Origin: Candidatus Mcinerneyibacteriota bacterium
GTDB lineage: Bacteria > Macinerneyibacteriota > Macinerneyibacteria > Macinerneyibacteriales > DSCS01
Direction: 5' to 3'
Assembly: GCA_016937175.1 (NCBI GenBank)
Contig: JAFGWL010000011.1
Coordinates: 1 to 57,184 of the forward strand
Length of the DNA stretch: 57,184 nucleotides
How positions within the stretch are numbered: the stretch's first letter is position 1; each line of letters opens with the position of its first letter. The translations under genes were made by a program, and so were the position numbers. Below the pieces are notes generated by a model that was not told the DNA's origin, made no database searches, and saw only the letters and a list, made by a program, of their open reading frames with translations. Of the stretch, positions 1 through 57,184 are shown piece after piece.

Positions 1-157
1 TCTGCCTGAGGGCGTTGAGATGTGTATGCCCGGGGATAACGTGACCGTGACCGTTGAATTGATTCATCCCGTTGCTCTGGAGCAGGGCCTGCGTTTTGCT
101 ATCAGAGAAGGCGGAAGGACAGTAGGAGCCGGCGTAGTCGCCGAGATTATGGAATAA
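1..157 (+). CDS. tuf: elongation factor Tu, C-terminal fragment
   Basis: The gene runs in from the left edge; only the last 51 codons are present, in the frame beginning at base 2, ending in TAA at 155-157. The peptide carries the EF-Tu domain 3 ending ([17 protein letters not shown], then [17 protein letters not shown]), the most conserved part of that beta-barrel. EF-Tu delivers aminoacyl-tRNA to the ribosome in the cytoplasm. It lies 12 nt before rpsJ, the usual str-to-S10 operon junction, so the S10 genes are probably transcribed from an upstream str promoter outside the window. Confidence 0.95.
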
Positions 158-169
158 AGGTGGGGTAAA

Positions 170-484
170 ATGGAAAGACAAAAAATCAGGATTAAAGTCA
201 AAGGGTATGACCACAAGCTGTTGGATGAATCCGTAAAGAAAATAGTCGAGACAGCTGAGAAGAACGGAGCCCGGGTCGCAGGGCCTATTCCGTTGCCGAC
301 GAAGATCAGCCGCTTTACGGTTCTGCGTTCCCCTCATGTCAACAAAAAGAGCCGGGAACAGTTCGAAATGAGAGTCCATAAACGTCTGCTGGATATTCTG
401 GAACCCAGCCCGAAGACGATGGATGCCCTTATGCGTGTCGATCTCCCCTCGGGAGTTGACGTGGAGATTAAATTGGTGAAATAG
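170..484 (+). CDS. rpsJ: 30S ribosomal protein S10
   Basis: 104 residues, normal length for S10. Conserved features include an [14 protein letters not shown] start, then [20 protein letters not shown] and the [17 protein letters not shown] helix. S10 sits in the 30S head and, as NusE, also links ribosomes and RNA polymerase through NusB/NusG. The ATG at 170 follows the purine-rich AAAGGTGGGG. It is the first gene of the S10 block, 11 nt before rplC. Confidence 0.98.
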
Positions 485-495
485 GAGGCGAGATC

Positions 496-1113
496 ATGGG
501 AATGCTGGGTAAAAAAATAGGAATGACACAGATTATATTAGAAGACGGAAAAGTCGTTCCCGTTACAGTCATCGATGTGGCCGGCAATATCGTGACAGCC
601 GTTAAGACCGATGAGCGTGACGGGTATCAGGCCGTTCAGGTGGGGTATGGAAAACCCAGAAAGCTGAACAAGCCCCTGGCCGGCTTTTTCAAGAAAAACG
701 AGATCGATGAAAAACGTTTCATGAGAGAATTTAAAGATATGGATGCATCTGCCTTAAAGATCGGTGATCCGGTGACTATGGATATGCTTCCTGACAAGGT
801 GAATGTGACCGGGACGACCAAGGGAAAAGGCTATCAGGGAACTATCCGCCGTTACGGCGCCGGACGCGGCCCCATGAGCCACGGCTCAAAGTTCCACAGA
901 GCTCCCGGGTCCCAGGGCGGTTCCAGTACACCTTCCCGGGTTTTCAAAGGCAAAAAAATGCCCGGACGTATGGGCGGTGTCCGCTTTTCAGCCGAAAACA
1001 TCACCGTTGTAAAGAGAGATACCGAAAGGGGATTGCTCTTTGTCAAGGGGACAGTTCCCGGTGCCAACGGTTCTCTGCTCTATATTTACAACGCGCCGAA
1101 AGCAGCGAAGTAA
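496..1113 (+). CDS. rplC: 50S ribosomal protein L3
   Basis: 205 residues. It begins [12 protein letters not shown] and contains the L3 core [20 protein letters not shown] (about residues 118-137), the loop reaching toward the peptidyl-transferase centre. L3 binds 23S rRNA early in 50S assembly. The start at 496 is supported by GGAGGCGAG just upstream. Spacing to rplD is 17 nt. Long minus-strand ORFs over this gene are composition shadows. Confidence 0.98.
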
Positions 1114-1130
1114 AGGAAGGATGATCTGGT

Positions 1131-1757
1131 ATGATGGAATTAAAAGTCTTTAATATGGAAGGTAAGGAAATCGGCAAAGAGAAGGTTTCCGAATTCGTAT
1201 TCGGCATCGAACCGAATATGTCCCTGATTCATCAGGCGGTGGTCCGACAGCTTGCCAACAAGCGTGTCGGGACCCATGCAACGAAGACCAGAAGCGAAGT
1301 GCGCGGCGGCGGGAAGAAACCCTGGAAGCAGAAGGGGACCGGCCGGGCTCGTCAGGGGACTATCCGTGCTCCCCAATGGGTGGGCGGAGGTATCGTCTTC
1401 GGGCCCAAACCCCGTGACTACAGTAAAAAGATGCCCCAGAAGATGCGCCAGCTGGCGCTGAGAAGCGCTTTGAGCCTTAAGGCTAAAGAAGAGGGGATCG
1501 TCCTGGTCGATGCCATTACTCTGAAAGAGTTCAAGACCAGGCTGATGGCTGATTTCATCGGCAAGTTTAAAGAGGAAAAAGAAAAGGTCATGGTCGTGAT
1601 CGGCCAGTTTGATGAGAATATCCACAGAAGCACCAGGAATATTCCCAAAGTCAACATGGTGTCCGCCAACCGGGTCAACGTCTATGACCTCATGTGGGCG
1701 GACAAAGTCATTATGGTCAAAGAGGCGGCCCATGCCATTGAGGAGGTGCTTGGATAA
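1131..1757 (+). CDS. rplD: 50S ribosomal protein L4
   Basis: 208 residues. The extended loop that lines the exit tunnel is clear as GGGKKPWKQKGTGRAR (about residues 59-74), followed by the W-V-G-G-G-x-x-F-G-P-KPRDY segment. In E. coli L4 also represses its own operon; nothing here shows whether that applies. Start 1131 is chosen with AAGGAAGG about 10 nt upstream; a second ATG at 1134 is possible. Its stop overlaps the rplW start by one base (TAATG), indicating coupled translation. Confidence 0.97.
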   Translation: MMELKVFNMEGKEIGKEKVSEFVFGIEPNMSLIHQAVVRQLANKRVGTHATKTRSEVRGGGKKPWKQKGTGRARQGTIRAPQWVGGGIVFGPKPRDYSKKMPQKMRQLALRSALSLKAKEEGIVLVDAITLKEFKTRLMADFIGKFKEEKEKVMVVIGQFDENIHRSTRNIPKVNMVSANRVNVYDLMWADKVIMVKEAAHAIEEVLG

Positions 1758-2041
1758 TGAAAACACCCTATGATGTCATTTTTCAGCCCGTTATGACGGA
1801 AAAGAGCCTTATCCAGAAGGAACAGGAGAACAAATACACCTTTAAAGTGGATAAAAGAGCCGGAAAAGGCGAAATAAAAAGAGCCGTAGAAAAAATGTTT
1901 AACGTCAAAGTGAAAAATGTGGCGATCATGAATGTCCTCGGCAAGAAGAAGAGAGTAAGGATCGTGGAAGGGAAAAAACCCGACTGGAAAAAAGCGATTG
2001 TGACTCTGGCCCAGGGACAGAAAATCGACCTCTTTGATTGA
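1757..2041 (+). CDS. rplW: 50S ribosomal protein L23
   Basis: 94 residues, typical of L23. It shows the [18 protein letters not shown] opening, the basic [17 protein letters not shown] helix and a KKRVRI extension. L23 rims the polypeptide tunnel exit, where trigger factor and SRP dock. It begins on the last base of the rplD stop codon, so re-initiation after L4 is likely. Confidence 0.97.
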
Positions 2042-2061
2042 CAGGAAAGGAGTGCGGAAAC

Positions 2062-2892
2062 ATGGGAATTAAGAAATATAATCCGACGACTCCCGGAAGA
2101 AGGGGAATGACCGGTTTTGATTTTTCTGAGATCACTAAGAAGAGCCCGGAAAAATCCCTGGTAGAGAAACTCGTCCGTAAAGCCGGAAGAAACAATTATG
2201 GAAATATCACTGTACGCCGAAAAGGCGGCGGGCATAAAAGGCTCTACAGGATCATCGATTTCAAGAGGAATAAACCCGGAGTGCCCGGAACCGTGGCTGC
2301 TGTGGAATATGACCCCAACAGGACTTCACGGATCGCCCTGATCCATTATGCCGACGGTGACAAACGCTATATCCTCGCTCCTGCGGGGCTGAATGTCGGC
2401 GACAAGATCATGAGCGGTCCTGAAGCAGATATCAAGGTGGGCAATGCCCTGCCTCTGATCAATATCCCGGTGGGAACATTGATCCACAATATCGAGATGA
2501 AGCCCGGCAAGGGCGGACAGATCGTCCGCAGTGCCGGATCCATGGCTCAGCTCATGGCCAAAGAAGGGAAATACGCCAATATCAAGCTTCCTTCGGGGGA
2601 AGTCAGGCTTATCAACCTGAAATGTATGGCGACTATAGGGCAGGTGGGCAATGCCGAACGTGAAAACATCACCATCGGAAAAGCCGGGCGTAACCGCTGG
2701 CTTGGCAAGAAACCCAAGGTGCGCGGCGTGGTCATGAACCCGGTTGATCATCCCCACGGCGGCGGTGAAGGAAAGTCCCCTCAGGGGAACCCGCATCCCG
2801 TGACTCCCTGGGGACAGCCCACAAAGGGATACAAGACCCGGAAGAAAAAGAAATATTCTAACAGATATATTGTGTCCAGAAGGAAAAAATAG
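2062..2892 (+). CDS. rplB: 50S ribosomal protein L2
   Basis: 276 residues from ATG 2062. An in-frame upstream ATG at 2038 overlaps rplW and would add eight residues not typical of L2, while AAAGGAG at 2046-2052 points to 2062. The protein starts [15 protein letters not shown] and ends in the basic [17 protein letters not shown] tail. The conserved [12 protein letters not shown] loop carries the histidine important for peptidyl-transferase assembly. L2 is a primary 23S rRNA binder at the subunit interface. Confidence 0.97.
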
Positions 2893-2906
2893 GAGGATGT
2901 CAGACT

Positions 2907-3191
2907 ATGCCTAGATCAATTAAAAAAGGTCCTTTTGTAGATGAGCACCTGTTGAAAAAGGTGCAGGGAATCGACCTGACAAAAGAGAAAAAGGTTATCA
3001 AGACATGGTCCAGGCGTTCCATGATCGTGCCTGATTTTATCGGCCATACCTTTAACGTCTACAATGGGCGTAAATTTGTCCCCGTCTATGTGACAGAAAA
3101 TATGGTCGGCCATAAACTGGGTGAGTTTGCTCCCACACGCACGTTCAGGGGACATGCCGGACAAAAAGAAAAAGGTTCCAGGGTAAGGTAG
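2907..3191 (+). CDS. rpsS: 30S ribosomal protein S19
   Basis: 94 residues with the S19 signature: [53 protein letters not shown] and [13 protein letters not shown]19 works with S13 in the 30S head and contacts 23S rRNA through bridge B1a. AGGAGG lies 8-10 nt upstream of the ATG. rplV follows after 9 nt. Confidence 0.98.
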
Positions 3192-3200
3192 GAGGATAGC

Positions 3201-3557
3201 ATGGAATACAGAGCAATTGCACGTTATGTCAGAATGTCTCCCCGTAAAGCCGGCCTTGTAGCCCGACTGGTCCGGAGCAAACCTTGCGACGAGGCCCGGG
3301 CCATCCTGAAATATACACCCAATAAACCGGCCCGTCATATTTTGAAGGCGTTGAACTCCGCCATCGCCAATGCGGCTGACCGTACCAACGGCCAGTTGAG
3401 TGCTGAAGACCTCTATGTCAAGCACATCAGCATCGACGGAGCGACACCCATGAGAAGGGTCCGCCCTCTTTCACGCGGACGGGCGGCTATAATCAGGAAG
3501 ACGAGCAGCCATATCAATGTGGTAGTGGCTGAGCGTAACCAGACTAACGAAGAATAG
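3201..3557 (+). CDS. rplV: 50S ribosomal protein L22
   Basis: 118 residues. It contains the [20 protein letters not shown] opening, the [11 protein letters not shown] helix and the tunnel-lining hairpin near [21 protein letters not shown], the part that narrows the exit tunnel with L4 and is a classic macrolide-resistance site. An AGGAGG site precedes the ATG. Standard position between S19 and S3. Confidence 0.98.
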
Positions 3558-3571
3558 CAGGAGGGGTTTAC

Positions 3572-4222
3572 ATGGGTCAGAAGACACATCCTAAAGGATT
3601 ACGATTAGGAATAAATGAAACCTGGGATTCTCAGTGGTATGCGGGAAAAGAGTATGACAAGTATCTCACCGAGGATATCCGTATCCGCGAAGCGCTGATG
3701 AAAGAGCTGCGGAACATCGGAGATACGAAACAGGATGCCGGAGTGGCCAGAATCGTCATCACCCGTCCCAGCAAAGAGAAGATCCATTTTACGATCTACG
3801 TCTCCCGTCCCGGTGTCATCATCGGAAGAAAGGGAGAAGAGATCAAGCGGCTGAGGACTGACTTGAAAAACAAACTGCAAAAAGAAGTCTTCATCGACGT
3901 CAAAGAGGTGAAGATAGCCGATCTGGAAGCAAAACTGGTTGCCGAATCTGTCGCCAGTTCCCTGGAGCGTCGGGTCTCGTTCCGGCGTGCCATGAAGAGA
4001 GCGATTCAGAACACCATGAAGTATGGAGCCGAAGGGGTCAAGATCTGTTGCTCAGGCCGTCTCGGCGGAGCGGAAATGGCCAGAACAGAGTGGTATTCCG
4101 AGGGGCGTGTCCCCCTTCATACTCTCAAGAGTGTCATCGATTATGATGTGGCTCTGGCTAAGACGACGTATGGCGTAATCGGCGTAAAGGTATGGGTCTG
4201 CAAAAGGCCTGAAGCCGAATAA
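3572..4222 (+). CDS. rpsC: 30S ribosomal protein S3
   Basis: 216 residues. The N-terminal type II KH domain has the GxxG-type loop within [17 protein letters not shown] (about residues 80-96); the C-terminal domain holds [20 protein letters not shown] (here CCSGRLGG) and ends [11 protein letters not shown]3 helps form the mRNA entry tunnel and its helicase function. A strong AGGAGGGG precedes the ATG. Length is at the short end of the 205-235 residue range. Confidence 0.98.
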
Positions 4223-4246
4223 ACGACATCAAAGGAGGCTGGAACT

Positions 4247-4660
4247 ATGTTAATGCCCAAACGTGTCAAATATCGAAAGATGCAAAAAGGGAAGATGAGG
4301 GGCAAAGCCTATCGCGGCGCCGAAGTCTCTTTCGGTGAATACGGACTGAAGGCCCTGGAATGCGGCTGGCTGACAAGCAATCAGATCGAAGCAGCCCGTG
4401 TGACCATCAACCGTACCCTCAAAAGGCGCGGTAAGCTCTGGATCCGGATCTTTCCCGATAAACCGATCACGAAAAAACCTGCCGAGACCCGTATGGGTAA
4501 AGGCAAGGGAAACCCTGAGTACTGGGTAGCCGTGATCAAGCCCGGCAGAGTCTTGTTCGAACTGGAAGGTGTCCCTGCTGACCTTGCAAAGCAGGCCATG
4601 GACCTGGCTTCTTATAAGCTGCCCATGAAGACCAAGTTCGTATCAAGGGACGAAAGATGA
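4247..4660 (+). CDS. rplP: 50S ribosomal protein L16
   Basis: 137 residues beginning [11 protein letters not shown], the usual L16 start, so ATG 4247 is preferred over the ATG at 4253; AAAGGAGG lies upstream. Hallmarks: [39 protein letters not shown] and EVRMGKGKG-like ([20 protein letters not shown]). L16 contacts the A-site tRNA elbow and matures late in 50S assembly. Confidence 0.97.
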
Positions 4661-4671
4661 GGTGAGGGATT

Positions 4672-4887
4672 ATGAATTTAACAGCAAAGGAATTACGGGA
4701 GTTCACTTCCAAAGAACTCGGCCAGAAACTCTACGAGCTGAAGGAGGAACTCTTCCGTTTAAATTTCAGAAAAGTGACCAACCAGCTGGAAGACACATCC
4801 ATGATCGCCAAAACAAAGAAGAATATCGCGCGCGTCCTGACGGTCATGCGCGAAAGAGAGTTCGAGGAGGGCGCAAGTGAAAACTAA
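4672..4887 (+). CDS. rpmC: 50S ribosomal protein L29
   Basis: 71 residues forming two helices: [20 protein letters not shown] then [18 protein letters not shown] and [13 protein letters not shown]-like ([17 protein letters not shown]). L29 sits beside L23 at the tunnel exit. The ATG at 4672 follows GAGGTGAGGG. A competing ORF from 4662 in another frame is a shadow. Its last 11 bases overlap rpsQ. Confidence 0.95.
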
Positions 4888-5128
4888 TGTGAAAAGACGT
4901 GAAGGCGTCGTCGTCAGCAATAAAATGGAAAAGACGGTTGTCGTAAATGTCGATAATCTGATCAAAGACAGATTGACCGGCAAGATTGTCCGTAAGAGAA
5001 AAAAATTCTACGCCCATGACGAAAGTCAGCAGTGCGATGTTGGTGATTATGTGCTTATCGAAGAGACACGCCCCCTTTCCAGGCTGAAGAGATGGCGCGT
5101 TGTCGAGATCCTCAGGAAAAAGGCTTAG
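4877..5128 (+). CDS. rpsQ: 30S ribosomal protein S17
   Basis: 83 residues from a GTG start inside the end of rpmC, with GAGGAGGG at 4864-4871. It shows the S17 OB-fold motifs [27 protein letters not shown] and [19 protein letters not shown]17 binds 16S rRNA helix 11 early in 30S assembly. The overlap suggests coupled translation with L29. Confidence 0.96.
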
Positions 5129-5143
5129 TGAGGAGGGACGGAC

Positions 5144-5512
5144 ATGATACAGCAAGAAAGCTTATTAAACGTAGCCGATAACACAGGTGCCAAAAAAGTC
5201 CTGGTGATCCGGGTTCTCGGAGGTACGAGGAGACGTTACGGCCATGTGGGGGATATCGTTGTCGGGACTGTCAAAGACGCCATCCCTAATGCCGGAGTGA
5301 AGAAAGGCGATGTCATCAAAGCTGTCGTCGTCAGGACAAAACAGAGATATAAACGTGAAGACGGATCTTATATTGCATTCGACGATAATGCCTGTGTTAT
5401 CCTGGATAACAAAAAGGAACCCAGAGGCACGCGAATTTTCGGGCCTGTCGCCCGGGAATTGAGAGAGAAGAACTTTATGAAGATCGTGTCCCTGGCGCCT
5501 GAAGTATGGTAG
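5144..5512 (+). CDS. rplN: 50S ribosomal protein L14
   Basis: 122 residues, the exact common length of L14. It starts [19 protein letters not shown] and contains [35 protein letters not shown], and [29 protein letters not shown]14 forms intersubunit bridges with 16S rRNA and is the docking site of the silencing factor RsfS. GAGGAGGG precedes the ATG. Confidence 0.98.
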
Positions 5513-5527
5513 GATGGAGGGAGTACC

Positions 5528-5839
5528 ATGGCATTGAGAATTAAAAAAGATGATATGGTTGTCGTTTTGGCGGGGAAATATAAGGGGACAAAGGGAAAAG
5601 TCCTCCGTGTCTTCCCCGTGACAAACAGAGCCATTGTGGAAGGTGTCAATTATATTCACCGTCATACACGCCCCAATCCGGATAATCCCAAAGGCGGCGT
5701 AGTGAAAAGAGAAGGCACGATCCACCTTTCAAACCTGGCTCTCTATTGTCCCAAATGCGGCAAGGGCGTTCGTTTTAGAACGGTCAAGGAGAACAAAGAC
5801 AAGAAGCGTGTCTGCGTCCATTGCGGCGAGACGCTGTAA
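5528..5839 (+). CDS. rplX: 50S ribosomal protein L24
   Basis: 103 residues. The N-terminal KOW domain reads KKDDMVVVLAGKYKGTKGKV, and VNYIHRHTRPNPDNPKGG follows. The C-terminus has two CxxC pairs (CPKCGKG and CVHCGE), the zinc-ribbon-type tail found in many bacterial L24 proteins. L24 is one of the first proteins on 23S rRNA during assembly. The ATG at 5528 follows GGATGGAGGGAG. Confidence 0.97.
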   Translation: MALRIKKDDMVVVLAGKYKGTKGKVLRVFPVTNRAIVEGVNYIHRHTRPNPDNPKGGVVKREGTIHLSNLALYCPKCGKGVRFRTVKENKDKKRVCVHCGETL

Positions 5840-5853
5840 GGTAGGTGTGGAAG

Positions 5854-6396
5854 ATGACATTTGAAATGAAAGAGCGATACTCAAAAGAGATCATTAAGAA
5901 ACTGATGGAGACACATAAATACAAGAATGTCATGCAAGTGCCCAAGCTCACGAAAGTCGTCATCAATATGGGCGTGGGTGAAGCTTCGCGTAACATCAAG
6001 GTGCTTGAAGCGGCCATTGAGGACTTGCGGAAGATCACAGGGCAGCAGCCTGTCATCCGGAACGCGAAAAAGAGTGTGTCGAACTTCAAGATCAGAGAAG
6101 GCATGCCTGTAGGGACATCTTTGACCCTGCGTGGCGATATGATGTGGGCTTTCATGATGAGGCTTCTTTACGTAGCCCTTCCCCGCATCAGAGACTTCCG
6201 CGGCGTAAGCAAGAACTCCTTTGACGGACGCGGGAACTATACCCTGGGCATCACAGAACAGATCATATTCCCCGAGATCGAATATGATAAGATCGATGCC
6301 ATAAGGGGAATGAATATTACCTTTGTGACGACGGCCAAGACCGATGCGGAAGCCAGGACCCTTCTGGCGGAACTCGGCATGCCGTTTCAGAAGTAA
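5854..6396 (+). CDS. rplE: 50S ribosomal protein L5
   Basis: 180 residues from ATG 5854. An in-frame GTG at 5845 is possible, but AAGGTAGG at 5838-5845 spaces correctly to 5854 and gives the usual L5 length. Motifs: [20 protein letters not shown], the [15 protein letters not shown] segment, [20 protein letters not shown] and [16 protein letters not shown]5 binds 5S rRNA in the central protuberance and bridges to S13. Confidence 0.96.
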
Positions 6397-6411
6397 TCAG
6401 GAGGGATGCCG

Positions 6412-6597
6412 ATGGCAAAAAAATCGATGATTGTCAAACAGCAAAGAAGACAGAAGTTTAAAGTGAGAGAGTATAACAGATGTCAGATCTGCGGACGCCC
6501 CAAGGGATACTACCGTAAATTCGGTTTGTGCAGGGTCTGCCTGCGTAAATACGCCCTGGAAGGGAAACTCCCCGGGGTAACTAAAGCCAGCTGGTAA
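6412..6597 (+). CDS. rpsN: 30S ribosomal protein S14, zinc type
   Basis: 61 residues from ATG 6412, the standard length of the short zinc-binding S14 (type Z). The ATG at 6406 touches the AGGAGGG site and is too close to it. It has CQICGRP and CRVCLRK, a four-cysteine zinc site at about residues 24-43, and begins [11 protein letters not shown]14 assembles late in the 30S head. No second, zinc-free S14 is visible in the window. Confidence 0.95.
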
Positions 6598-6611
6598 GAG
6601 GAGGAAAGACA

Positions 6612-7025
6612 ATGGTAATGACTGATCCTGTTGCTGATATGCTGACCCGTATACGTAATGCCATACGCGCCAAGCATGATTTTGTGACCGTGCCCGCTTC
6701 CAAGATCAAGGGAGAGATCCTCAGGCTGTTAAAGGAAGAAGGGTACATAGAAGACTATGAAGTCATTGATTCTGAAGAGTTCCGGAATGTGAAACTCTTC
6801 AATGTAAGACTCAAATATTACGGCGGACGCGATAAAGTAAGCGTCATCACTGAGATCAAAAGGGCCAGCCGCCCCGGTCTCAGGCTCTATAAAAAGAAGG
6901 ACGATATTCCCATGGTCAATGAAGGCTTGGGAATCGCCATCATCTCGACGTCCAAGGGCGTCATGACCGACAAGCAATCCCGTAAGTACGGGATCGGCGG
7001 CGAAGTGATCTGTTATATTTCATAA
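6612..7025 (+). CDS. rpsH: 30S ribosomal protein S8
   Basis: 137 residues. It begins [20 protein letters not shown], as in Bacillus S8, supporting ATG 6612 with AGAGGAGG upstream. The C-terminal rRNA-binding part reads [20 protein letters not shown] then [10 protein letters not shown]8 organises the central domain of 16S rRNA; in E. coli it also represses the spc operon. Confidence 0.98.
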
Positions 7026-7041
7026 TGAGGAGGATATACAG

Positions 7042-7596
7042 ATGTCAAGAATCGGAAATAGGATACTCAGTATACCTTCAGGGGTAACCGTTGCCGTATC
7101 CAAAAGCAATGAGGTTACGGTAAAAGGACCTTTGGGAGAGTTGTCACGTCAATTTGACATGGCTATGAAAATAACCGTGGAAAACGATACCATAAAAGTG
7201 GAGCGGCCCAATGAGTTGAAACGGAACAAGATGCTTCATGGAACCACTAACGCCCTCATCGGGACCATGATCGAAGGGGTCTCAAACGGATATAAAAAGA
7301 CTCTGATCATCGAAGGTGTGGGGTCGAGAGCTTCTGTGCAGGGCAGAAAGGTCATCTTTGAGCTGGGGTATTCGCATCCCATCGAGTATGACATGCCTGA
7401 AGGCATCAATGTCGAAGTGGAAAAGAACACCACTGTCCATATCTCCGGAATCGACAAAGAAAAGGTCGGGCTTGAAGCAGCTAAAATAAGGAAGTTCAGA
7501 AAGCCCACTGTCTATCTCTCCGGGAAGACGAAACAGGGACGTGGTATCCGCTATGCCGACGAACGCATTAAGTACAAAGTCGGAAAGAAAGCTTAA
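7042..7596 (+). CDS. rplF: 50S ribosomal protein L6
   Basis: 184 residues made of the two tandem L6 repeats. The start is [26 protein letters not shown] lies in the first domain, [20 protein letters not shown] at the junction, and [21 protein letters not shown] plus RKFRKPTVY and KGRGIRY-like ([11 protein letters not shown]) in the second. L6 lies near the sarcin-ricin loop and factor-binding site. GAGGAGG precedes the ATG. Confidence 0.98.
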
Positions 7597-7613
7597 GGTT
7601 AGGGGTGTCACAT

Positions 7614-7994
7614 ATGAAAAAAGTGCATAAAAAGACCGATAAAAAGGTGAAAAACCGAGTACGGAGGCATTTGCGTGTGAGAAAAGCCATCTCCGGGACA
7701 GCAAAGCGCCCCAGGCTGGCTATTTTCCGCAGCAATATGCATATCTATGCTCAATTGATCGATGATGAAGCAAACAAGACACTGGCCATGGCTTCCACGT
7801 TGACCGAGGATGTCAAGTCAGGGTTGAAAGGCACGTCCAACAAGGACGCAGCAGAAGCCGTTGGCAAAAAAATCGCTGAGCTGGCCAAAGAGAAAAAGAT
7901 CAAGACCGTTGTCTTTGACAAAGGTGGTTTTCTCTATCACGGCAGGGTCAAGGCCCTCGCCGAAGCGGCCCGCAAAGGCGGATTGAAATTCTAA
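7614..7994 (+). CDS. rplR: 50S ribosomal protein L18
   Basis: 126 residues from ATG 7614; an in-frame GTG at 7605 lies inside the ribosome-binding region (GGTTAGGGG) and is less likely. The basic N-terminus is followed by [40 protein letters not shown] and the closing GGLKF. L18 carries 5S rRNA into the central protuberance with L5. Confidence 0.95.
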
Positions 7995-8009
7995 CAAGGA
8001 GGGAGAACC

Positions 8010-8537
8010 TTGAACAGAAGACGCTTAATTTTGTCCCAGGAAGAGATAAAGGATCTCGGCCTTGAAGATATCGTTGTCAAAATAGGCCGGACCACAAAGG
8101 TGGTCAAGGGCGGACGCCGTTTCGGCTTCAATGCTCTCGTTGCCGTGGGTAACAAAAAGGGTATCGTCGGAATCGGCCTCGGGAAAGCCAAGGAAGTTCC
8201 TGATGCCATTAAAAAAGGCCTTCAGAAGGCTCGAAAAAATCTCATCCGAGTGGAATTGAAAGAAGACCGGACCCTGTGGCATGCCATCGTAGGGGAACAC
8301 GGGGCTGCCCGTGTCCTGCTGAAACCCGGGAAACCCGGTACCGGTGTCATCGCCGGCGGTGCGGCACGCGCTGTCCTGGAACTGGCCGGATTTAAGGATG
8401 TCTATGCGAAAAGCCTCGGCTCCAATAATCCCCATAACCTCATCCGGGCGACTGTAGATGGTCTGCTCAGGCTGACCGACCCCAGGGAAGTGGCTGCCAA
8501 ACGTGGAAAAACCGTTGAAGAGATTCTCGGTGAGTAA
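8010..8537 (+). CDS. rpsE: 30S ribosomal protein S5
   Basis: 175 residues from a TTG start, with AAGGAGGG at 7996-8003. The double-stranded-RNA-binding-like domain reads [21 protein letters not shown], and the C-terminal domain has [20 protein letters not shown] and [18 protein letters not shown]5 lines the mRNA entry channel and affects decoding accuracy. No ATG lies nearby in this frame, so TTG is accepted. Confidence 0.96.
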
Positions 8538-8553
8538 GCGATAGGAGGCAGAG

Positions 8554-8748
8554 ATGGCTAAGAAAAAGACGAAAACGATAAAGATAAAACTGGTTCACAG
8601 CATCATCGGACGTCCCGAGAAACACAGAAGGATCATAGAAGCGTTGGGGTTGAAGAAACTTCAAAGCGTCCGCGAACATAACGATACACCGGAGATTCGC
8701 GGAATGATCGCTAAAGTGCCCCATCTCGTGGAAATTATTGAAGAATAG
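8554..8748 (+). CDS. rpmD: 50S ribosomal protein L30
   Basis: 64 residues. It has the L30 pattern KIKLVHSIIGRPEKHRRIIE, LGLKKLQSVREHNDTPEIRG and a final VPHLVEI. L30 is dispensable and missing from many bacteria, so its presence is a mild lineage marker. It sits 16 nt after rpsE with an AGGAGG site. Confidence 0.96.
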   Translation: MAKKKTKTIKIKLVHSIIGRPEKHRRIIEALGLKKLQSVREHNDTPEIRGMIAKVPHLVEIIEE

Positions 8749-8759
8749 GGGGGAAAGTC

Positions 8760-9206
8760 ATGGCTATTAAATTAGACGATCTGAGACCTGCCGAAGGTTC
8801 CAGGCGCAACAGCAGGCGCGTGGGCCGCGGGAACGGCTCCGGATGGGGCTGTACTGCCGGCCGCGGAAACAACGGTCAGAAAGCCCGTGCCGGGTATTCC
8901 AGGCGTTTCGGGTTCGAAGGCGGACAGATGCCTCTTTACCGCCGTGTGCCTAAACGGGGTTTTAAAAACCCTTTCCGGGTTGAGTATGACATTGTCAATG
9001 TCGGGGATCTCTCGCGGGTCGAGGCGGAAGTCATAACCGTTGAAGAGATGAAAAAAAGCGGCCTTGTGAGAATCAATGCCGGCCTGGTAAAAATATTGGG
9101 AGAAGGTGACCTGGAGAAGCCTGTAACCGTTGAAGCGCATCGTTTTTCACAGACCGCTCGTGAGAAAATTGAAAAAGCTGGCGGCAAGGCCCAGGTGATA
9201 TCATGA
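8760..9206 (+). CDS. rplO: 50S ribosomal protein L15
   Basis: 148 residues. The glycine/arginine-rich N-terminal extension (RRVGRGNGSGWGCTAGRGNN, GQKARAGYSRRFGFEGGQMP) and PLYRRVPKRGFKN are typical. L15 is a late 50S assembly protein whose extension threads through 23S rRNA. The last codons overlap secY by 4 nt (ATGA). Confidence 0.97.
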   Translation: MAIKLDDLRPAEGSRRNSRRVGRGNGSGWGCTAGRGNNGQKARAGYSRRFGFEGGQMPLYRRVPKRGFKNPFRVEYDIVNVGDLSRVEAEVITVEEMKKSGLVRINAGLVKILGEGDLEKPVTVEAHRFSQTAREKIEKAGGKAQVIS

Positions 9207-10513
9207 TATCCAATCTGAGAAACATCTTTAAAATCGAAGAGCTGAAGAAGAAGATTTTCTATACCTTTTTCCTCCTCTTCATTTACAGGCTTGTCTCTCA
9301 CGTTCCTACTCCGGGAATAGATTTTTCAGCGCTGCAGGAATACTTTGCCGGCGCTGCCGGCGGAAAAGGGATCCTGGGGCTCCTGGATGTATTCGCCGGA
9401 GGGGCCCTCAGCCGGGCGACTGTCCTGGCCCTCGGGATCATGCCCTACATCAGTGCCTCCATCATACTTCAGCTTCTTACAGCCGTGGTCCCTGCGCTGG
9501 AGCGCCTGGCCAAAGAGGGTGAGTTGGGGCGCAAGAAGATCAACCAGTATACCCGCTACCTGACAGTCCTCATCACCCTGTTCCAGTCACTGGCTTTGGC
9601 CCGTTGGCTGAACGGGCAGGGTTTTGTGCCGAATTACAACACGGGATTCCTCCTCATGACAATGCTCACCATGACTGCGGGGACTATGTTTGTCCTATGG
9701 ATAGGGGAATTGATCACTAAGAAGGGGATCGGTAACGGAGTCTCTCTGATTATTTTCGCTGGAATCGTAGCCCGTTTCCCCAATGCAGTGATCCAGACCG
9801 TGGGCCTTGTCGTGGAAGGACAGAGGATGAACTTCTTTGAGCTGGCCCTCATCGCCATTATGATGTTTGCGGTCATCTACTTCATCGTCCTCATCCAGGA
9901 AGGCCAGAGAAAGATCACAGTCCAGTATCCGAAACGTATTGTCGGAAGGAAGATGACGGTGGGACAGACGACCTATCTGCCTCTCAGAGTCAATCAGGCC
10001 GGGGTCATTCCCATCATTTTCGCCTCGTCGATCTTGATGTTCCCCGGGACTATTGCTCAGTTCGCCGGGGATAAGAGTGTCTTCTGGAGTAAAGTCGCCC
10101 GGGTCTTCGACTATGGGACATCGACCTATATTCTGGTCTACATCGGCCTGATCATCTTCTTTACCTATTTTTACACAGCGATTACATTAAATCCCATCGA
10201 TGTAGCCGATAACCTGAAGAAAAGCGGCGGGTTTATTCCGGGCGTCCGTCCCGGCAAGGCCACAGCCGACTATGTGAACTATATCCTGAACCGGATTGCT
10301 CTGCCGGGAGCCATCTTCCTCGGAGCCATCGCCGTGCTTCCCATCATCCTATACAGCCGGCTGAAACTTCCCTTCTATTTCGGAGGGACGTCTCTGCTCA
10401 TTGCTGTGGGTGTGGGGCTGGATACGATGAAGCAGATAGAAGCTCATCTGCTTATGCGGCACTATGACGGTTTTACGAAGAAAGGACGTTTGGGCCGACC
10501 CCGGAGGTCATAA
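9203..10513 (+). CDS. secY: protein translocase subunit SecY
   Basis: 436 residues with about ten membrane segments. Family landmarks are SHVPTPGID after TM1, the plug region FAGGALSRATVLALGIMPYI, LITKKGIGNGVSLIIFAGIV, LRVNQAGVIPIIFASSILM, NPIDVADNLKKSGGFIPGVRPG in the cytoplasmic loop, and a final DTMKQIEAHLLMRHYDGF. SecY forms the protein-conducting channel with SecE and SecG. The start overlaps rplO by 4 nt. The gene directly abuts adk. Confidence 0.98.
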   Translation: MISNLRNIFKIEELKKKIFYTFFLLFIYRLVSHVPTPGIDFSALQEYFAGAAGGKGILGLLDVFAGGALSRATVLALGIMPYISASIILQLLTAVVPALERLAKEGELGRKKINQYTRYLTVLITLFQSLALARWLNGQGFVPNYNTGFLLMTMLTMTAGTMFVLWIGELITKKGIGNGVSLIIFAGIVARFPNAVIQTVGLVVEGQRMNFFELALIAIMMFAVIYFIVLIQEGQRKITVQYPKRIVGRKMTVGQTTYLPLRVNQAGVIPIIFASSILMFPGTIAQFAGDKSVFWSKVARVFDYGTSTYILVYIGLIIFFTYFYTAITLNPIDVADNLKKSGGFIPGVRPGKATADYVNYILNRIALPGAIFLGAIAVLPIILYSRLKLPFYFGGTSLLIAVGVGLDTMKQIEAHLLMRHYDGFTKKGRLGRPRRS

Positions 10514-11146
10514 ATGAAACGATTCATCTTTTTGGGGCCTCCCGGAGCCGGGAAGGGGACCCAGGCGGATTTTTTGTCGAAAAAGCTCTCCATCGAACAC
10601 ATTTCCACAGGGGAGCTTCTCCGGCAGGAGATCGCCGCAAAGACAACGTCTGGGGAAAAGGCGCGTCTCTTTGTGGAGTCGGGAGACCTTGTCCCAGATG
10701 AGATCGTCATTGAGATCCTGAAAGACCATATTTCGAAGATCCGGGGTGCCGGTTATATTTTGGACGGTTTTCCACGGAACACGGCTCAGGCGCAGAGCCT
10801 GGAAGAGCATGAGATCGGTGTTGATAAAGTCATCCTCTTTGATATTGACAAGGAGACGGTCATCAAGAGATTGAGCGGACGCCTCTATTGCCCTGCCTGT
10901 AAGAAGTTCTATCATGAAGAATACAGGCCGCCCAAAGAAGATACCCTGTGTGACAATTGTCACCGCGCCCTTATCCGGCGCAAAGACGACGATCCGGAAT
11001 CTATCGAAAACCGGATCCGTGTCTACCTTGAACAGACCCACCCTCTTATTAAATATTACGAGGAGCAGGGAAAACTGGAACATATCGATGCCAATAAAGA
11101 GGTGGATGTCATTAATCAGGAACTGCTGGAAAGGATCGGAAGATGA
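10514..11146 (+). CDS. adk: adenylate kinase, zinc-containing LID
   Basis: 210 residues. The P-loop GPPGAGKGTQ is at about residues 7-16, LDGFPRN at about 84-90, and the LID domain has two CxxC pairs (YCPAC, CDNCHR), the structural zinc form seen in Gram-positives and many anaerobes. It interconverts AMP + ATP and 2 ADP. It starts one base after the secY stop and overlaps map by 4 nt (ATGA). Confidence 0.97.
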   Translation: MKRFIFLGPPGAGKGTQADFLSKKLSIEHISTGELLRQEIAAKTTSGEKARLFVESGDLVPDEIVIEILKDHISKIRGAGYILDGFPRNTAQAQSLEEHEIGVDKVILFDIDKETVIKRLSGRLYCPACKKFYHEEYRPPKEDTLCDNCHRALIRRKDDDPESIENRIRVYLEQTHPLIKYYEEQGKLEHIDANKEVDVINQELLERIGR

Positions 11147-11907
11147 AGGTTTCCCTGTCAAAAATGAGGCGGGCCAACGCGATCATCGCCGATCTTTTGT
11201 GTGATATCGCCCCGATGGTCAAACCCGGGATGTCCACCGCGGAACTGGACCGGTGGGCGGAAGAGTATATCCGCGCAAAAGGAGGGAGGCCGGCTTTCAA
11301 AGGGCTTTACGGTTTCCCTTCGACACTGTGTGTCTCCATCAATGAAGAGGTCGTCCACGGGATTCCGCGGGACTACCGCATCATCGCCGAAGGAGATGTG
11401 GTGAGTGTCGATGTGGGAGCTGTGGTGGAGGGCCATTATGCCGATGCGGCCAGGACCTTTGCTGCCGGGGATGTCCAGGAAGACCTGCATCGTCTCATAA
11501 CTGTGACTCGGGACTCTTTTTTCGTTGCGCTGGAATATGCCCGTCCCGGATATCATATCGGGGATATGGGACATGCCGTTCAGCGGTTTGTGGAAGATGA
11601 GGGATTCAATGTCATCCGTGACTTTGTCGGACACGGGATAGGGCGTAAGCCTCATACTGCTCCGGAGATCCCCAATTTCGGCGAGCCCGGGACAGGCGAT
11701 CTCATCAAAGAAGGGATGTATCTGGCCATCGAACCCATGGTTGTTACAGGAAGCTGGGAAATCCATATACTGGACGACCATTGGACTGTGGTCACCCGGG
11801 ACGGCGGAATATCCGCTCATTATGAGAATACGGTATTTGTATCAAAGGAGGGACCTATGATTTTATCAGCAGGGCGTTGCGAGGGAGATTATGGCCAAAA
11901 ACAATGA
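11143..11907 (+). CDS. map: methionine aminopeptidase, type I
   Basis: 254 residues. All five metal ligands are visible: Asp in SVDVGAVV, Asp in YADAARTF, His in [17 protein letters not shown], Glu in AIEPMV and Glu in HYENTVFV. The enzyme removes the initiator methionine from new proteins. After the usual end (SKEGPMIL) about 13 extra residues run into infA, which it overlaps by 17 nt. The start overlaps adk by 4 nt. Confidence 0.97.
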
Positions 11908-12115
11908 ACAGGTGTTTGCAGTTGACGGTGTCGTCACTGAACAGCTGCCCAATGCCATGTTCCGTGTGAAGCTGGAGAATAAGATCCACATCATCTGTCA
12001 TGTTTCGGGAAAGATGCGTATGTTCAATATCCGTATTCTGCCCGGCGACAAGGTGAAAGTCGAGATCACACCGTATGATCCTACAAAAGGTAGAATAGTC
12101 TACAGATATAAATAA
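11891..12115 (+). CDS. infA: translation initiation factor IF-1
   Basis: 74 residues, one OB-fold. It shows the IF-1 pattern [37 protein letters not shown] and LTPYD-like ([16 protein letters not shown]). IF-1 occupies the ribosomal A site during initiation. The ATG follows GAGGGAG and lies inside the end of map. It is the last gene before an internal promoter. Confidence 0.97.
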
Positions 12116-12120
12116 AAGGG

Positions 12121-12149
12121 TTGACAGCCCGGGGGGGCTCCTATAGAAT
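12121..12149 (+). promoter_or_regulatory. sigma-70-type promoter for rpmJ-rpoA-rplQ
   Basis: TTGACA (12121-12126) and TAGAAT (12144-12149) are separated by exactly 17 bp: a perfect -35 and a five-of-six -10. Transcription would start near 12156, about 24 nt before the rpmJ start. The spacer contains a run of seven G. This would let the alpha part (L36, S13, S11, S4, RpoA, L17) be transcribed separately from the S10-spc part. Confidence 0.8.
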
Positions 12150-12179
12150 GCACTCCCGGAGGTTAAGGAGGTTACAAAG

Positions 12180-12293
12180 ATGAAAGTCAGGGCATCAGTC
12201 AAGAAGATGTGTGACAAATGCAAGGTAATCAAAAGAAAAGGCGTCGTCATGGTCATCTGCGAAAATCCTAAGCATAAGCAGAGACAAGGCTAA
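12180..12293 (+). CDS. rpmJ: 50S ribosomal protein L36
   Basis: 37 residues, read directly from the sequence. It has the [20 protein letters not shown] start, Cys11, Cys14, Cys27 and His32 as the zinc-binding set, and NPKHKQRQG at the end, all typical of C+ L36. L36 is the smallest 50S protein and sits near the L7/L12 base. TAAGGAGG lies 8 nt before the ATG. rpsM follows after 14 nt. Confidence 0.96.
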
Positions 12294-12307
12294 AAGGAGG
12301 TTAGGAC

Positions 12308-12676
12308 GTGGCTCGTATTGCAGGAGTGGATCTTCCCAAAAACAAGCGCATTGAAATCGGCCTGACTTACATTTTCGGTATAGGAAGGTCAACTTCCAAC
12401 AAGATCCTCCAGGCAGTGGGTATCAGCCCCGATGTCAAAGTTAAGGATCTCACCGAAGAGGAAGTCGCCAATTTGCGTAATGAAATCGAGAAAAACCATA
12501 AAGTTGAAGGAACTCTCAGAACCGAGACAACCATGAATATCAAAAGGCTTATCGAGATCGGTTGTTATCGCGGGCTGAGACATAGGATGGGGCTGCCTGT
12601 CCGCGGTCAGAAGACCAAGACAAACGCCCGGACAAGAAAAGGCCCCGCAAAGGCCATCGCTAAAAAGAAAAAGTAA
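12308..12676 (+). CDS. rpsM: 30S ribosomal protein S13
   Basis: 122 residues from a GTG start, with AAAAGGAGG at 12292-12300. It starts [20 protein letters not shown] and has [34 protein letters not shown] and the basic [10 protein letters not shown] tail that reaches the P-site tRNA. S13 bridges to L5 in the head. Confidence 0.98.
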
Positions 12677-12688
12677 GGAGGAAGCGCC

Positions 12689-13081
12689 TTGGCTAAGGTA
12701 AGAGGAACTATCCGTAAAAAGAAAATCAAGAAGAGAGTCAGTTCTGCCGTTGCAAAGATCAAGGCCACATTCAACAATACCATTATCACCATCATCGATG
12801 ATAATGGGGAAGTGTTGACATGGGCCAGCGGCGGGACAGTCGGTTATTCCGGTTCAAAGAAGTCAACGCCCTTTGCATCCCAGATGGCCGCTGAAAACTG
12901 TGTCAAGGTCCTGGCGGACATGGGTGTGAAGAGCATGGAGATCAATTATGCAGGCCCCGGCCCCGGAAGAGAGCCGGCCATCAAAGTCTTTCAGAACTCA
13001 GACATTCGTGTGACCGGGATCAAAGATGAGACCCCGACCCCGTATAACGGGTGCAAACTCAAAAAACGTAAAAGAGCCTAG
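12689..13081 (+). CDS. rpsK: 30S ribosomal protein S11
   Basis: 130 residues from a TTG start (SD AAGGAGGAAG). It contains HATFNNT-like (IKATFNNTIITIIDDNGEV), WASGGTVGYSGSKKSTPFAS, and the platform-binding PGPGREPAIK loop, ending CKLKKRKRA. S11 forms the 30S platform near the E site. No ATG fits in frame near the start. Confidence 0.97.
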   Translation: MAKVRGTIRKKKIKKRVSSAVAKIKATFNNTIITIIDDNGEVLTWASGGTVGYSGSKKSTPFASQMAAENCVKVLADMGVKSMEINYAGPGPGREPAIKVFQNSDIRVTGIKDETPTPYNGCKLKKRKRA

Positions 13082-13107
13082 TTAAAAGCTGGACGAAGGA
13101 GGAAGAA

Positions 13108-13743
13108 ATGGCTAAACATACAGGCCCGGTTTGTAAACTTTGTCGTCGCGAAGGCACCAAGCTCTTTCTTAAAGGAGATAGATGCCATTCGCCGAAATGT
13201 GCCCTCGACAGGCACCCCTACCCGCCGGGAATCCACGGGAAAAACACTTTAAGAAGAAAAGCGAGCGATTATGCGATGCATCTTCGCGAAAAGCAAAAAG
13301 TCAAAAGAATGTATTTTTTGATGGAACGCCAGTTCAAAAAATATTATGAGATGGCTGACAAGAAGAAGGGCGTTACCGGAACAAACCTTCTGGAGTTTTT
13401 GGAGCGTCGCCTTGATAATGTGGTCTTCAAACTCAATTTCGCCCCGTCCCGCCCTTCAGCACGCCAGCTGGTGAACCATGGCCACTTTATGGTCAACGGA
13501 CGGCTTGTGAACATCCCCTCCTATCTTGTCAAAGAGGGGGATGTGATTGAAATCAAAGAACCGAGCCGGAAGAGCAGTATGTTCAAAGTCGCGATGGAGA
13601 TCGTCAAACAGAACGGGACCAGCGCAGAATGGCTCGATGCCGATCCTGACAAATTTAAAGGTACAGTCAAGAGAATGCCGTCGCGTGAAGAGATGCCTTT
13701 GGATATCCAGGAAAACCTTATCGTTGAGTTCTATTCAAAATAA
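13108..13743 (+). CDS. rpsD: 30S ribosomal protein S4, zinc type
   Basis: 211 residues. The N-terminus has CKLC and the CHSPKC motif (Cys 9, 12, 26, 31), the zinc-binding C+ form of S4. RYPPG-like RHPYPPGIHG follows, then the S4 RNA-binding domain (LDNVVFKLNFAPSRPSARQLVNHGH, read as two parts) from about residue 100. S4 starts 30S assembly on 16S rRNA. AAGGAGG precedes the ATG. Confidence 0.97.
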   Translation: MAKHTGPVCKLCRREGTKLFLKGDRCHSPKCALDRHPYPPGIHGKNTLRRKASDYAMHLREKQKVKRMYFLMERQFKKYYEMADKKKGVTGTNLLEFLERRLDNVVFKLNFAPSRPSARQLVNHGHFMVNGRLVNIPSYLVKEGDVIEIKEPSRKSSMFKVAMEIVKQNGTSAEWLDADPDKFKGTVKRMPSREEMPLDIQENLIVEFYSK

Positions 13744-13762
13744 GGAATGAAGGAGAAGGTCA

Positions 13763-14737
13763 ATGAAGTGGATTAATCTGGAACGTCCCAAAAAGCTTGA
13801 ATGGGATAAGGAAACGAAATCCAATGCTTACGGGCGTTTTACCATAGAGCCCTTTGAAAAGGGGTTCGGAATAACGCTCGGAAACGCATTGCGCAGGACT
13901 ATGCTTTCCTACATTCAGGGGACCGGCCTGGTGGGTGTCCGTATCGACGGTGTCGCTCATGAATTTACATCCATCAATAATCTTAAGGAAGATGTCCTTG
14001 ATGTCGTAATGAACCTGAAAAAGATGCGGGTCAGATATACCGGCGAAAGCATGAAGGTGGTCAGCTTTACAGCCAAAGGCCCGGTTCAGGTCTATGCCCG
14101 TGATTTTGACAACCTCGATTCCGAGATCGAAGTCATGAACAAAGACCTCTATATCTGCGAACTGAGCGAAGGGGGAAGCCTTTCTCTGGATCTCTACTAT
14201 GACCACGGCCTGGGGTACAAACCTGCTGAAGAGCATGCTTACGAGGATATCCCGGTCGATTTTATCGCAGTGGATACGGTCTATACTCCTGTGGTCAATG
14301 TCAAATATGAAGTGGATCATGCCCTGGTGGGAAAAAGCGTGGATTATGATAAGCTGACCATGGAGATCCAGACAGACGGAAGCATTACGCCCGAAACCGT
14401 CCTGAAGAGATCTGTCCGCCTGATCAAACAGTATCTCGATGCCTTTGAGATGGACAGTGAACATGTGGAGTATCCCATGGAGGAGCCCAAAGACGATAAT
14501 TCGGACCTGAAGAACATCCTCTCCAAGAGTGTGGAAGAACTGGAACTTTCTGTCAGAGCCGCAAATTGTCTGAAGAATGCCGGGATCAAGTCCATCGGAG
14601 AACTGGTTCAGAAGAGTGAGTCTGAAATGCTCAAATACCGTAATTTCGGCAAGAAATCCCTGGAAGAGATCAAGGAGCTTCTCATCGAGATGAACCTCTC
14701 CTTCGGGATGGACCTAGATGACATAATGGACTCATAA
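13763..14737 (+). CDS. rpoA: RNA polymerase alpha subunit
   Basis: 324 residues. The N-terminal dimerisation domain shows [20 protein letters not shown] and the [20 protein letters not shown] segment. The C-terminal domain (about 240-315) has [20 protein letters not shown] and [17 protein letters not shown]-like ([19 protein letters not shown]). Alpha nucleates polymerase assembly and contacts UP elements and activators. AAGGAGAAGG precedes the ATG. Confidence 0.98.
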
Positions 14738-14761
14738 AGGTGAGGGGAAGGTGAACATAAG

Positions 14762-15157
14762 ATGCGTCATAGAGTAAAATCCGTGCGTTTGGGGAGAAAT
14801 TGGTCCTCAAGAAAAGCACTTTTAAGAAATATGGCCACATCGCTCATTCTTCATGAAAGGATCGAGACGACTGAGGTCAAAGCCAAACAGATAAAGTCCT
14901 ATGTGGAAAAACTGGTGACATTGGGGAAAAAGGATACCCTCCATGCCCGCCGTATGGCTGCTGCCCGCTTGTTTGGAAAAGAAGCGGTTCAGAAGCTCTT
15001 CAGTGATATCGCTCCCCGTTTTACAGAGCGTAACGGCGGTTATCTGGCCCTTTACAAGACCGGGTTCCGCAAAGGGGATGCCACACCCACAGCCATCGTC
15101 GAGTTTGTGGTGCGTCCTGAAGAAAAAAGCTCCAAGGAAAAGGAAAAGAAAAAGTAA
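14762..15157 (+). CDS. rplQ: 50S ribosomal protein L17
   Basis: 131 residues. It begins MRHRVKSVRLGRNWSSRKAL and has RNMATSLILHERIETTEVKA, FTERNGGYLALYKTGFRKGD and AIVEFV, with a lysine/glutamate tail. L17 is near the tunnel exit. It is the usual last gene of the alpha operon; no terminator follows, so read-through into the FtsB-like gene 9 nt later is likely. Confidence 0.97.
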   Translation: MRHRVKSVRLGRNWSSRKALLRNMATSLILHERIETTEVKAKQIKSYVEKLVTLGKKDTLHARRMAAARLFGKEAVQKLFSDIAPRFTERNGGYLALYKTGFRKGDATPTAIVEFVVRPEEKSSKEKEKKK

Positions 15158-15166
15158 GACTTTTCC

Positions 15167-15457
15167 ATGTCAAAAAAAAAGATGATGACATTCGTCTGGC
15201 TAATCCTGACCGCCATTCTGGCGGTCTGGGTTAGCAACAGTGCCGTTCATCTCAAAAACCTCCTGCACATGAAAGAACAGAAAAAGATGCTGATCCGTGA
15301 GCGTGAAGAGCTCATAACTGAAAACAAACGTCTTGAAGCCTATGTGGATGAGATCCGTCAATACGATTATATGAAAGAGCGGATCGCCCGGTTGACCCTG
15401 GGACTCAAGAGAAAAGATGAAATCATTTTTAAATTCAAAAATGGGGTTGACAAATAA
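15167..15457 (+). CDS. FtsB/DivIC-like septum protein
   Basis: 96 residues. One membrane segment (about residues 8-25) is followed by a coiled coil (about 30-75). The end, ARLTLGLKRKDEIIFKF, resembles the A-R-x-x-L-G-x-x-x-x-x-E-I-x-F ending of FtsB/DivIC cell-division proteins. FtsB-like proteins bind FtsL and FtsQ at the division site; this is inferred from architecture plus the short motif. No clear Shine-Dalgarno sequence is seen at ATG 15167. Its stop codon lies inside the tRNA promoter. Confidence 0.6.
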   Translation: MSKKKMMTFVWLILTAILAVWVSNSAVHLKNLLHMKEQKKMLIREREELITENKRLEAYVDEIRQYDYMKERIARLTLGLKRKDEIIFKFKNGVDK

Positions 15458-15475
15458 AAGTGTGTTGGTTATACT
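15447..15475 (+). promoter_or_regulatory. promoter of the tRNA-Met pair
   Basis: TTGACA (15447-15452) and TATACT (15470-15475) are 17 bp apart. The -10 ends 12 nt before the first tRNA base, giving a start near 15482. The -35 lies within the last codons of the FtsB-like gene. Confidence 0.85.
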
Positions 15476-15487
15476 GCCAATCGATGA

Positions 15488-15563
15488 CGCGGGGTAGAGC
15501 AGTTGGAAGCTCGTCGGGCTCATAACCCGGAGGTCGTAGGTTCAAATCCTACCCCCGCAACCA
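15488..15563 (+). tRNA. initiator tRNA-fMet (CAT)
   Basis: A complete 76-nt cloverleaf with the CAT anticodon and an encoded CCA. The acceptor stem has the C1 x A72 mismatch, and the anticodon stem has three consecutive G-C pairs (CGGG/CCCG). Both are diagnostic of initiator tRNA. The T arm is GTAGG-TTCAAAT-CCTAC. Confidence 0.96.
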
Positions 15564-15578
15564 ATTTTTCCCTGACAT

Positions 15579-15652
15579 GGCGGGATAGCTCAGCTGGCTA
15601 GAGCGTGCGGTTCATACCCGCAAGGTCCCCAGTTCGATTCTGGGTCCCGCTA
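15579..15652 (+). tRNA. elongator tRNA-Met (CAT)
   Basis: A 74-nt cloverleaf. Acceptor GGCGGGA pairs with TCCCGCT (G1-U72 wobble), D stem GCTC/GAGC, anticodon arm TGCGG-TTCATAC-CCGCA and T arm CCCAG-TTCGATT-CTGGG. The anticodon is CAT and CCA is not encoded. Elongator Met is preferred over lysidine-modified tRNA-Ile2, which cannot be fully excluded. It lies 15 nt after the initiator tRNA. Its last three bases are also the stop codon of the minus-strand gene that follows. Confidence 0.93.
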
Positions 15653-16075
15653 TTCTTTCAATCTGTTGTCTTCAATCGTTACATTACCTATTTCCGGAAG
15701 GATCTCGGAGATCTCGTCCAGCATCCGGTCAGTCCCGGCTCCGGGAGAGTAGATATAATGGCTTTTGGAGCGCCCTATCTGAAAGAGGAGTCTCCCGCGG
15801 GAAATAGAGATCTTTTGAAGTGTTGCCAGGGGGAAGGATTTATTATTGACGGTGATATGGTGTTCATGAAGAGCGATGATGCTCACAGGGTGGACAGCCA
15901 GAAAGATGAAAAGGTCCGTGGCCCCGAGGATGAGGCTTAGGATGACCAGCCAGGGCATGTTGCGTCCCGATCCCACCCAGATCCCCGCAGTGATGATGAA
16001 GACCGTTGAAAGAAGAAAAAGACCTTTGATAATACGGTTTTTGCGCGGACTGGAGAAGTCCCATCTTTTCTCCAT
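15650..16075 (-). CDS. small PH-like membrane protein
   Basis: 141 residues, function unknown. Two membrane segments (about residues 17-34 and 40-62) are followed by a soluble beta-rich part (HHITVNNKSFPLATLQKISI...). That layout, two helices then a PH-like sheet, is like bacterial PH-domain or YcxB-type membrane proteins. The TAG stop lies on the last three bases of the elongator tRNA-Met. GGAGG precedes the ATG and a promoter lies 28-56 nt upstream. It is divergent from a gene of similar design at 16188. Confidence 0.55.
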   Translation of the reverse strand: MEKRWDFSSPRKNRIIKGLFLLSTVFIITAGIWVGSGRNMPWLVILSLILGATDLFIFLAVHPVSIIALHEHHITVNNKSFPLATLQKISISRGRLLFQIGRSKSHYIYSPGAGTDRMLDEISEILPEIGNVTIEDNRLKE

Positions 16076-16102
16076 ATTTTGCCTCCTTCGTCAAGTTAAC
16101 TT

Positions 16103-16131
16103 ATTATAGCACAAGGGATTCCGTATGTAAC
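16103..16131 (-). promoter_or_regulatory. promoter for the leftward PH-like gene
   Basis: Read on the minus strand: GTTACA (16131-16126), 17 bp, TATAAT (16108-16103), a four-of-six -35 and a perfect -10. The start would be near 16097, about 22 nt before the ATG. Confidence 0.6.
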
Positions 16132-16187
16132 CCAAATCTAGAAAAATGTTGACGCCGTAGCCTTTATGTGTTACATCTTTAAGGGAA

Positions 16188-16589
16188 ATGACTGAGCAGG
16201 AATATAATTGGACAGTACATCTTTTCGCAAAATATAAAACAAGGGGGATCTTGATCACGCTTTTTTCGCTTTTTTTCGTCTTTTTTCTGGGCGCTTATGT
16301 AAACGCCTTTCTAGCCGCTCTCGCGGTAGCCTTGATCTTTGTCCCCAACATGAACTTTTTCCTGCCTATCCGGTATACCCTTTCGAGAGAAGGGATAACA
16401 GTGGCGACCCCTCTGAACGTAAAAGTCATCCCCTGGAGTGAAGTGAAGAGATTCAGGATCGTCAACGGAGGCCTTGTCCTCAACCCCCCGCAGGGGCGTT
16501 CCCTTTTCCGGAGGTCAAAGACGACTATTCTGTATGATATCCCCGATGCTGAAGGCATACGGGCGCTGGCCGAGGAGATGGTCGCATAA
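16188..16589 (+). CDS. PH-like membrane protein of the MutL locus
   Basis: 133 residues, not assigned to a named family. Two membrane segments (about 20-38 and 40-57) precede a beta-rich domain with RYTLSREGITVATPLNVKVI, PWSEVKRFRI and LYDIPDAEGIRAL, resembling the YcxB/PH-like pattern and the architecture of the 15650-16075 gene. AAGGGA precedes ATG 16188. A weak TTGACG at 16149-16154 could be its -35. Its stop overlaps the next start by one base, placing it first in the MutL operon. Confidence 0.55.
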   Translation: MTEQEYNWTVHLFAKYKTRGILITLFSLFFVFFLGAYVNAFLAALAVALIFVPNMNFFLPIRYTLSREGITVATPLNVKVIPWSEVKRFRIVNGGLVLNPPQGRSLFRRSKTTILYDIPDAEGIRALAEEMVA

Positions 16590-16966
16590 TGTATCTGTAT
16601 GATGACATCCCCGAAGAAGAACGCTACTTACTTCTGGATAAACTGGCCCGGGAAGTCGTCCGGTTCCATATGGCCACTCCGGCAGTGATCTTTCTGGAAA
16701 GCACGAAGTATATGAACCGTGTGGGTTCGCAGTTTTTGATCTTCGTCTCTCCCATCGTCACGGCTATCTTCACCAAATGGGAACTGGAAAAGTATGCTGT
16801 GATCATGGAAGAGAGGGAGAATATCGAATACCTGCTCGATAAGATCGAAGAGCTGGATCAAGAGCAGCAGGCCAAAGAGAAAGAATTGAAAGCTCAGCGT
16901 AAAGAAGAAAAAAGACTGAAGAGAAAGAACAGAAAAAGCATTTTCAAGAAAATAAGCGGTAAGTAG
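16589..16966 (+). CDS. hypothetical coiled-coil protein, MutL operon
   Basis: 125 residues, not recognised. The start MYLYDDIPEEERYLLLDKLA is followed by a hydrophobic segment (about residues 46-62) and a long charged helix (about 70-115) ending in a very basic tail (KRLKRKNRKSIFKKISGK). It might be membrane-anchored through the middle segment with a cytoplasmic coiled coil. It overlaps the upstream gene by one base and ends 13 nt before the MutL-like gene, so a joint role is likely but undefined. Confidence 0.6.
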   Translation: MYLYDDIPEEERYLLLDKLAREVVRFHMATPAVIFLESTKYMNRVGSQFLIFVSPIVTAIFTKWELEKYAVIMEERENIEYLLDKIEELDQEQQAKEKELKAQRKEEKRLKRKNRKSIFKKISGK

Positions 16967-16979
16967 AAAGGAGTCGTTC

Positions 16980-18914
16980 ATGGGAGATAAAAAAGAGATG
17001 AAAACCATTATTGCAACCGACTGCGGAAGTACAACGACAAAAGCAATTTTAGTGGAGAAAGTCGATGGGGAATACAGGCTGATCAGCCGCGGTGAGGCCC
17101 CGACCACTGTCGAAGCCCCTTTTGAGGATGTAACAAAGGGAGTCTTGAACGCGATCAACGAGATCGAAGACCTGTCAGACCGGACCTTTATCAAAGACAA
17201 TCTCTTGATGAAAGAGAGGAAAAACGATAAAGAGGGAATGGATATCTATGTCTCTACATCTTCAGCCGGCGGCGGATTGCAGATGATGGTGGCCGGCGTG
17301 GTCAAGTCCATGACCGGTGAATCGGCTCAAAGGGCTGCCCTGGGTGCCGGCGCTATCGTTATGGACGTCATCGCTACTAATGACGGCCGCCTTCCTCATC
17401 AGCGTATTGAGACGATCCGGAATCTCAGGCCTGATATGATCCTTCTGGCCGGCGGTGTCGACGGGGGGACCACGACTCATATCGCCGAACTGGCTGAGAT
17501 CATTTCAGCTGCCGATCCTCGCCCCAGGCTGGGAATCGGGTATAAGCTGCCTCTGATCTATGCCGGGAACTCGGCTCAGAAGGCCCGTGATATCGTCCAG
17601 GAGACCATAGGCGGAAAGATGGCCCTGGAAATCATCGATAATATCCGTCCTACTCTGGAACAAGAAAACCTGGGCCCTGCCCGTCATAAGATCCATAACC
17701 TCTTTATGGAGCACGTCATGCAGCAGGCTCCGGGGTACAAAAAACTCATGTCCTGGACCGATGCTCCCATCATGCCGACACCGGGTGCGGTGGGCTCCAT
17801 GATCGAGACAGTGGCCAATGAACGCAATATCGCTGTGGTCGGAGTGGATATCGGCGGAGCTACGACAGACGTCTTCTCTGTCTTTGAATCCGAAAACGAG
17901 AAGGGTGACATTGAGAAGGTCTTCAACAGGACCGTATCGGCCAACCTGGGAATGAGCTACAGTATCTCCAACGTCTTCGCCGAAGCCGGACTGGATAATG
18001 TCATGCGGTGGATGCCCATCCATATGGATGAGAAAAAGCTGCGTAATATAGTCAAAAACAAGATGATCCGCCCCACGACCATCCCCGAGACACTGGAATC
18101 CCTGGTCTTCGAGCAGGCCATCGCCCGAGAAGCGCTACGTCTGGCTTTTGAGCATCACAAGTCCCTTGCTGTGGGGCTGAAGGGTGTCCAGCAGCAGAGG
18201 ACCATCTCGGATGCCTTTGAACAGACCGAGAGCGGACAAAGCCTTGTGGATATGATGGAACTTAATATGATCATCGGAAGTGGCGGTGTCCTTTCCCATG
18301 CCCCGAGGCGTCATCAGTCTGCCTATATGCTCATCGACGCCTTCCTTCCTGAAGGAGTCACGACACTCACTGTGGACAGTATTTTCATGATGCCCCAGCT
18401 GGGTGTTCTGGCCCAGGTGAACAAACAGGCCGCTACACAGGTCTTTGAGAGGGATTGCCTGATCTACCTCGGAACCTGTATCGCTCCCGTGGGCCGGGGA
18501 AAGCTTGGACGTCCTGTCATGGAGGTCATCATCGAACATCCCCTGGATAAAGAGGCCTTTATCAAACGGGCCAAAGAGGAGTCTCCTCACTTCCCGGTGG
18601 TGGAAGATATGACGGGTAATGTCATCAAAAAGACACTTAACTACGGTGAGATGTACCGTGTTCCTCTGGATCTGGACGAGACAGCTAAGGTCACCGTGAA
18701 GCCTGTGAAGGGATTTGACGTAGGTAACGGGCCCGGGAAGGAAATGACCGTCAATGTCTCAGGCGGGACCACAGGGATCATCTTTGACGCCCGTGGCCGC
18801 CGTCCGTTCACGATTCCTGCCGGAGATAAAGAGCGTGTGCATAAGCTGCTGGAATGGGCCGCTGTCATGGAAGCGTATGACGTGGAAGCCCTGAAAAAAT
18901 ATATAAGCGAATAA
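16980..18914 (+). CDS. MutL/GlmL-family ASKHA ATPase
   Basis: 644 residues. ASKHA phosphate-1 motif DCGSTTTKAILVE (about residues 13-25), YVSTSSAGGGLQMMVAG (about 84-100), and phosphate-2 motif GVDIGGATTDVF (about 287-298) match the glutamate-mutase-associated MutL family. Relatives lie beside B12-dependent mutases and are thought to help reactivate them. Here no mutase or B12 gene is near; the partners are two small proteins upstream and the barrel/KOW protein downstream. The ATG at 16980 follows AAAGGAG. Family is secure; the substrate or partner is unknown. It is unrelated to DNA mismatch repair MutL. Confidence 0.8.
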   Translation: MGDKKEMKTIIATDCGSTTTKAILVEKVDGEYRLISRGEAPTTVEAPFEDVTKGVLNAINEIEDLSDRTFIKDNLLMKERKNDKEGMDIYVSTSSAGGGLQMMVAGVVKSMTGESAQRAALGAGAIVMDVIATNDGRLPHQRIETIRNLRPDMILLAGGVDGGTTTHIAELAEIISAADPRPRLGIGYKLPLIYAGNSAQKARDIVQETIGGKMALEIIDNIRPTLEQENLGPARHKIHNLFMEHVMQQAPGYKKLMSWTDAPIMPTPGAVGSMIETVANERNIAVVGVDIGGATTDVFSVFESENEKGDIEKVFNRTVSANLGMSYSISNVFAEAGLDNVMRWMPIHMDEKKLRNIVKNKMIRPTTIPETLESLVFEQAIAREALRLAFEHHKSLAVGLKGVQQQRTISDAFEQTESGQSLVDMMELNMIIGSGGVLSHAPRRHQSAYMLIDAFLPEGVTTLTVDSIFMMPQLGVLAQVNKQAATQVFERDCLIYLGTCIAPVGRGKLGRPVMEVIIEHPLDKEAFIKRAKEESPHFPVVEDMTGNVIKKTLNYGEMYRVPLDLDETAKVTVKPVKGFDVGNGPGKEMTVNVSGGTTGIIFDARGRRPFTIPAGDKERVHKLLEWAAVMEAYDVEALKKYISE

Positions 18915-18925
18915 GGAGGTCGAAG

Positions 18926-20053
18926 ATGGCTCAAGCATTTACACCCGGGTTAAAAGTAACTCAGGAAACCATAGTCAAGAAGAAGAGAATCCTTCCCCTG
19001 AAAGGGGAGGTGCTGGTCAAAGAGGGCGATAAGGTCTCCTATGATCAGGTCGTAGCCAAAACTGACCTGCCCGGGAATGTCATTCCGGTCAACATCGCCA
19101 ATCAGCTGGGAGTCGCAGCCAATGAAGTCCGGGAATGTATGATGAAAAAAGAGGGCGAGAAAGTGGAAAAGGGCGAAAAGGTCGCTCTCTACAAATCTTT
19201 CTTCGGCCTGTTTAAAAACTACTCTGTTTCTCCCATCACCGGAACCATCGAAAATATCTCTGATGTCACGGGACAGGTGCTCCTCCGTGAACCTCCCATC
19301 CCCATCGAAGTCCGTGCCTATATCGACGGAATCGTAACAGAGATCTTTCCTCAGGAGGGCTGCCAGGTCGAGACCATGGGCGCTTTCATCCAGGGGATCT
19401 TCGGGCTTTCAGGTGAACGCAGCGGAGAGATAGCTGTGATTGTGGACAATCCTAAAGAGGAGCTGACCGCCGACATGATCAAAGCTGAGCATAAAGGGAA
19501 AGTTGTGGTCGGAGGTTCCCTCATCCGTCTGGATGCCATTAAAAAGGCAAAACAGGTGGGGGTTTCCGCTGTTGTGGTGGGAGGTGTGGACGACAAGGAT
19601 CTCAGAGCTCTCTTAGGGTATGACATCGGCGTCGCCATCACGGGACACGAGAAGATCGGCTTTACCCTCATCGCCACAGAAGGGTTCGGAGAGATGTATA
19701 TGGCCCAGCGGACATTTGAGCTTTTAAAAGCCAATGAGGGGAAATGGGCTTCAGTCAACGGAGCCACCCAGATCCGCGCCGGCGTTATGCGTCCTGAGAT
19801 CATCATCCCGGTAGACAAAGCCTTTGACAAGAACAAAGGCGTCGACGAAGAGGGACGCGGCCTTCAGGTGGGAGATCCCATCCGTATTATCCGTGAACCT
19901 ATGTTCGGTGAGTTGGGGACGATCACAGAAATGGTCCCGGCCCTTCATAAGATGGAATCCGAGACCATGGTGCGTGTCTTCCGTGTTAAGCTTTCTAACG
20001 GGGAAGAGCGTATCGTCCCGCGCGCCAACGTGGAACGTATCGAGGTGAAATGA
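18926..20053 (+). CDS. barrel-sandwich and KOW-domain protein
   Basis: 375 residues. The N-terminal 130 residues have glycine-rich RnfC/biotinyl-like barrel features (GEVLVKEGDKVSYDQVVAKT, KVEKGEKVALYKSFFGLFKN, SPITGTIENISDVTGQVL). A middle alpha/beta part includes GKVVVGGSLIRLDAIKKAKQ and VVVGGVDDKDL. The C-terminus has a NusG-like KOW segment (VGDPIRIIREPMFGELGTIT) and ends in ERIVPRANVERIEVK. No catalytic residues are evident. It follows the MutL-like gene by 11 nt with AAGGAGG, which strongly suggests a shared function. Confidence 0.7.
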   Translation: MAQAFTPGLKVTQETIVKKKRILPLKGEVLVKEGDKVSYDQVVAKTDLPGNVIPVNIANQLGVAANEVRECMMKKEGEKVEKGEKVALYKSFFGLFKNYSVSPITGTIENISDVTGQVLLREPPIPIEVRAYIDGIVTEIFPQEGCQVETMGAFIQGIFGLSGERSGEIAVIVDNPKEELTADMIKAEHKGKVVVGGSLIRLDAIKKAKQVGVSAVVVGGVDDKDLRALLGYDIGVAITGHEKIGFTLIATEGFGEMYMAQRTFELLKANEGKWASVNGATQIRAGVMRPEIIIPVDKAFDKNKGVDEEGRGLQVGDPIRIIREPMFGELGTITEMVPALHKMESETMVRVFRVKLSNGEERIVPRANVERIEVK

Positions 20054-20457
20054 CAGGGCCTTCCCTGCAAAAGCTCCGTGCTCTTGCTGAAGAAGTGATT
20101 CAGAACTCATACAGCCCCTACTCGGGATTCCGGGTGGGGGCTCTTATTTTATCAGGAGAGGACGGTCTTCCCTTCAGCGGAGTTAATGTGGAAAACGCAT
20201 CCTTCGGGCTCACTGTATGTGCCGAGCGGAATGCCCTTTTTAAAGCGGTCGGGGAGGGGATACAGACCTTTTCTTACCTCTATATTCTTTCAGACGGAGA
20301 AGAACCCCCGCTTCCCTGCGGAGCCTGTCTCCAGGTCTTGAACGAGTTCTGCCCTCCCGATATGCCTGTGACTTGTGAGTCATGGTCCGGTGCGCAGCGG
20401 ACTTTTCTTCTGCGTGACCTTCTTCCCTTCGGTTTTTCTTTTCATAAAAGTGAATAA
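20050..20457 (+). CDS. cdd: cytidine deaminase
   Basis: 135 residues, the homotetrameric short form. Zinc and catalytic motifs are CAERNAL (Cys, Ala, Glu) and PCGAC; the start has SPYSGFRVGA and VNVENASFGLT. It converts cytidine or deoxycytidine to uridine for pyrimidine salvage. The ATG overlaps the KOW gene stop by 4 nt, so it is co-transcribed with the MutL set, probably without a functional link. The downstream tetR operator overlaps its stop codon. Confidence 0.95.
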   Translation: MTGPSLQKLRALAEEVIQNSYSPYSGFRVGALILSGEDGLPFSGVNVENASFGLTVCAERNALFKAVGEGIQTFSYLYILSDGEEPPLPCGACLQVLNEFCPPDMPVTCESWSGAQRTFLLRDLLPFGFSFHKSE

Positions 20458-20468
20458 TCATTCATTCT
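20451..20468 (+). promoter_or_regulatory. upstream FadR-like operator (imperfect)
   Basis: TGAATAA-TCAT-TCATTCT: two 7-bp half-sites around 4 bp, each one base away from TGAATGA/TCATTCA. It lies just before the -35 of the tetR promoter and covers the cdd stop codon. Confidence 0.55.
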
Positions 20469-20472
20469 CCCC

Positions 20473-20501
20473 TTGACAGTTCGGGGTAACGGCATTATTC
20501 T
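20473..20501 (+). promoter_or_regulatory. promoter of the tetR-MMPL operon
   Basis: TTGACA (20473-20478), 17 bp, TATTCT (20496-20501). The -35 is perfect and the -10 matches four of six. Predicted start near 20508, at the edge of the downstream operator, so a bound repressor would block initiation. Confidence 0.7.
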
Positions 20502-20508
20502 CTTATTT

Positions 20509-20528
20509 ATGAATGACGGTTCATTCAT
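20509..20528 (+). promoter_or_regulatory. perfect TetR/FadR-like operator
   Basis: ATGAATGA-CGGT-TCATTCAT is a perfect 8-bp inverted repeat around 4 bp, 17 nt before the tetR start. The TGAATGA-N4-TCATTCA core has the same half-sites and spacing as the operator described for the Bacillus TetR-family FadR. Probably bound by the product of the gene it precedes. Confidence 0.8.
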
Positions 20529-20544
20529 TAGAAAAGGAGGGGCT

Positions 20545-21147
20545 ATGGCACGTATCAAAAGCCAGACCAAAGGGCGGGAGATCATTCAGGCCGCCATGGA
20601 GCTTTTTGCGGAAAAGGGTTTTTTTTACACAAATGTCAAGGAGATCGCCGAGCGCGCCAATGTCGGTGTCGGGACAGTCTATATCTATTTTGATAACAAG
20701 GACAATATACTCATCGAACTTTTTATTGCTTTCCTGGACCGGGTCATCCGTGATATTCAGACGATTCTGGATACTCAGCTCCATCCCCTGGAGAAGTTTA
20801 AAAGGGTCCTGAGGACGGTGGCGGAGATCCTGAGCGAAAATATGGATATGGCCCGGGTTTTCCTTGTGGAGCTCCGCCAGACTACCGAAGCTCTGAGTTA
20901 TCTGGCCCCGAAATTGGAAAAAGAGTATAATTTCCTCATCAAAAAACTGCTCCAGGAAGCCAAGGACCAGGGGTATGTCCGGCAGGATATCAATGTCCAT
21001 ATCGTCTCTATCGCTTCTCTCGGCCTTATAGAAGCCCTCCTTTTTGACTGGGTGACAAACAAATATTCCAAAGAGAAACTATTCAGCATGTTTGACCAGG
21101 CTATCGAGTATTTTGTGTTTGGATTTGAAGGGAGAGAGCATGATTAG
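20545..21147 (+). CDS. TetR-family regulator (FadR-like)
   Basis: 200 residues from ATG 20545; AAAGGAGG at 20534-20540 fixes this start over an upstream in-frame TTG at 20473, which lies in the -35. The N-terminal helix-turn-helix domain reads IIQAAMELFAEKGFFYTNVK and EIAERANVGVGTVYIYFDNK (about residues 12-52). The C-terminal ligand and dimer domain is helical. The operator resembles that of acyl-CoA-responsive FadR, so a fatty-acid or lipid ligand is possible. It overlaps the MMPL gene by 8 nt. Confidence 0.9.
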   Translation: MARIKSQTKGREIIQAAMELFAEKGFFYTNVKEIAERANVGVGTVYIYFDNKDNILIELFIAFLDRVIRDIQTILDTQLHPLEKFKRVLRTVAEILSENMDMARVFLVELRQTTEALSYLAPKLEKEYNFLIKKLLQEAKDQGYVRQDINVHIVSIASLGLIEALLFDWVTNKYSKEKLFSMFDQAIEYFVFGFEGREHD

Positions 21148-24025
21148 GATTATCCGGCTGATCCTCGACTACCCGCGATGGATCGTGGGCCTGACTTTGG
21201 GTTTGACACTCTTTTTCGCCCTTTTTATCGGTCAGATCCGGTTTGATAATGATGTCAACCAGTATATTCCGAAGACCCACAGAGAAGAAGCCTTTTTTTC
21301 GGAGATAGAGAACAATTTCGGCCCTCAGGACAAGGTCTTTGTGGAACTCCTCACTTCCCACCCCGAAGGGGTCTTCAACCGAAAGACCCTTCAGCGCATC
21401 GAGATCCTATCGCAAGTCCTGGAAGAGTCGGGTTATGTGGATAAAGTCGATTCCCTGGCTCTCAGTTCCATGATCACGGGAGTCGAGGAGGGGATGCGTG
21501 TGGGGCCTCTCTGGGAAGAAGGGACATTAACGGATGATCCCTCATTTTTAGAGAAAATAAAAGATGAAGCCTTGTCCAATCCCCTTTTTCTTAATAACCT
21601 TGTCTCGGAAGACGGGAAAGCAGCCGGAATCATTCTTACGCTTCGGGACTTGCCGGAAAACGTTCCCGATGGAGAATCGATAAGAGAAGAGTACTGCCGG
21701 GAAGTCGCCCGTTTTCAGGAATCTCTGCAAAAGGCCGGGCTTCTTGCAGAGGTTAAAAAGGGGGGAGAGAAGACCCTTTTTCTCCTTAACGGCTCGATAA
21801 AAGGAGAAGCCCTGACACAGGCTCTTCATCGGGAAGGGATCCTCAGTTCTCCTTTTTTCGTCGGCAGCCGGGACGAGCGCAGAGCTCTTCTCTTCAGCCC
21901 CAATGAAGACTATTTCGCCCTCCCCCTGGAGGACAGAGTGGTCCGGGATATTCAGAAGGCGGTCCGGGAGGTCCCGGGACAGGAAGAGATCTACTATTCC
22001 GGAGAAAGTATTGTCAATTCTATGCTGGGTGTCTACATGCTCCAGGATATCACACGCCTTGTCCCTCTGGTGGTCGTCGTTGTCTTCCTCTTCCTTTTTC
22101 TGGCTTTCCGAAAGATCAGAGGAGTTCTCTTCCCCCTCTTCTCTGTACTGATCTCTACGGTGTGGGTCACAGGACTCATGGGGCTGCTGAAGATCCCCCT
22201 TAACCAGATCTCAGTGACTCTCCCGGTGCTGCTGATCGGGGTAGGAAGCGCTTACGGGATCCATATCATCAACAGCTATTATGAACATCTTCACGAAGAG
22301 AAGCAGAAAGCAGGGCTCATCAAACGGATCATGCAATTGGTGGGAGTGGCAGTAGTGATGGCCGGGGTGACAACTATCATTGGTTTTTCCTCTCTGGCTA
22401 CCTCTCCGATGACACCTATGCAGAATTTCGGTATCTTTACAGCGGCAGGGATCTTTTTTGCCCTCGCGGTGAATATATTTTTCGTCCCCTCTTGTCTGGT
22501 CCTGCTTCCCGCACCGAAAAGACTCCCGAAACAGGACGAAGGGGGGCGAAGAAAAAGTCCTGCCTTGTTCCAACGTTTTTTGCTTGCTTCGGGAGAGATA
22601 GTCTACAAGGGCCGGGCGGGGATTCTGATATCAGCCCTGGTGATCGTGGGGCTTTCCGTGTGGGGGGTACTGCACATGGTCATCGACACCAACACGGTGG
22701 AATTCTTTAAAAAAAGCAGCCCTGTCCGTCAGGCGGATGAAAAGATCAACGCTTCATTCGGAGGGACATCTACGCTTAACCTTGTCATCGACGGTCTGAC
22801 GCCGGATGCCATGAAAGACCCTGAAGTCCTCAGGAAGGTCGAAAAGATCCAGGAATATGCAGAAAGCCTGGAACACGTGGGAAATACCCTCTCTTTTGTG
22901 GATTTCGTAAAGCTCATGAATCAGGCGATGAATCAGAATGACCCCCGTTTTTTCAAGGTTCCCCGATCACAAAGCCTCATCGCACAATATCTCTTTCTCT
23001 ATACTACTTCAGGGGATCCCGATGATTTCAGCGATGTGGTGGACTATAACTATCAGAAAGCCAATATCTTTATCCAGATCCGTAAATCAAATACGAAGAC
23101 CATCGACGGAATCGTCAGAAAGGTGGAGTCGTATGCCCGGGATCTCTTCAGGGATACTGAAGAGATGAGAGACGACGAGTGGGTGAAACGCCTGGAAAGA
23201 ACCCATGAGTTGGCTTACAGGAGAGATGTGGAATCCTATGCTTTGAGTGAGGTCAAAGCCGGGCTGGATGATCTGTCTGGAGACAAGCTTCTCAACGCCT
23301 CTACCGAGATGAGAGAACTTCTGGACATGTACAGGGAGGTTTGGGAAGAGGACCGCAAAAACGGGGAGGAGACGGCGTCCTTTTCCCTTATCGAAGTCCT
23401 GAACGACACCGACGCCCTTTTCTACGGACAATGGGAGGGAGAGGCCGGAAAGAGGGCCCTGATCCGGACGGGTGGTGTCTCTAAACTTTACCTTGTGGTC
23501 AACCGCATGATCATCAGGACTCAGATCAGCAGCATTGTCATGGCGGCAATCCTCGTCATCCTGGTGGTTTCTCTCATGTTCCGTTCTCTTTCCGCCGGCC
23601 TTCTGAGTGTCGTCCCTCTGCTATTGGCTATTCTGGTCAATTTCGGAATGATGGGTTTCACAGGGACAAGGCTTGACCTGGCCACGGCGATCATCGCCTC
23701 GGTAGCCATCGGGATCGGCGTGGATTATGCTATCCACTTTCTAAACCGCTTCCATCACGTGGCCCGGAGGGGCCGCGATTTTAAAGCAGCCACAGCTGAG
23801 ACCATGTCTACAGCCGGACGGGCCATTATCTTCAATATGATCTCAGTGGCTGCAGGTTTTCTGGTCCTCTGTTTTTCCAACTTTCCGCCGCTTCAATCGG
23901 CAGGATGGCTCATAGCCCTGACGATGCTGACTTCTTCACTGGGAGCACTGACGCTTCTGCCGACTCTTCTCAATATCTTTCGGCCTAAATTTTTAAATGA
24001 TCCTGTCAAGGAGGTAACGCTATGA
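21140..24025 (+). CDS. MMPL/RND-family lipid exporter
   Basis: 961 residues from ATG 21140 (GGGAGAGA upstream). Two RND halves, each a membrane helix, a large periplasmic loop and five more helices. The first half has GVGSAYGIHIINSYYEH, the second IGIGVDYAIHFLNRFHH; only the second keeps the GxxxD aspartate. This class (HpnN/MmpL-like, sterol-sensing-domain type) moves hydrophobic molecules to the outer membrane, driven by ion gradient. The operon with a FadR-like regulator, a LolA-like protein and an outer-membrane protein supports lipid transport. The cargo is unknown. Confidence 0.85.
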   Translation: MIRIIRLILDYPRWIVGLTLGLTLFFALFIGQIRFDNDVNQYIPKTHREEAFFSEIENNFGPQDKVFVELLTSHPEGVFNRKTLQRIEILSQVLEESGYVDKVDSLALSSMITGVEEGMRVGPLWEEGTLTDDPSFLEKIKDEALSNPLFLNNLVSEDGKAAGIILTLRDLPENVPDGESIREEYCREVARFQESLQKAGLLAEVKKGGEKTLFLLNGSIKGEALTQALHREGILSSPFFVGSRDERRALLFSPNEDYFALPLEDRVVRDIQKAVREVPGQEEIYYSGESIVNSMLGVYMLQDITRLVPLVVVVVFLFLFLAFRKIRGVLFPLFSVLISTVWVTGLMGLLKIPLNQISVTLPVLLIGVGSAYGIHIINSYYEHLHEEKQKAGLIKRIMQLVGVAVVMAGVTTIIGFSSLATSPMTPMQNFGIFTAAGIFFALAVNIFFVPSCLVLLPAPKRLPKQDEGGRRKSPALFQRFLLASGEIVYKGRAGILISALVIVGLSVWGVLHMVIDTNTVEFFKKSSPVRQADEKINASFGGTSTLNLVIDGLTPDAMKDPEVLRKVEKIQEYAESLEHVGNTLSFVDFVKLMNQAMNQNDPRFFKVPRSQSLIAQYLFLYTTSGDPDDFSDVVDYNYQKANIFIQIRKSNTKTIDGIVRKVESYARDLFRDTEEMRDDEWVKRLERTHELAYRRDVESYALSEVKAGLDDLSGDKLLNASTEMRELLDMYREVWEEDRKNGEETASFSLIEVLNDTDALFYGQWEGEAGKRALIRTGGVSKLYLVVNRMIIRTQISSIVMAAILVILVVSLMFRSLSAGLLSVVPLLLAILVNFGMMGFTGTRLDLATAIIASVAIGIGVDYAIHFLNRFHHVARRGRDFKAATAETMSTAGRAIIFNMISVAAGFLVLCFSNFPPLQSAGWLIALTMLTSSLGALTLLPTLLNIFRPKFLNDPVKEVTL

Positions 24026-24864
24026 AAAATGTTTTTGGAACTTTTCTGTGGGCCATGCTTCTGCTTAGCCTGGCCTGGGGTGAATTAAGCGGGTTTGATG
24101 TAATGAAAAAGGCGGACAGCCGGTATACCGGTGACGACGGAGTCTCCCGGATAGCCATGTCCATTGTCAACAGCCGGAAACAGGAGCGTAACCGTGAGAT
24201 CGTCCTGTGGAGAAAGAAGGTAGATAAAGTCAATGATATCAGCCATACATTCATTCTTTTTTTGACGCCGGCTGACGTCAAAGATACCACTTTCCTCATT
24301 CTGGAAAAAGGCAACGGAGCGGATGACGACCAGTGGATCTATCTCCCGGCCATGCGGAAAGTGAGAAAGATCTCCTCTTCGGAAAAGGATAAATCTTTCA
24401 TGGGGACAGATTTCTCCTATGACGATATGAGTAACCGGGATATCGATTCCTATGAATGGACCCTGGTCAAAAGAGAGGAATGGAAGGGCGAGATGTGTTA
24501 CGTTGTCAAAGGGGTGCGGAAGGATAAAGATAAGGCTGTTTATGATCACTCCCTCTTCTGGGTGAGGGAAAAAGACTGGATCCCGGTAAAAGCTCTGATG
24601 TTTGACAAAAAACAGCCTGAGCGGATCAGTAAAGTCATGCTGGTGAATGAACTGAAAGAGATCCAGGGGATAATGACGCCCCTGGAAACGGTGATGTACA
24701 CGGTGAAACCCATCTATAAAGAGGGACGGGACCTGGAAAAGAGTTTTCAGAGCAAGACGGTCCTGCGGGTGAAAGAGGTCAGATATAATGTGGGCCTTGA
24801 TTCGTCTATCTTCAGCCAGAGAAATATGGAGCGTCCCATGCCGTATCAGAGGTATTTGGACTGA
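24022..24864 (+). CDS. LolA-like outer-membrane lipoprotein-sorting protein
   Basis: 280 residues with an N-terminal signal peptide (about 1-20). The family core DDQWIYLPAMRKVRKISSSE and FMGTDFSYDDM, followed by RKDKDKAVYDHSLFWVRE-type text, is typical of LolA-like proteins encoded beside MMPL transporters. These have a half-barrel that may carry a lipid across the periplasm. It starts 4 nt inside the exporter gene with AAGGAGG, so production is coupled. Confidence 0.85.
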   Translation: MKNVFGTFLWAMLLLSLAWGELSGFDVMKKADSRYTGDDGVSRIAMSIVNSRKQERNREIVLWRKKVDKVNDISHTFILFLTPADVKDTTFLILEKGNGADDDQWIYLPAMRKVRKISSSEKDKSFMGTDFSYDDMSNRDIDSYEWTLVKREEWKGEMCYVVKGVRKDKDKAVYDHSLFWVREKDWIPVKALMFDKKQPERISKVMLVNELKEIQGIMTPLETVMYTVKPIYKEGRDLEKSFQSKTVLRVKEVRYNVGLDSSIFSQRNMERPMPYQRYLD

Positions 24865-24879
24865 GAAGGGAGGAAGAAC

Positions 24880-26226
24880 ATGGGGAAAAAGCGTCTTTGT
24901 ATTCTTCTGCTGGCCGTTTTCGGCGCTCTCCGTCTTTTTGCCGTTGAAAATCTTACTTTTCAGGGAAAAATGCAGTTGGAGACTGCAGTCTCCCTGACTC
25001 CTGTCGAAGAAGCTGCTTTTATCAAAGGAGAGACTGCGCTTGACTTGGTTTTAAAACACTTTGCCGGCCCTTTCCGTTTCTACGCTGCTCTGGAAGGGAG
25101 ATATGATACCCTGACAGGAGGTGAGGGCGAAGCGGAGCTCACAGAAGCCTATGTGGCAGCGGACTTCGACAAGACCTCTCTGGTGGCTGGGAAAATATGG
25201 GTCTCCTGGGGAAGAGCTGATGAGGTGAATCCCGTGGATGTGGTCAACCCCGAGGATTACCGTGAACCGGTGGTTGCTGAAAAAGAGGAGAGGAAGATCC
25301 GAATTCCGGCGTTTACCGTGAGCCGTTATCTGGGGGACTGGACCCTGACCGGCGTCCTGGTTCCCTCCTTTACTCCTCCCGCCCTGGAGACCTCCCCCCA
25401 TTGGCAGACTTCGTTCTACAAGCTTCTTGAAGAACTGAAAGGGGCCTACCTGGCAAAAGCTGTTGCTTTAAGTGTGCCGCCCTATGCCCTGGAGGATTAT
25501 GTGATGGATCATCTCTTTTTTGAAGATCATGAGGCAGGCCTTTCTGATGTTCAGTTCGGCGGGCGCCTCAACGGTTATCTGGGAGCGCTGGATATCTCCC
25601 TTTACTATTACAACGGATACTGGACCGATATGTCGCGTCCGGCCATCTCGATGAGAGGTTTTGATCCTCTTTTCCCGGCTCTGCCTGAAAAAACGGTGGT
25701 CTGTTATCCTCGGTTTCAGATGGCCGGCGCTGATTTTGCAACAGTCCTGGGCGCTTTTACCCTCAGAGGAGAGGGGGCCTGGTATCTGGGCCGCAAGATC
25801 ACTTATGACTTGTCGCAGATGGGGGATCCCCGGTTTTGGGCCGACGGAGGCTGGGGTGAGACGGATGTAGTGAAATTCGTTGTAGGCCTTGACCGCTTCT
25901 GGGGAGATCTCTATGTGAATATCCAGTATATAGGAGAGGTTATCACCGACTATAATTCCCTGATGATGCTTCCTGCAGACTATCTGCAGAGTATGACTCT
26001 CAACATTTCCTGGCCTTTAAGTGACGGCCGGTGGGAGCCTGAGCTCAAACTCCTCTGGGAAGAGACCGAAAACGACTTCTATGCAGGCCCCCGTCTGACC
26101 CATGAACTTTATAACGGGATCCATGCCTATGCCGGAGCGGATATCTTTACGGGCGATCCGGAGGGGACTCTGGGGCAGTATAGAGAGTGCGACCGTTTCT
26201 ATACCGGGCTGACCTATAGTTTTTAA
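24880..26226 (+). CDS. outer-membrane beta-barrel protein
   Basis: 448 residues. A signal peptide (MGKKRLCILLLAVFGALRLF) precedes alternating amphipathic strands and a final ...YTGLTYSF with terminal phenylalanine, the BAM recognition mark. Many LolA-like/MMPL operons carry a barrel of this kind (DUF1302-like) as the outer-membrane end. Motifs such as VSWGRADEVNPVDVVNPEDY fit that group. AAGGGAGG precedes the ATG. A strong terminator follows. Confidence 0.8.
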   Translation: MGKKRLCILLLAVFGALRLFAVENLTFQGKMQLETAVSLTPVEEAAFIKGETALDLVLKHFAGPFRFYAALEGRYDTLTGGEGEAELTEAYVAADFDKTSLVAGKIWVSWGRADEVNPVDVVNPEDYREPVVAEKEERKIRIPAFTVSRYLGDWTLTGVLVPSFTPPALETSPHWQTSFYKLLEELKGAYLAKAVALSVPPYALEDYVMDHLFFEDHEAGLSDVQFGGRLNGYLGALDISLYYYNGYWTDMSRPAISMRGFDPLFPALPEKTVVCYPRFQMAGADFATVLGAFTLRGEGAWYLGRKITYDLSQMGDPRFWADGGWGETDVVKFVVGLDRFWGDLYVNIQYIGEVITDYNSLMMLPADYLQSMTLNISWPLSDGRWEPELKLLWEETENDFYAGPRLTHELYNGIHAYAGADIFTGDPEGTLGQYRECDRFYTGLTYSF

Positions 26227-26230
26227 TTCA

Positions 26231-26262
26231 AGAGAGGGCATAGCCCTCTCTTTCTTTTCTTT
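26231..26262 (+). terminator. intrinsic terminator after the MMPL operon
   Basis: AGAGAGGGC-ATA-GCCCTCTCT (26231-26251), a perfect 9-bp stem with a 3-nt loop, then a T-rich tail (TTCTTTTCTTT). It starts 5 nt after the barrel gene. Confidence 0.85.
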
Positions 26263-26321
26263 ACTCTCACCGAAAATCTGGTAAGCTTCTCCCAATAAAA
26301 AGATCAGACGAAAGGGAGAAA

Positions 26322-27845
26322 ATGGATAAAAAGAAAATCGTATGGATAGCTTTCGGAGTAGCTGCCTTTGTCTTTATCACGGCCCTTCTTTTTTTGCTTC
26401 CGGGGCCTGAGGAGAGGCTTCTTCGGGCCGTCTGGGCCGGAGACACGGCGAAGATCAGGACTCTTCTTGAAAAGGCTCTGGACAGAGAGGATGAGACATA
26501 CCGGGAAGCCTTCAGGCAGGCTCTTTTATATCGCTCTCCCGGGATTGTCCAGGCCTTTGTGGATGCTGAGAGCGAAAACCGTGAAGGGTGGGTGCTTTTG
26601 AAAGCCGCTGACGCAGGTCGCCCGGAGATAGTACGTCTCCTGATAGAAGCGGGGTGGGACATAGACGGAGCCAATGAAGAGGGAGAGACTCCCTTGTTTA
26701 GGGCTGCTTCGCAAACGTCTAAAGAGCATAGGGATGTTGTCCGGTATCTTGTGGAAAAAGGGGCTGATGTCAACGCTGTGACAGAGTACGGTTGTACGCC
26801 CTTTTCGGCCTTTACAGGAGAGCTGGATTTTATCGAACAGTATGACAGCGAGACTATCACGGAAGAGGATAAAAAAGAGTTCGAAGAGATAAAGAGGCTC
26901 CTTCAAAGAGAGCCCGACAGAATGCTTTTTGAAGCTGTTGAGAAAAGAAGTGTTCAAAAAGCGGCGGAGGCCCTGGAGAAGGGCGCAAGCCTCAATACCC
27001 GGGATGAATACGGGAATCCTCCTCTGGTGAGAGCCGCGTTTCACCGTGATGAGCCCATGATCCGGTTTCTTGTCGCCCACGGAGCCGATACCGACCCCGA
27101 AAAGCTGACAGAAAACAAGTTGACCCCTTTGCGGGCCCTCTTTATAAACAACAGGAAAGAGGAGAGAATCCTTTCCATGGTGCGATTCCTCGTGGAGAAT
27201 GGGGCTGACATCCACAAAAGAGGCCCTCTGGGGGAGACGATTCTGGAGGAGGCTGTGGTCAACGACTTTATTCCTGAGATGGAATATCTGATAAGCCGGG
27301 GGCTTGATTTAGACAGCCCCAATGAGCATGGAAAGACGCCCCTGATGACAGCAGCCCTGATAGGCAACTGTGAAGCTCTGGAGTTTCTCATCAGGAGCGG
27401 TGCAGACAGGGATCAAAAGGACTATGCCGGGCGTAATGCCCTCTTTTATGCGGTGGACTTCGGACAACTGAAAGCGCTTCAGACTCTGGTGGCTTTCGGC
27501 GGGGACGTCAACACGGTCATCAACGGGGAAAATGATTTTCGCAACGGCCAGACCCTTTTGATGTATACAGCAATCTACGGCGGCAGCCTCAACGGAGAGC
27601 TGGAAGATATCATCTCATGGCTTGTGGAACAAGGAGCCGACATTGAGGCGGTGGATGCAGAGGGAAAGACGGCTCTTATCCTGGCGGTACGGCACAAGCG
27701 GAAAGAGGCGGTGCGAGAGCTCCTGTCCCTAGGTGCAGACAGGGATAAAAGAGACAGTGATGGGTATGATGCTCACGATTATGCAGAAGAAGGCGGCGAT
27801 TCGGAGATCCTCCGCCTGCTTCAGAATACCCGGGAAGGACAGTAA
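26322..27845 (+). CDS. membrane-anchored ankyrin-repeat protein
   Basis: 507 residues. One N-terminal membrane helix (about 5-24), then ankyrin repeats to near the end: GETPLFRAAS, YGNPPLVRAAFH, HGKTPLMTAALIGNCEALEF, and GKTALILAVRHKRKEAVREL are the clearest, about ten repeats in all. The soluble part would face the periplasm or outside if the N-terminus is inside, probably for protein binding. Partners are unknown. Preceded by AAAGGGAG. The stop overlaps the next start by one base. Confidence 0.85.
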   Translation: MDKKKIVWIAFGVAAFVFITALLFLLPGPEERLLRAVWAGDTAKIRTLLEKALDREDETYREAFRQALLYRSPGIVQAFVDAESENREGWVLLKAADAGRPEIVRLLIEAGWDIDGANEEGETPLFRAASQTSKEHRDVVRYLVEKGADVNAVTEYGCTPFSAFTGELDFIEQYDSETITEEDKKEFEEIKRLLQREPDRMLFEAVEKRSVQKAAEALEKGASLNTRDEYGNPPLVRAAFHRDEPMIRFLVAHGADTDPEKLTENKLTPLRALFINNRKEERILSMVRFLVENGADIHKRGPLGETILEEAVVNDFIPEMEYLISRGLDLDSPNEHGKTPLMTAALIGNCEALEFLIRSGADRDQKDYAGRNALFYAVDFGQLKALQTLVAFGGDVNTVINGENDFRNGQTLLMYTAIYGGSLNGELEDIISWLVEQGADIEAVDAEGKTALILAVRHKRKEAVRELLSLGADRDKRDSDGYDAHDYAEEGGDSEILRLLQNTREGQ

Positions 27846-28618
27846 TGAGAACACGATCAGGAATGGTTTTTCTGGCGGCCCTTTTTCTTTTAGCCGGGGC
27901 CTGCAGTATAAAAGGGGAAGAAGAGATGCAGAAGATGAAAGCTGAGGGGCTTTTTGCCCGCGTGGGAGAACGCGTTTTTCTAGGCGGCTCGGATAAGCCT
28001 ATCGGAAGAGTAGAGAAGATTGAACAGGATAAAAAGAGTGTCAAAGTCACCCTGAAGCTGGATGAACCGCTGGAGATGGTCTTCTCGTCGGTGGCAAGGG
28101 ATGACGCCCGTCTTGGCATCCGTCTCATCCCCTCGAAGATGCGGGCGAAACGTCAGGTCTCTGCCGTGGAGATCCGTACCTCTTTCAAAGGAACCTTCGG
28201 AAAAGAGATCGTCCTGCCCTATGAGATCCATGATCTTATCGATGACGAGACGCTTTTTCTTATGGCGGAAACGGCTCCCCTGGGAGAAAATATTTTATAC
28301 CTTCTGAAAAGAAACGGTAACCTGCTCAAGCTGGAGACCCCGCTGCCCTCTGAAGGAAGGCTTTTTAAAGGGAAACCGGAGAAGATAATAACCGCTGAGC
28401 CCAAACGGCTTTCGGAATTTTCTCAATTTTTGAAGGAATTTATGAACACTAATGAGAACTCCTGGATCCAAACCCCGGTTGACTTGGATGTTCAGGGAGG
28501 GACGACCCTCTTTCTTTATATGCGGACAGGGGAAAGAGAGCATGCTTTCCGGATGGAACCGGAAGCTCCGGGTCGGGAACTTGTGACAGAGGCATTGGAT
28601 AAGCTTTTTCGCACATGA
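27845..28618 (+). CDS. predicted lipoprotein, possibly MCE-like
   Basis: 257 residues. Lipobox LLAGAC puts the lipidated cysteine at about residue 20. The next part (FARVGERVFLGGSDKPIGRV, then VEKIEQDKKSVKVTLKLDE) resembles the MCE/MlaD pattern of lipid-transfer proteins, but only weakly. The C-terminal half is unrecognised. It overlaps the ankyrin gene by one base, suggesting paired envelope proteins. Confidence 0.65.
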   Translation: MRTRSGMVFLAALFLLAGACSIKGEEEMQKMKAEGLFARVGERVFLGGSDKPIGRVEKIEQDKKSVKVTLKLDEPLEMVFSSVARDDARLGIRLIPSKMRAKRQVSAVEIRTSFKGTFGKEIVLPYEIHDLIDDETLFLMAETAPLGENILYLLKRNGNLLKLETPLPSEGRLFKGKPEKIITAEPKRLSEFSQFLKEFMNTNENSWIQTPVDLDVQGGTTLFLYMRTGEREHAFRMEPEAPGRELVTEALDKLFRT

Positions 28619-28630
28619 TTTGTCTGAAGA

Positions 28631-28650
28631 GGGGAAGTCCGGCCTTCCCC
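28631..28650 (+). terminator. terminator-like hairpin between convergent genes
   Basis: GGGGAAG and CTTCCCC pair around a 6-nt loop, 12 nt after the lipoprotein gene. The T run (TTTTT) comes only about 9 nt later, so termination is plausible but not typical. It separates this gene from the convergent phosphoesterase gene. Confidence 0.4.
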
Positions 28651-28664
28651 CCTGTTACTTTTTG

Positions 28665-30314
28665 TTACGGTTCGATACGGCCGTAATCCCGCGGTTCGAG
28701 GTTCCAGGCCGGTGTCAGGAGTAAGTTGCCCCCTTTCTCTCCTTTTCTTCTGATATTACAAAAAATTGACGAGGCTGCATCTGTCTCCAGAAGCGTATAC
28801 GGGATCCTGACCTCCAGGGTCCAGGAATCGTTATCCTGATATGTGGCGGCTGTCCACTCTCCGTTCCAGTCTGTATCGGACGATCCGGCTTTCACATCAA
28901 AACGGGTGTCCCATAACGTTCCCAGGGAGCTGATATAAAGCTGAAAGATATGCCGGAAATCAGAGGATAGAAGGATCCCCAAAGAATCTTCCTGATAGAC
29001 TGCGCTGTCTCTCTCAGAGAGAAAACTTTTAACGAGACTGTTTCGGGGGATACGGGCCCCTATGAAAAGAGCTTTTTCAGTGCGGTAGAAGCGTACACTC
29101 AATTTGTGGTTGTCAACGGGTCTTCCTGATAAATCACAAAAGATGGACACCGGCTGTGCCTTTTCCCAGACCTCTTCATCCAATTTCCCGTCAAGGAGAG
29201 GTGGAACTGGCCCCCGGCCTGCGGGGAGGATACGTGGTGGGGAGAGGGTCAGTGATAGGGGGACGTTCTTCCCGCGGCCAAGGGGATAATTAACAGTGAG
29301 AGAAGGATGGGGAAAGAAATCTCCCTTCTGAACCAGAGAGAAAGGGATACTGGTCTCGTGGTGGGGCAGGACAGTCACAGAACCGGGAAGAGAGGTCTCC
29401 CAGTTTTCGACAGTGTTGAGTTCCAGTTTCAATGTAGATTCTTCCCGGGCAACTCCGGGGAAGAACACCTCTCCCCGGGTTTTATCTGTAAAAACAGCTT
29501 TGGCTCCGTTTGTCAGGGTAAAGACAGCCTGCTCCTCCTGAATGGTCATCAGGTCTTCAGGGAAAGTAGAACCGGCCTTGAGAAGTGCTGTATGAAGACC
29601 TTGAGTATCCAGTGTGCACCAGAGGTACTGGTAAAACATACCGAGAGTTTCCTCCTCGAAGGGAAAGCTTCCCCTCGAACTCCCCACAAGGTAATAATCC
29701 ACAGAGTCAAAGACATTATGAGCATACTGATGCCAGTGGCCTGTAAAGACAGCATCCACGCCGTATTGTACAAAAAGGGTGTGGAGGAGATCCTCTTTGT
29801 TCCGGGCGATACCGTCAGCCCAAAAGGGTTTATGCATGAAAACAAGGGTGGTCTCAGCCTTCCTCTTTTTTTTCAGATCTTTTTCCAGCCAGGAGAGCTG
29901 TTCTTTTCCCATATCGCCTGCTTTTTCAACACAGGAGTTGTCCAGCACGATAAAATGGACTTGCCCCTTATCGAAGGAGTAGAAGGGAGGGAATCCTGTC
30001 TTTTGTGTAAAGAGGTTTCGCGTCGAATCGTCGACGATGTCATTGTTTCCCGGAACATAATAGATAGGGACAGAGATTCGACTCAGACTTTCCAAAGCGC
30101 GATCCCATTCCGTTTCCAGGGCATTATCAGAGATGTCCCCCACAGTAAGAACAAAATCGGGACGCAGACGGACGATATCATCAATGACAGTATCAAAGGC
30201 CTTTTGATCGACTCCTCCCGAGCGGTCACCGATGATGGCAAACCGAAGGGGGGCTGATAAAACTCCCGAAACAAGGAGAAGGATCAGGATTGTGAAGATG
30301 AAGTATTTTCTCAT
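28665..30314 (-). CDS. secreted metallophosphoesterase with CBM9-like domain
   Basis: 549 residues from the ATG at 30314 (AAAGGAG upstream); an in-frame ATG at 30374 would place 20 residues before the signal peptide. After the signal peptide (about 1-20) the calcineurin-type motifs appear: AIIGDRSGG (GDxH-like with Asp), TVGDISDN, VPGNND, HKPFWADG and FTGHWHQYAH. A C-terminal CBM9-like domain (LDGKLDEEVWEKAQ, then YQEDSLGILLS) spans about 375-549. The first motif has Arg-Ser where His is common. Probably hydrolyses a phospho-ester in the periplasm or outside; substrate unknown. Confidence 0.85.
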   Translation of the reverse strand: MRKYFIFTILILLLVSGVLSAPLRFAIIGDRSGGVDQKAFDTVIDDIVRLRPDFVLTVGDISDNALETEWDRALESLSRISVPIYYVPGNNDIVDDSTRNLFTQKTGFPPFYSFDKGQVHFIVLDNSCVEKAGDMGKEQLSWLEKDLKKKRKAETTLVFMHKPFWADGIARNKEDLLHTLFVQYGVDAVFTGHWHQYAHNVFDSVDYYLVGSSRGSFPFEEETLGMFYQYLWCTLDTQGLHTALLKAGSTFPEDLMTIQEEQAVFTLTNGAKAVFTDKTRGEVFFPGVAREESTLKLELNTVENWETSLPGSVTVLPHHETSIPFSLVQKGDFFPHPSLTVNYPLGRGKNVPLSLTLSPPRILPAGRGPVPPLLDGKLDEEVWEKAQPVSIFCDLSGRPVDNHKLSVRFYRTEKALFIGARIPRNSLVKSFLSERDSAVYQEDSLGILLSSDFRHIFQLYISSLGTLWDTRFDVKAGSSDTDWNGEWTAATYQDNDSWTLEVRIPYTLLETDAASSIFCNIRRKGEKGGNLLLTPAWNLEPRDYGRIEP

Positions 30315-30405
30315 AAGACTCCTTTCTTTTCCTATAATATCAAAAAAGGGGCCGGAGAGAAGAGTCATTTTCAACAGGAGCTTCAGTTAACCCGGGAGGA
30401 TTTCC

Positions 30406-30434
30406 TTTCCAGGTGAAGATCTATCACTTATAAT
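30406..30434 (+). promoter_or_regulatory. promoter for nitroreductase-rluA pair
   Basis: TTTCCA (30406-30411), 17 bp, TATAAT (30429-30434): a four-of-six -35 and a perfect -10. AAAAGGAGG and the ATG at 30453 follow. Predicted start near 30441 leaves a leader of only about 12 nt. Confidence 0.65.
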
Positions 30435-30452
30435 AATCAAAAAGGAGGTCTT

Positions 30453-31001
30453 ATGGAATTGGGCGATGTCATCCGGAAACGGAGAAGCATACGGCGCTAT
30501 GATACCGCCAAAAAGGTGCCCCGTGAGGTCTATCCCTCCCTCTTCGAAGCTGTGCGTTTGAGCCCTTCGGCTCATAATGCCCGGGGATGGAAGTTCTATG
30601 TGGTCGACGGCCCTGAACGGAAAGAGTCCCTTTGCCGGGAAGCCTTTTCGGGGATCTTCAAAGCCTCATGGGTCCACGAAGCCCCGGTGCTCGTGATCAT
30701 GACCATACGTAAAAAAGCCATTCCAAATGTATTGGGAGAGAAGGTGACGAAGATCGATTACCGCTCTCTGGATGGAGGGATCGCCGGGGAGCATTTTGTC
30801 CTGGCAGCAGCGGAAAAGGGACTGGGAACCTGCTGGATCGGATGGTTCAGCAAGAAAAAGCTGGCCCGGGCCATGAAGCTTTCGTCGGGAGAGGAGCCTC
30901 TGGCCCTTTTCACATTAGGATATCCCGCTCCTGACTATGCCCCCCGGGAGATCACAAGGACCCCGCTGGAAGAGATCTGGACCTTTTTCGGGGAGTCCTG
31001 A
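30453..31001 (+). CDS. nitroreductase-family flavoprotein
   Basis: 182 residues. RKRRSIRRYD (about 8-17), RLSPSAHNARGWKFYVVDG (about 35-53) and GLGTCWIGWFSKKKL match the FMN-binding core of small nitroreductases. The family uses NAD(P)H-reduced FMN on many acceptors; the real substrate is not evident. AAAGGAGG precedes the ATG. The last base is shared with the start of the pseudouridine synthase gene. Confidence 0.88.
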   Translation: MELGDVIRKRRSIRRYDTAKKVPREVYPSLFEAVRLSPSAHNARGWKFYVVDGPERKESLCREAFSGIFKASWVHEAPVLVIMTIRKKAIPNVLGEKVTKIDYRSLDGGIAGEHFVLAAAEKGLGTCWIGWFSKKKLARAMKLSSGEEPLALFTLGYPAPDYAPREITRTPLEEIWTFFGES

Positions 31002-31855
31002 TGGCCGAATTTACCATCGGGCCTGACTTTGACGGAAGCCGTGTCGATCGATTTCTCCGGAAGATGTTTCCTGCCCTCCCTCTCTCCCTTCTCTATAAGG
31101 AACTTCGCCGGGGGCAGGTCAGGGTGAACGGGCAGAAAGCCAAAGAAAATGACCGTCTCCGGGCCGGAGACCGGGTGGCTGTTCCCTATGAACCCAAAGA
31201 AAAGAAGGCCTCTCCGCAATCAGAAAATTTTTCCTTTCCCTATCCCTTGGTCTACGAAGATGATGAGATGGTTGTCGTGGATAAGCCCGGCGGTGTCGTA
31301 GTCCATAAAGGCAGCGGTCACCAAGCTGGCCTGATCGAACTTTTCCGCTCTTCCTTCAGCCTGCCCCAGGCTTCTCCTGTCCATCGTCTGGACAAGGGGA
31401 CATCAGGCCTTCTGATCATTGGAAAGACACGGGCAGCTGTAAGGAAGCTGACGGCGCTCCTGCGTGAAGGAAGGATAGAAAAACGTTATGTGGCCCTGGT
31501 CAGGGGAAGTGTTCCCGGGGGGACGTGCCTTCTGTCAGACAGGATCGCACGGGGAGAGACAGGATCCTTCATTAACCCTGAAAAGGGAAAGGAAGCCTTG
31601 GGGGAGATGAGGCTTCTTAAGAACGGGGCCGGTCTCTCCCTGGTAGAGATCACCCTCAAAACAGGACGGACGCACCAGATCCGTCTGCAGCTGGCCTCCC
31701 GGGGGTGGCCCATCATCGGAGACGGCCGCTACGGGGTCAAACGAAAGGGCACCCTCTTTTTGTGCGCGACGTATCTTGCCCTGCCCTCCCGGGGGCTTCA
31801 GTGGTTCAAAGAAGTGCCTTCGGGATTCATCGAACTGCTGGAGAAGGGAATCTGA
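31001..31855 (+). CDS. RluA-family pseudouridine synthase
   Basis: 284 residues. An N-terminal S4 domain (about 10-70; SLLYKELRRGQVRVNGQKA) is followed by the RluA catalytic core with VHRLDKGTSGLLII, where Asp is the nucleophile, and GRTHQIRLQLASRGWPIIGD near the end. It isomerises uridine in rRNA or tRNA. It is not possible to say whether it acts as RluC or RluD. It overlaps the nitroreductase gene by one base. Confidence 0.9.
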   Translation: MAEFTIGPDFDGSRVDRFLRKMFPALPLSLLYKELRRGQVRVNGQKAKENDRLRAGDRVAVPYEPKEKKASPQSENFSFPYPLVYEDDEMVVVDKPGGVVVHKGSGHQAGLIELFRSSFSLPQASPVHRLDKGTSGLLIIGKTRAAVRKLTALLREGRIEKRYVALVRGSVPGGTCLLSDRIARGETGSFINPEKGKEALGEMRLLKNGAGLSLVEITLKTGRTHQIRLQLASRGWPIIGDGRYGVKRKGTLFLCATYLALPSRGLQWFKEVPSGFIELLEKGI

Positions 31856-31863
31856 GAAAAGTA

Positions 31864-31891
31864 TTGCATTCCCCTCATCTTTCTGTATAAT
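31864..31891 (+). promoter_or_regulatory. promoter of the rimP-nusA operon
   Basis: TATAAT (31886-31891) is perfect. A weak -35 TTGCAT (31864-31869) lies 16 bp upstream. Predicted start is near 31898, directly before the leader hairpin. Confidence 0.6.
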
Positions 31892-31900
31892 CTCTGCGTG

Positions 31901-31931
31901 AGGGATGGTTTTATGCCATCCCTATTTTTTT
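31901..31931 (+). terminator. rimP leader hairpin with T tract
   Basis: AGGGATGG (31901-31908) pairs with CCATCCCT (31916-31923) around a 7-nt loop, then ATTTTTTTT to 31931. It has the form of an intrinsic terminator but lies after the promoter and before rimP, with AAGGAG following, so it may be an attenuator of the rimP-nusA operon. It could instead end transcription coming from the rluA-type gene. Confidence 0.65.
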
Positions 31932-31942
31932 AAGGAGTTTTT

Positions 31943-32383
31943 ATGGATTTTATCCGCGATTTGGAAGAGTTGATCACACCCTATCTGGAGCGTGAAGGAT
32001 TACGCCTCTATAAGATCAAGTTGATCACAGGGGGAAAACGCAAAAAGGTTGAAGTCTACCTCGACGGCAAAGAGGGCGGGGTCACCATAGACACCCTGGC
32101 AGCAGCCAACCGGTATATCGGGGATCTCATGGAGGCCGAAGACCTTCTGTCGGACAGTTATCTTTTGGAAGTCTCCTCTCCGGGGATGGTTACCCTCAAG
32201 GAAGAACGGGACTTTGCTTTTTTTACGGGACGCTACTGCCGGATTGTCCTGGAGGACAAGACGCTTTACGGACATATTAAAAGTTTTGACAACGGGGTCC
32301 TCATCCTGACGACAAAAGAGCAGGGAGATATCTCCATTGAAAAGAGCCGGATTGTCAAAGCCAAACTCGATGTTGATTTTTAA
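31943..32383 (+). CDS. rimP: ribosome maturation factor RimP
   Basis: 146 residues. It has LITPYLEREGLRLYKIKL, KVEVYLDGKEGGVTIDTLAA and LLEVSSPGMVTL, the RimP signature, then an SH3-like C-terminal domain (EDKTLYGHIKSFDNGVLIL). RimP helps late 30S maturation around S12. It starts the long transcription/translation operon; nusA follows after 11 nt. Confidence 0.95.
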   Translation: MDFIRDLEELITPYLEREGLRLYKIKLITGGKRKKVEVYLDGKEGGVTIDTLAAANRYIGDLMEAEDLLSDSYLLEVSSPGMVTLKEERDFAFFTGRYCRIVLEDKTLYGHIKSFDNGVLILTTKEQGDISIEKSRIVKAKLDVDF

Positions 32384-32394
32384 GGGAGGGTCAT

Positions 32395-33945
32395 ATGAGT
32401 GATTCATTATTGAAAATTGTCGATGAGCTGACACGGATCAAAGATATTGATAAAGATGAGATGATGGAGATTATCCGGGACAGCATAAAAGAAGCCTATT
32501 TAAGAAAATATAAACTCAAAAAGAGAGAAGAGGACGAAGAGCCTTATGATCTTCCCCTGGATGTAGAAGTCCAGGCCGGTGTACTGAGGATCTTTATTTC
32601 CAAGTGGGTGGTCAAAGAAGTGGAAGACCCCCATATTGAGATCTCCATGGAAGACGCCGAAGCCCTGACGGGGATCAAAGACCTTCAGGAAGACGATGTG
32701 GTGGATGTCTTTATCGATGCTAAAGATCTGGGACGTAACGGGGCTCAGGTCGTCAAAGAGAATATACTCAACAGGATCAAGGGATTTGAACAGCGGAGGA
32801 TCTATGAGGAGTACATCGATAAAGTAGGAGAGGTCTATACAGGGATCGTAACAAGAAAACAGCGCCTGCGGGGAAAAGAACGCGACAACTATCTGCGTGA
32901 ACATTCAGACCACCTGGGCGAAGGCGGATACGAGCTTGCCAATATTATCGTTGACCTGGGAAAAGGCGAGGGAATCATCCCTCCCCGTCATCAGACTCCC
33001 AAAGACAGCTATTACAGGGGAACTAGGCTGAAAGTCTATATCTATGCCGTGAAAGAGGAGGGGCTGGACACCAAGATCCTCGTCTCAAGAACACACGAAA
33101 ACCTTCTTCGCGGCCTCTTTGAACTGGAGATCCCTGAAGTGGCGGGGAAACAGGTGGAGATCATGGCCATCGCCCGGGAACCGGGGGCACGCGCCAAAGT
33201 GGCTGTCTGGGCAAGGAACTCGGATTTGGACCCTGTGGGCACCTGTGTCGGTGTCCGGGGGATCCGTATTCAGAATATCGTCAGGGAACTGAACGGGGAA
33301 CGGATCGATGTGGTGGAATGGAGCGATGAGCCCAAACAGATGATCCGCAATGCCCTGAAGACAGTGGATATCAGCAAGGTGATTATCGAAGAGCGTGCTG
33401 ATGAACGCCGTAATGTCAAGGTCGTCGTCCCGGATGAGCAGTATACCATGGCCATCGGCCGGAACGGACAGAATGTCCGCCTGGCGGCAAAGCTCACCGG
33501 CTGGAAGATCTATATCTATTCCGAGACCGAATATCATAAAGAGCTTGAAGAAAAACGTGAGCAGTATACCAATATTCTCAAAAACTTTGACGGGATGAAT
33601 GAAGAGATCCTGGGGGCCATGTATGATGCCGGAATCTTCGATCTGGAAGAGATCGCTGAGTTGACAGCAGAAGGTTTTGCCGAAGAGGTGGAAGGTGTAG
33701 ATATCGACATGGCAGCTTCCTTCATCAATGCAGCCCGCACGGCCCTTGAAGAGCTGAAACAGGAGGCCCAAGCCGGGCCCGAAACTGATGTATCAGAACC
33801 TGAGGCTCTTGAAGAAGAGACAGACAGCCCTGAAGAAGAACAGCAAGATTCTGAAGACGCGGATAGTCCCGAAGAAGGGACAGAAGAGCCTGAAGAAGAG
33901 TCAGAGCAAGAGGAGGAAGATCCTTCTGAAAAGCCCGAAGCATAA
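32395..33945 (+). CDS. nusA: transcription factor NusA
   Basis: 516 residues. The N-terminal polymerase-binding domain (about 1-130) is followed by an S1 domain (about 135-205; GEVYTGIVTRKQR) and tandem KH domains (GTCVGVRGIRIQNIVRELNG; YTMAIGRNGQNVRLAAKLTG). A helix-hairpin segment (GMNEEILGAMYDAGIFDLEE) and a glutamate-rich tail of about 60 residues end it. NusA modulates pausing, termination and antitermination. The acidic-repeat tail has low complexity. Confidence 0.96.
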   Translation: MSDSLLKIVDELTRIKDIDKDEMMEIIRDSIKEAYLRKYKLKKREEDEEPYDLPLDVEVQAGVLRIFISKWVVKEVEDPHIEISMEDAEALTGIKDLQEDDVVDVFIDAKDLGRNGAQVVKENILNRIKGFEQRRIYEEYIDKVGEVYTGIVTRKQRLRGKERDNYLREHSDHLGEGGYELANIIVDLGKGEGIIPPRHQTPKDSYYRGTRLKVYIYAVKEEGLDTKILVSRTHENLLRGLFELEIPEVAGKQVEIMAIAREPGARAKVAVWARNSDLDPVGTCVGVRGIRIQNIVRELNGERIDVVEWSDEPKQMIRNALKTVDISKVIIEERADERRNVKVVVPDEQYTMAIGRNGQNVRLAAKLTGWKIYIYSETEYHKELEEKREQYTNILKNFDGMNEEILGAMYDAGIFDLEEIAELTAEGFAEEVEGVDIDMAASFINAARTALEELKQEAQAGPETDVSEPEALEEETDSPEEEQQDSEDADSPEEGTEEPEEESEQEEEDPSEKPEA

Positions 33946-34117
33946 ACCTGTCAGACGATGTGTGATCTGCCGGGGTTCATTTTTAAAAGAAGACCTTAGC
34001 CGGTTTGTCCGTCAGGAGGGCCGTCTCCTTGAGGGACGTACGCTTCCGGGACGGGGGCTCTATCTCTGTGACAGCCCCGAATGTCGAAAAAAGTTTGAAA
34101 GGAAGTATGTGTCGTGA
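33926..34117 (+). CDS. YlxR family RNA-binding protein
   Basis: The DUF448/YlxR core is clear: RRCVICRGSFLKEDLSRFVR, GRTLPGRGLYLC and CRKKFERK with a CxxC pair. The start is uncertain. The only in-frame ATG (33788) adds a lysine-rich stretch that is just the frame-shifted reading of the acidic nusA tail. I use CTG 33926, with AGGAGG at 33911-33916; ATC 33920 is another rare option. YlxR homologues are nucleoid or RNA-binding proteins next to nusA in Firmicutes. Confidence 0.7.
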   Translation: MKSPKHKPVRRCVICRGSFLKEDLSRFVRQEGRLLEGRTLPGRGLYLCDSPECRKKFERKYVS

Positions 34118-34416
34118 TGAATCCTCATTTCATGGGACTCATGCTCAAAGCGGGACAAGTGGCTCTGGGGCGGACATCTCTGGAAATGGCACTGGACAAG
34201 GGATTGGTTAGGCTTATAATAACGGCGGAAGACCTTTCGCCGCGTTTCAGGGATGATATCAAAAGAAAGGCCGATTCAGCGGGGATTCACACCTTAGACT
34301 GGTTAACGAAAGCGCAATGGGGGAAAATCTTCGGACGTGACAGCGTCGGAGTTTTCGGAATCCTTGATAAAAAGGTGGCAGGCAAGGTGCTAGAGGGGGT
34401 GCATGCCAATGGATGA
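34114..34416 (+). CDS. L7Ae-family ribosomal protein YlxQ-like
   Basis: 100 residues. It shows LMLKAGQVALGRTSLEMALD, LVRLIITAEDLSPR and VGVFGILDKKVAGKVLEG, the L7Ae/L30e fold that binds kink-turn RNA. In Bacillus the homologue YlxQ lies between ylxR and infB, as here. The start is GTG 34114 or ATG 34117; GAAAGGAAG fits the first better. It overlaps infB by 14 nt. Confidence 0.88.
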   Translation: MMNPHFMGLMLKAGQVALGRTSLEMALDKGLVRLIITAEDLSPRFRDDIKRKADSAGIHTLDWLTKAQWGKIFGRDSVGVFGILDKKVAGKVLEGVHANG

Positions 34417-36970
34417 AAAGAAAAGAGTATTTGAACTGGCAAAGGAGATTGGGGTCCCATCTTCAGACCTTGTAGATTTCTTTATCAATGAAGGCGTTGA
34501 AATCAAGAATCATATGAGTTATGTGGGGCCTTACGAGATAAGGACAGCCAAAGAGCATTACGGGATCGAGATCGAAGAAGACAAGGATAAGATGCCCCAG
34601 GCCCGTCTGCGCCGCCGTGCCCGTCCAAAAAGAGGACGCGGTGAAGCGCCTGAAAAAAGCGGAGAAAAGGAAGAGGCCGGCGAAGAAACGGCTAAAGCCG
34701 GAAAGACAGCTGAACCTTCAGAAGAGGCCAAAGAAAAGGCCGACAAGAAGGAGGAGTCCAAAAAAGAGCTCCCCTCCGAAAAGAAGCCTGCTGAAAAAAC
34801 TCCTGTCCAAACCGTCTCTGAAGAGAGGAGCGCTGCCCCTCAGGCCGAAGCGACAGCTGCCCCTGTGGAAGGAGGTGCTGAATCCGCTCCTGCCAAAAAG
34901 GTGAAAGAGAAGGAAACAGAAGAAGAACTCGAACGAGGTCGCGGGAAAAAAGCCAAAAAATTCGAACCCCCCAAGGGTGTCCCCAAAAGGACAAAGGCCC
35001 GCAAAGCCAAGAAGACCAAAGAAGAGCGGGAGTGGGAAGAACATCTCAAATTCCTGGAAGAGGAGAAGGCTCAGCAGGAAGAGGCCCGCAGAAAAGCAGC
35101 TGAGAAGGAAGCAAGCCGGAAGATCAGCTGGAAGGAGATCATGGACAGCAAAAATATCGTTGACAATAAGAAGAAAAAAGAGAAAAAAAGCGAGAAGGAA
35201 GAGACTAAAGAGAAACTCTATCTTATGAGGGGGATCACCTATCGCGACTTTGCTGAAAACCTTGGTTTATCGGCTAAACAGCTTGTGAAGATCCTGGAAA
35301 AAGAGGGGATCTCCGTGGAAGATATCGAAAGCTCCATCGAGGAGGACTATGCTCATCTTCTGGCAGAAGAGTTTGGTAAAGAATTAGAACTAATCAGGCA
35401 CTACGGAGATGATATCCTTATAAAGGAGTATAAGGCTGCGCCTGCCAGCAATGAGGTGAGCCGCCCCCCGGTTGTCACCATCATGGGCCACGTCGACCAT
35501 GGAAAGACATCCATCCTCGATTATATCAGACACTCACGGATCGCAGCCGGAGAATTCGGCGGGATCACTCAGCATATCGGGGCTTATTCCGTTTCCACAC
35601 CTAAAGGAGAAGTCACTTTTATCGATACTCCCGGACATGAAGCTTTTACCGCCATGCGGGCCCGTGGGGCGAATATCACCGATATCGTGGTCCTGGTAGT
35701 AGCTGCTGATGACGGGGTCATGCCTCAGACAGTGGAGGCGATCAACCACGCCAAAGCAGCCGGTGTCCCGCTCATTGTGGCCATGAATAAGATGGACCTT
35801 CCCGGGGCCAATCCCGACAAAGTGAAACAGGAACTGATCAAGTATGAAGTCATGCCTGAAGAGTGGGGCGGACAGAACCTCTTTGCCTACTGTTCTGCCA
35901 AGACAGGAGAGGGGATCGATAATCTCCTGGAGATGATCCTGCTGCAGGCAGAGATGATGGATCTCAAGACCTGGATCGATGTCCCCGCCCGAGGTGTCGT
36001 GGTGGAATCCAATATGGAGAAGGGGAAAGGAAACGTGGCGACCATCCTGGTGAAGGAAGGGACCCTCTCTGTGGGGGAGGCCTTTGTCGTCGGAGCGACC
36101 TACGGGCGCGTGAGGACCATGATCGATGATAAGGGAAAAAGGATCAAGTCGGTGAAGCCTGGTCGGGCTGTAGAGATCACGGGACTGGACAACCTCCCGG
36201 GAGCAGGTGATGAATTTGCGGTCCTTTCCAGTGATAAGACGGCCCGGATCATTGCCGAGAAGAGAGCCTACTATGAGAAACGCAAAGGACAGCTCCTGGA
36301 GAGACAGGATGCCGTTTCCCTGGAAGACCTCTTTGCCCGTATGAATGAACAGGAAAAGGCAGAGTTGACCCTGATTATTAAAGGTGATACCCAGGGTACC
36401 GTAGAAGCCATCATCCAGTCAATTCAGAATATTGACGTGGAAGAGGTGGATGTCAAGATCCTCCATACAGGAGTGGGGATCGTTGTCGAGTCCGATGTCA
36501 ACTTGGCCATGACAGCCAAAGCCATTATCGTGGCCTTCAACGTCCGCACTGATACGGGAGCCCGGAGGATGGCTGAAGACAACAATGTCGAGATCAGAAA
36601 CTATAATATTATCTATAAACTCATCGAAGACCTTCTTAAAGCGGTAGAAGGCTTGCTGGAGCCTGAATCCGTGGAAGCCTACCGGGGTACAGCTGAAGTC
36701 CGTCAAGTCTTCCAGGTTCCCAAGGTGGGAAGTGTGGCCGGCTGCTATGTCAAGGACGGGAAGATCCTGCGCAACGGGATCGCCAAACTCGTGCGCGACG
36801 GTCAGTATATCTGGGAAGGGAAACTGGACTCTCTTCAGAGGTTCAAAGATTCCGTCAAAGAAGTGGCGGAAGGATATGAGTGCGGCATCGGGTTGGCCGG
36901 TTATAACGATATTAAAGACGGCGACCTTATCGAAGTCTACGAGATCGAGGAGCATCAGCGCACGCTTTAA
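34403..36970 (+). CDS. infB: translation initiation factor IF-2
   Basis: 855 residues. An N-terminal IF2_N motif (about 1-50) is followed by a long lysine/glutamate-rich linker (about 60-270) and a second IF2_N ([20 protein letters not shown]). The GTPase has GHVDHGKTS (361-369), DTPGHEAF and NKMD. The C-terminal domains include ETGTVE-like [10 protein letters not shown] and [22 protein letters not shown]-2 brings fMet-tRNA to the 30S P site. ATG 34403 is chosen; an ATG at 34409 is close by. Confidence 0.97.
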
Positions 36971-36973
36971 AAG

Positions 36974-37261
36974 ATGTATCTCTTATTAGCCGACGTGGAG
37001 ATTTATCTCCACGGAGCCGTAAATTTGAAGCAGAAGCGTATGGTTTTAAAAAGCTATAAAGACCATATGAAGAATAAGTTCGATCTCATCGTCCGGGAAG
37101 AGAGGTTCCAGGACAAATGGCAGCACAGTGGCCTGGTCATGGCCACTTTGGCTGACAACAGGGATCTTCTCGACAGGGTCTTCCGGGACGCGGTTGACTT
37201 TCTTCTTACCCATTATGATGTTGATATTATAGAAGAGAATTGGGAAATAGTCGATTTATGA
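36974..37261 (+). CDS. YlxP/DUF503 family protein
   Basis: 95 residues. The start YLLLADVEIYLHGAVNLKQK, RMVLKSYKDHMKNKFDL-type helix and VREERFQDKWQHSGLVMATL match DUF503, whose Bacillus member YlxP lies between infB and rbfA as here. Function is unknown, perhaps in ribosome assembly. Starts 3 nt after the infB stop; no strong Shine-Dalgarno, so coupling is likely. Confidence 0.9.
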   Translation: MYLLLADVEIYLHGAVNLKQKRMVLKSYKDHMKNKFDLIVREERFQDKWQHSGLVMATLADNRDLLDRVFRDAVDFLLTHYDVDIIEENWEIVDL

Positions 37262-37271
37262 TTGAGGTGTT

Positions 37272-37640
37272 ATGAAACAATATTCACGAATGGATAAACT
37301 GAACCGCCTGGTTCAGACAGTGTTGGGAGAGATCATCGAGGGAGCTTACCCCTACGAGCGTTATGGAATGATCACCATCACCGAGGTGGAGCTATCCCGT
37401 GATCTGCGTCATGCAAAGGTCTATATTTCGGTGTTTCTTGACAAGGAGCATACTGTGAAGGAGGAAGAGGTCATTTCCGTTCTGGAAAAAGATGAATATA
37501 AGATCAAAAAGGAGCTGGTATCACAGGTCCGCATGAAATATACTCCTAAACTTCACTTTATTCCCGATCATACCCAGGAGAAGGCGGATGAGATCTACCG
37601 CCTTTTAGAGAAGGAGTCTCATGACCATCAGGGGGAGTAA
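37272..37640 (+). CDS. rbfA: ribosome-binding factor A
   Basis: 122 residues with a type II KH fold: MDKLNRLVQTVLGEIIEG at the start, TITEVELSRDLRHAKVYISV in the middle and MKYTPKLHFIPDHTQEKADE near the end. RbfA helps 30S maturation, especially 16S 5' end processing and cold adaptation. It overlaps nrnA by 20 nt. Confidence 0.95.
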   Translation: MKQYSRMDKLNRLVQTVLGEIIEGAYPYERYGMITITEVELSRDLRHAKVYISVFLDKEHTVKEEEVISVLEKDEYKIKKELVSQVRMKYTPKLHFIPDHTQEKADEIYRLLEKESHDHQGE

Positions 37641-38568
37641 GGAACTTCTGAACGTAGTGCTGGAAAAAAAAAGATTCCTGCTGTCAGCTCATGAGCGCCC
37701 CGACGGAGACGCCTGGAGCTCTCTGGCTGCCATGACTCTTCTTCTGAAGAGTTTCGGAAAAGAGGCGGCTGTCATCGGCAACGCGGCCCGGGCCAGGGAA
37801 TACTCTTTTTTAACGGAACAGCTCTCTTTTGACACGATGGGCCCGTGGGATGCCTTTATCGCTCTGGACTGCGGATCGAAATCCCGGATAGCCGGAGGCG
37901 CAGCGCCGGGGGCCTATCTGATCAACATCGATCATCATGCCGACAACGACCGGTACGGAGACCTCAATATCGTCGAACCCCGACTTTCGTCCACAGCGGA
38001 ATTGATCTGGCGCCTCTCCGGGGAATGGAAAGCGGAGAATCTGCCCCGTGATTTCTACCTGGCTGTCTACACAGGTATCATGACCGATACCGGCAACTTC
38101 TCATATTCCAACACCTCTTCTGAGACATTGAAGGCGGCTTCGGATATCCTCACAGTTCTGGGGGATCCGGCAGAACTCCATACCCGGATCTATCATACCC
38201 TTTCTCCCGAGCGGGTTCTCATCAGAGGACGTGTCATGAGCCGTTTACGGCTCCATTGCCGGGGCAGGATCGTACTCAGCCATGTGACAAGGGAGGATAT
38301 GGAAGAACTGGGGTTGACGCCTGATGACCTCGAAGGGGCAGTAGACGGGCTACGTTCCGTGGGCGGATCAGAGATCTATATATTGATGAAGGAGAAAGAG
38401 GGCGCTGTCCGTCTCTCCATCCGTTCAAAAGGGAAGATCTCCGTCAACGGGTTTGCCGCATCTCTGGATGAAGGCGGAGGGCATGACTTTGCCGCCGGGG
38501 CGACCTTCAGGGGAACGCTTGAAGAAGCGGAAAAGGCCATCGTGGCATATTGGGAGGAACGGCTGTGA
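37621..38568 (+). CDS. nrnA: DHH-family nanoRNase/pAp phosphatase
   Basis: 315 residues. The DHH motifs are HERPDGDAWSS, ALDCGS, NIDHHADNDRYGDLNIVEP and GIMTDTGNFSYSN; the C-terminal DHHA1 domain has GGGHDFAAGATF. NrnA degrades very short RNA and 3'-phosphoadenosine 5'-phosphate. It has GAGAAGGAG before ATG 37621, inside the end of rbfA, and overlaps the truB start by 4 nt. Confidence 0.93.
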   Translation: MTIRGSKELLNVVLEKKRFLLSAHERPDGDAWSSLAAMTLLLKSFGKEAAVIGNAARAREYSFLTEQLSFDTMGPWDAFIALDCGSKSRIAGGAAPGAYLINIDHHADNDRYGDLNIVEPRLSSTAELIWRLSGEWKAENLPRDFYLAVYTGIMTDTGNFSYSNTSSETLKAASDILTVLGDPAELHTRIYHTLSPERVLIRGRVMSRLRLHCRGRIVLSHVTREDMEELGLTPDDLEGAVDGLRSVGGSEIYILMKEKEGAVRLSIRSKGKISVNGFAASLDEGGGHDFAAGATFRGTLEEAEKAIVAYWEERL

Positions 38569-39464
38569 ACCGGGTCCTCATCCTAGACAAACCCCAGGGA
38601 TTGACCTCCTATGACTGTATCCGGAAGCTCAAGCCCTTTATCGATAAAGGCGTGAAGATCGGACATGCCGGGACACTCGACCCCATGGCCACAGGAGTCC
38701 TTCCCATCCTTCTGGGGAAAGCGACAAAGCTTTTTGATCTGTTTTCGGGAAGCCGGAAGACCTATATCGGAGAGATGCAGCTGGGACTGAGTACAGATAC
38801 CGCTGATATCACAGGGAAAGTCACCGGAGAAGAAGAGCCGGGAGCCCATACGATGGATGATGTGAAGGCGGCCTTCGACGTTTTCGTAGGAGGTTATCTC
38901 CAGACACCCCCTCTATTCAGCGCCAAACACAAAGACGGAAAAAGATATTATGATATCGCCAGGGATGAAGAGGCCGAACTTTCGGAAAACATGCTCCCCG
39001 AACCGGAATTTGTCGATCTCTTTGACTATCAGATATTCGATTATGATGGCAAAACCCATAAGATCCTCTTCAGCATCGATGTGGGGCGGGGGTTTTATGT
39101 GCGCTCTTTCGTGGAAGATGTGGCCCGTAATCTGGGTGATATTGCCACACTCCTATCCCTCAGGCGGGTCAAGGCAGGCTATTTTTCACTGGACAAAGCA
39201 ATAAATATTGATAGTATTGAAGCCCGGGGAGACATAGAACGACTGTCCATCTCCCTGGAAGAGGCCACCGAGTTGCTTCCCACGGTTATCGTCAATGATG
39301 ATATGGCCCGGAAAGTATCCCACGGGGGGAAGCTGAAGACAGATATTTTTAACGAAGTATCCGGATTTGTCAGAATCGTAAATAAAAACAGCAGGGTGCT
39401 GGCCATCGGACTTTCCGAAATGGGCCATTTTAAGTACAATGTTGTCCTGGGAGATGAGGAATGA
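38565..39464 (+). CDS. truB: tRNA pseudouridine-55 synthase
   Basis: 299 residues from GTG 38565 (GGGAGG 7 nt upstream). Signature: NRVLILDKPQGLTSYDCI, KIGHAGTLDPMATGVLPIL (catalytic Asp), YIGEMQLGLSTDTAD and RGFYVRSFVEDVARNLG. It makes pseudouridine at position 55 in the tRNA T arm. The gene overlaps nrnA (4 nt) and ribF (4 nt). Confidence 0.96.
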   Translation: MNRVLILDKPQGLTSYDCIRKLKPFIDKGVKIGHAGTLDPMATGVLPILLGKATKLFDLFSGSRKTYIGEMQLGLSTDTADITGKVTGEEEPGAHTMDDVKAAFDVFVGGYLQTPPLFSAKHKDGKRYYDIARDEEAELSENMLPEPEFVDLFDYQIFDYDGKTHKILFSIDVGRGFYVRSFVEDVARNLGDIATLLSLRRVKAGYFSLDKAINIDSIEARGDIERLSISLEEATELLPTVIVNDDMARKVSHGGKLKTDIFNEVSGFVRIVNKNSRVLAIGLSEMGHFKYNVVLGDEE

Positions 39465-40393
39465 AGGTTTTTGAAGGATATGATTTGAAGGATCAGAAGA
39501 GATATGTCGTCTCTGTGGGGATGTTCGACGGAGTCCATAAAGGGCATCAGAAACTGATCCATACCATGAAACAGAAAGCCCGTGAGAAGGGCCTGGAGAC
39601 CCTGATCATGACCTTTGACGTCCATCCCCGGGTCTTGTTGAACTCGGAACCTCCCAAGTCAATTTTGACCAGGGAGGATAAGATAGCCCTGTTTAAGGAC
39701 CTGGGCGTGGACAATGTGGTCTTTGCCCCGTTTAACAACGAGATCGCTTTGATGTCTGCCGAGGATTTCGTCAGGAAGGTCCTGGTGGATATCTTTCATG
39801 CTGCTGTTATCGTCATGGGGGACAATCACCGTTTCGGTAACAAACAGCAGGGGGACCTTCATTTTCTGGAAAAGCTTCAGGCTGAATACGATTTCGAAAC
39901 CTGCTCTGTCTCTCCTGTCCTCTACGACGGGACGAAGATCAGCAGCACCTGGGTAAGACAGACGATCCTACAGGGAAAACTCCGGCTGACCAGAGAACTC
40001 CTGGACCGCTTCTACCATATCAAGGGCGTGGTGGTCAATGGGGACGGCCGGGGAAGCGAACTGGGATTTCCCACAGCGAACCTGGACGATATCGAGACGA
40101 AACTTCCCTTTGACGGGATCTACTCCTCCTATGTGGAGTTTAGGGGAGAATACAAGCCCGCCATGGCCTATATCGGGTTTTCCCCTACCTTCGATGGGGA
40201 GAATCGGAAAGTGGAAGTCCATATCTTCGATTTTGACGAGAAGATCTACGGAGAAGAACTGAAAGTCTTTTTCGTAGCCAAGATCCGGGATGATGAAAAG
40301 TTTGACGATCCCGAAGTCCTTAAGAGAAAACTCTTTATCGATAAGAATATCACCTTGAATATACTGGCTGATGAAGACCTGTTGTTTGAATAG
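39461..40393 (+). CDS. ribF: bifunctional riboflavin kinase/FAD synthetase
   Basis: 310 residues. N-terminal adenylyltransferase motifs GMFDGVHKGHQKLI and a KISSTWVRQ segment; C-terminal kinase motifs GDGRGSELGFPTANLDDI and GIYSSYVEF. It makes FMN and FAD. The start overlaps truB (ATGA). FAD would be needed by the flavoprotein at 45491 further along the operon. Confidence 0.95.
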   Translation: MKVFEGYDLKDQKRYVVSVGMFDGVHKGHQKLIHTMKQKAREKGLETLIMTFDVHPRVLLNSEPPKSILTREDKIALFKDLGVDNVVFAPFNNEIALMSAEDFVRKVLVDIFHAAVIVMGDNHRFGNKQQGDLHFLEKLQAEYDFETCSVSPVLYDGTKISSTWVRQTILQGKLRLTRELLDRFYHIKGVVVNGDGRGSELGFPTANLDDIETKLPFDGIYSSYVEFRGEYKPAMAYIGFSPTFDGENRKVEVHIFDFDEKIYGEELKVFFVAKIRDDEKFDDPEVLKRKLFIDKNITLNILADEDLLFE

Positions 40394-40425
40394 CACCTAT
40401 CTCTAGGGGTGATTATCGGAATCAC
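40394..40425 (+). promoter_or_regulatory. possible rpsO leader, competing hairpins
   Basis: Two overlapping stems lie between ribF and rpsO: CACCTA with TAGGGGTG (one bulge; 40394-40411), and GTGATT-ATCGG-AATCAC (40409-40425, perfect 6-bp stem). They share the GTG at 40409-40411, so only one can form fully. rpsO leaders are often S15 binding sites; this role is inferred. Confidence 0.45.
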
Positions 40426-40451
40426 TGCTTGGAATGGGAAAAGGAGGAAAT

Positions 40452-40721
40452 ATGGCTATTTCAAAAGAGATGAAAAACGAGTTGATTAAAAAGTATGGAG
40501 GTTCTGAAAGCAATTCCGGGACATCCGAAGTACAGATCGCGATCCTTACGGCGCGCATCAATGATCTGCAGGATCATTTCAAAGAGCATCCTAAAGATCA
40601 TCATTCACGTCGCGGGCTCTTGAAGATGGTCGGGAAGCGCCGCCGCCTGCTGCGTTACCTGATGAAACGTGACATCGCCAAATACCGTGAGCTGATCGCT
40701 GATCTTGGAATTAGGGGGTAA
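40452..40721 (+). CDS. rpsO: 30S ribosomal protein S15
   Basis: 89 residues from ATG 40452, the standard S15 length; AAAAGGAGG is 4-6 nt upstream. An in-frame ATG at 40434 precedes that site and is rejected. Motifs: GSSEVQIA-like [35 protein letters not shown] and [10 protein letters not shown]15 binds the 16S central domain and bridges to 23S. Confidence 0.97.
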
Positions 40722-40722
40722 C

Positions 40723-42798
40723 ATGTCCTATAAAGTAACGATGGAAATCGGCGGCCGGACACTGTCGCTGGAAACAGGACGGATGGCCAAACAAGCAGAT
40801 GGTTCCTGCCTGGTGAGGTTTGGAGATACCATGGTGCTTGTCACCGCCGTAGGAAGCCGCACTCAGTCGCCCATGGATTTTTTCCCGCTGACTGTGGAAT
40901 ACAGGGAAAAGAGCTATGCCGCGGGGAAGATCCCGGGAGGGTTTTTCAAAAGAGAGGGCAAACCGTCGGATGAAGAAGTCTTGTCGGCCCGTATGATCGA
41001 CCGTCCTATACGGCCGCTCTTTGCTGATGATTTTCAAAATGAAGTCCAGGTCTATGCCAGCGTCATCTCCTCTGATAAGGAGAATACGCCGGATGTCCTT
41101 GGAATCACCGGAGCCTCCCAGGCCCTGATGCTATCGGGATTGCCGTTCAACGGCCCCGTGGCCGGTGTGCGTGTGGGACTCATAGATGGAGCTTTTGTCC
41201 TCAATCCCACTCATTCCCAGCTGGAAAGCAGCGAAATGGATATGATCGTGGCCGGGACGGAAAAAGCCGTTACCATGGTAGAAGGATTTATCAATAAACT
41301 TACGGAAGAACAGGTCCTTGAAGGCATAATGCTGGCTCATGAAGAGATCAAGAAGATATGCGCTCTTCAGCATGAATTGGTAAAAGCCGCCGGACAGACT
41401 GAATTCACCTATGAGCCCTTCGCGATCCCCGAAGATATGGAGCGTGTCATCGATGAAGCTGTAGGAAGCCGCATCGATGAGATCTTCAATATCAAAGGAA
41501 AACTGGAACGGCAGAAGGCTCTTGCGGCTCTTTTTGACGAGGCAAAAGCTCTCGTCATGGAAAAAGACCCTGATATCGACAGCCGGAAGATCGGCGCCGC
41601 GTTCCACAATGTGGAAAAGAAACATGTGCGCAAGTCCATGCTCAAGACAAAGGTGCGCGTGGACGGACGCTCTTTCGATGAAGTAAGGCCTATCACCGTT
41701 GAAGTGGGAGTCCTGCCCCGGACACACGGGTCCGCTCTCTTTACAAGGGGAGAGACACAGGCCCTGGCCACGGTGACTTTAGGGTCCGCCGGCGATCAGC
41801 AGATCCTGGATGCCCTGCGGGGTGAGTCCAAGAAGAAATTTATGCTCCATTATAATTTTCCGCCCTTCAGCGTCAATGAAGTGAAAAGGATCATGGGGCC
41901 CGGACGCCGAGAGATCGGTCACGGGATGCTCGCCGAACGGGCGATCACTCCTGTCCTTCCCGGAGAGACCTTTCCCTATACCATCCGTATCGTCTCGGAT
42001 ATTCTGGAATCCAACGGTTCTTCGTCCATGGCGACAGTCTGCGGAGGCTCTCTCTCTCTTATGGACGCCGGTGTCCCCATAAGTGATACTGTGGCGGGGA
42101 CAGCCATGGGGCTTCTGAAGGAAGGGGATGATTTCATCATCCTGACCGATATCCTGGGGTCGGAAGACCACCTGGGCGACATGGATTTCAAGATCGCCGG
42201 AACGCGCGACCGCGTCACGGCCATCCAGATGGATATCAAAATCGAAGGGGTTACCAAAGAGATCATGCAGACTGCTCTGGCTCAGGCGAAAAAGGCCCGC
42301 CTCCACATCATCGAGAAGATGGAAGAGGTCCTGGCTGAGCCGCGAAAAGAGCAGTCTCCCTATGCTCCGAGTATTTTGATGTGTAAAGTACCTGTGGATA
42401 AGATCGGCGAAATCATCGGCCCCGGCGGCAAAAATATAAAAGGCATGTCGGAAGAGTTCAACTCTGAGATTTGGATCGATGATGACGGGACAATTCAGAT
42501 CTCTTCTGAGAACAGGGCCGACGGAGAAGCTGCTGTGGCAAGAATCCAGAATATGACGAAAGAGTATGAAGTCGGCGATATCGTAGAGGGCGTTGTCTCC
42601 AAGATCGTCGATTTCGGGGCCTTCTGCAGCCTTCCTAACGGCAAAGGGGCTTTGGTCCATATCTCCGAAATATCCAAGGAGCGTATTCCCAAGGTCTCTG
42701 ATGTCCTGAGCCTCGGCGACAAGGTCAAGGCAAAAGTCATCAAGATCGATGATATGGGAAGGATCAATATAAGCATCAAGAGGCTCGAAGAAGAATAA
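40723..42798 (+). CDS. pnp: polynucleotide phosphorylase
   Basis: 691 residues from ATG 40723 (AGGGGG upstream). Two RNase PH domains (about 1-220 and 310-545; the second has FPPFSVNEV, GRREIGHGMLAERAI), then KH (IIGPGGKNIKGM) and S1 (GDIVEGVVSKIVDFGAFC). It degrades RNA 3'-5' with phosphate and acts in the degradosome. Starts 1 nt after the rpsO stop. A 377-residue minus-strand ORF here is a shadow. Confidence 0.97.
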   Translation: MSYKVTMEIGGRTLSLETGRMAKQADGSCLVRFGDTMVLVTAVGSRTQSPMDFFPLTVEYREKSYAAGKIPGGFFKREGKPSDEEVLSARMIDRPIRPLFADDFQNEVQVYASVISSDKENTPDVLGITGASQALMLSGLPFNGPVAGVRVGLIDGAFVLNPTHSQLESSEMDMIVAGTEKAVTMVEGFINKLTEEQVLEGIMLAHEEIKKICALQHELVKAAGQTEFTYEPFAIPEDMERVIDEAVGSRIDEIFNIKGKLERQKALAALFDEAKALVMEKDPDIDSRKIGAAFHNVEKKHVRKSMLKTKVRVDGRSFDEVRPITVEVGVLPRTHGSALFTRGETQALATVTLGSAGDQQILDALRGESKKKFMLHYNFPPFSVNEVKRIMGPGRREIGHGMLAERAITPVLPGETFPYTIRIVSDILESNGSSSMATVCGGSLSLMDAGVPISDTVAGTAMGLLKEGDDFIILTDILGSEDHLGDMDFKIAGTRDRVTAIQMDIKIEGVTKEIMQTALAQAKKARLHIIEKMEEVLAEPRKEQSPYAPSILMCKVPVDKIGEIIGPGGKNIKGMSEEFNSEIWIDDDGTIQISSENRADGEAAVARIQNMTKEYEVGDIVEGVVSKIVDFGAFCSLPNGKGALVHISEISKERIPKVSDVLSLGDKVKAKVIKIDDMGRINISIKRLEEE

Positions 42799-42799
42799 T

Positions 42800-44095
42800 A
42801 TGGTTCCTTCGGGAAATACCCGGGATCTGTTCGTCCTCGAAAACGGCCTTGCCGTGGGATACGAACAGATCCCTTCTATAAACTCCTTTAACATCGGCAT
42901 ATTCTTTCGCATCGGCTCTTTTCATGAGCCTGAAGAGATCAACGGGATCACTCATGTCATCGAACACATGCTCTTTAAGCGTACCCGGCATTACACAAAC
43001 CGGGAACTGGTCTATAAGATCGAGGGGCTGGGCGGCGATTATGATGCCTTTACAGGGTATGACGGAGTCACAGTCACCCTCAGGATACTCAACCGTTATT
43101 GGAAAGAGGCCATCGGGCTTCTCTACGAGATCATCCGCGAGGCTCTTTTTCTGGAAGAAGATTTTCTGGCGGAAAAGAAAGTCATCCTGGAGGAGATCGA
43201 GATGTACAGAGAGACGCCCCAGGATTATATCATGGAGATGTTTACTTCTTTTCTCTGGGAGGGCTCTCCCCTGGGACGGCCCATACTCGGGACAGAAAAG
43301 AGCCTGGAAGGGCTGACAGCCCGGCGCGCCAGAGATTATTTCCGTTCCTTTTTTACGGCAGCCAATGCAACTCTCTCTGTGGCCGGACAGGTGGACACGG
43401 GAGAGCTGAAAGAAGCCCTTAAGATCTTTGAATCTCTTCCTTCAGGGAAGAAAGCCGCTGAACTGAGCCGGGCCCCTGAGCAATACGGGTTGAACTATCA
43501 GAGAAACAGTACTCTCCGGCAAGCTCATCTTGTCCTCTATTTCCCTGCTGTGGATCATTTCGATAAGCGGAGGTACGCTTTTTTTGTCCTGAATGCTTTA
43601 TTGGGGGCCGCTGATTTTTCCCTGTTTAACCAGGAACTCCGCGAAAGCCGCGGGCTGGCCTATAACCTCTATTCCGATCTGATCTTTTTTCCGGGAAACG
43701 GGGTCTTCTATTTCTATGCGGGGTTCAACCCGGCACGCCTGGAGGAAGTGGAGGAGGGGCTGCGGGAGATCTTCAGTCTGTTGAAAAAAGACGGGATCTC
43801 TTTGGAACTGCTTACCATCGCAAAAAATTATGTTCTATCAAAACTGGTCTTTTCTCTGGATATCATTTATAATATTATGGAAAAGAACGGGACCTTCCTT
43901 CGCCGTTACGGGGAGTTCCCGGATTTTGACCGGACCCGGACCCTTATTGAGGATGTCAGCATGGAGGATATCAGGATACTCCTCCGGGATTTTATCTTTT
44001 CCGGGAAGTGCGGCCTGGTCTATTACGGAAAAAACAAGAAAAAGGATGTCGAAGAGACATGGAAAAAATTACAATCCGAGTTTTCCGTGATATAA
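42800..44095 (+). CDS. M16-family zinc peptidase
   Basis: 431 residues. The inverted zinc motif HVIEHM (H-x-x-E-H; about residues 53-58) and a later EEIEMYRETPQD with the third ligand glutamate mark the active N-terminal M16 domain; the second domain (about 220-430) is the non-catalytic half. Resembles Bacillus MlpA, which also follows pnp. Cytoplasmic, processing small peptides. ATG 42800 is 1 nt after the pnp stop, so its translation is coupled. It overlaps dut by 37 nt. Confidence 0.92.
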   Translation: MVPSGNTRDLFVLENGLAVGYEQIPSINSFNIGIFFRIGSFHEPEEINGITHVIEHMLFKRTRHYTNRELVYKIEGLGGDYDAFTGYDGVTVTLRILNRYWKEAIGLLYEIIREALFLEEDFLAEKKVILEEIEMYRETPQDYIMEMFTSFLWEGSPLGRPILGTEKSLEGLTARRARDYFRSFFTAANATLSVAGQVDTGELKEALKIFESLPSGKKAAELSRAPEQYGLNYQRNSTLRQAHLVLYFPAVDHFDKRRYAFFVLNALLGAADFSLFNQELRESRGLAYNLYSDLIFFPGNGVFYFYAGFNPARLEEVEEGLREIFSLLKKDGISLELLTIAKNYVLSKLVFSLDIIYNIMEKNGTFLRRYGEFPDFDRTRTLIEDVSMEDIRILLRDFIFSGKCGLVYYGKNKKKDVEETWKKLQSEFSVI

Positions 44096-44505
44096 ACGGG
44101 AAAAAAGTGGAACTACCCTGCTACATGAGCCGTCATGCCGCGGGGATGGATGTGCGCGCTGCCGAGCCCAAAGAGATCCCTCCGGGGAAAACAGCTCTTG
44201 TCAGGACAGGGCTTTTTGTCGAAGTCCCTCCCGGGTATGAGCTTCAGGTCCGGCCCCGCAGCGGGCTGGCTTTGAAACACCGCCTTCTCATTCCTAATGC
44301 CCCGGGCACCATCGATGCCGATTATCGGGGGGAAGTGGGGATCATCCTTATGAACGGCGGCGACGAGCCTTTTTTCATAGAAATTGGCGATCGGGTGGCT
44401 CAGCTTGTTTTGTGCCGGGTCTATGAAGCCCGCTGGGAAGAGTGCGACGAGCTGAACGAGACCGGCCGGGGCGGGGGAGGTTTTGGGCACACCGGGACGA
44501 AATAG
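44059..44505 (+). CDS. dut: dUTP diphosphatase
   Basis: 148 residues from ATG 44059, the usual trimeric dUTPase length. Motifs: AAGMDVRAA (1), RPRSGLALKH (2), GTIDADYRGEVG (3), RVAQLVL (4) and RGGGGFGHTGT (5). It removes dUTP and supplies dUMP. An earlier in-frame ATG (44008) would add 17 residues inside the M16 gene and is not preferred. It overlaps the M16 gene by 37 nt and the UbiA gene by 23 nt. Confidence 0.95.
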   Translation: MEKITIRVFRDINGKKVELPCYMSRHAAGMDVRAAEPKEIPPGKTALVRTGLFVEVPPGYELQVRPRSGLALKHRLLIPNAPGTIDADYRGEVGIILMNGGDEPFFIEIGDRVAQLVLCRVYEARWEECDELNETGRGGGGFGHTGTK

Positions 44506-45313
44506 ATCCGCTGCCATCTTCAGATTGATCCGTCCCCTGAATCTGGGGATCATCTTCCTTTCCTTTCTCCTGGCCTTTCATCTGGCTGAAGGGCCTCTTT
44601 TAAACAGAGACTTCATACTGATCGCTGCGTGGCTTTTTCTGGCCGCTGCGGGGTATGTCTTCAATGACATCAGCGACAAAGAGGCCGATCAAGTGAACCG
44701 TCCCGAGCGTCCCCTTCCCGGGGGATTTCCGCCCCGGGAGGCCATGCGCCTTTTGATCATTCTCGCTTCGGCGGCTTTTCTCCTGGCTTTGTTTCTTCCT
44801 TTTCCCCTCCTTCTTTTGACCCTGCTTGTGGGCTCTCTTCTGTATCTCTACAGCCGTTTGCCTGCTAAAGGCCCTTTTCTCGGAAATGTAGCCGTTGCTC
44901 TGGCCACAGCTTCTCCTTTCCTTTCTGTGATCCTGTCCCGGGGATACACTCCGCTTCTGGGGCTTGCTTTTCTCTTCTCCTTTATCATCATATGGATGCG
45001 GGAGATCGCCAAGGATTTTGAGGATATGGACGGAGACCGGAGAGCCGGGCGGAGGACTCTTCCCTTGACAGCCGGGCGGAAGCGAGGGTTTCTCGTTCTT
45101 TGGGTGTTGACTTTCATTTTAGCGGGATTTACAATGTGGGGGAGTCTCACAGTACGGGAGACAGGAGTTTATGCCCTTGTGATCATGGGCGGGGTCAATC
45201 TCTGCAATGCCGGGGGGCTGATCTCCATGAGAAGGGGGCTGTACCGGAGAGCGTCGCTGGTTTATAAATTATCCATTCTCTTGGGGATGGGAGGATTATG
45301 GCTGTCCGTATAG
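44483..45313 (+). CDS. UbiA prenyltransferase, DGGGP synthase-like
   Basis: 276 residues from TTG 44483 (GGGGGAGG upstream, inside dut). About eight membrane helices and both aspartate-rich motifs: NDISDKEADQVNRPERPLP (NDxxDxxxDxxNxPxRP; about 53-71) and DFEDMDGDRRAGRRTLP. The family attaches isoprenoid chains to acceptors. The GGGP synthase, GGR and ferredoxin genes next door make (S)-2,3-di-O-geranylgeranylglyceryl phosphate synthase, adding the second chain, the best guess. Quinone or haem prenylation is the main alternative. Confidence 0.8.
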   Translation: MGTPGRNRSAAIFRLIRPLNLGIIFLSFLLAFHLAEGPLLNRDFILIAAWLFLAAAGYVFNDISDKEADQVNRPERPLPGGFPPREAMRLLIILASAAFLLALFLPFPLLLLTLLVGSLLYLYSRLPAKGPFLGNVAVALATASPFLSVILSRGYTPLLGLAFLFSFIIIWMREIAKDFEDMDGDRRAGRRTLPLTAGRKRGFLVLWVLTFILAGFTMWGSLTVRETGVYALVIMGGVNLCNAGGLISMRRGLYRRASLVYKLSILLGMGGLWLSV

Positions 45314-45504
45314 ATTATGGGAGATGTATTTCCTGCGGGGGATGTGTGGCTCTCTGTCCCCGGGGAGCACTTCAGATGAAGTCTTTTCACCTGACTCTGG
45401 TTTCTGAACGCTGCAATGATTGCCGTTTTTGTGTCAATGCCTGTCCCGTAGGCGCCCTCTGGCCCGGTATTCCTGACTATGGGGAGGATTATGAGACATT
45501 TTGA
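45298..45504 (+). CDS. 2[4Fe-4S] ferredoxin
   Basis: 68 residues. Two cluster motifs: CISCGGCVALCP (first at about residues 8-19) and CNDCRFCVNACP (about 37-48). It transfers low-potential electrons. It overlaps the UbiA gene by 16 nt and the reductase gene by 14-26 nt. Archaeal geranylgeranyl reductases can use a ferredoxin, so it is probably the electron donor for the next enzyme. ATG 45298 follows GGGAGGA. Confidence 0.92.
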   Translation: MAVRIDYGRCISCGGCVALCPRGALQMKSFHLTLVSERCNDCRFCVNACPVGALWPGIPDYGEDYETF

Positions 45505-46657
45505 TGTTCTGGTCGCCGGTGCAGGCCCTGCAGGTTCTCAGGCGGCGCGGGTCATTGCTGAAAAGGGGTTTTCTGTCGCATTGCTGGAAAAGCGCCAGGA
45601 AGTGGGAAGCCCTGTCCGTTGCGCCGAAGGGGTCAGTGAAAAGTGGCTTTTGAAACATACAGGGGTGGAAGAACCCTGGATCGAGGCTGAAGTCAGAGGC
45701 GCTCTTTTACGTGCCCCTGACGGAACCAAAGCTGTGATGCATTATTCAGAAAAGGGTTATATCCTCGACCGGGCCCGGTTTGACAGAGACCTGGCCTGGA
45801 AAGCTGCCGACTGCGGGGCCTTTCTTCTGACCCGTGCAGCGGTGACGAAGGTCCTTCCCTATGAAGAGTTCTTTATTGTCCGCACAGACCATCCTCTTCA
45901 TCAGGAGATCAGGGCTACACTTTTGATCCTGGCAGATGGGATCGAGTCCCGGCTGGCTGCTCAGCTTGGAGTCAGGACGACACTGGCGCCGTCCGACATT
46001 GAGATGTGCCTTCAATACACCTTAGAGGGGGCTCCGCATGAGGAGGGGATGATCGAGATGGCCGGGGGGAATGAGATCGCTCCCGGAGGATATGCATGGA
46101 TCTTTCCCAAAGGAGGAAACCGGGCCAATGTGGGCCTGGGGCTTTTGGGAAGCCGTTCCCGGGCGGGATTCAACGCACGTTTTTATCTGGACCGTTTTGT
46201 GGCAGGACGTTTCCCGGATGCTTCAGTGATAAGGACTGTAGCAGGAGCCGTCTCTGCATCAGAACCCCTTGAAGAGGTCTGCGGAGAAGGCTTTATGATC
46301 GCCGGGGATGCCGCCAGATTGGCGAACCCCCTTACCGGCGCCGGTATCGGCAATGCCCTGGAGTCGGGGGCTTTGGCAGGAGAGACAGCTGTACAAGCCC
46401 TGAAAGCCGGAAAGAGAGACCGGGACTCCCTCGAACCCTACAAACAGAAGCTCATGCGTTCCATCGGGAACACATCCAAAAAGTTTTATCGGATCAAAGA
46501 GCCATTTGTCAAGTTTACGGATGAAGATATCAATAATATGATCAGAATCGTATCCAAGATCGATCCCAGCCGGGTGACCGTAGCCGGGATCCTGGAAGCC
46601 GCGTTCAAGGAGAACAAGGCGGTCCTTGCTCTCATCAGAAAGGCTTTTTTTTCATGA
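45491..46657 (+). CDS. geranylgeranyl reductase-family flavoprotein
   Basis: 388 residues from ATG 45491; ATG 45479 (four residues longer) lacks a binding site. FAD motif VAGAGPAGSQAARVIAEKG, then GSPVRCAEGVS (PxxC-type active-site segment), APGGYAWIFPKGGNRANVGL (YxWxFPKG) and FMIAGDAARLANPLTGAGIG. This is the archaeal-lipid/chlorophyll GGR family, which saturates polyprenyl double bonds. In context it would hydrogenate the chains of the ether lipid. ATG 46654 of the next gene overlaps its stop. Confidence 0.88.
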   Translation: MRHFDVLVAGAGPAGSQAARVIAEKGFSVALLEKRQEVGSPVRCAEGVSEKWLLKHTGVEEPWIEAEVRGALLRAPDGTKAVMHYSEKGYILDRARFDRDLAWKAADCGAFLLTRAAVTKVLPYEEFFIVRTDHPLHQEIRATLLILADGIESRLAAQLGVRTTLAPSDIEMCLQYTLEGAPHEEGMIEMAGGNEIAPGGYAWIFPKGGNRANVGLGLLGSRSRAGFNARFYLDRFVAGRFPDASVIRTVAGAVSASEPLEEVCGEGFMIAGDAARLANPLTGAGIGNALESGALAGETAVQALKAGKRDRDSLEPYKQKLMRSIGNTSKKFYRIKEPFVKFTDEDINNMIRIVSKIDPSRVTVAGILEAAFKENKAVLALIRKAFFS

Positions 46658-47394
46658 GCACCCTGGAAAGAAGAGTGAAAGAAGCCCGGAAAGAGAAGAG
46701 AAAGCTCCTGTGGGTTCTTATGGACCCGGACAAGCAGGAGCCGGAGAAAGCCGGGGAGTTTGCCTGTACCTGCGAGAAAGAGGGCGTCGACCTCATCCTT
46801 GTGGGAACGAGCCTGATGATGGAAGAACGTTTCCATGAGACGATCCGGGTGCTTAAGGATTTAGCCTCTCTTCCGGTCTATATCTTTCCAGCCTCTTCAC
46901 AGCAAGTCTCCCGTGATGCCGACGGGATCCTGTTTCTCAGCCTGGTCAGCGGACGTAATCCCCAGTTTCTCATAGAAGAGCATGTGAGAGCTGCCCCTCT
47001 GATACGAAAAGCCGGCCTGGACGCTGTCCCTACCGCCTACCTTCTCATCGATTCCGGAAAAGTGACTGCGGTCCATTACATGAGCCACACCTTACCTCTT
47101 CCCCGGGACAAGGAGGATATCATCGCTGCCCATGCCATGGCGGCAGAAATGCTGGGAATGAAGATGATCTATCTGGAGGGGGGGAGCGGGGCCCGTGAGG
47201 CTGTCCCCGGAGCTCTTATTAAAGCTGTCCGCAGCAGCGTGGAGATACCGGTGATCTGTGGAGGGGGGATCGATACTCCGGAAAAAGCCCGTCTGGCGGT
47301 TGAAGCCGGAGCCGATATAATCGTAGTAGGAACGGCCTTTGAACGGGATAATAGGGCGGGTCACATTCAGGCCTTCAGGGAAGCTTTGGGATGA
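46654..47394 (+). CDS. geranylgeranylglyceryl-phosphate synthase
   Basis: 246 residues, a TIM-barrel of the GGGPS/PcrB family. LLWVLMDPDKQEPEKA binds the glycerol phosphate region; YLEGGSGAREAV and IPVICGGGIDTPEKARLAVE then ADIIVVGTAFE are the diagnostic C-terminal motifs, closest in pattern to group II GGGPS. It joins sn-glycerol-1-phosphate to a polyprenyl diphosphate, the step that sets archaeal lipid stereochemistry. The chain length cannot be read here. Overlaps the GGR gene and the GT2 gene by 4 nt each. Confidence 0.9.
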   Translation: MSTLERRVKEARKEKRKLLWVLMDPDKQEPEKAGEFACTCEKEGVDLILVGTSLMMEERFHETIRVLKDLASLPVYIFPASSQQVSRDADGILFLSLVSGRNPQFLIEEHVRAAPLIRKAGLDAVPTAYLLIDSGKVTAVHYMSHTLPLPRDKEDIIAAHAMAAEMLGMKMIYLEGGSGAREAVPGALIKAVRSSVEIPVICGGGIDTPEKARLAVEAGADIIVVGTAFERDNRAGHIQAFREALG

Positions 47395-48476
47395 ATATAA
47401 TCCTTGTCGCCGGAGGTGTCCTTCTTTTTTTTTATCTTAGCGCTCTGCTTTTTCTTGCAGCAGGGGTTGTGATCAACAGGCGGAATACAAAAAAAACAGC
47501 TTCTCCTCCTGGTCTTTCTCTCATTGTCTGTGCCCGGAATGAAGAAGAACATCTTCCCGCACTCCTCCGGGCTCTCAAGGAACAGACTTTTCCCTTTGAA
47601 CCCATCTTCGTAGATGACAGGTCCACAGACGGGACAAGGAGACTTATGGAGGGTTACCCCGGAGCCGTGGTTATCTCCCTTAAAGAGGAGGAGGGAGTTT
47701 TTCAGGGAAAGAAAAGAGCCCTGGCCCGGGGCATTGAAACTGCAGGTGGAGATGTCCTTCTGCTCACGGATGCTGACTGTATCCCCCTTCCCGGATGGGC
47801 TGAAGGCATAGCTTCTCTCTTTTCAAAGGAGACGGGGCTGGTTGCCGGAGGAGCCCTCTATAGGGAAGAGAAGTGGTATCACCGGCTTATGAACCTGGAG
47901 ATGCTGGCTTTAGCTGCCTGTTCAGAAGGAGCTCTGGGATGGCAGGCTCCTCTTCTTGCCACCGGGAATAACCTGGCTTACCGCAGGGATCTCTTCTTTA
48001 AAGCCGGCGGTTTTCAGGGACTCGAGGAAATCGAGACGGGCGACGACGACCTGATGATCCAGCGGTTGGGAAAAGAGGGTGGGGGGCGTTTCTCCTTTGC
48101 CTGGCAACCCGAACTGTTCGTGAGGACGAAGGCCCAGCCCTCACTGCGCGCTTTCATCCATCAGCGGGCCCGATGGGCCTCGGGGGTGTTTCACTGGGGC
48201 CTCTCCGTCCGGCTGGCTCTCGGAGCGGTCTACCTTCTCTATCTTCTCTATTTGATGTCTCCTCTGGGTTTATTGATTCCGGGCCTTGGAACGACTATAA
48301 TAACAGGATGGGGTGTGAGTGCCTGTATAGAACTTCTTTTTCTTGCCCTTGCCCTGAAGGGTTACGGAAAGCTTTCCGCCCTTGTCTGGTATCTTCCGGC
48401 GCGGCTGCTCTTTGTCCCCTATCTCCTGGTTATGCCTCTCTGGGCGTGGGCGGGGGGTTACCGGTGGAAAGAGTGA
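47391..48476 (+). CDS. membrane glycosyltransferase, GT2 (first)
   Basis: 361 residues. N-terminal membrane helix (about 4-27), GT-A domain LSLIVCARNEEEHLPALLRA, FVDDRSTDGT, LLTDADC (DxD), TGDDDLMIQRL and FIHQRARWASG (QxxRW), then three or four C-terminal helices. The QxxRW motif marks membrane GT2/GT21 enzymes working at the lipid interface. Probably adds sugar to a lipid acceptor; here the nearest candidate is the ether lipid. Starts 4 nt inside the GGGPS gene. Confidence 0.88.
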   Translation: MNIILVAGGVLLFFYLSALLFLAAGVVINRRNTKKTASPPGLSLIVCARNEEEHLPALLRALKEQTFPFEPIFVDDRSTDGTRRLMEGYPGAVVISLKEEEGVFQGKKRALARGIETAGGDVLLLTDADCIPLPGWAEGIASLFSKETGLVAGGALYREEKWYHRLMNLEMLALAACSEGALGWQAPLLATGNNLAYRRDLFFKAGGFQGLEEIETGDDDLMIQRLGKEGGGRFSFAWQPELFVRTKAQPSLRAFIHQRARWASGVFHWGLSVRLALGAVYLLYLLYLMSPLGLLIPGLGTTIITGWGVSACIELLFLALALKGYGKLSALVWYLPARLLFVPYLLVMPLWAWAGGYRWKE

Positions 48477-48498
48477 CGGGAGAGAGGAGGCCGAAAGA

Positions 48499-49506
48499 AT
48501 GATATTTCTCTCTTTTCTCTACTTCTTTGTCTTTCTTGTCCTGGCCTTGGCTGTCAAAGCCTATCCTGTGAAACGCCGCCACCAGAACCTCTTTTTTTCT
48601 GTTATCGTCCCTTTTCGCAATGAGAAGCGCTACCTTGAGACCCTTTTGGATTCTCTGAAAAAACAGAGCCATCGTATGCGGGAGTTTATCTTTGTCAATG
48701 ACCATTCGGAAGACGGGGGTGATGAGCTTCTTTCAGGGGAGGAGCTGACCCTTCTCCATCTTTATGACGAATACGGCAAGCTGGCGGCTTTGGCCAAAGG
48801 GAGCCGTGTGGCCAACGGAGAGTATCTCGTTTTCTGCGATGCCGATTGTAAGCCCCGGTGGAACTGGCTTGAGACCCTCAACAAAAGAGTCCATGACGAT
48901 GCCGTCCTTTTTGCGGGTTTTATTGAGATCGAGGGGAGCCCTTTTTTTACCCTGGATATGTTCATGCTTATCGGCATCGCTGCGGGCCTGGATTTTTTCA
49001 GGATCCCCTCAAGTTGTGCCGGAGGGAATATCGTGGTCCGACGGGAAATCTATGAGGCCTTCCTGGATGAAGTAGACGGGGAGAATTCCCTCACAGAAGA
49101 TACCCTGCTGCTTCACACCATCCATAAGAAGGGATGGGGGGATTCATTTTTCTTTTTTGACCCGGACACGGTGATCAAGACCCGAGGCTATGCTACGGCC
49201 GGCGAGTTTGTCCGGCAGCGGATCCGGTGGCTCAAGGGAGGATACCGCCTGGATCTCCGCCTTTTTGTCTTTCTTTCCTTTATCTTTGTCTCTCACCTTC
49301 TTTTTCTGCTGCATCCCCTCTATCTGATCCCGGCAGCAGCGGGACAGTTTATTTTTTTGAGGACTCTGCTTAAACGGTTTCACCGGAGAAAGCTTCTCTA
49401 TCTCTTTCCCTTTTACTTCTTCTTCCATGTCATCTATACCATAGTTTCAGGAATCCTCTTTCTCTTCCTTTCGGGCGAAGTCGAATGGAAGGGACGTAAA
49501 TACTGA
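48499..49506 (+). CDS. membrane glycosyltransferase, GT2 (second)
   Basis: 335 residues from ATG 48499 (AGGAGG at 48485-48490); a start at 48382 would overlap the first GT by 95 nt and is rejected. It has an N-terminal helix, FSVIVPFRNEKRYLETLLDS, FVNDHSEDGG, FCDADCKPRW (DxD), LTEDTLLLHTI, VRQRIRWLKGG (QxxRW) and C-terminal helices. Same architecture as its neighbour but only distantly similar in sequence, so it likely adds a different sugar or linkage. Confidence 0.87.
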   Translation: MIFLSFLYFFVFLVLALAVKAYPVKRRHQNLFFSVIVPFRNEKRYLETLLDSLKKQSHRMREFIFVNDHSEDGGDELLSGEELTLLHLYDEYGKLAALAKGSRVANGEYLVFCDADCKPRWNWLETLNKRVHDDAVLFAGFIEIEGSPFFTLDMFMLIGIAAGLDFFRIPSSCAGGNIVVRREIYEAFLDEVDGENSLTEDTLLLHTIHKKGWGDSFFFFDPDTVIKTRGYATAGEFVRQRIRWLKGGYRLDLRLFVFLSFIFVSHLLFLLHPLYLIPAAAGQFIFLRTLLKRFHRRKLLYLFPFYFFFHVIYTIVSGILFLFLSGEVEWKGRKY

Positions 49507-49516
49507 AAGGAGATCA

Positions 49517-50164
49517 ATGGATCCTGCCATGATCATAACCCTCGGGGTTGCTGTCTATCTGGGATGGTCCTGGGCACTCACGCTGAAGAAAAAGAAATGC
49601 GCTTCTCTCTATTACAGGCCGCAGTCCGGGTTCGTCACCATTACCATCGACGATGTCCCCTCTGAATCCCTTGATGAGATACTGGAGTTGCTGGCCCGTT
49701 TCGGAGTCCGCGCCTTATTTTTCGTGAACGGATCCCGCTGCCGTCCTGACGGAGCCGGCGTCAAAGAGATCCTTGCTGCAGGACACACGGTGGGGAACCA
49801 CTCCTTCAGCCACTACTTCTTCTATCCGGTCTCAACCCGTGTGATCATCAACGACCTGGAACGCAATGAAGACCTGCTGGCATCCTTCGGAGTCTCCAGC
49901 CCCCCTGTCAGAACACCGCACGGTTATCATACCTGTTCCCTTGTGCGCTATCTTCATAAGAAAAAGACGCCCTTTTGTCCCTGGGATTTTATGCTCTGGG
50001 ATTTTCTCCCTCTTCCCCAGTGGGCATTAAGACGAAGCCTTGTCAGATTTATCCGGAAAGGGGGAGGGGTCTTATGCATGCATGCCCGGAAGCGTTCAGT
50101 CAAGGTGCTTGCCTTTCTCCTGGATATGCTTTATCCTGAGATGAAGGAGGATGACCAGCAATGA
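49517..50164 (+). CDS. polysaccharide-deacetylase-fold protein
   Basis: 215 residues. An N-terminal helix (about 5-21) is a signal anchor. The NodB-fold motifs are FVTITIDDVPSESLDEIL (motif 1, the DD pair), GNHSFSHYFF (HSxxH, motif 2), RTPHGYHT and VLCMHARKRSV (C-terminal His). The enzymes remove acetyl groups from N-acetyl sugars. With the two GTs it may deacetylate the sugar head group. Overlaps the next gene by 4 nt; AAAGGAG precedes the ATG. Confidence 0.87.
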   Translation: MDPAMIITLGVAVYLGWSWALTLKKKKCASLYYRPQSGFVTITIDDVPSESLDEILELLARFGVRALFFVNGSRCRPDGAGVKEILAAGHTVGNHSFSHYFFYPVSTRVIINDLERNEDLLASFGVSSPPVRTPHGYHTCSLVRYLHKKKTPFCPWDFMLWDFLPLPQWALRRSLVRFIRKGGGVLCMHARKRSVKVLAFLLDMLYPEMKEDDQQ

Positions 50165-50517
50165 AGACCGGTTCGCTCTATGCCATCCCCTATAAAGGGG
50201 GCTATCTGGCTTTTAAAGTCTTTGCCGTGACACTTACAGATGAGGCCTCCATCATCCATATCACACTCTACGCTGCGCTGTTCGACAGTCCTGAGGAAGT
50301 GGCGGTGACCCGTGAGACACCTCTTTTCCTGGCTCATCTTCCCATACGGGAGGAATTTCTGGCTCCTCACGCCACCCTCGTCTCTGAGGGGGATGTCTAT
50401 TCTGACGAGGAGCAGATCTATAAAAACTGGCTGGCCGAATGGAACGAAGGCCTGGCTTCTATCTGCTCTATCCCCCTGGGAGCCCTGCTTGATGAATTGA
50501 TCTCTGCGAAAGGGTAA
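50161..50517 (+). CDS. hypothetical protein of the lipid cluster
   Basis: 118 residues, unknown. No signal peptide or membrane helix; mixed alpha/beta character (LYAIPYKGGYLAFKVFAVTL, IHITLYAALFDSPEEVAV, ending IPLGALLDELISAKG). It begins 4 nt inside the deacetylase gene and ends 9 nt before the DedA gene, so it belongs to the operon. Nothing in the sequence allows a function. Confidence 0.7.
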   Translation: MKTGSLYAIPYKGGYLAFKVFAVTLTDEASIIHITLYAALFDSPEEVAVTRETPLFLAHLPIREEFLAPHATLVSEGDVYSDEEQIYKNWLAEWNEGLASICSIPLGALLDELISAKG

Positions 50518-50526
50518 GCTCTCTGA

Positions 50527-51144
50527 ATGGAACTGCTGCTTCTGAAACTGATAGCCATCATCGGGTCTGTCTCCTATCTGGGGCTCTTTATTTTTATTGC
50601 CTTTTTTTCATTCCTGGCGGTCTCTTCGGAATTTGTCCTCATCGGGACAGGTGTTTTGGTCTCCCGGGATATCATCCACCTCTTTCCGTCGATACTTGTG
50701 GCTTATGCTGCTGTCATCGCCGCAGACCTTCTGGCCTATTTCATCGGTTGGGGGATGCACCACGGTTTGAAGAGGATCTCTTTTTTGAAGAAAGTGCTTA
50801 ATCAGGATAGCCTCTATTTCGGCCGCCTCTGGTTCAACCGTTACGGGGTGATGTCCATTCCCGTGGCCCGGTTCATTATGGGCATCCGCTTTCAGACCTT
50901 TGTCTTTGCCGGGATCATGCGCATGGATCTCCGAAAATTTCTCCTTTATGATTCCCTGGCAAATCTCCTTTTTACCCCTCTTCTGGTCTTTCTGGGATAT
51001 AAGATGGGAGATAAGATCGTGGCGCTTCTTTCCGGATTCAAAACTCATCCCGTCATCGGGATAGCGGCGATGATCCTGTTCATTGTGGGATTTCCCCTGG
51101 CGTCAAAAATGCTTCGTAAGAAGACCTTTAAACAGGATCAATAG
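50527..51144 (+). CDS. DedA/VTT-family membrane protein
   Basis: 205 residues with about five to six hydrophobic segments. The DedA pattern includes AADLLAYFIGWGMHHGLKR, PVARFIMGIRFQTFVFAGIM and RKFLLYDSLANLLF. DedA proteins include undecaprenyl-phosphate and phospholipid flippases or scramblases. At the end of this operon a lipid-flipping role fits. The start lacks a close Shine-Dalgarno site. The last 7 bases overlap the convergent gene. Confidence 0.82.
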   Translation: MELLLLKLIAIIGSVSYLGLFIFIAFFSFLAVSSEFVLIGTGVLVSRDIIHLFPSILVAYAAVIAADLLAYFIGWGMHHGLKRISFLKKVLNQDSLYFGRLWFNRYGVMSIPVARFIMGIRFQTFVFAGIMRMDLRKFLLYDSLANLLFTPLLVFLGYKMGDKIVALLSGFKTHPVIGIAAMILFIVGFPLASKMLRKKTFKQDQ

Positions 51145-53741
51145 AAGAGTTTGTTAATAGAAAATTCCAAAACAGGCCTCTTTTCAGCTTCTTTGAGGTC
51201 TGTCTTATGGGAGAAGGTCATATCGATGTTCATATTCTGCCCCAGATGAAGCGTAACACCGTAACCGAAGGAGGCCAGAGGGTCAGCCAGGTGTCTCTCT
51301 TCTGTCCAGGTGACTTTTGACAGATCATCAGTAAAGAGCCCCATATCCCCGAAAAGAAAAAGAGAGAGGGGGGGCAGCTGAAAGGGCTTTCTCCATCCCG
51401 GAAGGATCCAGATCATGGGGCTTCGGACTTCCATATTAGCCATGAGTTTATAGCGCGCCGGGAAATAGGTCTCCCGGTATCCTCTGAGATAGTTGTCATC
51501 CCGGTAGGATGAAGGAGAGTCCTGATAGAAAAGGCGTAGCATAAAGGGCATGAAATAGAAACGGACATCGGCCTGGAGCTCTGTCTTTGTCTCAGAACCG
51601 AAGGTAAGCCCACCGTAGAGGAAGGCCCTGATCCCGTAATCAGGATAGAGCCGCCCGTAGGCTGTGTCTCTGATATAAGCCAGCCCGGCATAGGGCCGTG
51701 TTTTTTCTCCCTTGCCCAAAAATCCTTCGAGCCGGACCCCTCCCTGGAACATCATACTCTCTGTCAGGGAGAAGGGCCAAAGGACTTGCCCCGAAAGCTG
51801 TGACAGATTATATTCTTCGCTGTTTCTGTGAACAGTCGATTTCTCCAGAGTGGCAAGATAAGAGGGCCTGTTCCCTGATCTCCGGTAGTAGAGTCCGAAA
51901 TCCAGCTCCCCGGAGCCGTTGACATGATACCCCATGACAAAGAAGAGCTGATTTTCATTGAGGATGCTGTCCATGGCCATGCCGGTGGAGAGACGGACAT
52001 ATTTGTTTTCGGTAATGTCCACACCATAAAGAAGCCCGCCCAAGGTGAGTGTATCCACAAAGTTTTCAGGCTCAAAGTCGCTTGTATCATAATAGACAGC
52101 ATCAGTCAGATCCGGGGCTGAATAGACCTGTCCTCCCTCTTCCCGGGCTCCCAGCTGCGGCAGGGGAGTGAGAGCCGGGATGATCCTTCCGTCGGCATAA
52201 ATATAATGGACGAGACCGTGATCGGTGAAACCAAAGTCGAGAACGGTCTCTCTTGTCGCCGTAAAGTTCTGAAACGAATGGTCTTTGCGGTTATAGTGAC
52301 AGAGGATATTATCCTTTCCCCGGGTAAGGAGAAGAAAGATCGAATCTTCAGAAAAGGGAGCTGCGGAAAGGAGGGCTCCGTCCACGGAGAAGATACGGTT
52401 CCCGTCGTGGAGGTAAGTCTGCCCTCCCACCGTATTGAAAAAGATGTCGTCAGCCTCCATCTTGACCCAGGCATCGGCCTGATCCACGGGGATATTCACT
52501 CTTTGGAATCTCTTTCCCTGCAGAATGAAGCCCGCTGCCTTCATCCCCTCTTTAGTAAGAAGGTGGAGGCGGTTGTTATGATAGAAGATCCTTTTGACGT
52601 CCGTCACATCGGGAAGGGGAACGCTTGTCACCGTGCGGGTGAAAAAATCATAGATCCCCGTATGGTAGCGGCTGTTCTTGTAAAAAACAAAGGCAAATTT
52701 TCCGCGGTCCTGCGACAGGGACATGGCGCTTCTGTCGGTGAGAAGAAGGGTGAAAGGGGAGGGGGTGTAGAGGATTTCCCTGTACTCGTCGTCGTCAATG
52801 ATCCTGCGCACAAGAGACCCGTTTTCAGCTGTGATATAAAAATGCTCCCCAGGGAAGACGAAAAGTGCCCCTTGAGGAAAGAGGCGGGTCTCCTGGGAAA
52901 AGAGCGTCGGACGCTGAGAAGCCCAGGCCTGGACCTCAGAGTTAAGGGCTTCCCTCCAGCGATGATAGAGTGTGGGGAAATCAAGTCCGTAAACGGTTTT
53001 GAGAGCTTCCTCTATATCAAGGCGCATATTGAGTTCTTTCAAAAAATCATCCATCTGATATTCCGGGTAATGGGTGTAGAGGTAACTGACCAGGGAGTGA
53101 GCCTCCTGGTATCCCAGATAGTCGATGGTCCCGGCCTTTTCGAAATAGGCAGGGTCATGGATACGGCCGTAAAGGACAGCATCTTTGAGGACCATCCATT
53201 TGGGGTTTTTCCAGTCGCCTGCTGCGTGTTCAGACAAACCCTCAAAGATCCATGTGGGGAGGCTCATCTTTTCGGCAAGAAGGCCGGCCAGGGGATTTTT
53301 CAGAAAAGCATGATACTGGAATATATGCGAGACCTCGTGGTAGATGAGTTCCCGGAAATAGGTGACATCTCCGTTAAAAGGGATGACCACACGGTCTTTT
53401 TTGAATGTAGCGAACCCGCCTACGTTGGGAGGAAGGATGGCCGGGACAAGCTGAGTCTGGGAAAACATCTGGGGCGAGGGATAGAGGATCAGATAGATGG
53501 GGTTGTCGATCTCATGCGTAAAGATGTCATTGTTGAAATCGTAAGCGTCTTCAGAGAACTGGGCCGTCAGGGGAAGCAGATATTCATGGCCTTGCATATA
53601 GAGAATGCGGAAGTGCTCTGTCTTGACTTCGATCCATTTGATGTTTTCCGGGTAATACTTGTTTTTAAAAAAAGAGGTTCCGAAAAGAAGGGGGGTAAAA
53701 ATCGAGAGAAGCAAAATGAAAATCAGTCCTTTTTTCAGCAT
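51138..53741 (-). CDS. outer-membrane protein with gluzincin-like domain
   Basis: 867 residues. Signal peptide (about 1-22); a peptidase-MA-like domain with LIYHEVSHIFQYH (HExxH; about residues 133-145) and WIFEGLSEHAAG (third ligand Glu); a beta-propeller-like middle (about 280-520) with repeats such as FFNTVGGQTYLHDGNRIFSV; and a C-terminal BamA-type barrel ending EFSINKLFY, with terminal Tyr. Probably a surface-anchored zinc protease or processing factor; the target is unknown. The stop overlaps the DedA gene by 7 nt. No Shine-Dalgarno is seen upstream of its ATG. Confidence 0.8.
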   Translation of the reverse strand: MLKKGLIFILLLSIFTPLLFGTSFFKNKYYPENIKWIEVKTEHFRILYMQGHEYLLPLTAQFSEDAYDFNNDIFTHEIDNPIYLILYPSPQMFSQTQLVPAILPPNVGGFATFKKDRVVIPFNGDVTYFRELIYHEVSHIFQYHAFLKNPLAGLLAEKMSLPTWIFEGLSEHAAGDWKNPKWMVLKDAVLYGRIHDPAYFEKAGTIDYLGYQEAHSLVSYLYTHYPEYQMDDFLKELNMRLDIEEALKTVYGLDFPTLYHRWREALNSEVQAWASQRPTLFSQETRLFPQGALFVFPGEHFYITAENGSLVRRIIDDDEYREILYTPSPFTLLLTDRSAMSLSQDRGKFAFVFYKNSRYHTGIYDFFTRTVTSVPLPDVTDVKRIFYHNNRLHLLTKEGMKAAGFILQGKRFQRVNIPVDQADAWVKMEADDIFFNTVGGQTYLHDGNRIFSVDGALLSAAPFSEDSIFLLLTRGKDNILCHYNRKDHSFQNFTATRETVLDFGFTDHGLVHYIYADGRIIPALTPLPQLGAREEGGQVYSAPDLTDAVYYDTSDFEPENFVDTLTLGGLLYGVDITENKYVRLSTGMAMDSILNENQLFFVMGYHVNGSGELDFGLYYRRSGNRPSYLATLEKSTVHRNSEEYNLSQLSGQVLWPFSLTESMMFQGGVRLEGFLGKGEKTRPYAGLAYIRDTAYGRLYPDYGIRAFLYGGLTFGSETKTELQADVRFYFMPFMLRLFYQDSPSSYRDDNYLRGYRETYFPARYKLMANMEVRSPMIWILPGWRKPFQLPPLSLFLFGDMGLFTDDLSKVTWTEERHLADPLASFGYGVTLHLGQNMNIDMTFSHKTDLKEAEKRPVLEFSINKLFY

Positions 53742-53747
53742 AAAGAG

Positions 53748-53775
53748 AGTATAAATTGTCCTGACGGTAATTCAA
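53748..53775 (-). promoter_or_regulatory. possible promoter for leftward barrel gene
   Basis: Minus strand: TTGAAT (53775-53770), 16 bp, TATACT (53753-53748). The start would be about 53741, i.e. at the ATG itself, suggesting a leaderless mRNA. Confidence 0.5.
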
Positions 53776-53966
53776 TAGAAATATAGAAAAAGAGAGCTAT
53801 TTTAAAATGAAACTCCCAGCTTTCCGGGGCCGTATAAAAAATGCGGAAATGTATCAAAAAGAACAGATGAAATGGGATGAGTATGTGAAATAGAGAGACG
53901 TTTCCCCCCAAAAAGATTTATAATCGAAGACGTTATCTTTCAAAACAAGAGCCTGAGCGAATTGAG

Positions 53967-53996
53967 TTGACAGAGTGATATCTCATCAGGTAAGAT
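53967..53996 (+). promoter_or_regulatory. promoter of the ornithine aminotransferase gene
   Basis: TTGACA (53967-53972), 18 bp, TAAGAT (53991-53996), perfect -35 and four-of-six -10. Expected start near 54003 gives a leader of about 58 nt with ATTGAAAGGAG before the ATG at 54061. Confidence 0.65.
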
Positions 53997-54060
53997 GATT
54001 TCAGACAAGGAAGCATCGTAACTACTGTTTATTTATAGAAATTGAAAGGAGTGTGTCACG

Positions 54061-55263
54061 ATGAACACGAAAGACTTTATTAACATGGATCACACCTATG
54101 GGGCCCATAACTACCATCCTCTCCCGGTAGTCATTTCAGAGGCTAAAGGGGCCAAGGTCAAAGATCCCGAAGGAAAAGAGTATTTTGACTTCCTGTCCGC
54201 TTACTCGGCAGTCAACCAGGGACATCGCCACCCTAAGATCATCAAGGCGCTCACCGATCAGCTTAACCGCTGCACATTGACTTCCCGTGCATTTCATAAT
54301 GACATGATGGGCCCCTTCCTCAAAAAACTCTGTGATTTCACAGGGTTTGAGATGGCCCTGCCCATGAACACCGGGGCGGAAGCCGTCGAGACAGCCCTGA
54401 AACTGGCTCGCCGCTGGGGAGCCGAAAAGAAGGGCATCAAAAACGGAAAGCAGGAGATCATCGTTGCCGAGAACAATTTCCACGGCCGGACCATTTCTAT
54501 CGTCTCCTTTTCCACGGATCCCGATGCCCGAGTGAATTACGGGCCGTATACTCCGGGGTTCAAGATCGTTCCCTACAACGACGCCAAAGCCATTGAGAAA
54601 GCTATTACGAAAAATACCTGTGCTGTCCTTCTGGAGCCCATCCAGGGAGAAGCCGGTGTCTTTGTCCCCGATGCAGGTTATTTGAAAGCCGTCTCCGACA
54701 TATGCAAAAAGAACAATGTCCTCTTTATTGCTGACGAGATCCAGACGGGATTCTGCCGGACAGGCAAAAAGTTCGCCGTTGACCACGAAGGGGTGCGCCC
54801 TGATGTCATGACACTGGGGAAAGCCCTGGGCGGCGGTGTCATCCCTGTTTCGGCTGTGGTGGCAGATAAACACATTATGGAAGTCTTTACACCGGGTTCT
54901 CACGGCTCCACCTTCGGCGGATATCCCCTGGCCATGGCTGTGGGAATCGCATCCATCGAAGTCCTGGAAGAGGAAAACCTGGCAGACAAGGCTCAGGAAC
55001 TAGGCGAGTTTTTCCGCAGTGAAGTGAAAAAGATCAAATGCGATAAGATCGTTCAGGTGCGCGGGAAAGGGCTTCTCAACGCCGTCGTCTTTGAGAAGGG
55101 ATTCGAGGCCTGGGAGGTCTGTGTCGCTTTGAAAGAAGCGGGGCTTCTGGCCAAGCAGACCCACGGCAACATCATCCGCTTCGCCCCTCCCCTTGTCATC
55201 ACTAAAGAAGAACTCACCGAAGGGCTGGCAATCATCAAGTCGGTCTTCGAAAAGATCAAATAA
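54061..55263 (+). CDS. rocD: ornithine aminotransferase-like enzyme
   Basis: 400 residues, class III PLP aminotransferase. It shows YFDFLSAYSAVNQGHRHPKI, MNTGAEAVETALKLARRWG, NFHGRTISIVSFS, LLEPIQGEAGV, ADEIQTGFCRTGK and LGKALGGGVIPVSA (PLP-lysine in LGKAL). The AYSAVNQGHRHP wording is typical of ornithine 5-aminotransferase, which makes glutamate semialdehyde from ornithine. Another omega-aminotransferase is possible. AAAGGAG lies 9-10 nt upstream. It is monocistronic with its own terminator. Confidence 0.9.
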   Translation: MNTKDFINMDHTYGAHNYHPLPVVISEAKGAKVKDPEGKEYFDFLSAYSAVNQGHRHPKIIKALTDQLNRCTLTSRAFHNDMMGPFLKKLCDFTGFEMALPMNTGAEAVETALKLARRWGAEKKGIKNGKQEIIVAENNFHGRTISIVSFSTDPDARVNYGPYTPGFKIVPYNDAKAIEKAITKNTCAVLLEPIQGEAGVFVPDAGYLKAVSDICKKNNVLFIADEIQTGFCRTGKKFAVDHEGVRPDVMTLGKALGGGVIPVSAVVADKHIMEVFTPGSHGSTFGGYPLAMAVGIASIEVLEEENLADKAQELGEFFRSEVKKIKCDKIVQVRGKGLLNAVVFEKGFEAWEVCVALKEAGLLAKQTHGNIIRFAPPLVITKEELTEGLAIIKSVFEKIK

Positions 55264-55276
55264 AAGTCCGAAATCG

Positions 55277-55308
55277 GGCCCCGGAATCTCTTCCGGGGCC
55301 TTTTTTTT
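55277..55308 (+). terminator. strong intrinsic terminator after rocD
   Basis: GGCCCCGGAA-TCTC-TTCCGGGGCC (55277-55300) is a perfect 10-bp stem and 4-nt loop, followed by eight T. It ends rocD transcription 14 nt after the stop. The stop codon of the convergent ABC permease lies at the end of the T run. Confidence 0.95.
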
Positions 55309-56074
55309 AATATTGGTTCAAAAGATTTTTCTTGCGGGCTTCCCGTTCAAAGACTTTGAAGATCACAATACCCGCTATGAGATAGACCAGGCTGATCAGG
55401 GCTATGGTCAGATACCATGACGCAGGGAAGGCAGGGGCGCCTGTGATGGATCTGCGGATGGTCGTCGCGCCCGCTGTAAAGGGGATAAAGGTCATTACAT
55501 TGACCGGGTACCCGTTAAGGGAAACAGCACCGATAAGCCCGAAGGTGATGACCTGCATAAAGGCAGTGGTCTTTTTAAAGACCATGGAAAGGCTGCCGAA
55601 GGCCAGGCCGATCCCCCAGAGAGCCGGGAGGCTGAGGAGCAGGATAAAAAAGACATAAGGTATGTCGATGGAAAGCCAGCGCCCTGTGGTCAGCATGGTG
55701 ATAAAAAGCATTACAGCTGAAAAGAAAAATGAAAAGACAAAATCCAGGATAAGACGGAAGATCAGGGTCCACTCCATCCCCAGTGAGCAGAGATAGAGCT
55801 GTTCCAGAGTCCCCCGCTGGCTCTCTTCATAGATCTTATAGGAAGTGGATTGAAAACTGGTCATGGCGAAGGTCCAGAGGATATACCCGATGATCATGTG
55901 ATCCAGGGTCTCGGCGCTGATCTGCCCTTTGGCAAGCCCTTTTAGACCGAAAAACATGGCCAAAAAGATAATATAAAAGATCACCACGGCAGAAAGAGTA
56001 TCGAAAAGATAACGCCGCATCTCGGCGATATTCTTCATGGTTTCCGCGGCAAAAAGGTTGAAGTATCGTTTCAT
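55307..56074 (-). CDS. ABC-2 type transporter permease
   Basis: 255 residues with six membrane segments. The segment QSTSYKIYEESQRGTLEQLY and a later SLPALWGIGLAFGSLSMVFK are typical of ABC-2 permeases. The last residues (FEREARKKNLLNQY) are cytoplasmic. It pairs with the ATPase encoded 4 nt upstream (overlapping). The cargo could be a drug or lipid; it is not evident. Confidence 0.85.
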   Translation of the reverse strand: MKRYFNLFAAETMKNIAEMRRYLFDTLSAVVIFYIIFLAMFFGLKGLAKGQISAETLDHMIIGYILWTFAMTSFQSTSYKIYEESQRGTLEQLYLCSLGMEWTLIFRLILDFVFSFFFSAVMLFITMLTTGRWLSIDIPYVFFILLLSLPALWGIGLAFGSLSMVFKKTTAFMQVITFGLIGAVSLNGYPVNVMTFIPFTAGATTIRRSITGAPAFPASWYLTIALISLVYLIAGIVIFKVFEREARKKNLLNQY

Positions 56075-57051
56075 GAGTCTTTTCCTCCTTCCCCCGGGAC
56101 TGCCCCGTCGCCGTTGACCAGTTTCAAAAAGATATCCTCCAGGTCGTCTTTGATGATATCCACACCCAAAAGTGTGGATTTGTATCGACGCAGAATATCA
56201 AAGAGAGCATAAAGGGTCTGGGAATCGTTGAGGATCAGGAAAAGATCCGTGTTTTCATCGTGGTGTTCCATGCGGAATTCACATTGCCCTCTGAGCTCAT
56301 CCAGGAGAGCGTCCCGGGGGTGGTCTTTGACCGTCAGCTTGAAGACCTGTTTTTTAAAAACGTGGTTCAGGTTCTCCACTGAATCATCGGCGATGAGCCG
56401 CCCTTTTTTCATGATCAGGACTCGTGAACACGTCTTTTCAATGAAACGCATGTCGTGGGAGGTGATCATAATATGACGTTGTTCTTTGGCGATCTCTTTG
56501 ATAAAGGCCTGCATCTTGCGTGAAGTCTCCACATCCAGACCAAGGGTGGGTTCGTCCAGCAGGACGATCTTTGGGTCTGAGATGAGGGCACACGCGATAG
56601 CCACTTTCTGCTGCATACCCTTGGAAAAGGAACGGACCTGTTTATGGGCCACCGGTTCCAGGTCCAGAAGGTGGAGGTATCTTTCCATTCTCTCTTTGAC
56701 GTCCTTTCGGGACATCCCCTTTAACCCGGCAAAGTAGACCATGTTCTCCACCGGGCTCATGGTCCAGTAGATATTCCGTGAGCCTTCCAGGACAGCCCCG
56801 ATATGCCGGATGACCTTTTTTCTTTTTTTGCGATTATCCATGCCGAGGACCTGGATCTCTCCCTCCTCATACTCGATGATGGAGGCGATGGACTTGATCG
56901 TCGACGTCTTCCCCGACCCGTTAGGCCCGAGGATCCCCAGGATCTCTCCGAAATGGCTGTCAAAACTGATATGGTCCACAGCAATGGTCTTGGAAGCACG
57001 TTTGGGGTTGTAGACTTTGTAAAGATTTCGGACTGAAAGAGCTGTTTGCAA
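56071..57051 (-). CDS. ABC transporter ATP-binding protein
   Basis: 326 residues. Walker A GPNGSGKTS (about 42-50), signature SFSKGMQQKVAIACAL, Walker B IVLLDEPTLGLD and H-loop ITSHDM. The C-terminal extension (about 220-326) is usual for ABC-2 exporters (DrrA-like). AAGGAGG lies before the ATG on the minus strand. Overlaps the permease start by 4 nt. Confidence 0.92.
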   Translation of the reverse strand: MQTALSVRNLYKVYNPKRASKTIAVDHISFDSHFGEILGILGPNGSGKTSTIKSIASIIEYEEGEIQVLGMDNRKKRKKVIRHIGAVLEGSRNIYWTMSPVENMVYFAGLKGMSRKDVKERMERYLHLLDLEPVAHKQVRSFSKGMQQKVAIACALISDPKIVLLDEPTLGLDVETSRKMQAFIKEIAKEQRHIMITSHDMRFIEKTCSRVLIMKKGRLIADDSVENLNHVFKKQVFKLTVKDHPRDALLDELRGQCEFRMEHHDENTDLFLILNDSQTLYALFDILRRYKSTLLGVDIIKDDLEDIFLKLVNGDGAVPGEGGKDS

Positions 57052-57184
57052 AGAAGCCTCCTTTATTTATCCTATTTGAAAAGTAACGAAAGAAAAGAAA
57101 AACGTCAATAACAATCAGTTCAAACTTCATGAATGAATATAAAAAATTATATATGTGAAAATATGAAATATATGCTTGACAAAA
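57052..57184. other. A/T-rich right edge, incomplete promoter
   Basis: The last 133 nt carry no gene. TTGACA at 57176-57181 on the plus strand looks like the -35 of a rightward promoter cut by the window edge. GAATGAAT at 57131-57138 repeats half of the FadR-like operator. A weak minus-strand TTGACG could serve the ABC genes. Confidence 0.4.

Follow-up and report, generated by a model that had tools for sequence, protein, structure and literature searches.

The window, the whole stretch of 57,184 nt of DNA that was analyzed, contains four tightly packed open reading frames (ORFs) within positions 16188-20053, all on the + strand in the ORF listing. These ORFs encode, in order, a bPH-like protein, a protein designated c2, a MutL/GlmL-family ATPase, and a barrel protein (133, 125, 644, and 375 aa, respectively) (Table 1). 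The junctions between them are a 1-nt overlap (bPH/c2) and spacings of 13 nt (c2/MutL) and 11 nt (MutL/barrel), and reading of the start region placed AAAGGAG at 16967-16973, upstream of the MutL ATG. The cdd gene lies directly 3' of the barrel gene, which it overlaps by 4 nt. A sequence-only reading of this DNA had described two small membrane or coiled-coil proteins; the membrane assignment held for the 133-aa protein, which has two TM segments, but the 125-aa protein lacked a clear TM helix by hydropathy. Control profiles were built from 80 foreign loci with the window left out, and they scored the window proteins at 57 bits (bPH; E 4.7e-19), 123 bits (c2; E 1.4e-39), 1042 bits (MutL), and 569 bits (barrel). 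Because profiles made without the window still score all four window proteins, the set is not due to chance, and the observation made in the window is confirmed.

Table 1. Features of the window locus and predicted makeup of the membrane cassette genes
Feature	Position	Strand	Basis or prediction
bPH-type small membrane protein, 133 aa; two predicted TM helices, then bPH-like domain; first in conserved order	16188..16589	+	PF10756 bPH_6 E 0.0014, below cut-off; hydropathy
c2, 125-aa helical protein; basic, probably coiled-coil tail	16589..16966	+	ORF; foreign-locus profile
Long-form MutL-family ASKHA ATPase (predicted), 644 aa	16980..18914	+	PF13941 E 3.2e-129; motifs
MutL phosphate-1 motif DCGSTTT, residues 14-20	17019..17039	+	Motif search
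MutL phosphate-2 motif DIGGATTD, residues 290-297	17847..17870	+	Motif search
MutL adenosine motif GSGGVL, residues 433-438	18276..18293	+	Motif search
MutL C-terminal extension past Pfam MutL domain, residues 494-644	18459..18911	+	Domain limits
Barrel protein, 375 aa	18926..20053	+	ORF; AF2 model
N-terminal barrel-sandwich part, about residues 10-128	18953..19309	+	Weak RnfC_N, NQRA_N matches; strands in model
Swivelling beta/beta/alpha-like domain, about residues 130-297	19313..19816	+	VIA-align
KOW/SH3-type domain, residues 312-375	19859..20050	+	Structure comparison
DUF6754, cassette gene			Signal/TM, Fn3, TM, alpha/beta domain, TM
c6, cassette gene			About 5 TM predicted
c3, cassette gene			TM, soluble domain, TM predicted
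c5, cassette gene			Multi-TM predicted

Domains of the MutL and barrel proteins

Membership of the 644-residue protein in the MutL/GlmL family, proposed earlier, was borne out by a PF13941 (MutL) match of 432 bits against a gathering cut-off of 27 (residues 10-493). The window MutL carries all three ASKHA motifs, including the two phosphate motifs named in the sequence-only reading, and is a predicted ATPase. Among 22 long-form MutLs, the phosphate-1, phosphate-2, and adenosine motifs were found in 21, 22, and 21, respectively, where one miss reflects an ORF begun late by the ORF caller. The phosphate-2 pattern was unmatched in 3/3 divergent MutLs of the module, which counts against an obligate ATPase, since such an enzyme would be expected to keep the motif. 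No PDB match to MutL was obtained by sequence search.

MutL ORFs occur in a long form (mostly ~570-690 aa) and a short form (403-510 aa). GlmL (methylaspartate mutase accessory protein) and Or-4 (a GlmL-related ornithine degradation protein), covered by NF040745, NF040744, and TIGR01319, resemble the window MutL in the PF13941 domain, the ASKHA motifs, and a gene that adjoins that of the presumed client. By contrast, the window MutL scored below all three curated NCBIfam cut-offs (240 vs 475, 231 vs 600, and 176 vs 204, respectively), has its C-terminal extension, and lies on a tree branch separate from the GlmL type; its presumed client genes are those of a membrane cassette and not of a B12 mutase. 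The TIGR01319 cut-off was passed by 4/4 short MutLs tested and failed by the long protein of locus L224 and by one MutL-barrel fusion.

MutL and the barrel protein are fused in a single ORF in nine genomes, and therefore probably act together. One further fusion row (G108; 862 aa, with a weak barrel score) was included in the tree and left out of this count. The AF2 model of the barrel protein (mean pLDDT 86, pTM 0.68) suggests a barrel-sandwich part, a swivelling domain, and a NusG/Spt5-like KOW domain, in agreement with the earlier barrel-sandwich/KOW assignment. The likeness of the first part to the barrel-sandwich subunits RnfC and NqrA is weak and below the Pfam cut-offs (RnfC_N, E 3e-4, 21.2 vs 25.6; NQRA_N, E 1.4e-3, 19.3 vs 25); moreover, no Rnf or Nqr subunit was among the recurring neighbors, and the barrel protein has swivelling and KOW domains instead. 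In VIA-align comparisons, the swivelling domain matched AF_0055 (Z 9.2, 110 aligned), rifampin phosphotransferase (Z 9.1), and RraA 1j3l (Z 8.9, rmsd 3.0, 125 aligned). This fold class would be that of the reactivase swivelling domain (SCOP); 1NBW was not among the comparison rows shown. The KOW domain matched DSIF KOW6-7 (Z 9.3, rmsd 1.1, 52 aligned) and NusG 1m1g (Z 8.8), with ribosomal and Tudor domains scoring equally, and its best Foldseek match was T. maritima NusG. Unlike NusG and Spt5, the barrel protein showed no NGN domain in its model, and it is part of an ATPase-membrane module. Identity of the barrel protein to homologues outside its genus was 48-69% in 11/12 rows and 37% in one; a PDB sequence search gave chance-level matches only.

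The eight-gene module and its distribution

The module to which the four window genes belong spans phyla and has two halves: these genes make up the ATPase half, and a cassette of four membrane-protein genes (DUF6754, c6, c3, and c5; Table 1) makes up the other. This mostly uncharacterized eight-gene set recurs across many bacterial phyla, and a search for the order bPH-c2-MutL-barrel found it again in other phyla. The earlier proposal that the set is a different kind of conserved module, with a membrane-linked ATPase, is supported, but it had missed the four further membrane genes. In the genome of the window, three DUF6754 cassettes lie elsewhere than the window locus. The full order bPH>c2>MutL>barrel>DUF6754>c6>c3>c5, with all eight families, occurs in 4/80 loci (the best 80 of at least 576), and partial arrangements include DUF6754>c6>c3>c5>MutL>barrel (G120), DUF6754>c6>c3>c5>MutL (G333), and bPH>c2>DUF6754>c6>c3>c5 (G006). 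Same-strand pairs with c2 immediately 5' of MutL number 18 in these loci. Operon counts are lower bounds, because calling keeps the longest ORF and overlooks genes where GC content is high; a barrel ORF was called in 69/80 loci, whereas tblastn matched 80/80.

The PDB sequence search matched DUF6754 through its Fn3 part only (titin and similar), and its model was of low confidence (pLDDT 63; best VIA Z 6.1). Comparisons for homology between DUF6754 and c3 and between c6 and c5 gave no signal. No paper naming DUF6754, PF20539, or PF13941 was found in the open-access literature, outside which most subscription journals lie, and a wider literature search returned, among the matches listed, KOW and barrel papers only; for GlmL together with glutamate mutase, a single paper was found. 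Glycine cleavage genes lie upstream in 12/80 loci and ExbB downstream in 8/80; these neighbors appear lineage-bound and were dropped as a functional hint.

Across 386 genomes, 97 contain both the barrel and DUF6754, 5 contain DUF6754 alone, none contains the barrel alone, and 284 contain neither. Hence, all barrel-bearing genomes have DUF6754 (97/97), all genomes lacking DUF6754 also lack the barrel (284/284), and the 102 genomes with DUF6754 come from 68 families. A single stand-alone barrel gene was present in 48/49 genomes with multiple DUF6754 genes, where copy numbers near 6 are read as at least 6. The co-occurrence count leaves out 14 of 123 MutL-positive genomes, namely 13 with sub-cut-off matches only and G146 (a 29-bit fragment). 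Twelve genomes have MutL without the module; the ORFs are short in 10 (427-503 aa) and long in G089 and G275 (615 and 607 aa). The module occurs in about a quarter of the domain-wide genome sample and in 0/14 well-known control genomes.

Possible action of the ATPase on the membrane complex

From this well-documented module, we infer a mechanism in which MutL and the barrel protein would form a single cytoplasmic ATPase complex, tethered to the membrane by c2 and bPH, that assembles, activates, or remodels DUF6754-c6-c3-c5 in an ATP-driven cycle, much as GlmL-type and dehydratase-reactivase ATPases work on their B12 enzymes. Contact with the client may be made through the barrel protein's swivelling domain. 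The single barrel gene of nearly all multi-cassette genomes suggests that the ATPase unit is shared, so that one MutL-barrel pair could serve several cassettes. We consider it an even call whether several copies of a membrane complex in this way share a reactivase-like ATPase, MutL with the barrel as adaptor, for their assembly or remodeling. Tentatively, and with a little under even confidence, we suggest a previously undescribed ATP-driven membrane machine, in which the actin-like MutL ATPase and its barrel adaptor drive or assemble a four-subunit DUF6754-c6-c3-c5 complex, often in several versions per cell. Genome G009, with the barrel gene and three DUF6754 genes and no MutL detected, counts against the proposed mechanism.

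A possible parallel is offered by the diol and glycerol dehydratase reactivases (DdrA/GdrA), in which the alpha subunit of the glycerol reactivase joins an ATPase domain to a swivelling domain (PMC7674605), as MutL and barrel would do together, sometimes in one chain. For barrel residues 130-297, the match was to swivelling-type folds (Z about 9). However, the module has membrane partners, and its recurring neighbor families include neither a dehydratase nor a reactivase beta subunit. If the proposed action is correct, a broad slice of bacteria, here mostly uncultured phyla, keeps an uncharacterized membrane complex with its own ATPase, B12 enzymes are not the sole partners of MutL-type reactivating ATPases, and the annotation "glutamate mutase accessory protein" is misleading for long MutLs. 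The tight three-way co-occurrence would provide a concrete gene set for experimental study.

The data fit a motor or a transporter as well. With DUF6754-c6-c3-c5 as the conduit, MutL-barrel could itself power transmembrane transport or force, as a new primary-active machine with a shared energizing unit and exchangeable cassettes. Multiple predicted TM segments in the cassette proteins, one barrel gene alongside several cassettes, and the placement of MutL within the operon of membrane subunits in G120 and G333 are consistent with such a motor, which we nevertheless regard as rather unlikely: a figure legend assigns MutL/GlmL a chaperone role when glutamate mutase is reactivated (PMC4682846), c3, c5, and c6 have no PDB relative by sequence profile, and no substrate-specific gene is among the families recurring beside the module.

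A link to gene expression, in which the KOW domain would anchor the ATPase on RNA polymerase or the ribosome and couple membrane-protein synthesis or insertion to the module, appears improbable. NusG/Spt5 is closest to the KOW fold, the sole support for the translation-linked client proposed from the sequence; however, KOW/SH3 folds are common, and the fit to ribosomal and Tudor domains is equally good. An HTH_3 domain (E 6.6e-15) fused to MutL-barrel elsewhere in the genome of the window could mark a regulator, but this fusion was found only in G000-G002 and stops before the KOW part. Likewise, a ribosomal protein and rpoA operon precedes the four window genes, but this neighborhood is not conserved around module loci of the other phyla examined.

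B12 mutases and the MutL genes

As stated in the sequence-only reading, no mutase is encoded near the four window genes; elsewhere in the genome, a single methylmalonyl-CoA mutase is encoded on a different contig (C6). A mutase co-conserved with the set, which would have made MutL a plain reactivase, was not found, and mutases do not track the module. Methylmalonyl-CoA mutase (PF01642) is present in 10/14 barrel-positive and 25/46 barrel-negative genomes (Fisher p 0.36), leaving 4/14 barrel-positive genomes without a match. Glutamate mutase E was detected in 0/14 barrel-positive genomes, as was lysine 5,6-aminomutase, for which the positive controls also gave no match. A search for B12-binding domains was uninformative, because 12/14 control genomes were positive in addition to 14/14 barrel-positive genomes. 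No support was found for the radical client suggested earlier.

Thus, action in trans on a B12 mutase such as methylmalonyl-CoA mutase, which family membership and the gene on the other contig would allow, is highly improbable and was rejected as the main reading on these co-occurrence counts and on the loci themselves, where mutase subunits occur at 0/131 module or other loci vs 6/11 loci around further MutL genes. In G120, the true mutase partners pair with other MutLs: two short MutLs adjoin OraE (ornithine aminomutase) and GlmS/GlmE (glutamate mutase), whereas the long MutL, which resembles that of the window, adjoins the membrane cassette, so that the membrane complex occupies the client's place beside the long MutL.

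Conservation of the gene set and its association with DUF6754

A barrel-protein profile recovered at least 576 relatives among GTDB species genomes. By record title, the loci of the best 80 include Cloacimonadota, Zixiibacteriota, Eisenbacteria, Poribacteria, WOR-3, Latescibacterota, Fermentibacteria, Planctomycetota, Coatesbacteria, Marinimicrobia, Nitrospira, one Bacillota family, and others; the gene set is conserved across phyla. When all ORFs of these best-80 loci were clustered, the commonest families were barrel, MutL, DUF6754, c2, c6, c3, c5, and bPH, and the ninth was glycine cleavage P protein (12/80 loci). Same-strand neighbor pairs were MutL-barrel (28), c2-MutL (18), DUF6754-c6 and c6-c3 (17 each), c3-c5 (16), and bPH-c2 and barrel-DUF6754 (11 each). 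The complete eight-family set occurs in four of the 80 loci (L093, L136, L150, and L168), and at least seven families in 7/80.

The sequence-only reading had proposed a four-gene set in the window, and its ORFs proved real and tightly spaced. Profiles made from 80 loci of other genomes detected all four window proteins. The window MutL matches PF13941 (E 3.2e-129), contains the three ASKHA motifs, shares 74% identity with a Fermentibacterota MutL over 509 columns, and falls short of the curated threshold in each of the three NCBIfam models of GlmL type. The first of the four genes encodes the bPH protein, which has two predicted TM segments and a faint bacterial PH signal. The predicted structure of the barrel protein (mean pLDDT 86, pTM 0.68) contains three parts (table).

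In a first sample, the barrel protein was present in 14 of 60 genomes. DUF6754 was found in all 14, compared to 0/14 barrel-negative genomes first tested and 1/32 of the remaining negatives; in that exception (G032), a divergent barrel adjoins a divergent MutL. Among 386 genomes, DUF6754 occurs in 102 and the barrel in 97, always with DUF6754 (Fisher 5.5e-86, for genomes that are not independent). The 102 genomes span 68 families, in 64 of which the barrel was detected. All 97 barrel genomes except one also have MutL, and 10 of the 12 genomes with MutL but without DUF6754 carry a short MutL. G009 (L033, L179, L180), listed as 100% complete, has the barrel and three DUF6754 genes and no detected MutL.

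Mutases and MutL partners

The reported lack of a mutase beside the window genes is confirmed. In 142 loci, GlmE, GlmS, OraE, or OraS was found in only six (L214, L215, L216, L219, L220, and L222), all surrounding short MutLs. ORF reading revealed no mutase alongside five other short MutLs (L198, L199, L217, L218, and L221). In a 47-row tree with weak deep forks and several long-branched rows, all but one of the nine short MutLs group together, and a long branch (89/100) leads to them. Genome-wide, methylmalonyl-CoA mutase was found in 10/14 barrel-positive and 25/46 barrel-negative genomes. Glutamate mutase E was found in 0/14 barrel-positive genomes, as was lysine 5,6-aminomutase, in a search that had no positive control.

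Genome G120, which encodes three MutLs, provides an internal control. One adjoins OraE (1,341 bits, cut-off 800), another is flanked by GlmS (212 of 110) and GlmE (742 of 390), and the third, a long MutL, lies in the order DUF6754>c6>c3>c5>MutL>barrel. One family is thus paired with different partners within one cell; in G120, the membrane cassette stands where the mutase would.

Probable joint action and possible mechanism

MutL and barrel are joined in a single ORF in G000-G002, G083, G150, G242, G288, G341, and G353, and these fusions indicate that the two probably act jointly. Fusion genomes average 3.6 DUF6754 copies, compared to 1.8 in others (p 0.0002; 0.005 at one genome per lineage). 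Where a genome has several DUF6754 genes, it has a single stand-alone barrel gene in 48 of 49 cases, a pattern more in keeping with a common service ATPase than with a fixed subunit. Beyond the window, the source genome (G000) has three DUF6754 cassettes that all include c6, c3, and c5; one is on C27, and the other two form a tandem on C34. It also encodes an HTH-MutL-barrel fusion (1,014 aa), possibly a regulator of the module. The fusion gene adjoins one of the DAHP/KDO8P-synthase family and, as judged by reading, one for a sugar-phosphate isomerase.

A figure legend calls MutL/GlmL a chaperone in glutamate mutase reactivation (PMC4682846). In the glycerol dehydratase reactivase, the alpha subunit combines ATPase and swivelling domain and uses ATP for subunit exchange (PMC7674605). 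The likeness to MutL with its barrel adaptor suggests the same reactivase logic, by which MutL and its swivelling-domain adaptor would act on the DUF6754 complex as client. From hydropathy and charge, the DUF6754 Fn3 part and c3 domain would lie on the outer side of the membrane and the DUF6754 domain on the inner side; the predicted DUF6754 structure is of poor quality. Alternatively, the complex with MutL-barrel may work as a transporter or motor. Diverged module MutLs at L210, L211, and L212 do not match the phosphate-2 pattern used and may be inactive ATPases.

Flanking genes

Several further genes lie beside the module (table). The 141-aa protein resembles the bPH type, with a small domain after two hydrophobic segments, had no Pfam match at E 0.01, and has a homologue in G001. 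The cytidine deaminase is absent from the families recurring in other-phyla loci and is retained in G001 and G002.

Positions of module features and flanking genes
Feature	Location	Strand	Remark
Four-gene set	window 16188-20053	plus	
141-aa protein	window 15650-16075	minus	divergent to bPH gene
Cytidine deaminase	window 20050-20457		4-nt overlap with barrel gene
Barrel-sandwich part	barrel protein, N-terminal		predicted structure
Swivelling-type domain	barrel residues ~130-297		predicted structure
KOW fold	barrel residues 312-375		nearest Spt5 and NusG
HTH-MutL-barrel fusion	L020:8878-11925	minus	G000 C8
Second, strongly diverged DUF6754-like cassette	L164:15843-18925		weak c3 and c5 matches; adjoins normal one
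P protein, upstream of module	L094, L101, L114, L121, L130, L136, L144, L164, L165, L166, L168, L169		12/80 loci; often immediately 5' of bPH or c2
ExbB, downstream of module	L113, L123, L124, L130, L140, L146, L151, L168		8/80 loci; ExbD and TonB too in 6/8
~260-aa secreted, C-terminally anchored protein	L100, L111, L113, L124, L127, L129, L140, L142, L146, L151		immediately 5' of barrel gene; 3' of MutL where visible

Follow-up and report, generated by a model that had tools for sequence, protein, structure and literature searches.

A candidate operon for archaeal-type ether lipids in the bacterial phylum Candidatus Mcinerneyibacteriota

Candidatus Mcinerneyibacteriota is a little-known, uncultured bacterial phylum. 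A stretch of 57,184 nucleotides from one of its genomes (hereafter the window) carries four overlapping genes which an earlier note had assigned to the archaeal pathway for ether lipids, and the question that this locus raises is whether a bacterium could use them to make such lipids. Archaeal-type ether lipid pathways have been described in Cloacimonadota and other FCB bacteria (Villanueva et al. 2020, PMC7852524), as the earlier note had mentioned for FCB-group genomes. Moreover, the GGGPS and DGGGPS of Cloacimonadota make unsaturated archaeol lipids in E. coli, a heterologous proof of the first two steps (PMC7852524). Here, the four proteins were compared with protein families, solved structures and phylogenetic trees, and the locus was compared with those of two relatives. 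The GGGPS and UbiA trees support the pathway proposed earlier, and we put at about 80% the probability that the locus is an operon for archaeal-type isoprenoid ether-linked glycerophospholipids, made beside ordinary fatty-acid ester lipids.

The locus and its conservation in relatives

The four open reading frames occupy positions 44483-47394 on the plus strand, in the order UbiA, ferredoxin, geranylgeranyl reductase (GGR) and GGGPS (Table 1). Each frame shares between 4 and 26 bp with the next, and profile matches confirm the families that had been claimed for them. From dut through the DedA-family gene, every gene lies on the plus strand and no gap exceeds about 22 bp, an arrangement from which we infer joint transcription. 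The 118-residue protein has no match in Pfam.

Table 1 Features of the predicted operon and the adjoining dut gene, in window coordinates.
Feature	Coordinates	Strand	Evidence and remarks
dUTPase (dut)	44008..44505	+	NF001862 177 bits over 103; adjoins and overlaps UbiA; next to UbiA in both relatives
UbiA-superfamily DGGGP synthase, second ether bond (predicted)	44483..45313	+	TTG start; overlaps dut by 23 bp
2[4Fe-4S] ferredoxin, likely GGR electron donor	45298..45504	+	Fer4 2.4e-15
Geranylgeranyl reductase, chain saturation (predicted)	45479..46657	+	TIGR02032 above cut-off; start probably 45491 (ATG favoured by homologues over 45479)
GGGP synthase, group II, first ether bond (predicted)	46654..47394	+	NF003198 and TIGR01769 above cut-offs
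GT2a, family 2 membrane glycosyltransferase, possible head-group step	47391..48476	+	PF00535 2e-21; 4 bp overlap with GGGPS; in both relatives
GT2b, family 2 membrane glycosyltransferase	48499..49506	+	PF00535 3.9e-20; in both relatives
Polysaccharide deacetylase (NodB-type)	49517..50164	+	PF01522 4.9e-19; in both relatives
118-aa protein, no known family	50161..50517	+	in both relatives
DedA/VTT membrane protein, UptA-like, possible lipid flippase	50527..51144	+	PF09335 1.2e-12; UptA model 62 bits, below cut-off

The source genome, G000 (1.88 Mb, 98.7% complete; the phylum is spelled Macinerneyibacteriota at NCBI), was compared with G001 of the same genus (DSCS01, 'Bacillota bacterium SpSt-1200') and G002 of the same order (VSIX01, Ca. 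Mcinerneyibacterium aminivorans ARYD3). The order dut-UbiA-ferredoxin-GGR-GGGPS-GT2a-GT2b-deacetylase-118aa is kept in both relatives. The DedA gene is next in line in G001 and was not found at the corresponding place in G002. Upstream, the series ribF-rpsO-pnp is kept in G002, and the contig of G001 stops within the M16 gene. This gene order persists while UbiA identity drops to 34% across the relatives, which indicates that the operon is more than a chance arrangement.

Since the source is a MAG and the genes are of archaeal type, archaeal contamination or mis-assembly has to be considered. The four-gene set is, however, preceded on a single contig by the bacterial genes rpsO, pnp, M16 peptidase and dut, the last three as claimed at the outset, and it shows only a mild rise in G+C. 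Furthermore, the order is identical in two independent MAGs, and the GGGPS, GGR and UbiA proteins are placed in bacterial clades. Contamination was rejected on the synteny in the relatives, and its probability is negligible.

Family assignment of the four proteins

GGGPS matches the PcrB/GGGPS family (PF01884, 1e-39) and passes both NF003198 (283 bits over 247) and the GGGPS equivalog TIGR01769 (181 over 161.6), while the equivalog model for PcrB, the heptaprenyl enzyme, gives only 28 bits. Its best solved relative in a PDB search is the GGGPS 4jej (6e-58). In a tree of 29 rows, the proteins of the three Mcinerneyibacteriota genomes group together (100/98) within the bacterial group II clade (100/100), and the group I/PcrB-type proteins lie across a 100/100 branch from group II. 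The protein is thus far from the PcrB-type heptaprenyl-only enzymes; a place among these would have spoken against the first assignment. The residue proposed to limit chain length in group II enzymes is on helix alpha3' (Fj I90, Mth V86; PMC9385802), and V85 occupies this column in the alignment, in line with a C20 limit.

The UbiA protein (PF01040, 1.3e-32) was said to have both Asp-rich motifs, and both are intact in the sequence: motif 1 as N61-D62-I-S-D65-x3-D69, and the second (motif 3) as R173-E-I-x-K-D178-x2-D181-x3-D185. Its best NCBIfam match is PRK12882, the DGGGPS model, with 117 bits, below the cut-off of 296, and as it falls under every NCBIfam cut-off it is to be considered divergent. 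A bacterial relative well within the DGGGPS clade is also under the PRK12882 cut-off (221 bits); the model is therefore narrow, and the low score is weak evidence against a DGGGPS function. In the PDB search the best solved relative is the DGGGPS of M. jannaschii, 6m31 (2e-25, compared with 5e-10 for chlorophyll synthase). A predicted model, made from a three-row alignment (pLDDT 86.7), has 6m31 and 7bpu as its first matches by E-value, and its TM-score to the UbiA homologue 4od5 is as high as that to DGGGPS, so that the fold search alone does not decide.

The UbiA superfamily is broad in function, and together with the score under the DGGGPS cut-off this allows another assignment, in which UbiA serves quinone or haem synthesis or has some other prenyltransferase role, GGGPS is a heptaprenyl enzyme of the PcrB kind, and the cell makes no archaeal-type diether. 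The trees of both proteins and the PDB ranking argue against it. In the UbiA tree (43 rows, clades named from profile-scanned representatives), the Mcinerneyibacteriota proteins belong to a clade of bacterial DGGGPS-like proteins (96/96). Archaeal DGGGPS is adjacent to this clade, and the MenA, MqnP/UbiA, haem-O and DPPR clades are apart from it; the exact join of the bacterial clade to the archaeal rows is not resolved there. A quick tree of 90 rows agrees, with a support of 90 for the DGGGPS group. The position beside archaeal DGGGPS, away from the quinone and haem enzymes, is the one that the original assignment called for. Moreover, UbiA shares its operon with GGGPS, GGR and the ferredoxin, and it is the sole gene of its superfamily in G000, as is its counterpart in G001 (G002 has two), so that in these two genomes no further UbiA is at hand to make quinones or haem. 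We consider a quinone or haem enzyme very improbable. Elsewhere, in G032, a GGGPS and a UbiA gene are 4 kb apart, and that UbiA was set aside as a member of the DPPR clade, not of DGGGPS.

GGR matches GGR_cat (PF22578, 2.7e-22) and TIGR02032 (198 bits, cut-off 158.8), and its best solved relative is 3oz2 (1e-55). It has the motifs PGGYAWIFP, which fits PxxYxWxFP, and PVRCAEG. In its tree it shares a clade with further bacterial GGRs (96/90), and this clade is nested within the GGRs of euryarchaea. The ferredoxin has eight cysteines in two CxxCxxCxxxC clusters and is the likely electron donor to GGR; a ferredoxin-like gene is directly upstream of GGR in 71 of 80 GGR loci. In Methanosarcina acetivorans, whose ferredoxin gene also adjoins that of GGR, co-expression of the ferredoxin raised GGR activity in E. 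coli (Isobe et al. 2014, as cited in PMC9385802). According to the same citation, the ferredoxin gene is downstream of GGR in that archaeon, whereas here it is upstream, and in a bacterium.

Backbone, chains and head group

In the proposed pathway, GGGPS would join a prenyl diphosphate to glycerol phosphate, and the UbiA protein, as DGGGPS, would attach the second prenyl chain. The ferredoxin would pass electrons to the flavoprotein GGR, which would saturate the chains. A bacterial CdsA could then activate the product, and bacterial or operon-encoded head-group enzymes could complete the lipid. The backbone would be G1P of another source, or G3P.

PlsY, GpsA and CdsA were found in all three genomes, and GGGPS, DGGGPS and GGR thus coexist with the bacterial ester pathway in one genome, which makes a mixed membrane plausible. 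The earlier note had listed G1P dehydrogenase, a prenyl-diphosphate synthase and CDP-archaeol synthase as missing and had proposed a search of the genome. This holds for two of the three. A profile search of G000 gave no CarS at E<=1, and EgsA/AraM was found in none of the three genomes; the prenyl-diphosphate synthase is present (G000:C4). Cloacimonadota likewise have neither egsA/araM nor carS (PMC7852524). Among eleven other GGGPS-bearing bacteria, no match in the EgsA/AraM search exceeded 51 bits, compared with 127-133 bits for two archaeal controls. Candidates for G1P dehydrogenase were rejected on inspection: two PF13685 matches in G000 are an iron alcohol dehydrogenase (C48) and PurE (C8), a strong match in G002 is the glycerol dehydrogenase GldA (526 bits), and the matches examined in other bacteria proved to be AroB or alcohol dehydrogenases. 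In vitro, the GGGPS of Cloacimonadota also used G3P, and both G1P and G3P backbones have been discussed for these bacteria (PMC7852524). Work cited in that paper indicates that a bacterial CdsA can act on the archaeal substrate. Furthermore, PlsY and PlsC accept both forms of glycerol phosphate (PMC13400652), which shows that bacterial lipids do not necessarily share one backbone. The genes by themselves fix neither G1P stereochemistry nor C20 chains; we infer C20 chains from the families, with C15 possible, and the role of the downstream sugar genes is putative.

The real gap in the pathway is the supply of chains, and any source of GGPP is putative. One polyprenyl synthase gene was found in G000, one in G001 and two in G002. 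The enzyme of G000 gives 336 bits over 275 with the FPP synthase model NF045485 and is below the cut-off of the CrtE GGPPS model; the fifth residue ahead of its first Asp-rich motif is Tyr, with a two-residue insertion. By the model and by the chain-length residue rule (PMC9385802), the only synthase found in G000 and G001 looks like an FPP synthase; in the second synthase of G002 the fifth position is Ala and the fourth is Ser, like in type II GGPP synthases. A lipid with shorter chains could follow, in which GGGPS and UbiA use the C15 product, farnesyl diphosphate, and GGR saturates farnesyl chains. The bulky Tyr, the score above the FPP model's cut-off and the single synthase in two nearly complete genomes favour such a lipid, as do the small residues in the second synthase of the more distant G002. 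In addition, a loop near the chain limiter of GGGPS has Ala in all three Mcinerneyibacteriota proteins and Gly, with a single exception, in the remaining group II rows. This change was rejected as a sign of C15 use, since it is common to G002, which has the second synthase, and so decides nothing. The limiter itself is the usual Val/Ile, short-chain synthases can be bifunctional, and MAGs may have gaps. On balance, C15 chains seem unlikely. Counted against the archaeal-type glycerophospholipid are the divergence of UbiA, the presence of an FPP-type synthase only, and the failure to find egsA/araM or CarS.

A glycosylated product is conjectured from the position of the sugar genes and DedA. In a further alternative, the product is a minor glycolipid or a lipid carrier for the export of surface polysaccharide, for which the two GT2 enzymes would add sugars to the prenylated glycerol phosphate, and deacetylation and flipping by DedA would follow. 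The two membrane GT2s, the NodB-type deacetylase and the DedA/UptA-like gene follow the four-gene set directly, and the GT2s and the deacetylase are kept in both relatives. Conserved neighbours need not share a pathway, however, as dut is also a conserved neighbour, and GGR and DGGGPS indicate a saturated diether; such a glycolipid or carrier is about as doubtful as the C15 lipid. Still more speculative is a combination in which the phylum makes a saturated isoprenoid diether with an operon-encoded amino-sugar head group, with C15 chains in this genus, where only an FPP synthase was found.

Relation to known pathways and significance

The archaeal-type ether lipid pathway predicted here resembles that of Cloacimonadota in the co-localised GGGPS and DGGGPS, the euryarchaeal-like GGR, the bacterial fatty-acid pathway and the failure to find egsA/araM and carS. 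It differs in that GGR and the ferredoxin are in the same operon, in the single polyprenyl synthase found (Cloacimonadota have two), in the conserved glycosyltransferase and deacetylase genes downstream, and in the phylum. GGGPS and UbiA genes are side by side in genomes of Geoglobus, Archaeoglobaceae, Thermoplasmatales and Methanomassiliicoccaceae. The locus is like those of euryarchaea in its neighbouring GGGPS and DGGGPS genes and its ferredoxin-GGR pair; unlike them, it joins all four genes, on a bacterial chromosome and without an archaeal-type G1P dehydrogenase. In the heptaprenylglyceryl phosphate pathway of Bacillus (PcrB/AraM), a PF01884 member also puts a prenyl ether on glycerol phosphate. 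That pathway has no DGGGPS or GGR step, and PcrB, of the group I type, handles a C35 chain (PMC9385802), whereas the GGGPS described here is of group II.

We found no earlier report of the pathway in Ca. Mcinerneyibacteriota in the open-access literature, where the papers naming the phylum, judged by title or abstract, do not concern lipids; priority is not certain. The kind of pathway is already known; as far as this literature shows, what is new is its occurrence in this phylum, the complete operon that includes GGR and the ferredoxin, and the genes downstream. Co-localisation of GGGPS and DGGGPS in bacteria was seemingly restricted to Cloacimonetes (PMC7852524), and Ca. Mcinerneyibacteriota is a second phylum with it.

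The bacterial carriers cluster together for GGGPS, UbiA and GGR, a pattern compatible with a single ancient acquisition or inheritance, in agreement with the argument of Villanueva et al. (PMC7852524). With this locus, the exception to the 'lipid divide' that was described recently reaches Ca. Mcinerneyibacteriota, and in a cleaner form, as all dedicated enzymes are in one operon and no second UbiA gene complicates the assignment; a natural mixed membrane is thereby made directly testable. The locus is also relevant to two wider questions: whether bacteria acquired the pathway a single time, and how those that lack a G1P dehydrogenase get their backbone.

Group II GGGPS and the neighbours of the operon

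In the alignment of group II rows, residue 80 of GGGPS lies in the motif FPA in all three Mcinerneyibacteriota proteins and in FPG in 20 of the 21 remaining rows; this site is near the chain-limiting residue. The 118-aa protein is a conserved member of the operon, and it has no Pfam match. In the window, an M16 peptidase gene sits between pnp and dut, and locus comparison showed this gene to be absent from the pnp-dut position in Ca. M. aminivorans (locus L025, contig G002:C15).

UbiA proteins and enzyme sets elsewhere

Ca. M. aminivorans has an additional UbiA gene, L051, whose product adjoins the DGGGPS clade in the tree and scores 281 with the NCBIfam model PRK12884 'prenyltransferase', for which the cut-off is 269. 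GGGPS, a DGGGPS-like UbiA with the motif RExxKDxxDxxGD, and a GGR belonging to the same bacterial GGR clade are also found in four other bacterial genomes, in which the three genes are scattered over separate places.

Coordinates and loci of the features described
Feature	Genome	Locus	Position
GGGPS	window		46654-47394
118-aa protein	window		50161-50517
Additional UbiA	Ca. M. aminivorans (G002)	L051	G002:C27:259-1116
Dispersed set	bin522	L058	
Dispersed set	SpSt-1139	L062	
Dispersed set	RS_7_18	L063	
Dispersed set	Neomarinimicrobiota	L077	

Names of compared records

The GGR of 'bacterium CSMAG_2113' clusters with Thorarchaeota, and proteins of 'Halobacteria archaeon UBA8915' group closely with Methanoliparum; both names (loci L085 and L060) look doubtful. 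DSCS01000049.1 (G001, locus L054) is titled 'Bacillota bacterium SpSt-1200', a label that seems wrong because its genus is identical to that of the window; the record is a member of Ca. Mcinerneyibacteriota.

Follow-up and report, generated by a model that had tools for sequence, protein, structure and literature searches.

The window analysed here, a stretch of 57,184 nucleotides, is one contig of the 1.88 Mb genome (98.7% complete) of a member of the small candidate phylum Mcinerneyibacteriota (G000), and it carries nine co-oriented genes for a UbiA-family prenyltransferase, a ferredoxin, a geranylgeranyl reductase, GGGPS, two GT2 glycosyltransferases (GT-a and GT-b), a NodB-fold deacetylase, a 118 amino acid (aa) protein and a DedA-family protein (Table 1). 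The intergenic gaps across these genes are, in order, -16, -14, -4, -4, 22, 10, -4, and 9 bases, the stop of GGGPS being overlapped by the start of GT-a, and a Shine-Dalgarno-like sequence precedes several of the starts. For GT-b we have used the ATG at 48499, which has a good Shine-Dalgarno sequence, in place of the upstream TTG given in the ORF list. The five ORFs that the initial annotation described directly 3' of GGGPS are all present in that order, as judged from ORF coordinates and Pfam matches, and its gene list holds with one omission, viz. the ferredoxin gene between UbiA and the reductase, which overlaps both of these genes.

Table 1. Genes of the operon and the sequence features by which they were assigned (positions in the window).
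Gene product	Position	Strand	Evidence
UbiA-family prenyltransferase	44483..45313	+	PF01040, 1e-32; motif NDISDKEADQVNRPERPLP
2[4Fe-4S] ferredoxin	45298..45504	+	two CxxCxxCxxxCP motifs; present in 3/3 genomes
Geranylgeranyl reductase family	45491..46657	+	PF22578 GGR_cat; TIGR02032 above cut-off
GGGPS, group II type	46654..47394	+	PF01884, 1e-39; TIGR01769 above cut-off
GT-a, membrane GT2	47391..48476	+	Pfam Glycos_transf_2, 2e-21; DxD, QRARW
GT-b, membrane GT2	48499..49506	+	Pfam Glycos_transf_2, 4e-20; CDADC, QRIRW
NodB-fold (CE4) deacetylase	49517..50164	+	PF01522 Polysacc_deac_1, 5e-19; conserved motifs
118-aa soluble protein	50161..50517	+	function unassigned by Pfam; found only in the three Mcinerneyibacteriota genomes among 386 genomes
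DedA (VTT) family membrane protein	50527..51144	+	Pfam VTT/DedA PF09335, 1e-12

The GGGPS protein scores 181 bits against the TIGR01769 cut-off of 161.6, which places it within this family, and among solved structures 4jej and 4mm1 are nearest to it. The UbiA protein belongs to its fold family by Pfam, and its best NCBIfam match is geranylgeranylglycerol-phosphate geranylgeranyltransferase at 117 bits, below the equivalog threshold of 296; from this resemblance it is likely to be a DGGGP synthase. Members of the geranylgeranyl reductase family saturate isoprenoid chains, and the ferredoxin is the probable electron donor for this saturation. Together, GGGPS, UbiA, and the ferredoxin-fed reductase would build an isoprenoid diether core. 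Two results count against an ether-lipid product: the operon encodes no lipid phosphatase, and CarS was not detected in any of the three genomes of the phylum that we have compared, with control genomes giving a positive signal. No G1P dehydrogenase could be established and no convincing candidate was seen in these phylum genomes; the PF13685 matches that were examined for this role proved to be glycerol or alcohol dehydrogenases. CarS and G1PDH are likewise missing from Ca. Cloacimonetes, whose GGGP and DGGGP synthases yielded an archaeol-type lipid in E. coli (PMC7852524). The Mcinerneyibacteriota genomes also encode PlsC-family acyltransferases and a PgsA-PgpA fusion, and bacterial phospholipids are therefore likely. 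The fusion (phosphatidylglycerophosphate synthase plus phosphatase), of 334 residues, is encoded in the window's own genome at L189:988-1992 and has matches of equal length in the relatives.

Conservation of the operon and occurrence of similar gene sets

The three genomes of the phylum that were compared are that of the window, a second from the same genus (G001), and that of Ca. Mcinerneyibacterium aminivorans (G002), which belongs to the same order but to another family. The genes from UbiA through the 118-aa protein are found in identical order in all three genomes, and hence in two families, with identities to G002 of 34% for UbiA, 42% for the ferredoxin, 51% for the reductase, 56% for GGGPS, 40% for GT-a, 43% for GT-b, 38% for NodB, and 30% for the 118-aa protein. 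That this order recurs in another family, where the proteins encoded 3' of GGGPS through the 118-aa protein (the cassette) share 30-43% identity, indicates that it is not due to chance. A DedA gene follows that of the 118-aa protein in G000 and G001 only. The conserved block also spans nusA, infB, truB, ribF, rpsO, pnp, and dut upstream and one convergent gene downstream, after which it ends. Since the synteny extends to unrelated housekeeping genes, the positional argument for an ether-lipid acceptor is weakened. Within the window, the lipid genes form the 3' end of a long rimP-nusA-infB-rbfA-truB-ribF-rpsO-pnp-dut block (31943-53741); Ca. Mcinerneyibacterium has the same gene order here, with different flanks on both sides. 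The product of the convergent gene (51138-53741) is a Peptidase_MA_2 protein whose C-terminus shows a weak Omp85-like match; the gene is found beside the lipid operon in 3/3 genomes.

The comparison of GGGPS neighbourhoods proposed in the initial annotation is borne out within the phylum, where the GT2-GT2-NodB order is kept in 3/3 genomes and DedA in 2/3, but not beyond it. In 16 GGGPS-bearing genomes from outside the phylum, blastp and profile searches of the several kilobases fetched around GGGPS revealed UbiA, reductase, GT2, NodB, or DedA in none, which counts against the proposed ether-lipid head-group pathway. Tandem GT2 pairs resembling GT-a and GT-b are present in several GGGPS-bearing genomes (L160-L164), where they do not adjoin GGGPS. 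A GT-b-like GT2 is found in 8 of the 16 GGGPS genomes and in 2 of 79 without GGGPS (Fisher p 4e-6, with related lineages counted as independent), and because of this counting we have set the co-occurrence aside as evidence.

Sets of comparable composition have been identified in other phyla. One genome (G157) contains a run of GT2, LPG_synthase_TM flippase, GT2, NodB, and GT2 genes, and a similar set occurs in another (G009), in both instances away from GGGPS (L169, L179). In an unrelated genome (G385), genes for DedA, NodB, and diglucosyl-diacylglycerol-synthase-like proteins overlap head to tail (L223:7182-9969); here HexS- and HexD-type proteins are accompanied by DedA in the place of HexF, and the set is possibly a HexSD unit in which DedA serves as the transporter. 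These sets support the reading of the window's genes as a cassette with DedA as its transporter. The initial annotation had held that occurrence of the gene set in relatives without GGGPS would speak against its proposal, and this is in part what we observe: GT2-NodB-flippase and DedA-NodB-glycosyltransferase sets exist without a GGGPS link, so that the case for the head-group chemistry is stronger than that for the ether-lipid acceptor.

The same observations bear upon the possibility that a de-N-acetylated amino-sugar glycolipid is formed on diacylglycerol or phosphatidylglycerol, the adjacency of GGGPS reflecting a common membrane-lipid operon and no shared substrate. The presence of PlsC and of the PgsA-PgpA fusion makes ordinary diacylglycerol lipids possible acceptors, which counts against the operon's own ether lipid in that role; the HexSDF and GpgSDF systems compared below use ordinary lipids, and the GT2-NodB sets of other genomes do not adjoin GGGPS. 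However, GGGPS and GT-a overlap by four bases and the joint order is kept in 3/3 genomes. Both facts argue against this explanation, which we regard as unlikely.

Glycosyltransferases, deacetylase, and putative transporter

Both glycosyltransferases have intact DxD, GDDD or TED acid, and QxxRW motifs, which are kept in the relatives. GT-a has one N-terminal and three C-terminal transmembrane (TM) segments. Across GT-a and its wider family, 32 sequences with Cloacimonadota, Fibrobacter, Poribacteria, and Bacteroidota among their sources, the aspartates that bind the nucleotide, the DAD motif, the acid of GDDDL, and the arginine of RxxRW are all retained. The structure model of GT-a (mean pLDDT 90) can be superposed along almost the entire chain on cellulose synthases, on hyaluronan synthases (Z 26-30), and on the archaeal mannosyltransferase PcManGT (Z 26), and a predicted fold that is shared in this manner cannot separate lipid acceptors from polymers. 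Over residues 12-264, from the first TM segment to the RxxRW region, the sequence profile of GT-a can be aligned to ceramide glucosyltransferase; this enzyme is absent among the structure matches listed for GT-a, to which we give no weight either way. GT-a scores far under the HpnI cut-off. No MGDG-type diacylglycerol glycosyltransferase was found in the three phylum genomes, with control genomes giving a positive signal, and we have counted this in favor of lipid glycosylation by the GT2 pair.

The deacetylase possesses all of the CE4 motifs, with IDD45-46, H95/H99, RTPHG132-136, and H189 invariant, and its IDD, HSxxH, RTPxG, and C-terminal H are conserved in the relatives. It has a single N-terminal TM segment with no positive charge ahead of it, and the segment is followed by a KKKK or RKRK flank in G000 and G001 and by a weaker positive flank in G002. 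Simple hydropathy and charge counting under the positive-inside rule predicts that the N-terminus lies outside and the catalytic domain in the cytoplasm, the opposite side from the extracytoplasmic catalytic domain of the PgdA type, and this predicted placement would speak against a peptidoglycan deacetylase. Among 27 NodB matches examined outside the phylum, one adjoins a GT2 gene and one a DedA gene, and hence similarity to NodB by itself is uninformative on the substrate.

The combination of GT2 and NodB proteins is also the theme of the Ica, Pga, and Nod systems. This occurrence in polysaccharide systems counts against a lipid product and raises the possibility that the product of the window's pair and its deacetylase is an amino-sugar polymer or oligosaccharide, deacetylated in part, of the PNAG or Nod-factor type. 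Hyaluronan synthase is the closest structure to GT-a, and weak PgaC and NodC profile matches point in the same direction. However, GT-a and GT-b score 33.8 and 49.1 bits, respectively, against the PgaC/IcaA cut-off of 422 bits, the predicted cytoplasmic orientation of the deacetylase differs from that of IcaB and PgaB, and no polymer-export partner is recognized in the operon; a polymer product consequently appears quite improbable.

Sequence comparison gave the 118-aa protein no match in Pfam or NCBIfam and no credible one in the PDB; only one of its five structure models is confident, with no Foldseek match at E <= 0.001. The DedA protein is a member of its superfamily (VTT domain, 48.8 bits against a gathering score of 33.9), with E35, R115, and R121, including the R(x5)R pair, invariant in both sequences; a profile search found no solved structure for it. 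It is the sole DedA-family protein in G000 and in G001, whereas Ca. Mcinerneyibacterium aminivorans has none at this locus, a fact counted against a role in the pathway, and a single DedA elsewhere in its genome that looks like the TVP38 type. The status of sole DedA by itself would favor a general role with undecaprenyl phosphate. A DUF368/PopT transporter is, however, encoded elsewhere in G000 and G001, so that the operon DedA is not needed for undecaprenyl phosphate, which is permissive evidence only. Movement of the lipid across the membrane, as suggested in the initial annotation, is accordingly compatible with DUF368 leaving DedA free, is set back by the absence of DedA at the G002 locus, and is the weakest step of the scheme; that DedA moves the operon's glycolipid product is a tentative assignment, which we rate at somewhat below even.

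A related possibility is that these genes act on undecaprenyl phosphate, through synthesis of a sugar-phosphate carrier, its deacetylation, and recycling by DedA, in a manner resembling ArnC/ArnD. The DedA protein, the only one in the genome, matches the UptA model at 7e-17, but at 62 bits against an equivalog threshold of 250. Furthermore, both glycosyltransferases have QxxRW, the membrane domain of GT-a is cellulose-synthase-like and not of ArnC or GtrB architecture, the operon contains no ArnT-like transferase, and G000 and G001 both encode DUF368/PopT, UptA-group DedA proteins being reported to be rarer where DUF368 is found; we therefore consider this possibility very improbable. That the genes are functionally unrelated and merely share a long housekeeping transcript would suit a conserved block which begins at the nusA operon and ends beyond the cassette, but the catalytic logic fits known synthase, deacetylase, and flippase cassettes and GT2-NodB-flippase sets recur independently, which makes it highly improbable.

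A putative head-group pathway and its relationship to known systems

In the reading that we prefer, GT-a and GT-b would transfer two sugars to a lipid at the cytoplasmic face, an N-acetylhexosamine coming second or, in the reverse order, first; the acceptor may be archaetidylglycerol or, once dephosphorylation has taken place, archaeol. The NodB protein, held in the membrane by its anchor, would deacetylate the amino sugar on this same face to give a cationic glycolipid, which DedA would equilibrate across the membrane. The analysis establishes the gene content, the operon structure, the integrity of the catalytic motifs, and the conservation across the phylum; the acceptor, the nature of the sugars, the sequence of reactions, the substrate of DedA, and the part played by the 118-aa protein are inferred. 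Lipid glycosylation followed by N-deacetylation, as proposed in the initial annotation, is favored by the analogy to HexSDF and GpgSDF, the predicted cytoplasmic NodB domain, and the GT-a fold, and by the proven precedents of HexSDF with UgtA, GpgSDF, and HpnI/HpnK. Its ether-lipid acceptor is argued from position in a conserved block shared with housekeeping genes, and both points are counted against it. It is quite probable that a membrane lipid receives a deacetylated amino sugar through the action of the cassette genes. From operon position, the chances that the isoprenoid ether lipid of the operon itself serves as the acceptor are evenly balanced, and we would give equal weight for and against the operon as a whole making an isoprenoid diether lipid with a de-N-acetylated amino-sugar head group by a synthase, deacetylase, and flippase cassette. 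The fullest form of the proposal, in which a single operon yields an archaeal-type diether bearing an amino-sugar disaccharide by the first dedicated head-group pathway for bacterial archaeal-type lipids, in which DedA transports the glycolipid and the 118-aa protein is a new accessory factor, is rather unlikely.

The locus places candidate head-group enzymes for archaeal-type lipids beside the core enzymes in a little-known bacterial phylum. The predicted product is measurable, consisting of the ether core with a hexose and a hexosamine, positively charged and with a mass 42 Da below that of the N-acetylated precursor, and if the proposal is true, DedA proteins would gain a substrate other than undecaprenyl phosphate.

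Among known systems, Ca. Cloacimonetes and other FCB bacteria resemble the window in having GGGPS, DGGGP synthase, and reductase alongside bacterial lipid genes, CarS not being found; the part of that report drawn on here describes head groups made via CDP-archaeol and names no glycosyl cassette, whereas the window holds core and cassette genes in one operon (PMC7852524). HpnI and HpnK, which act in the synthesis of bacteriohopanetetrol glucosamine, likewise carry out glycosyl transfer and then deacetylation on an isoprenoid membrane lipid, but their acceptor is a hopanoid and there is no transporter (PMC12583986). The C. difficile pathway starts from monohexosyl-diradylglycerol, the product of UgtA; HexS attaches an N-acetylhexose, HexD takes off the acetyl group, and a role as flippase has been proposed for HexF (PMC10128005, PMC11898633). 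This system shares with the window two successive lipid glycosyl transfers, an enzyme of the polysaccharide deacetylase family, and a membrane transporter, and its product is aminohexosyl-hexosyl-diradylglycerol (PMC10128005, PMC11898633). It differs in that HexS is an MGDG-type glycosyltransferase, HexF is MprF-like, and isoprenoid ether-lipid genes are lacking, where the window has GT2 and DedA proteins. In P. aeruginosa, GpgS and GpgD do likewise on phosphatidylglycerol, with transfer of GlcNAc to the lipid, a predicted cytoplasmic deacetylase, and GpgF as a predicted flippase in third place; the proteins are of the GT4, COG3233, and AglD2/YbhN types, respectively (PMC12713373). Set against this synthase, deacetylase, and flippase arrangement, the window has a GT2 pair adjoining NodB, with motifs intact, of a glycosyltransferase family other than those of HexS and GpgS and with a putative lipid acceptor, and its transporter is a DedA protein (PF09335) and not an MprF/YbhN-type (LPG_synthase_TM) flippase. 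The best reading, by analogy, is that the cassette represents the same parts as HexSDF and GpgSDF drawn from other glycosyltransferase and transporter families; we have not filed it as a member of this class, yet it may work in the same way.
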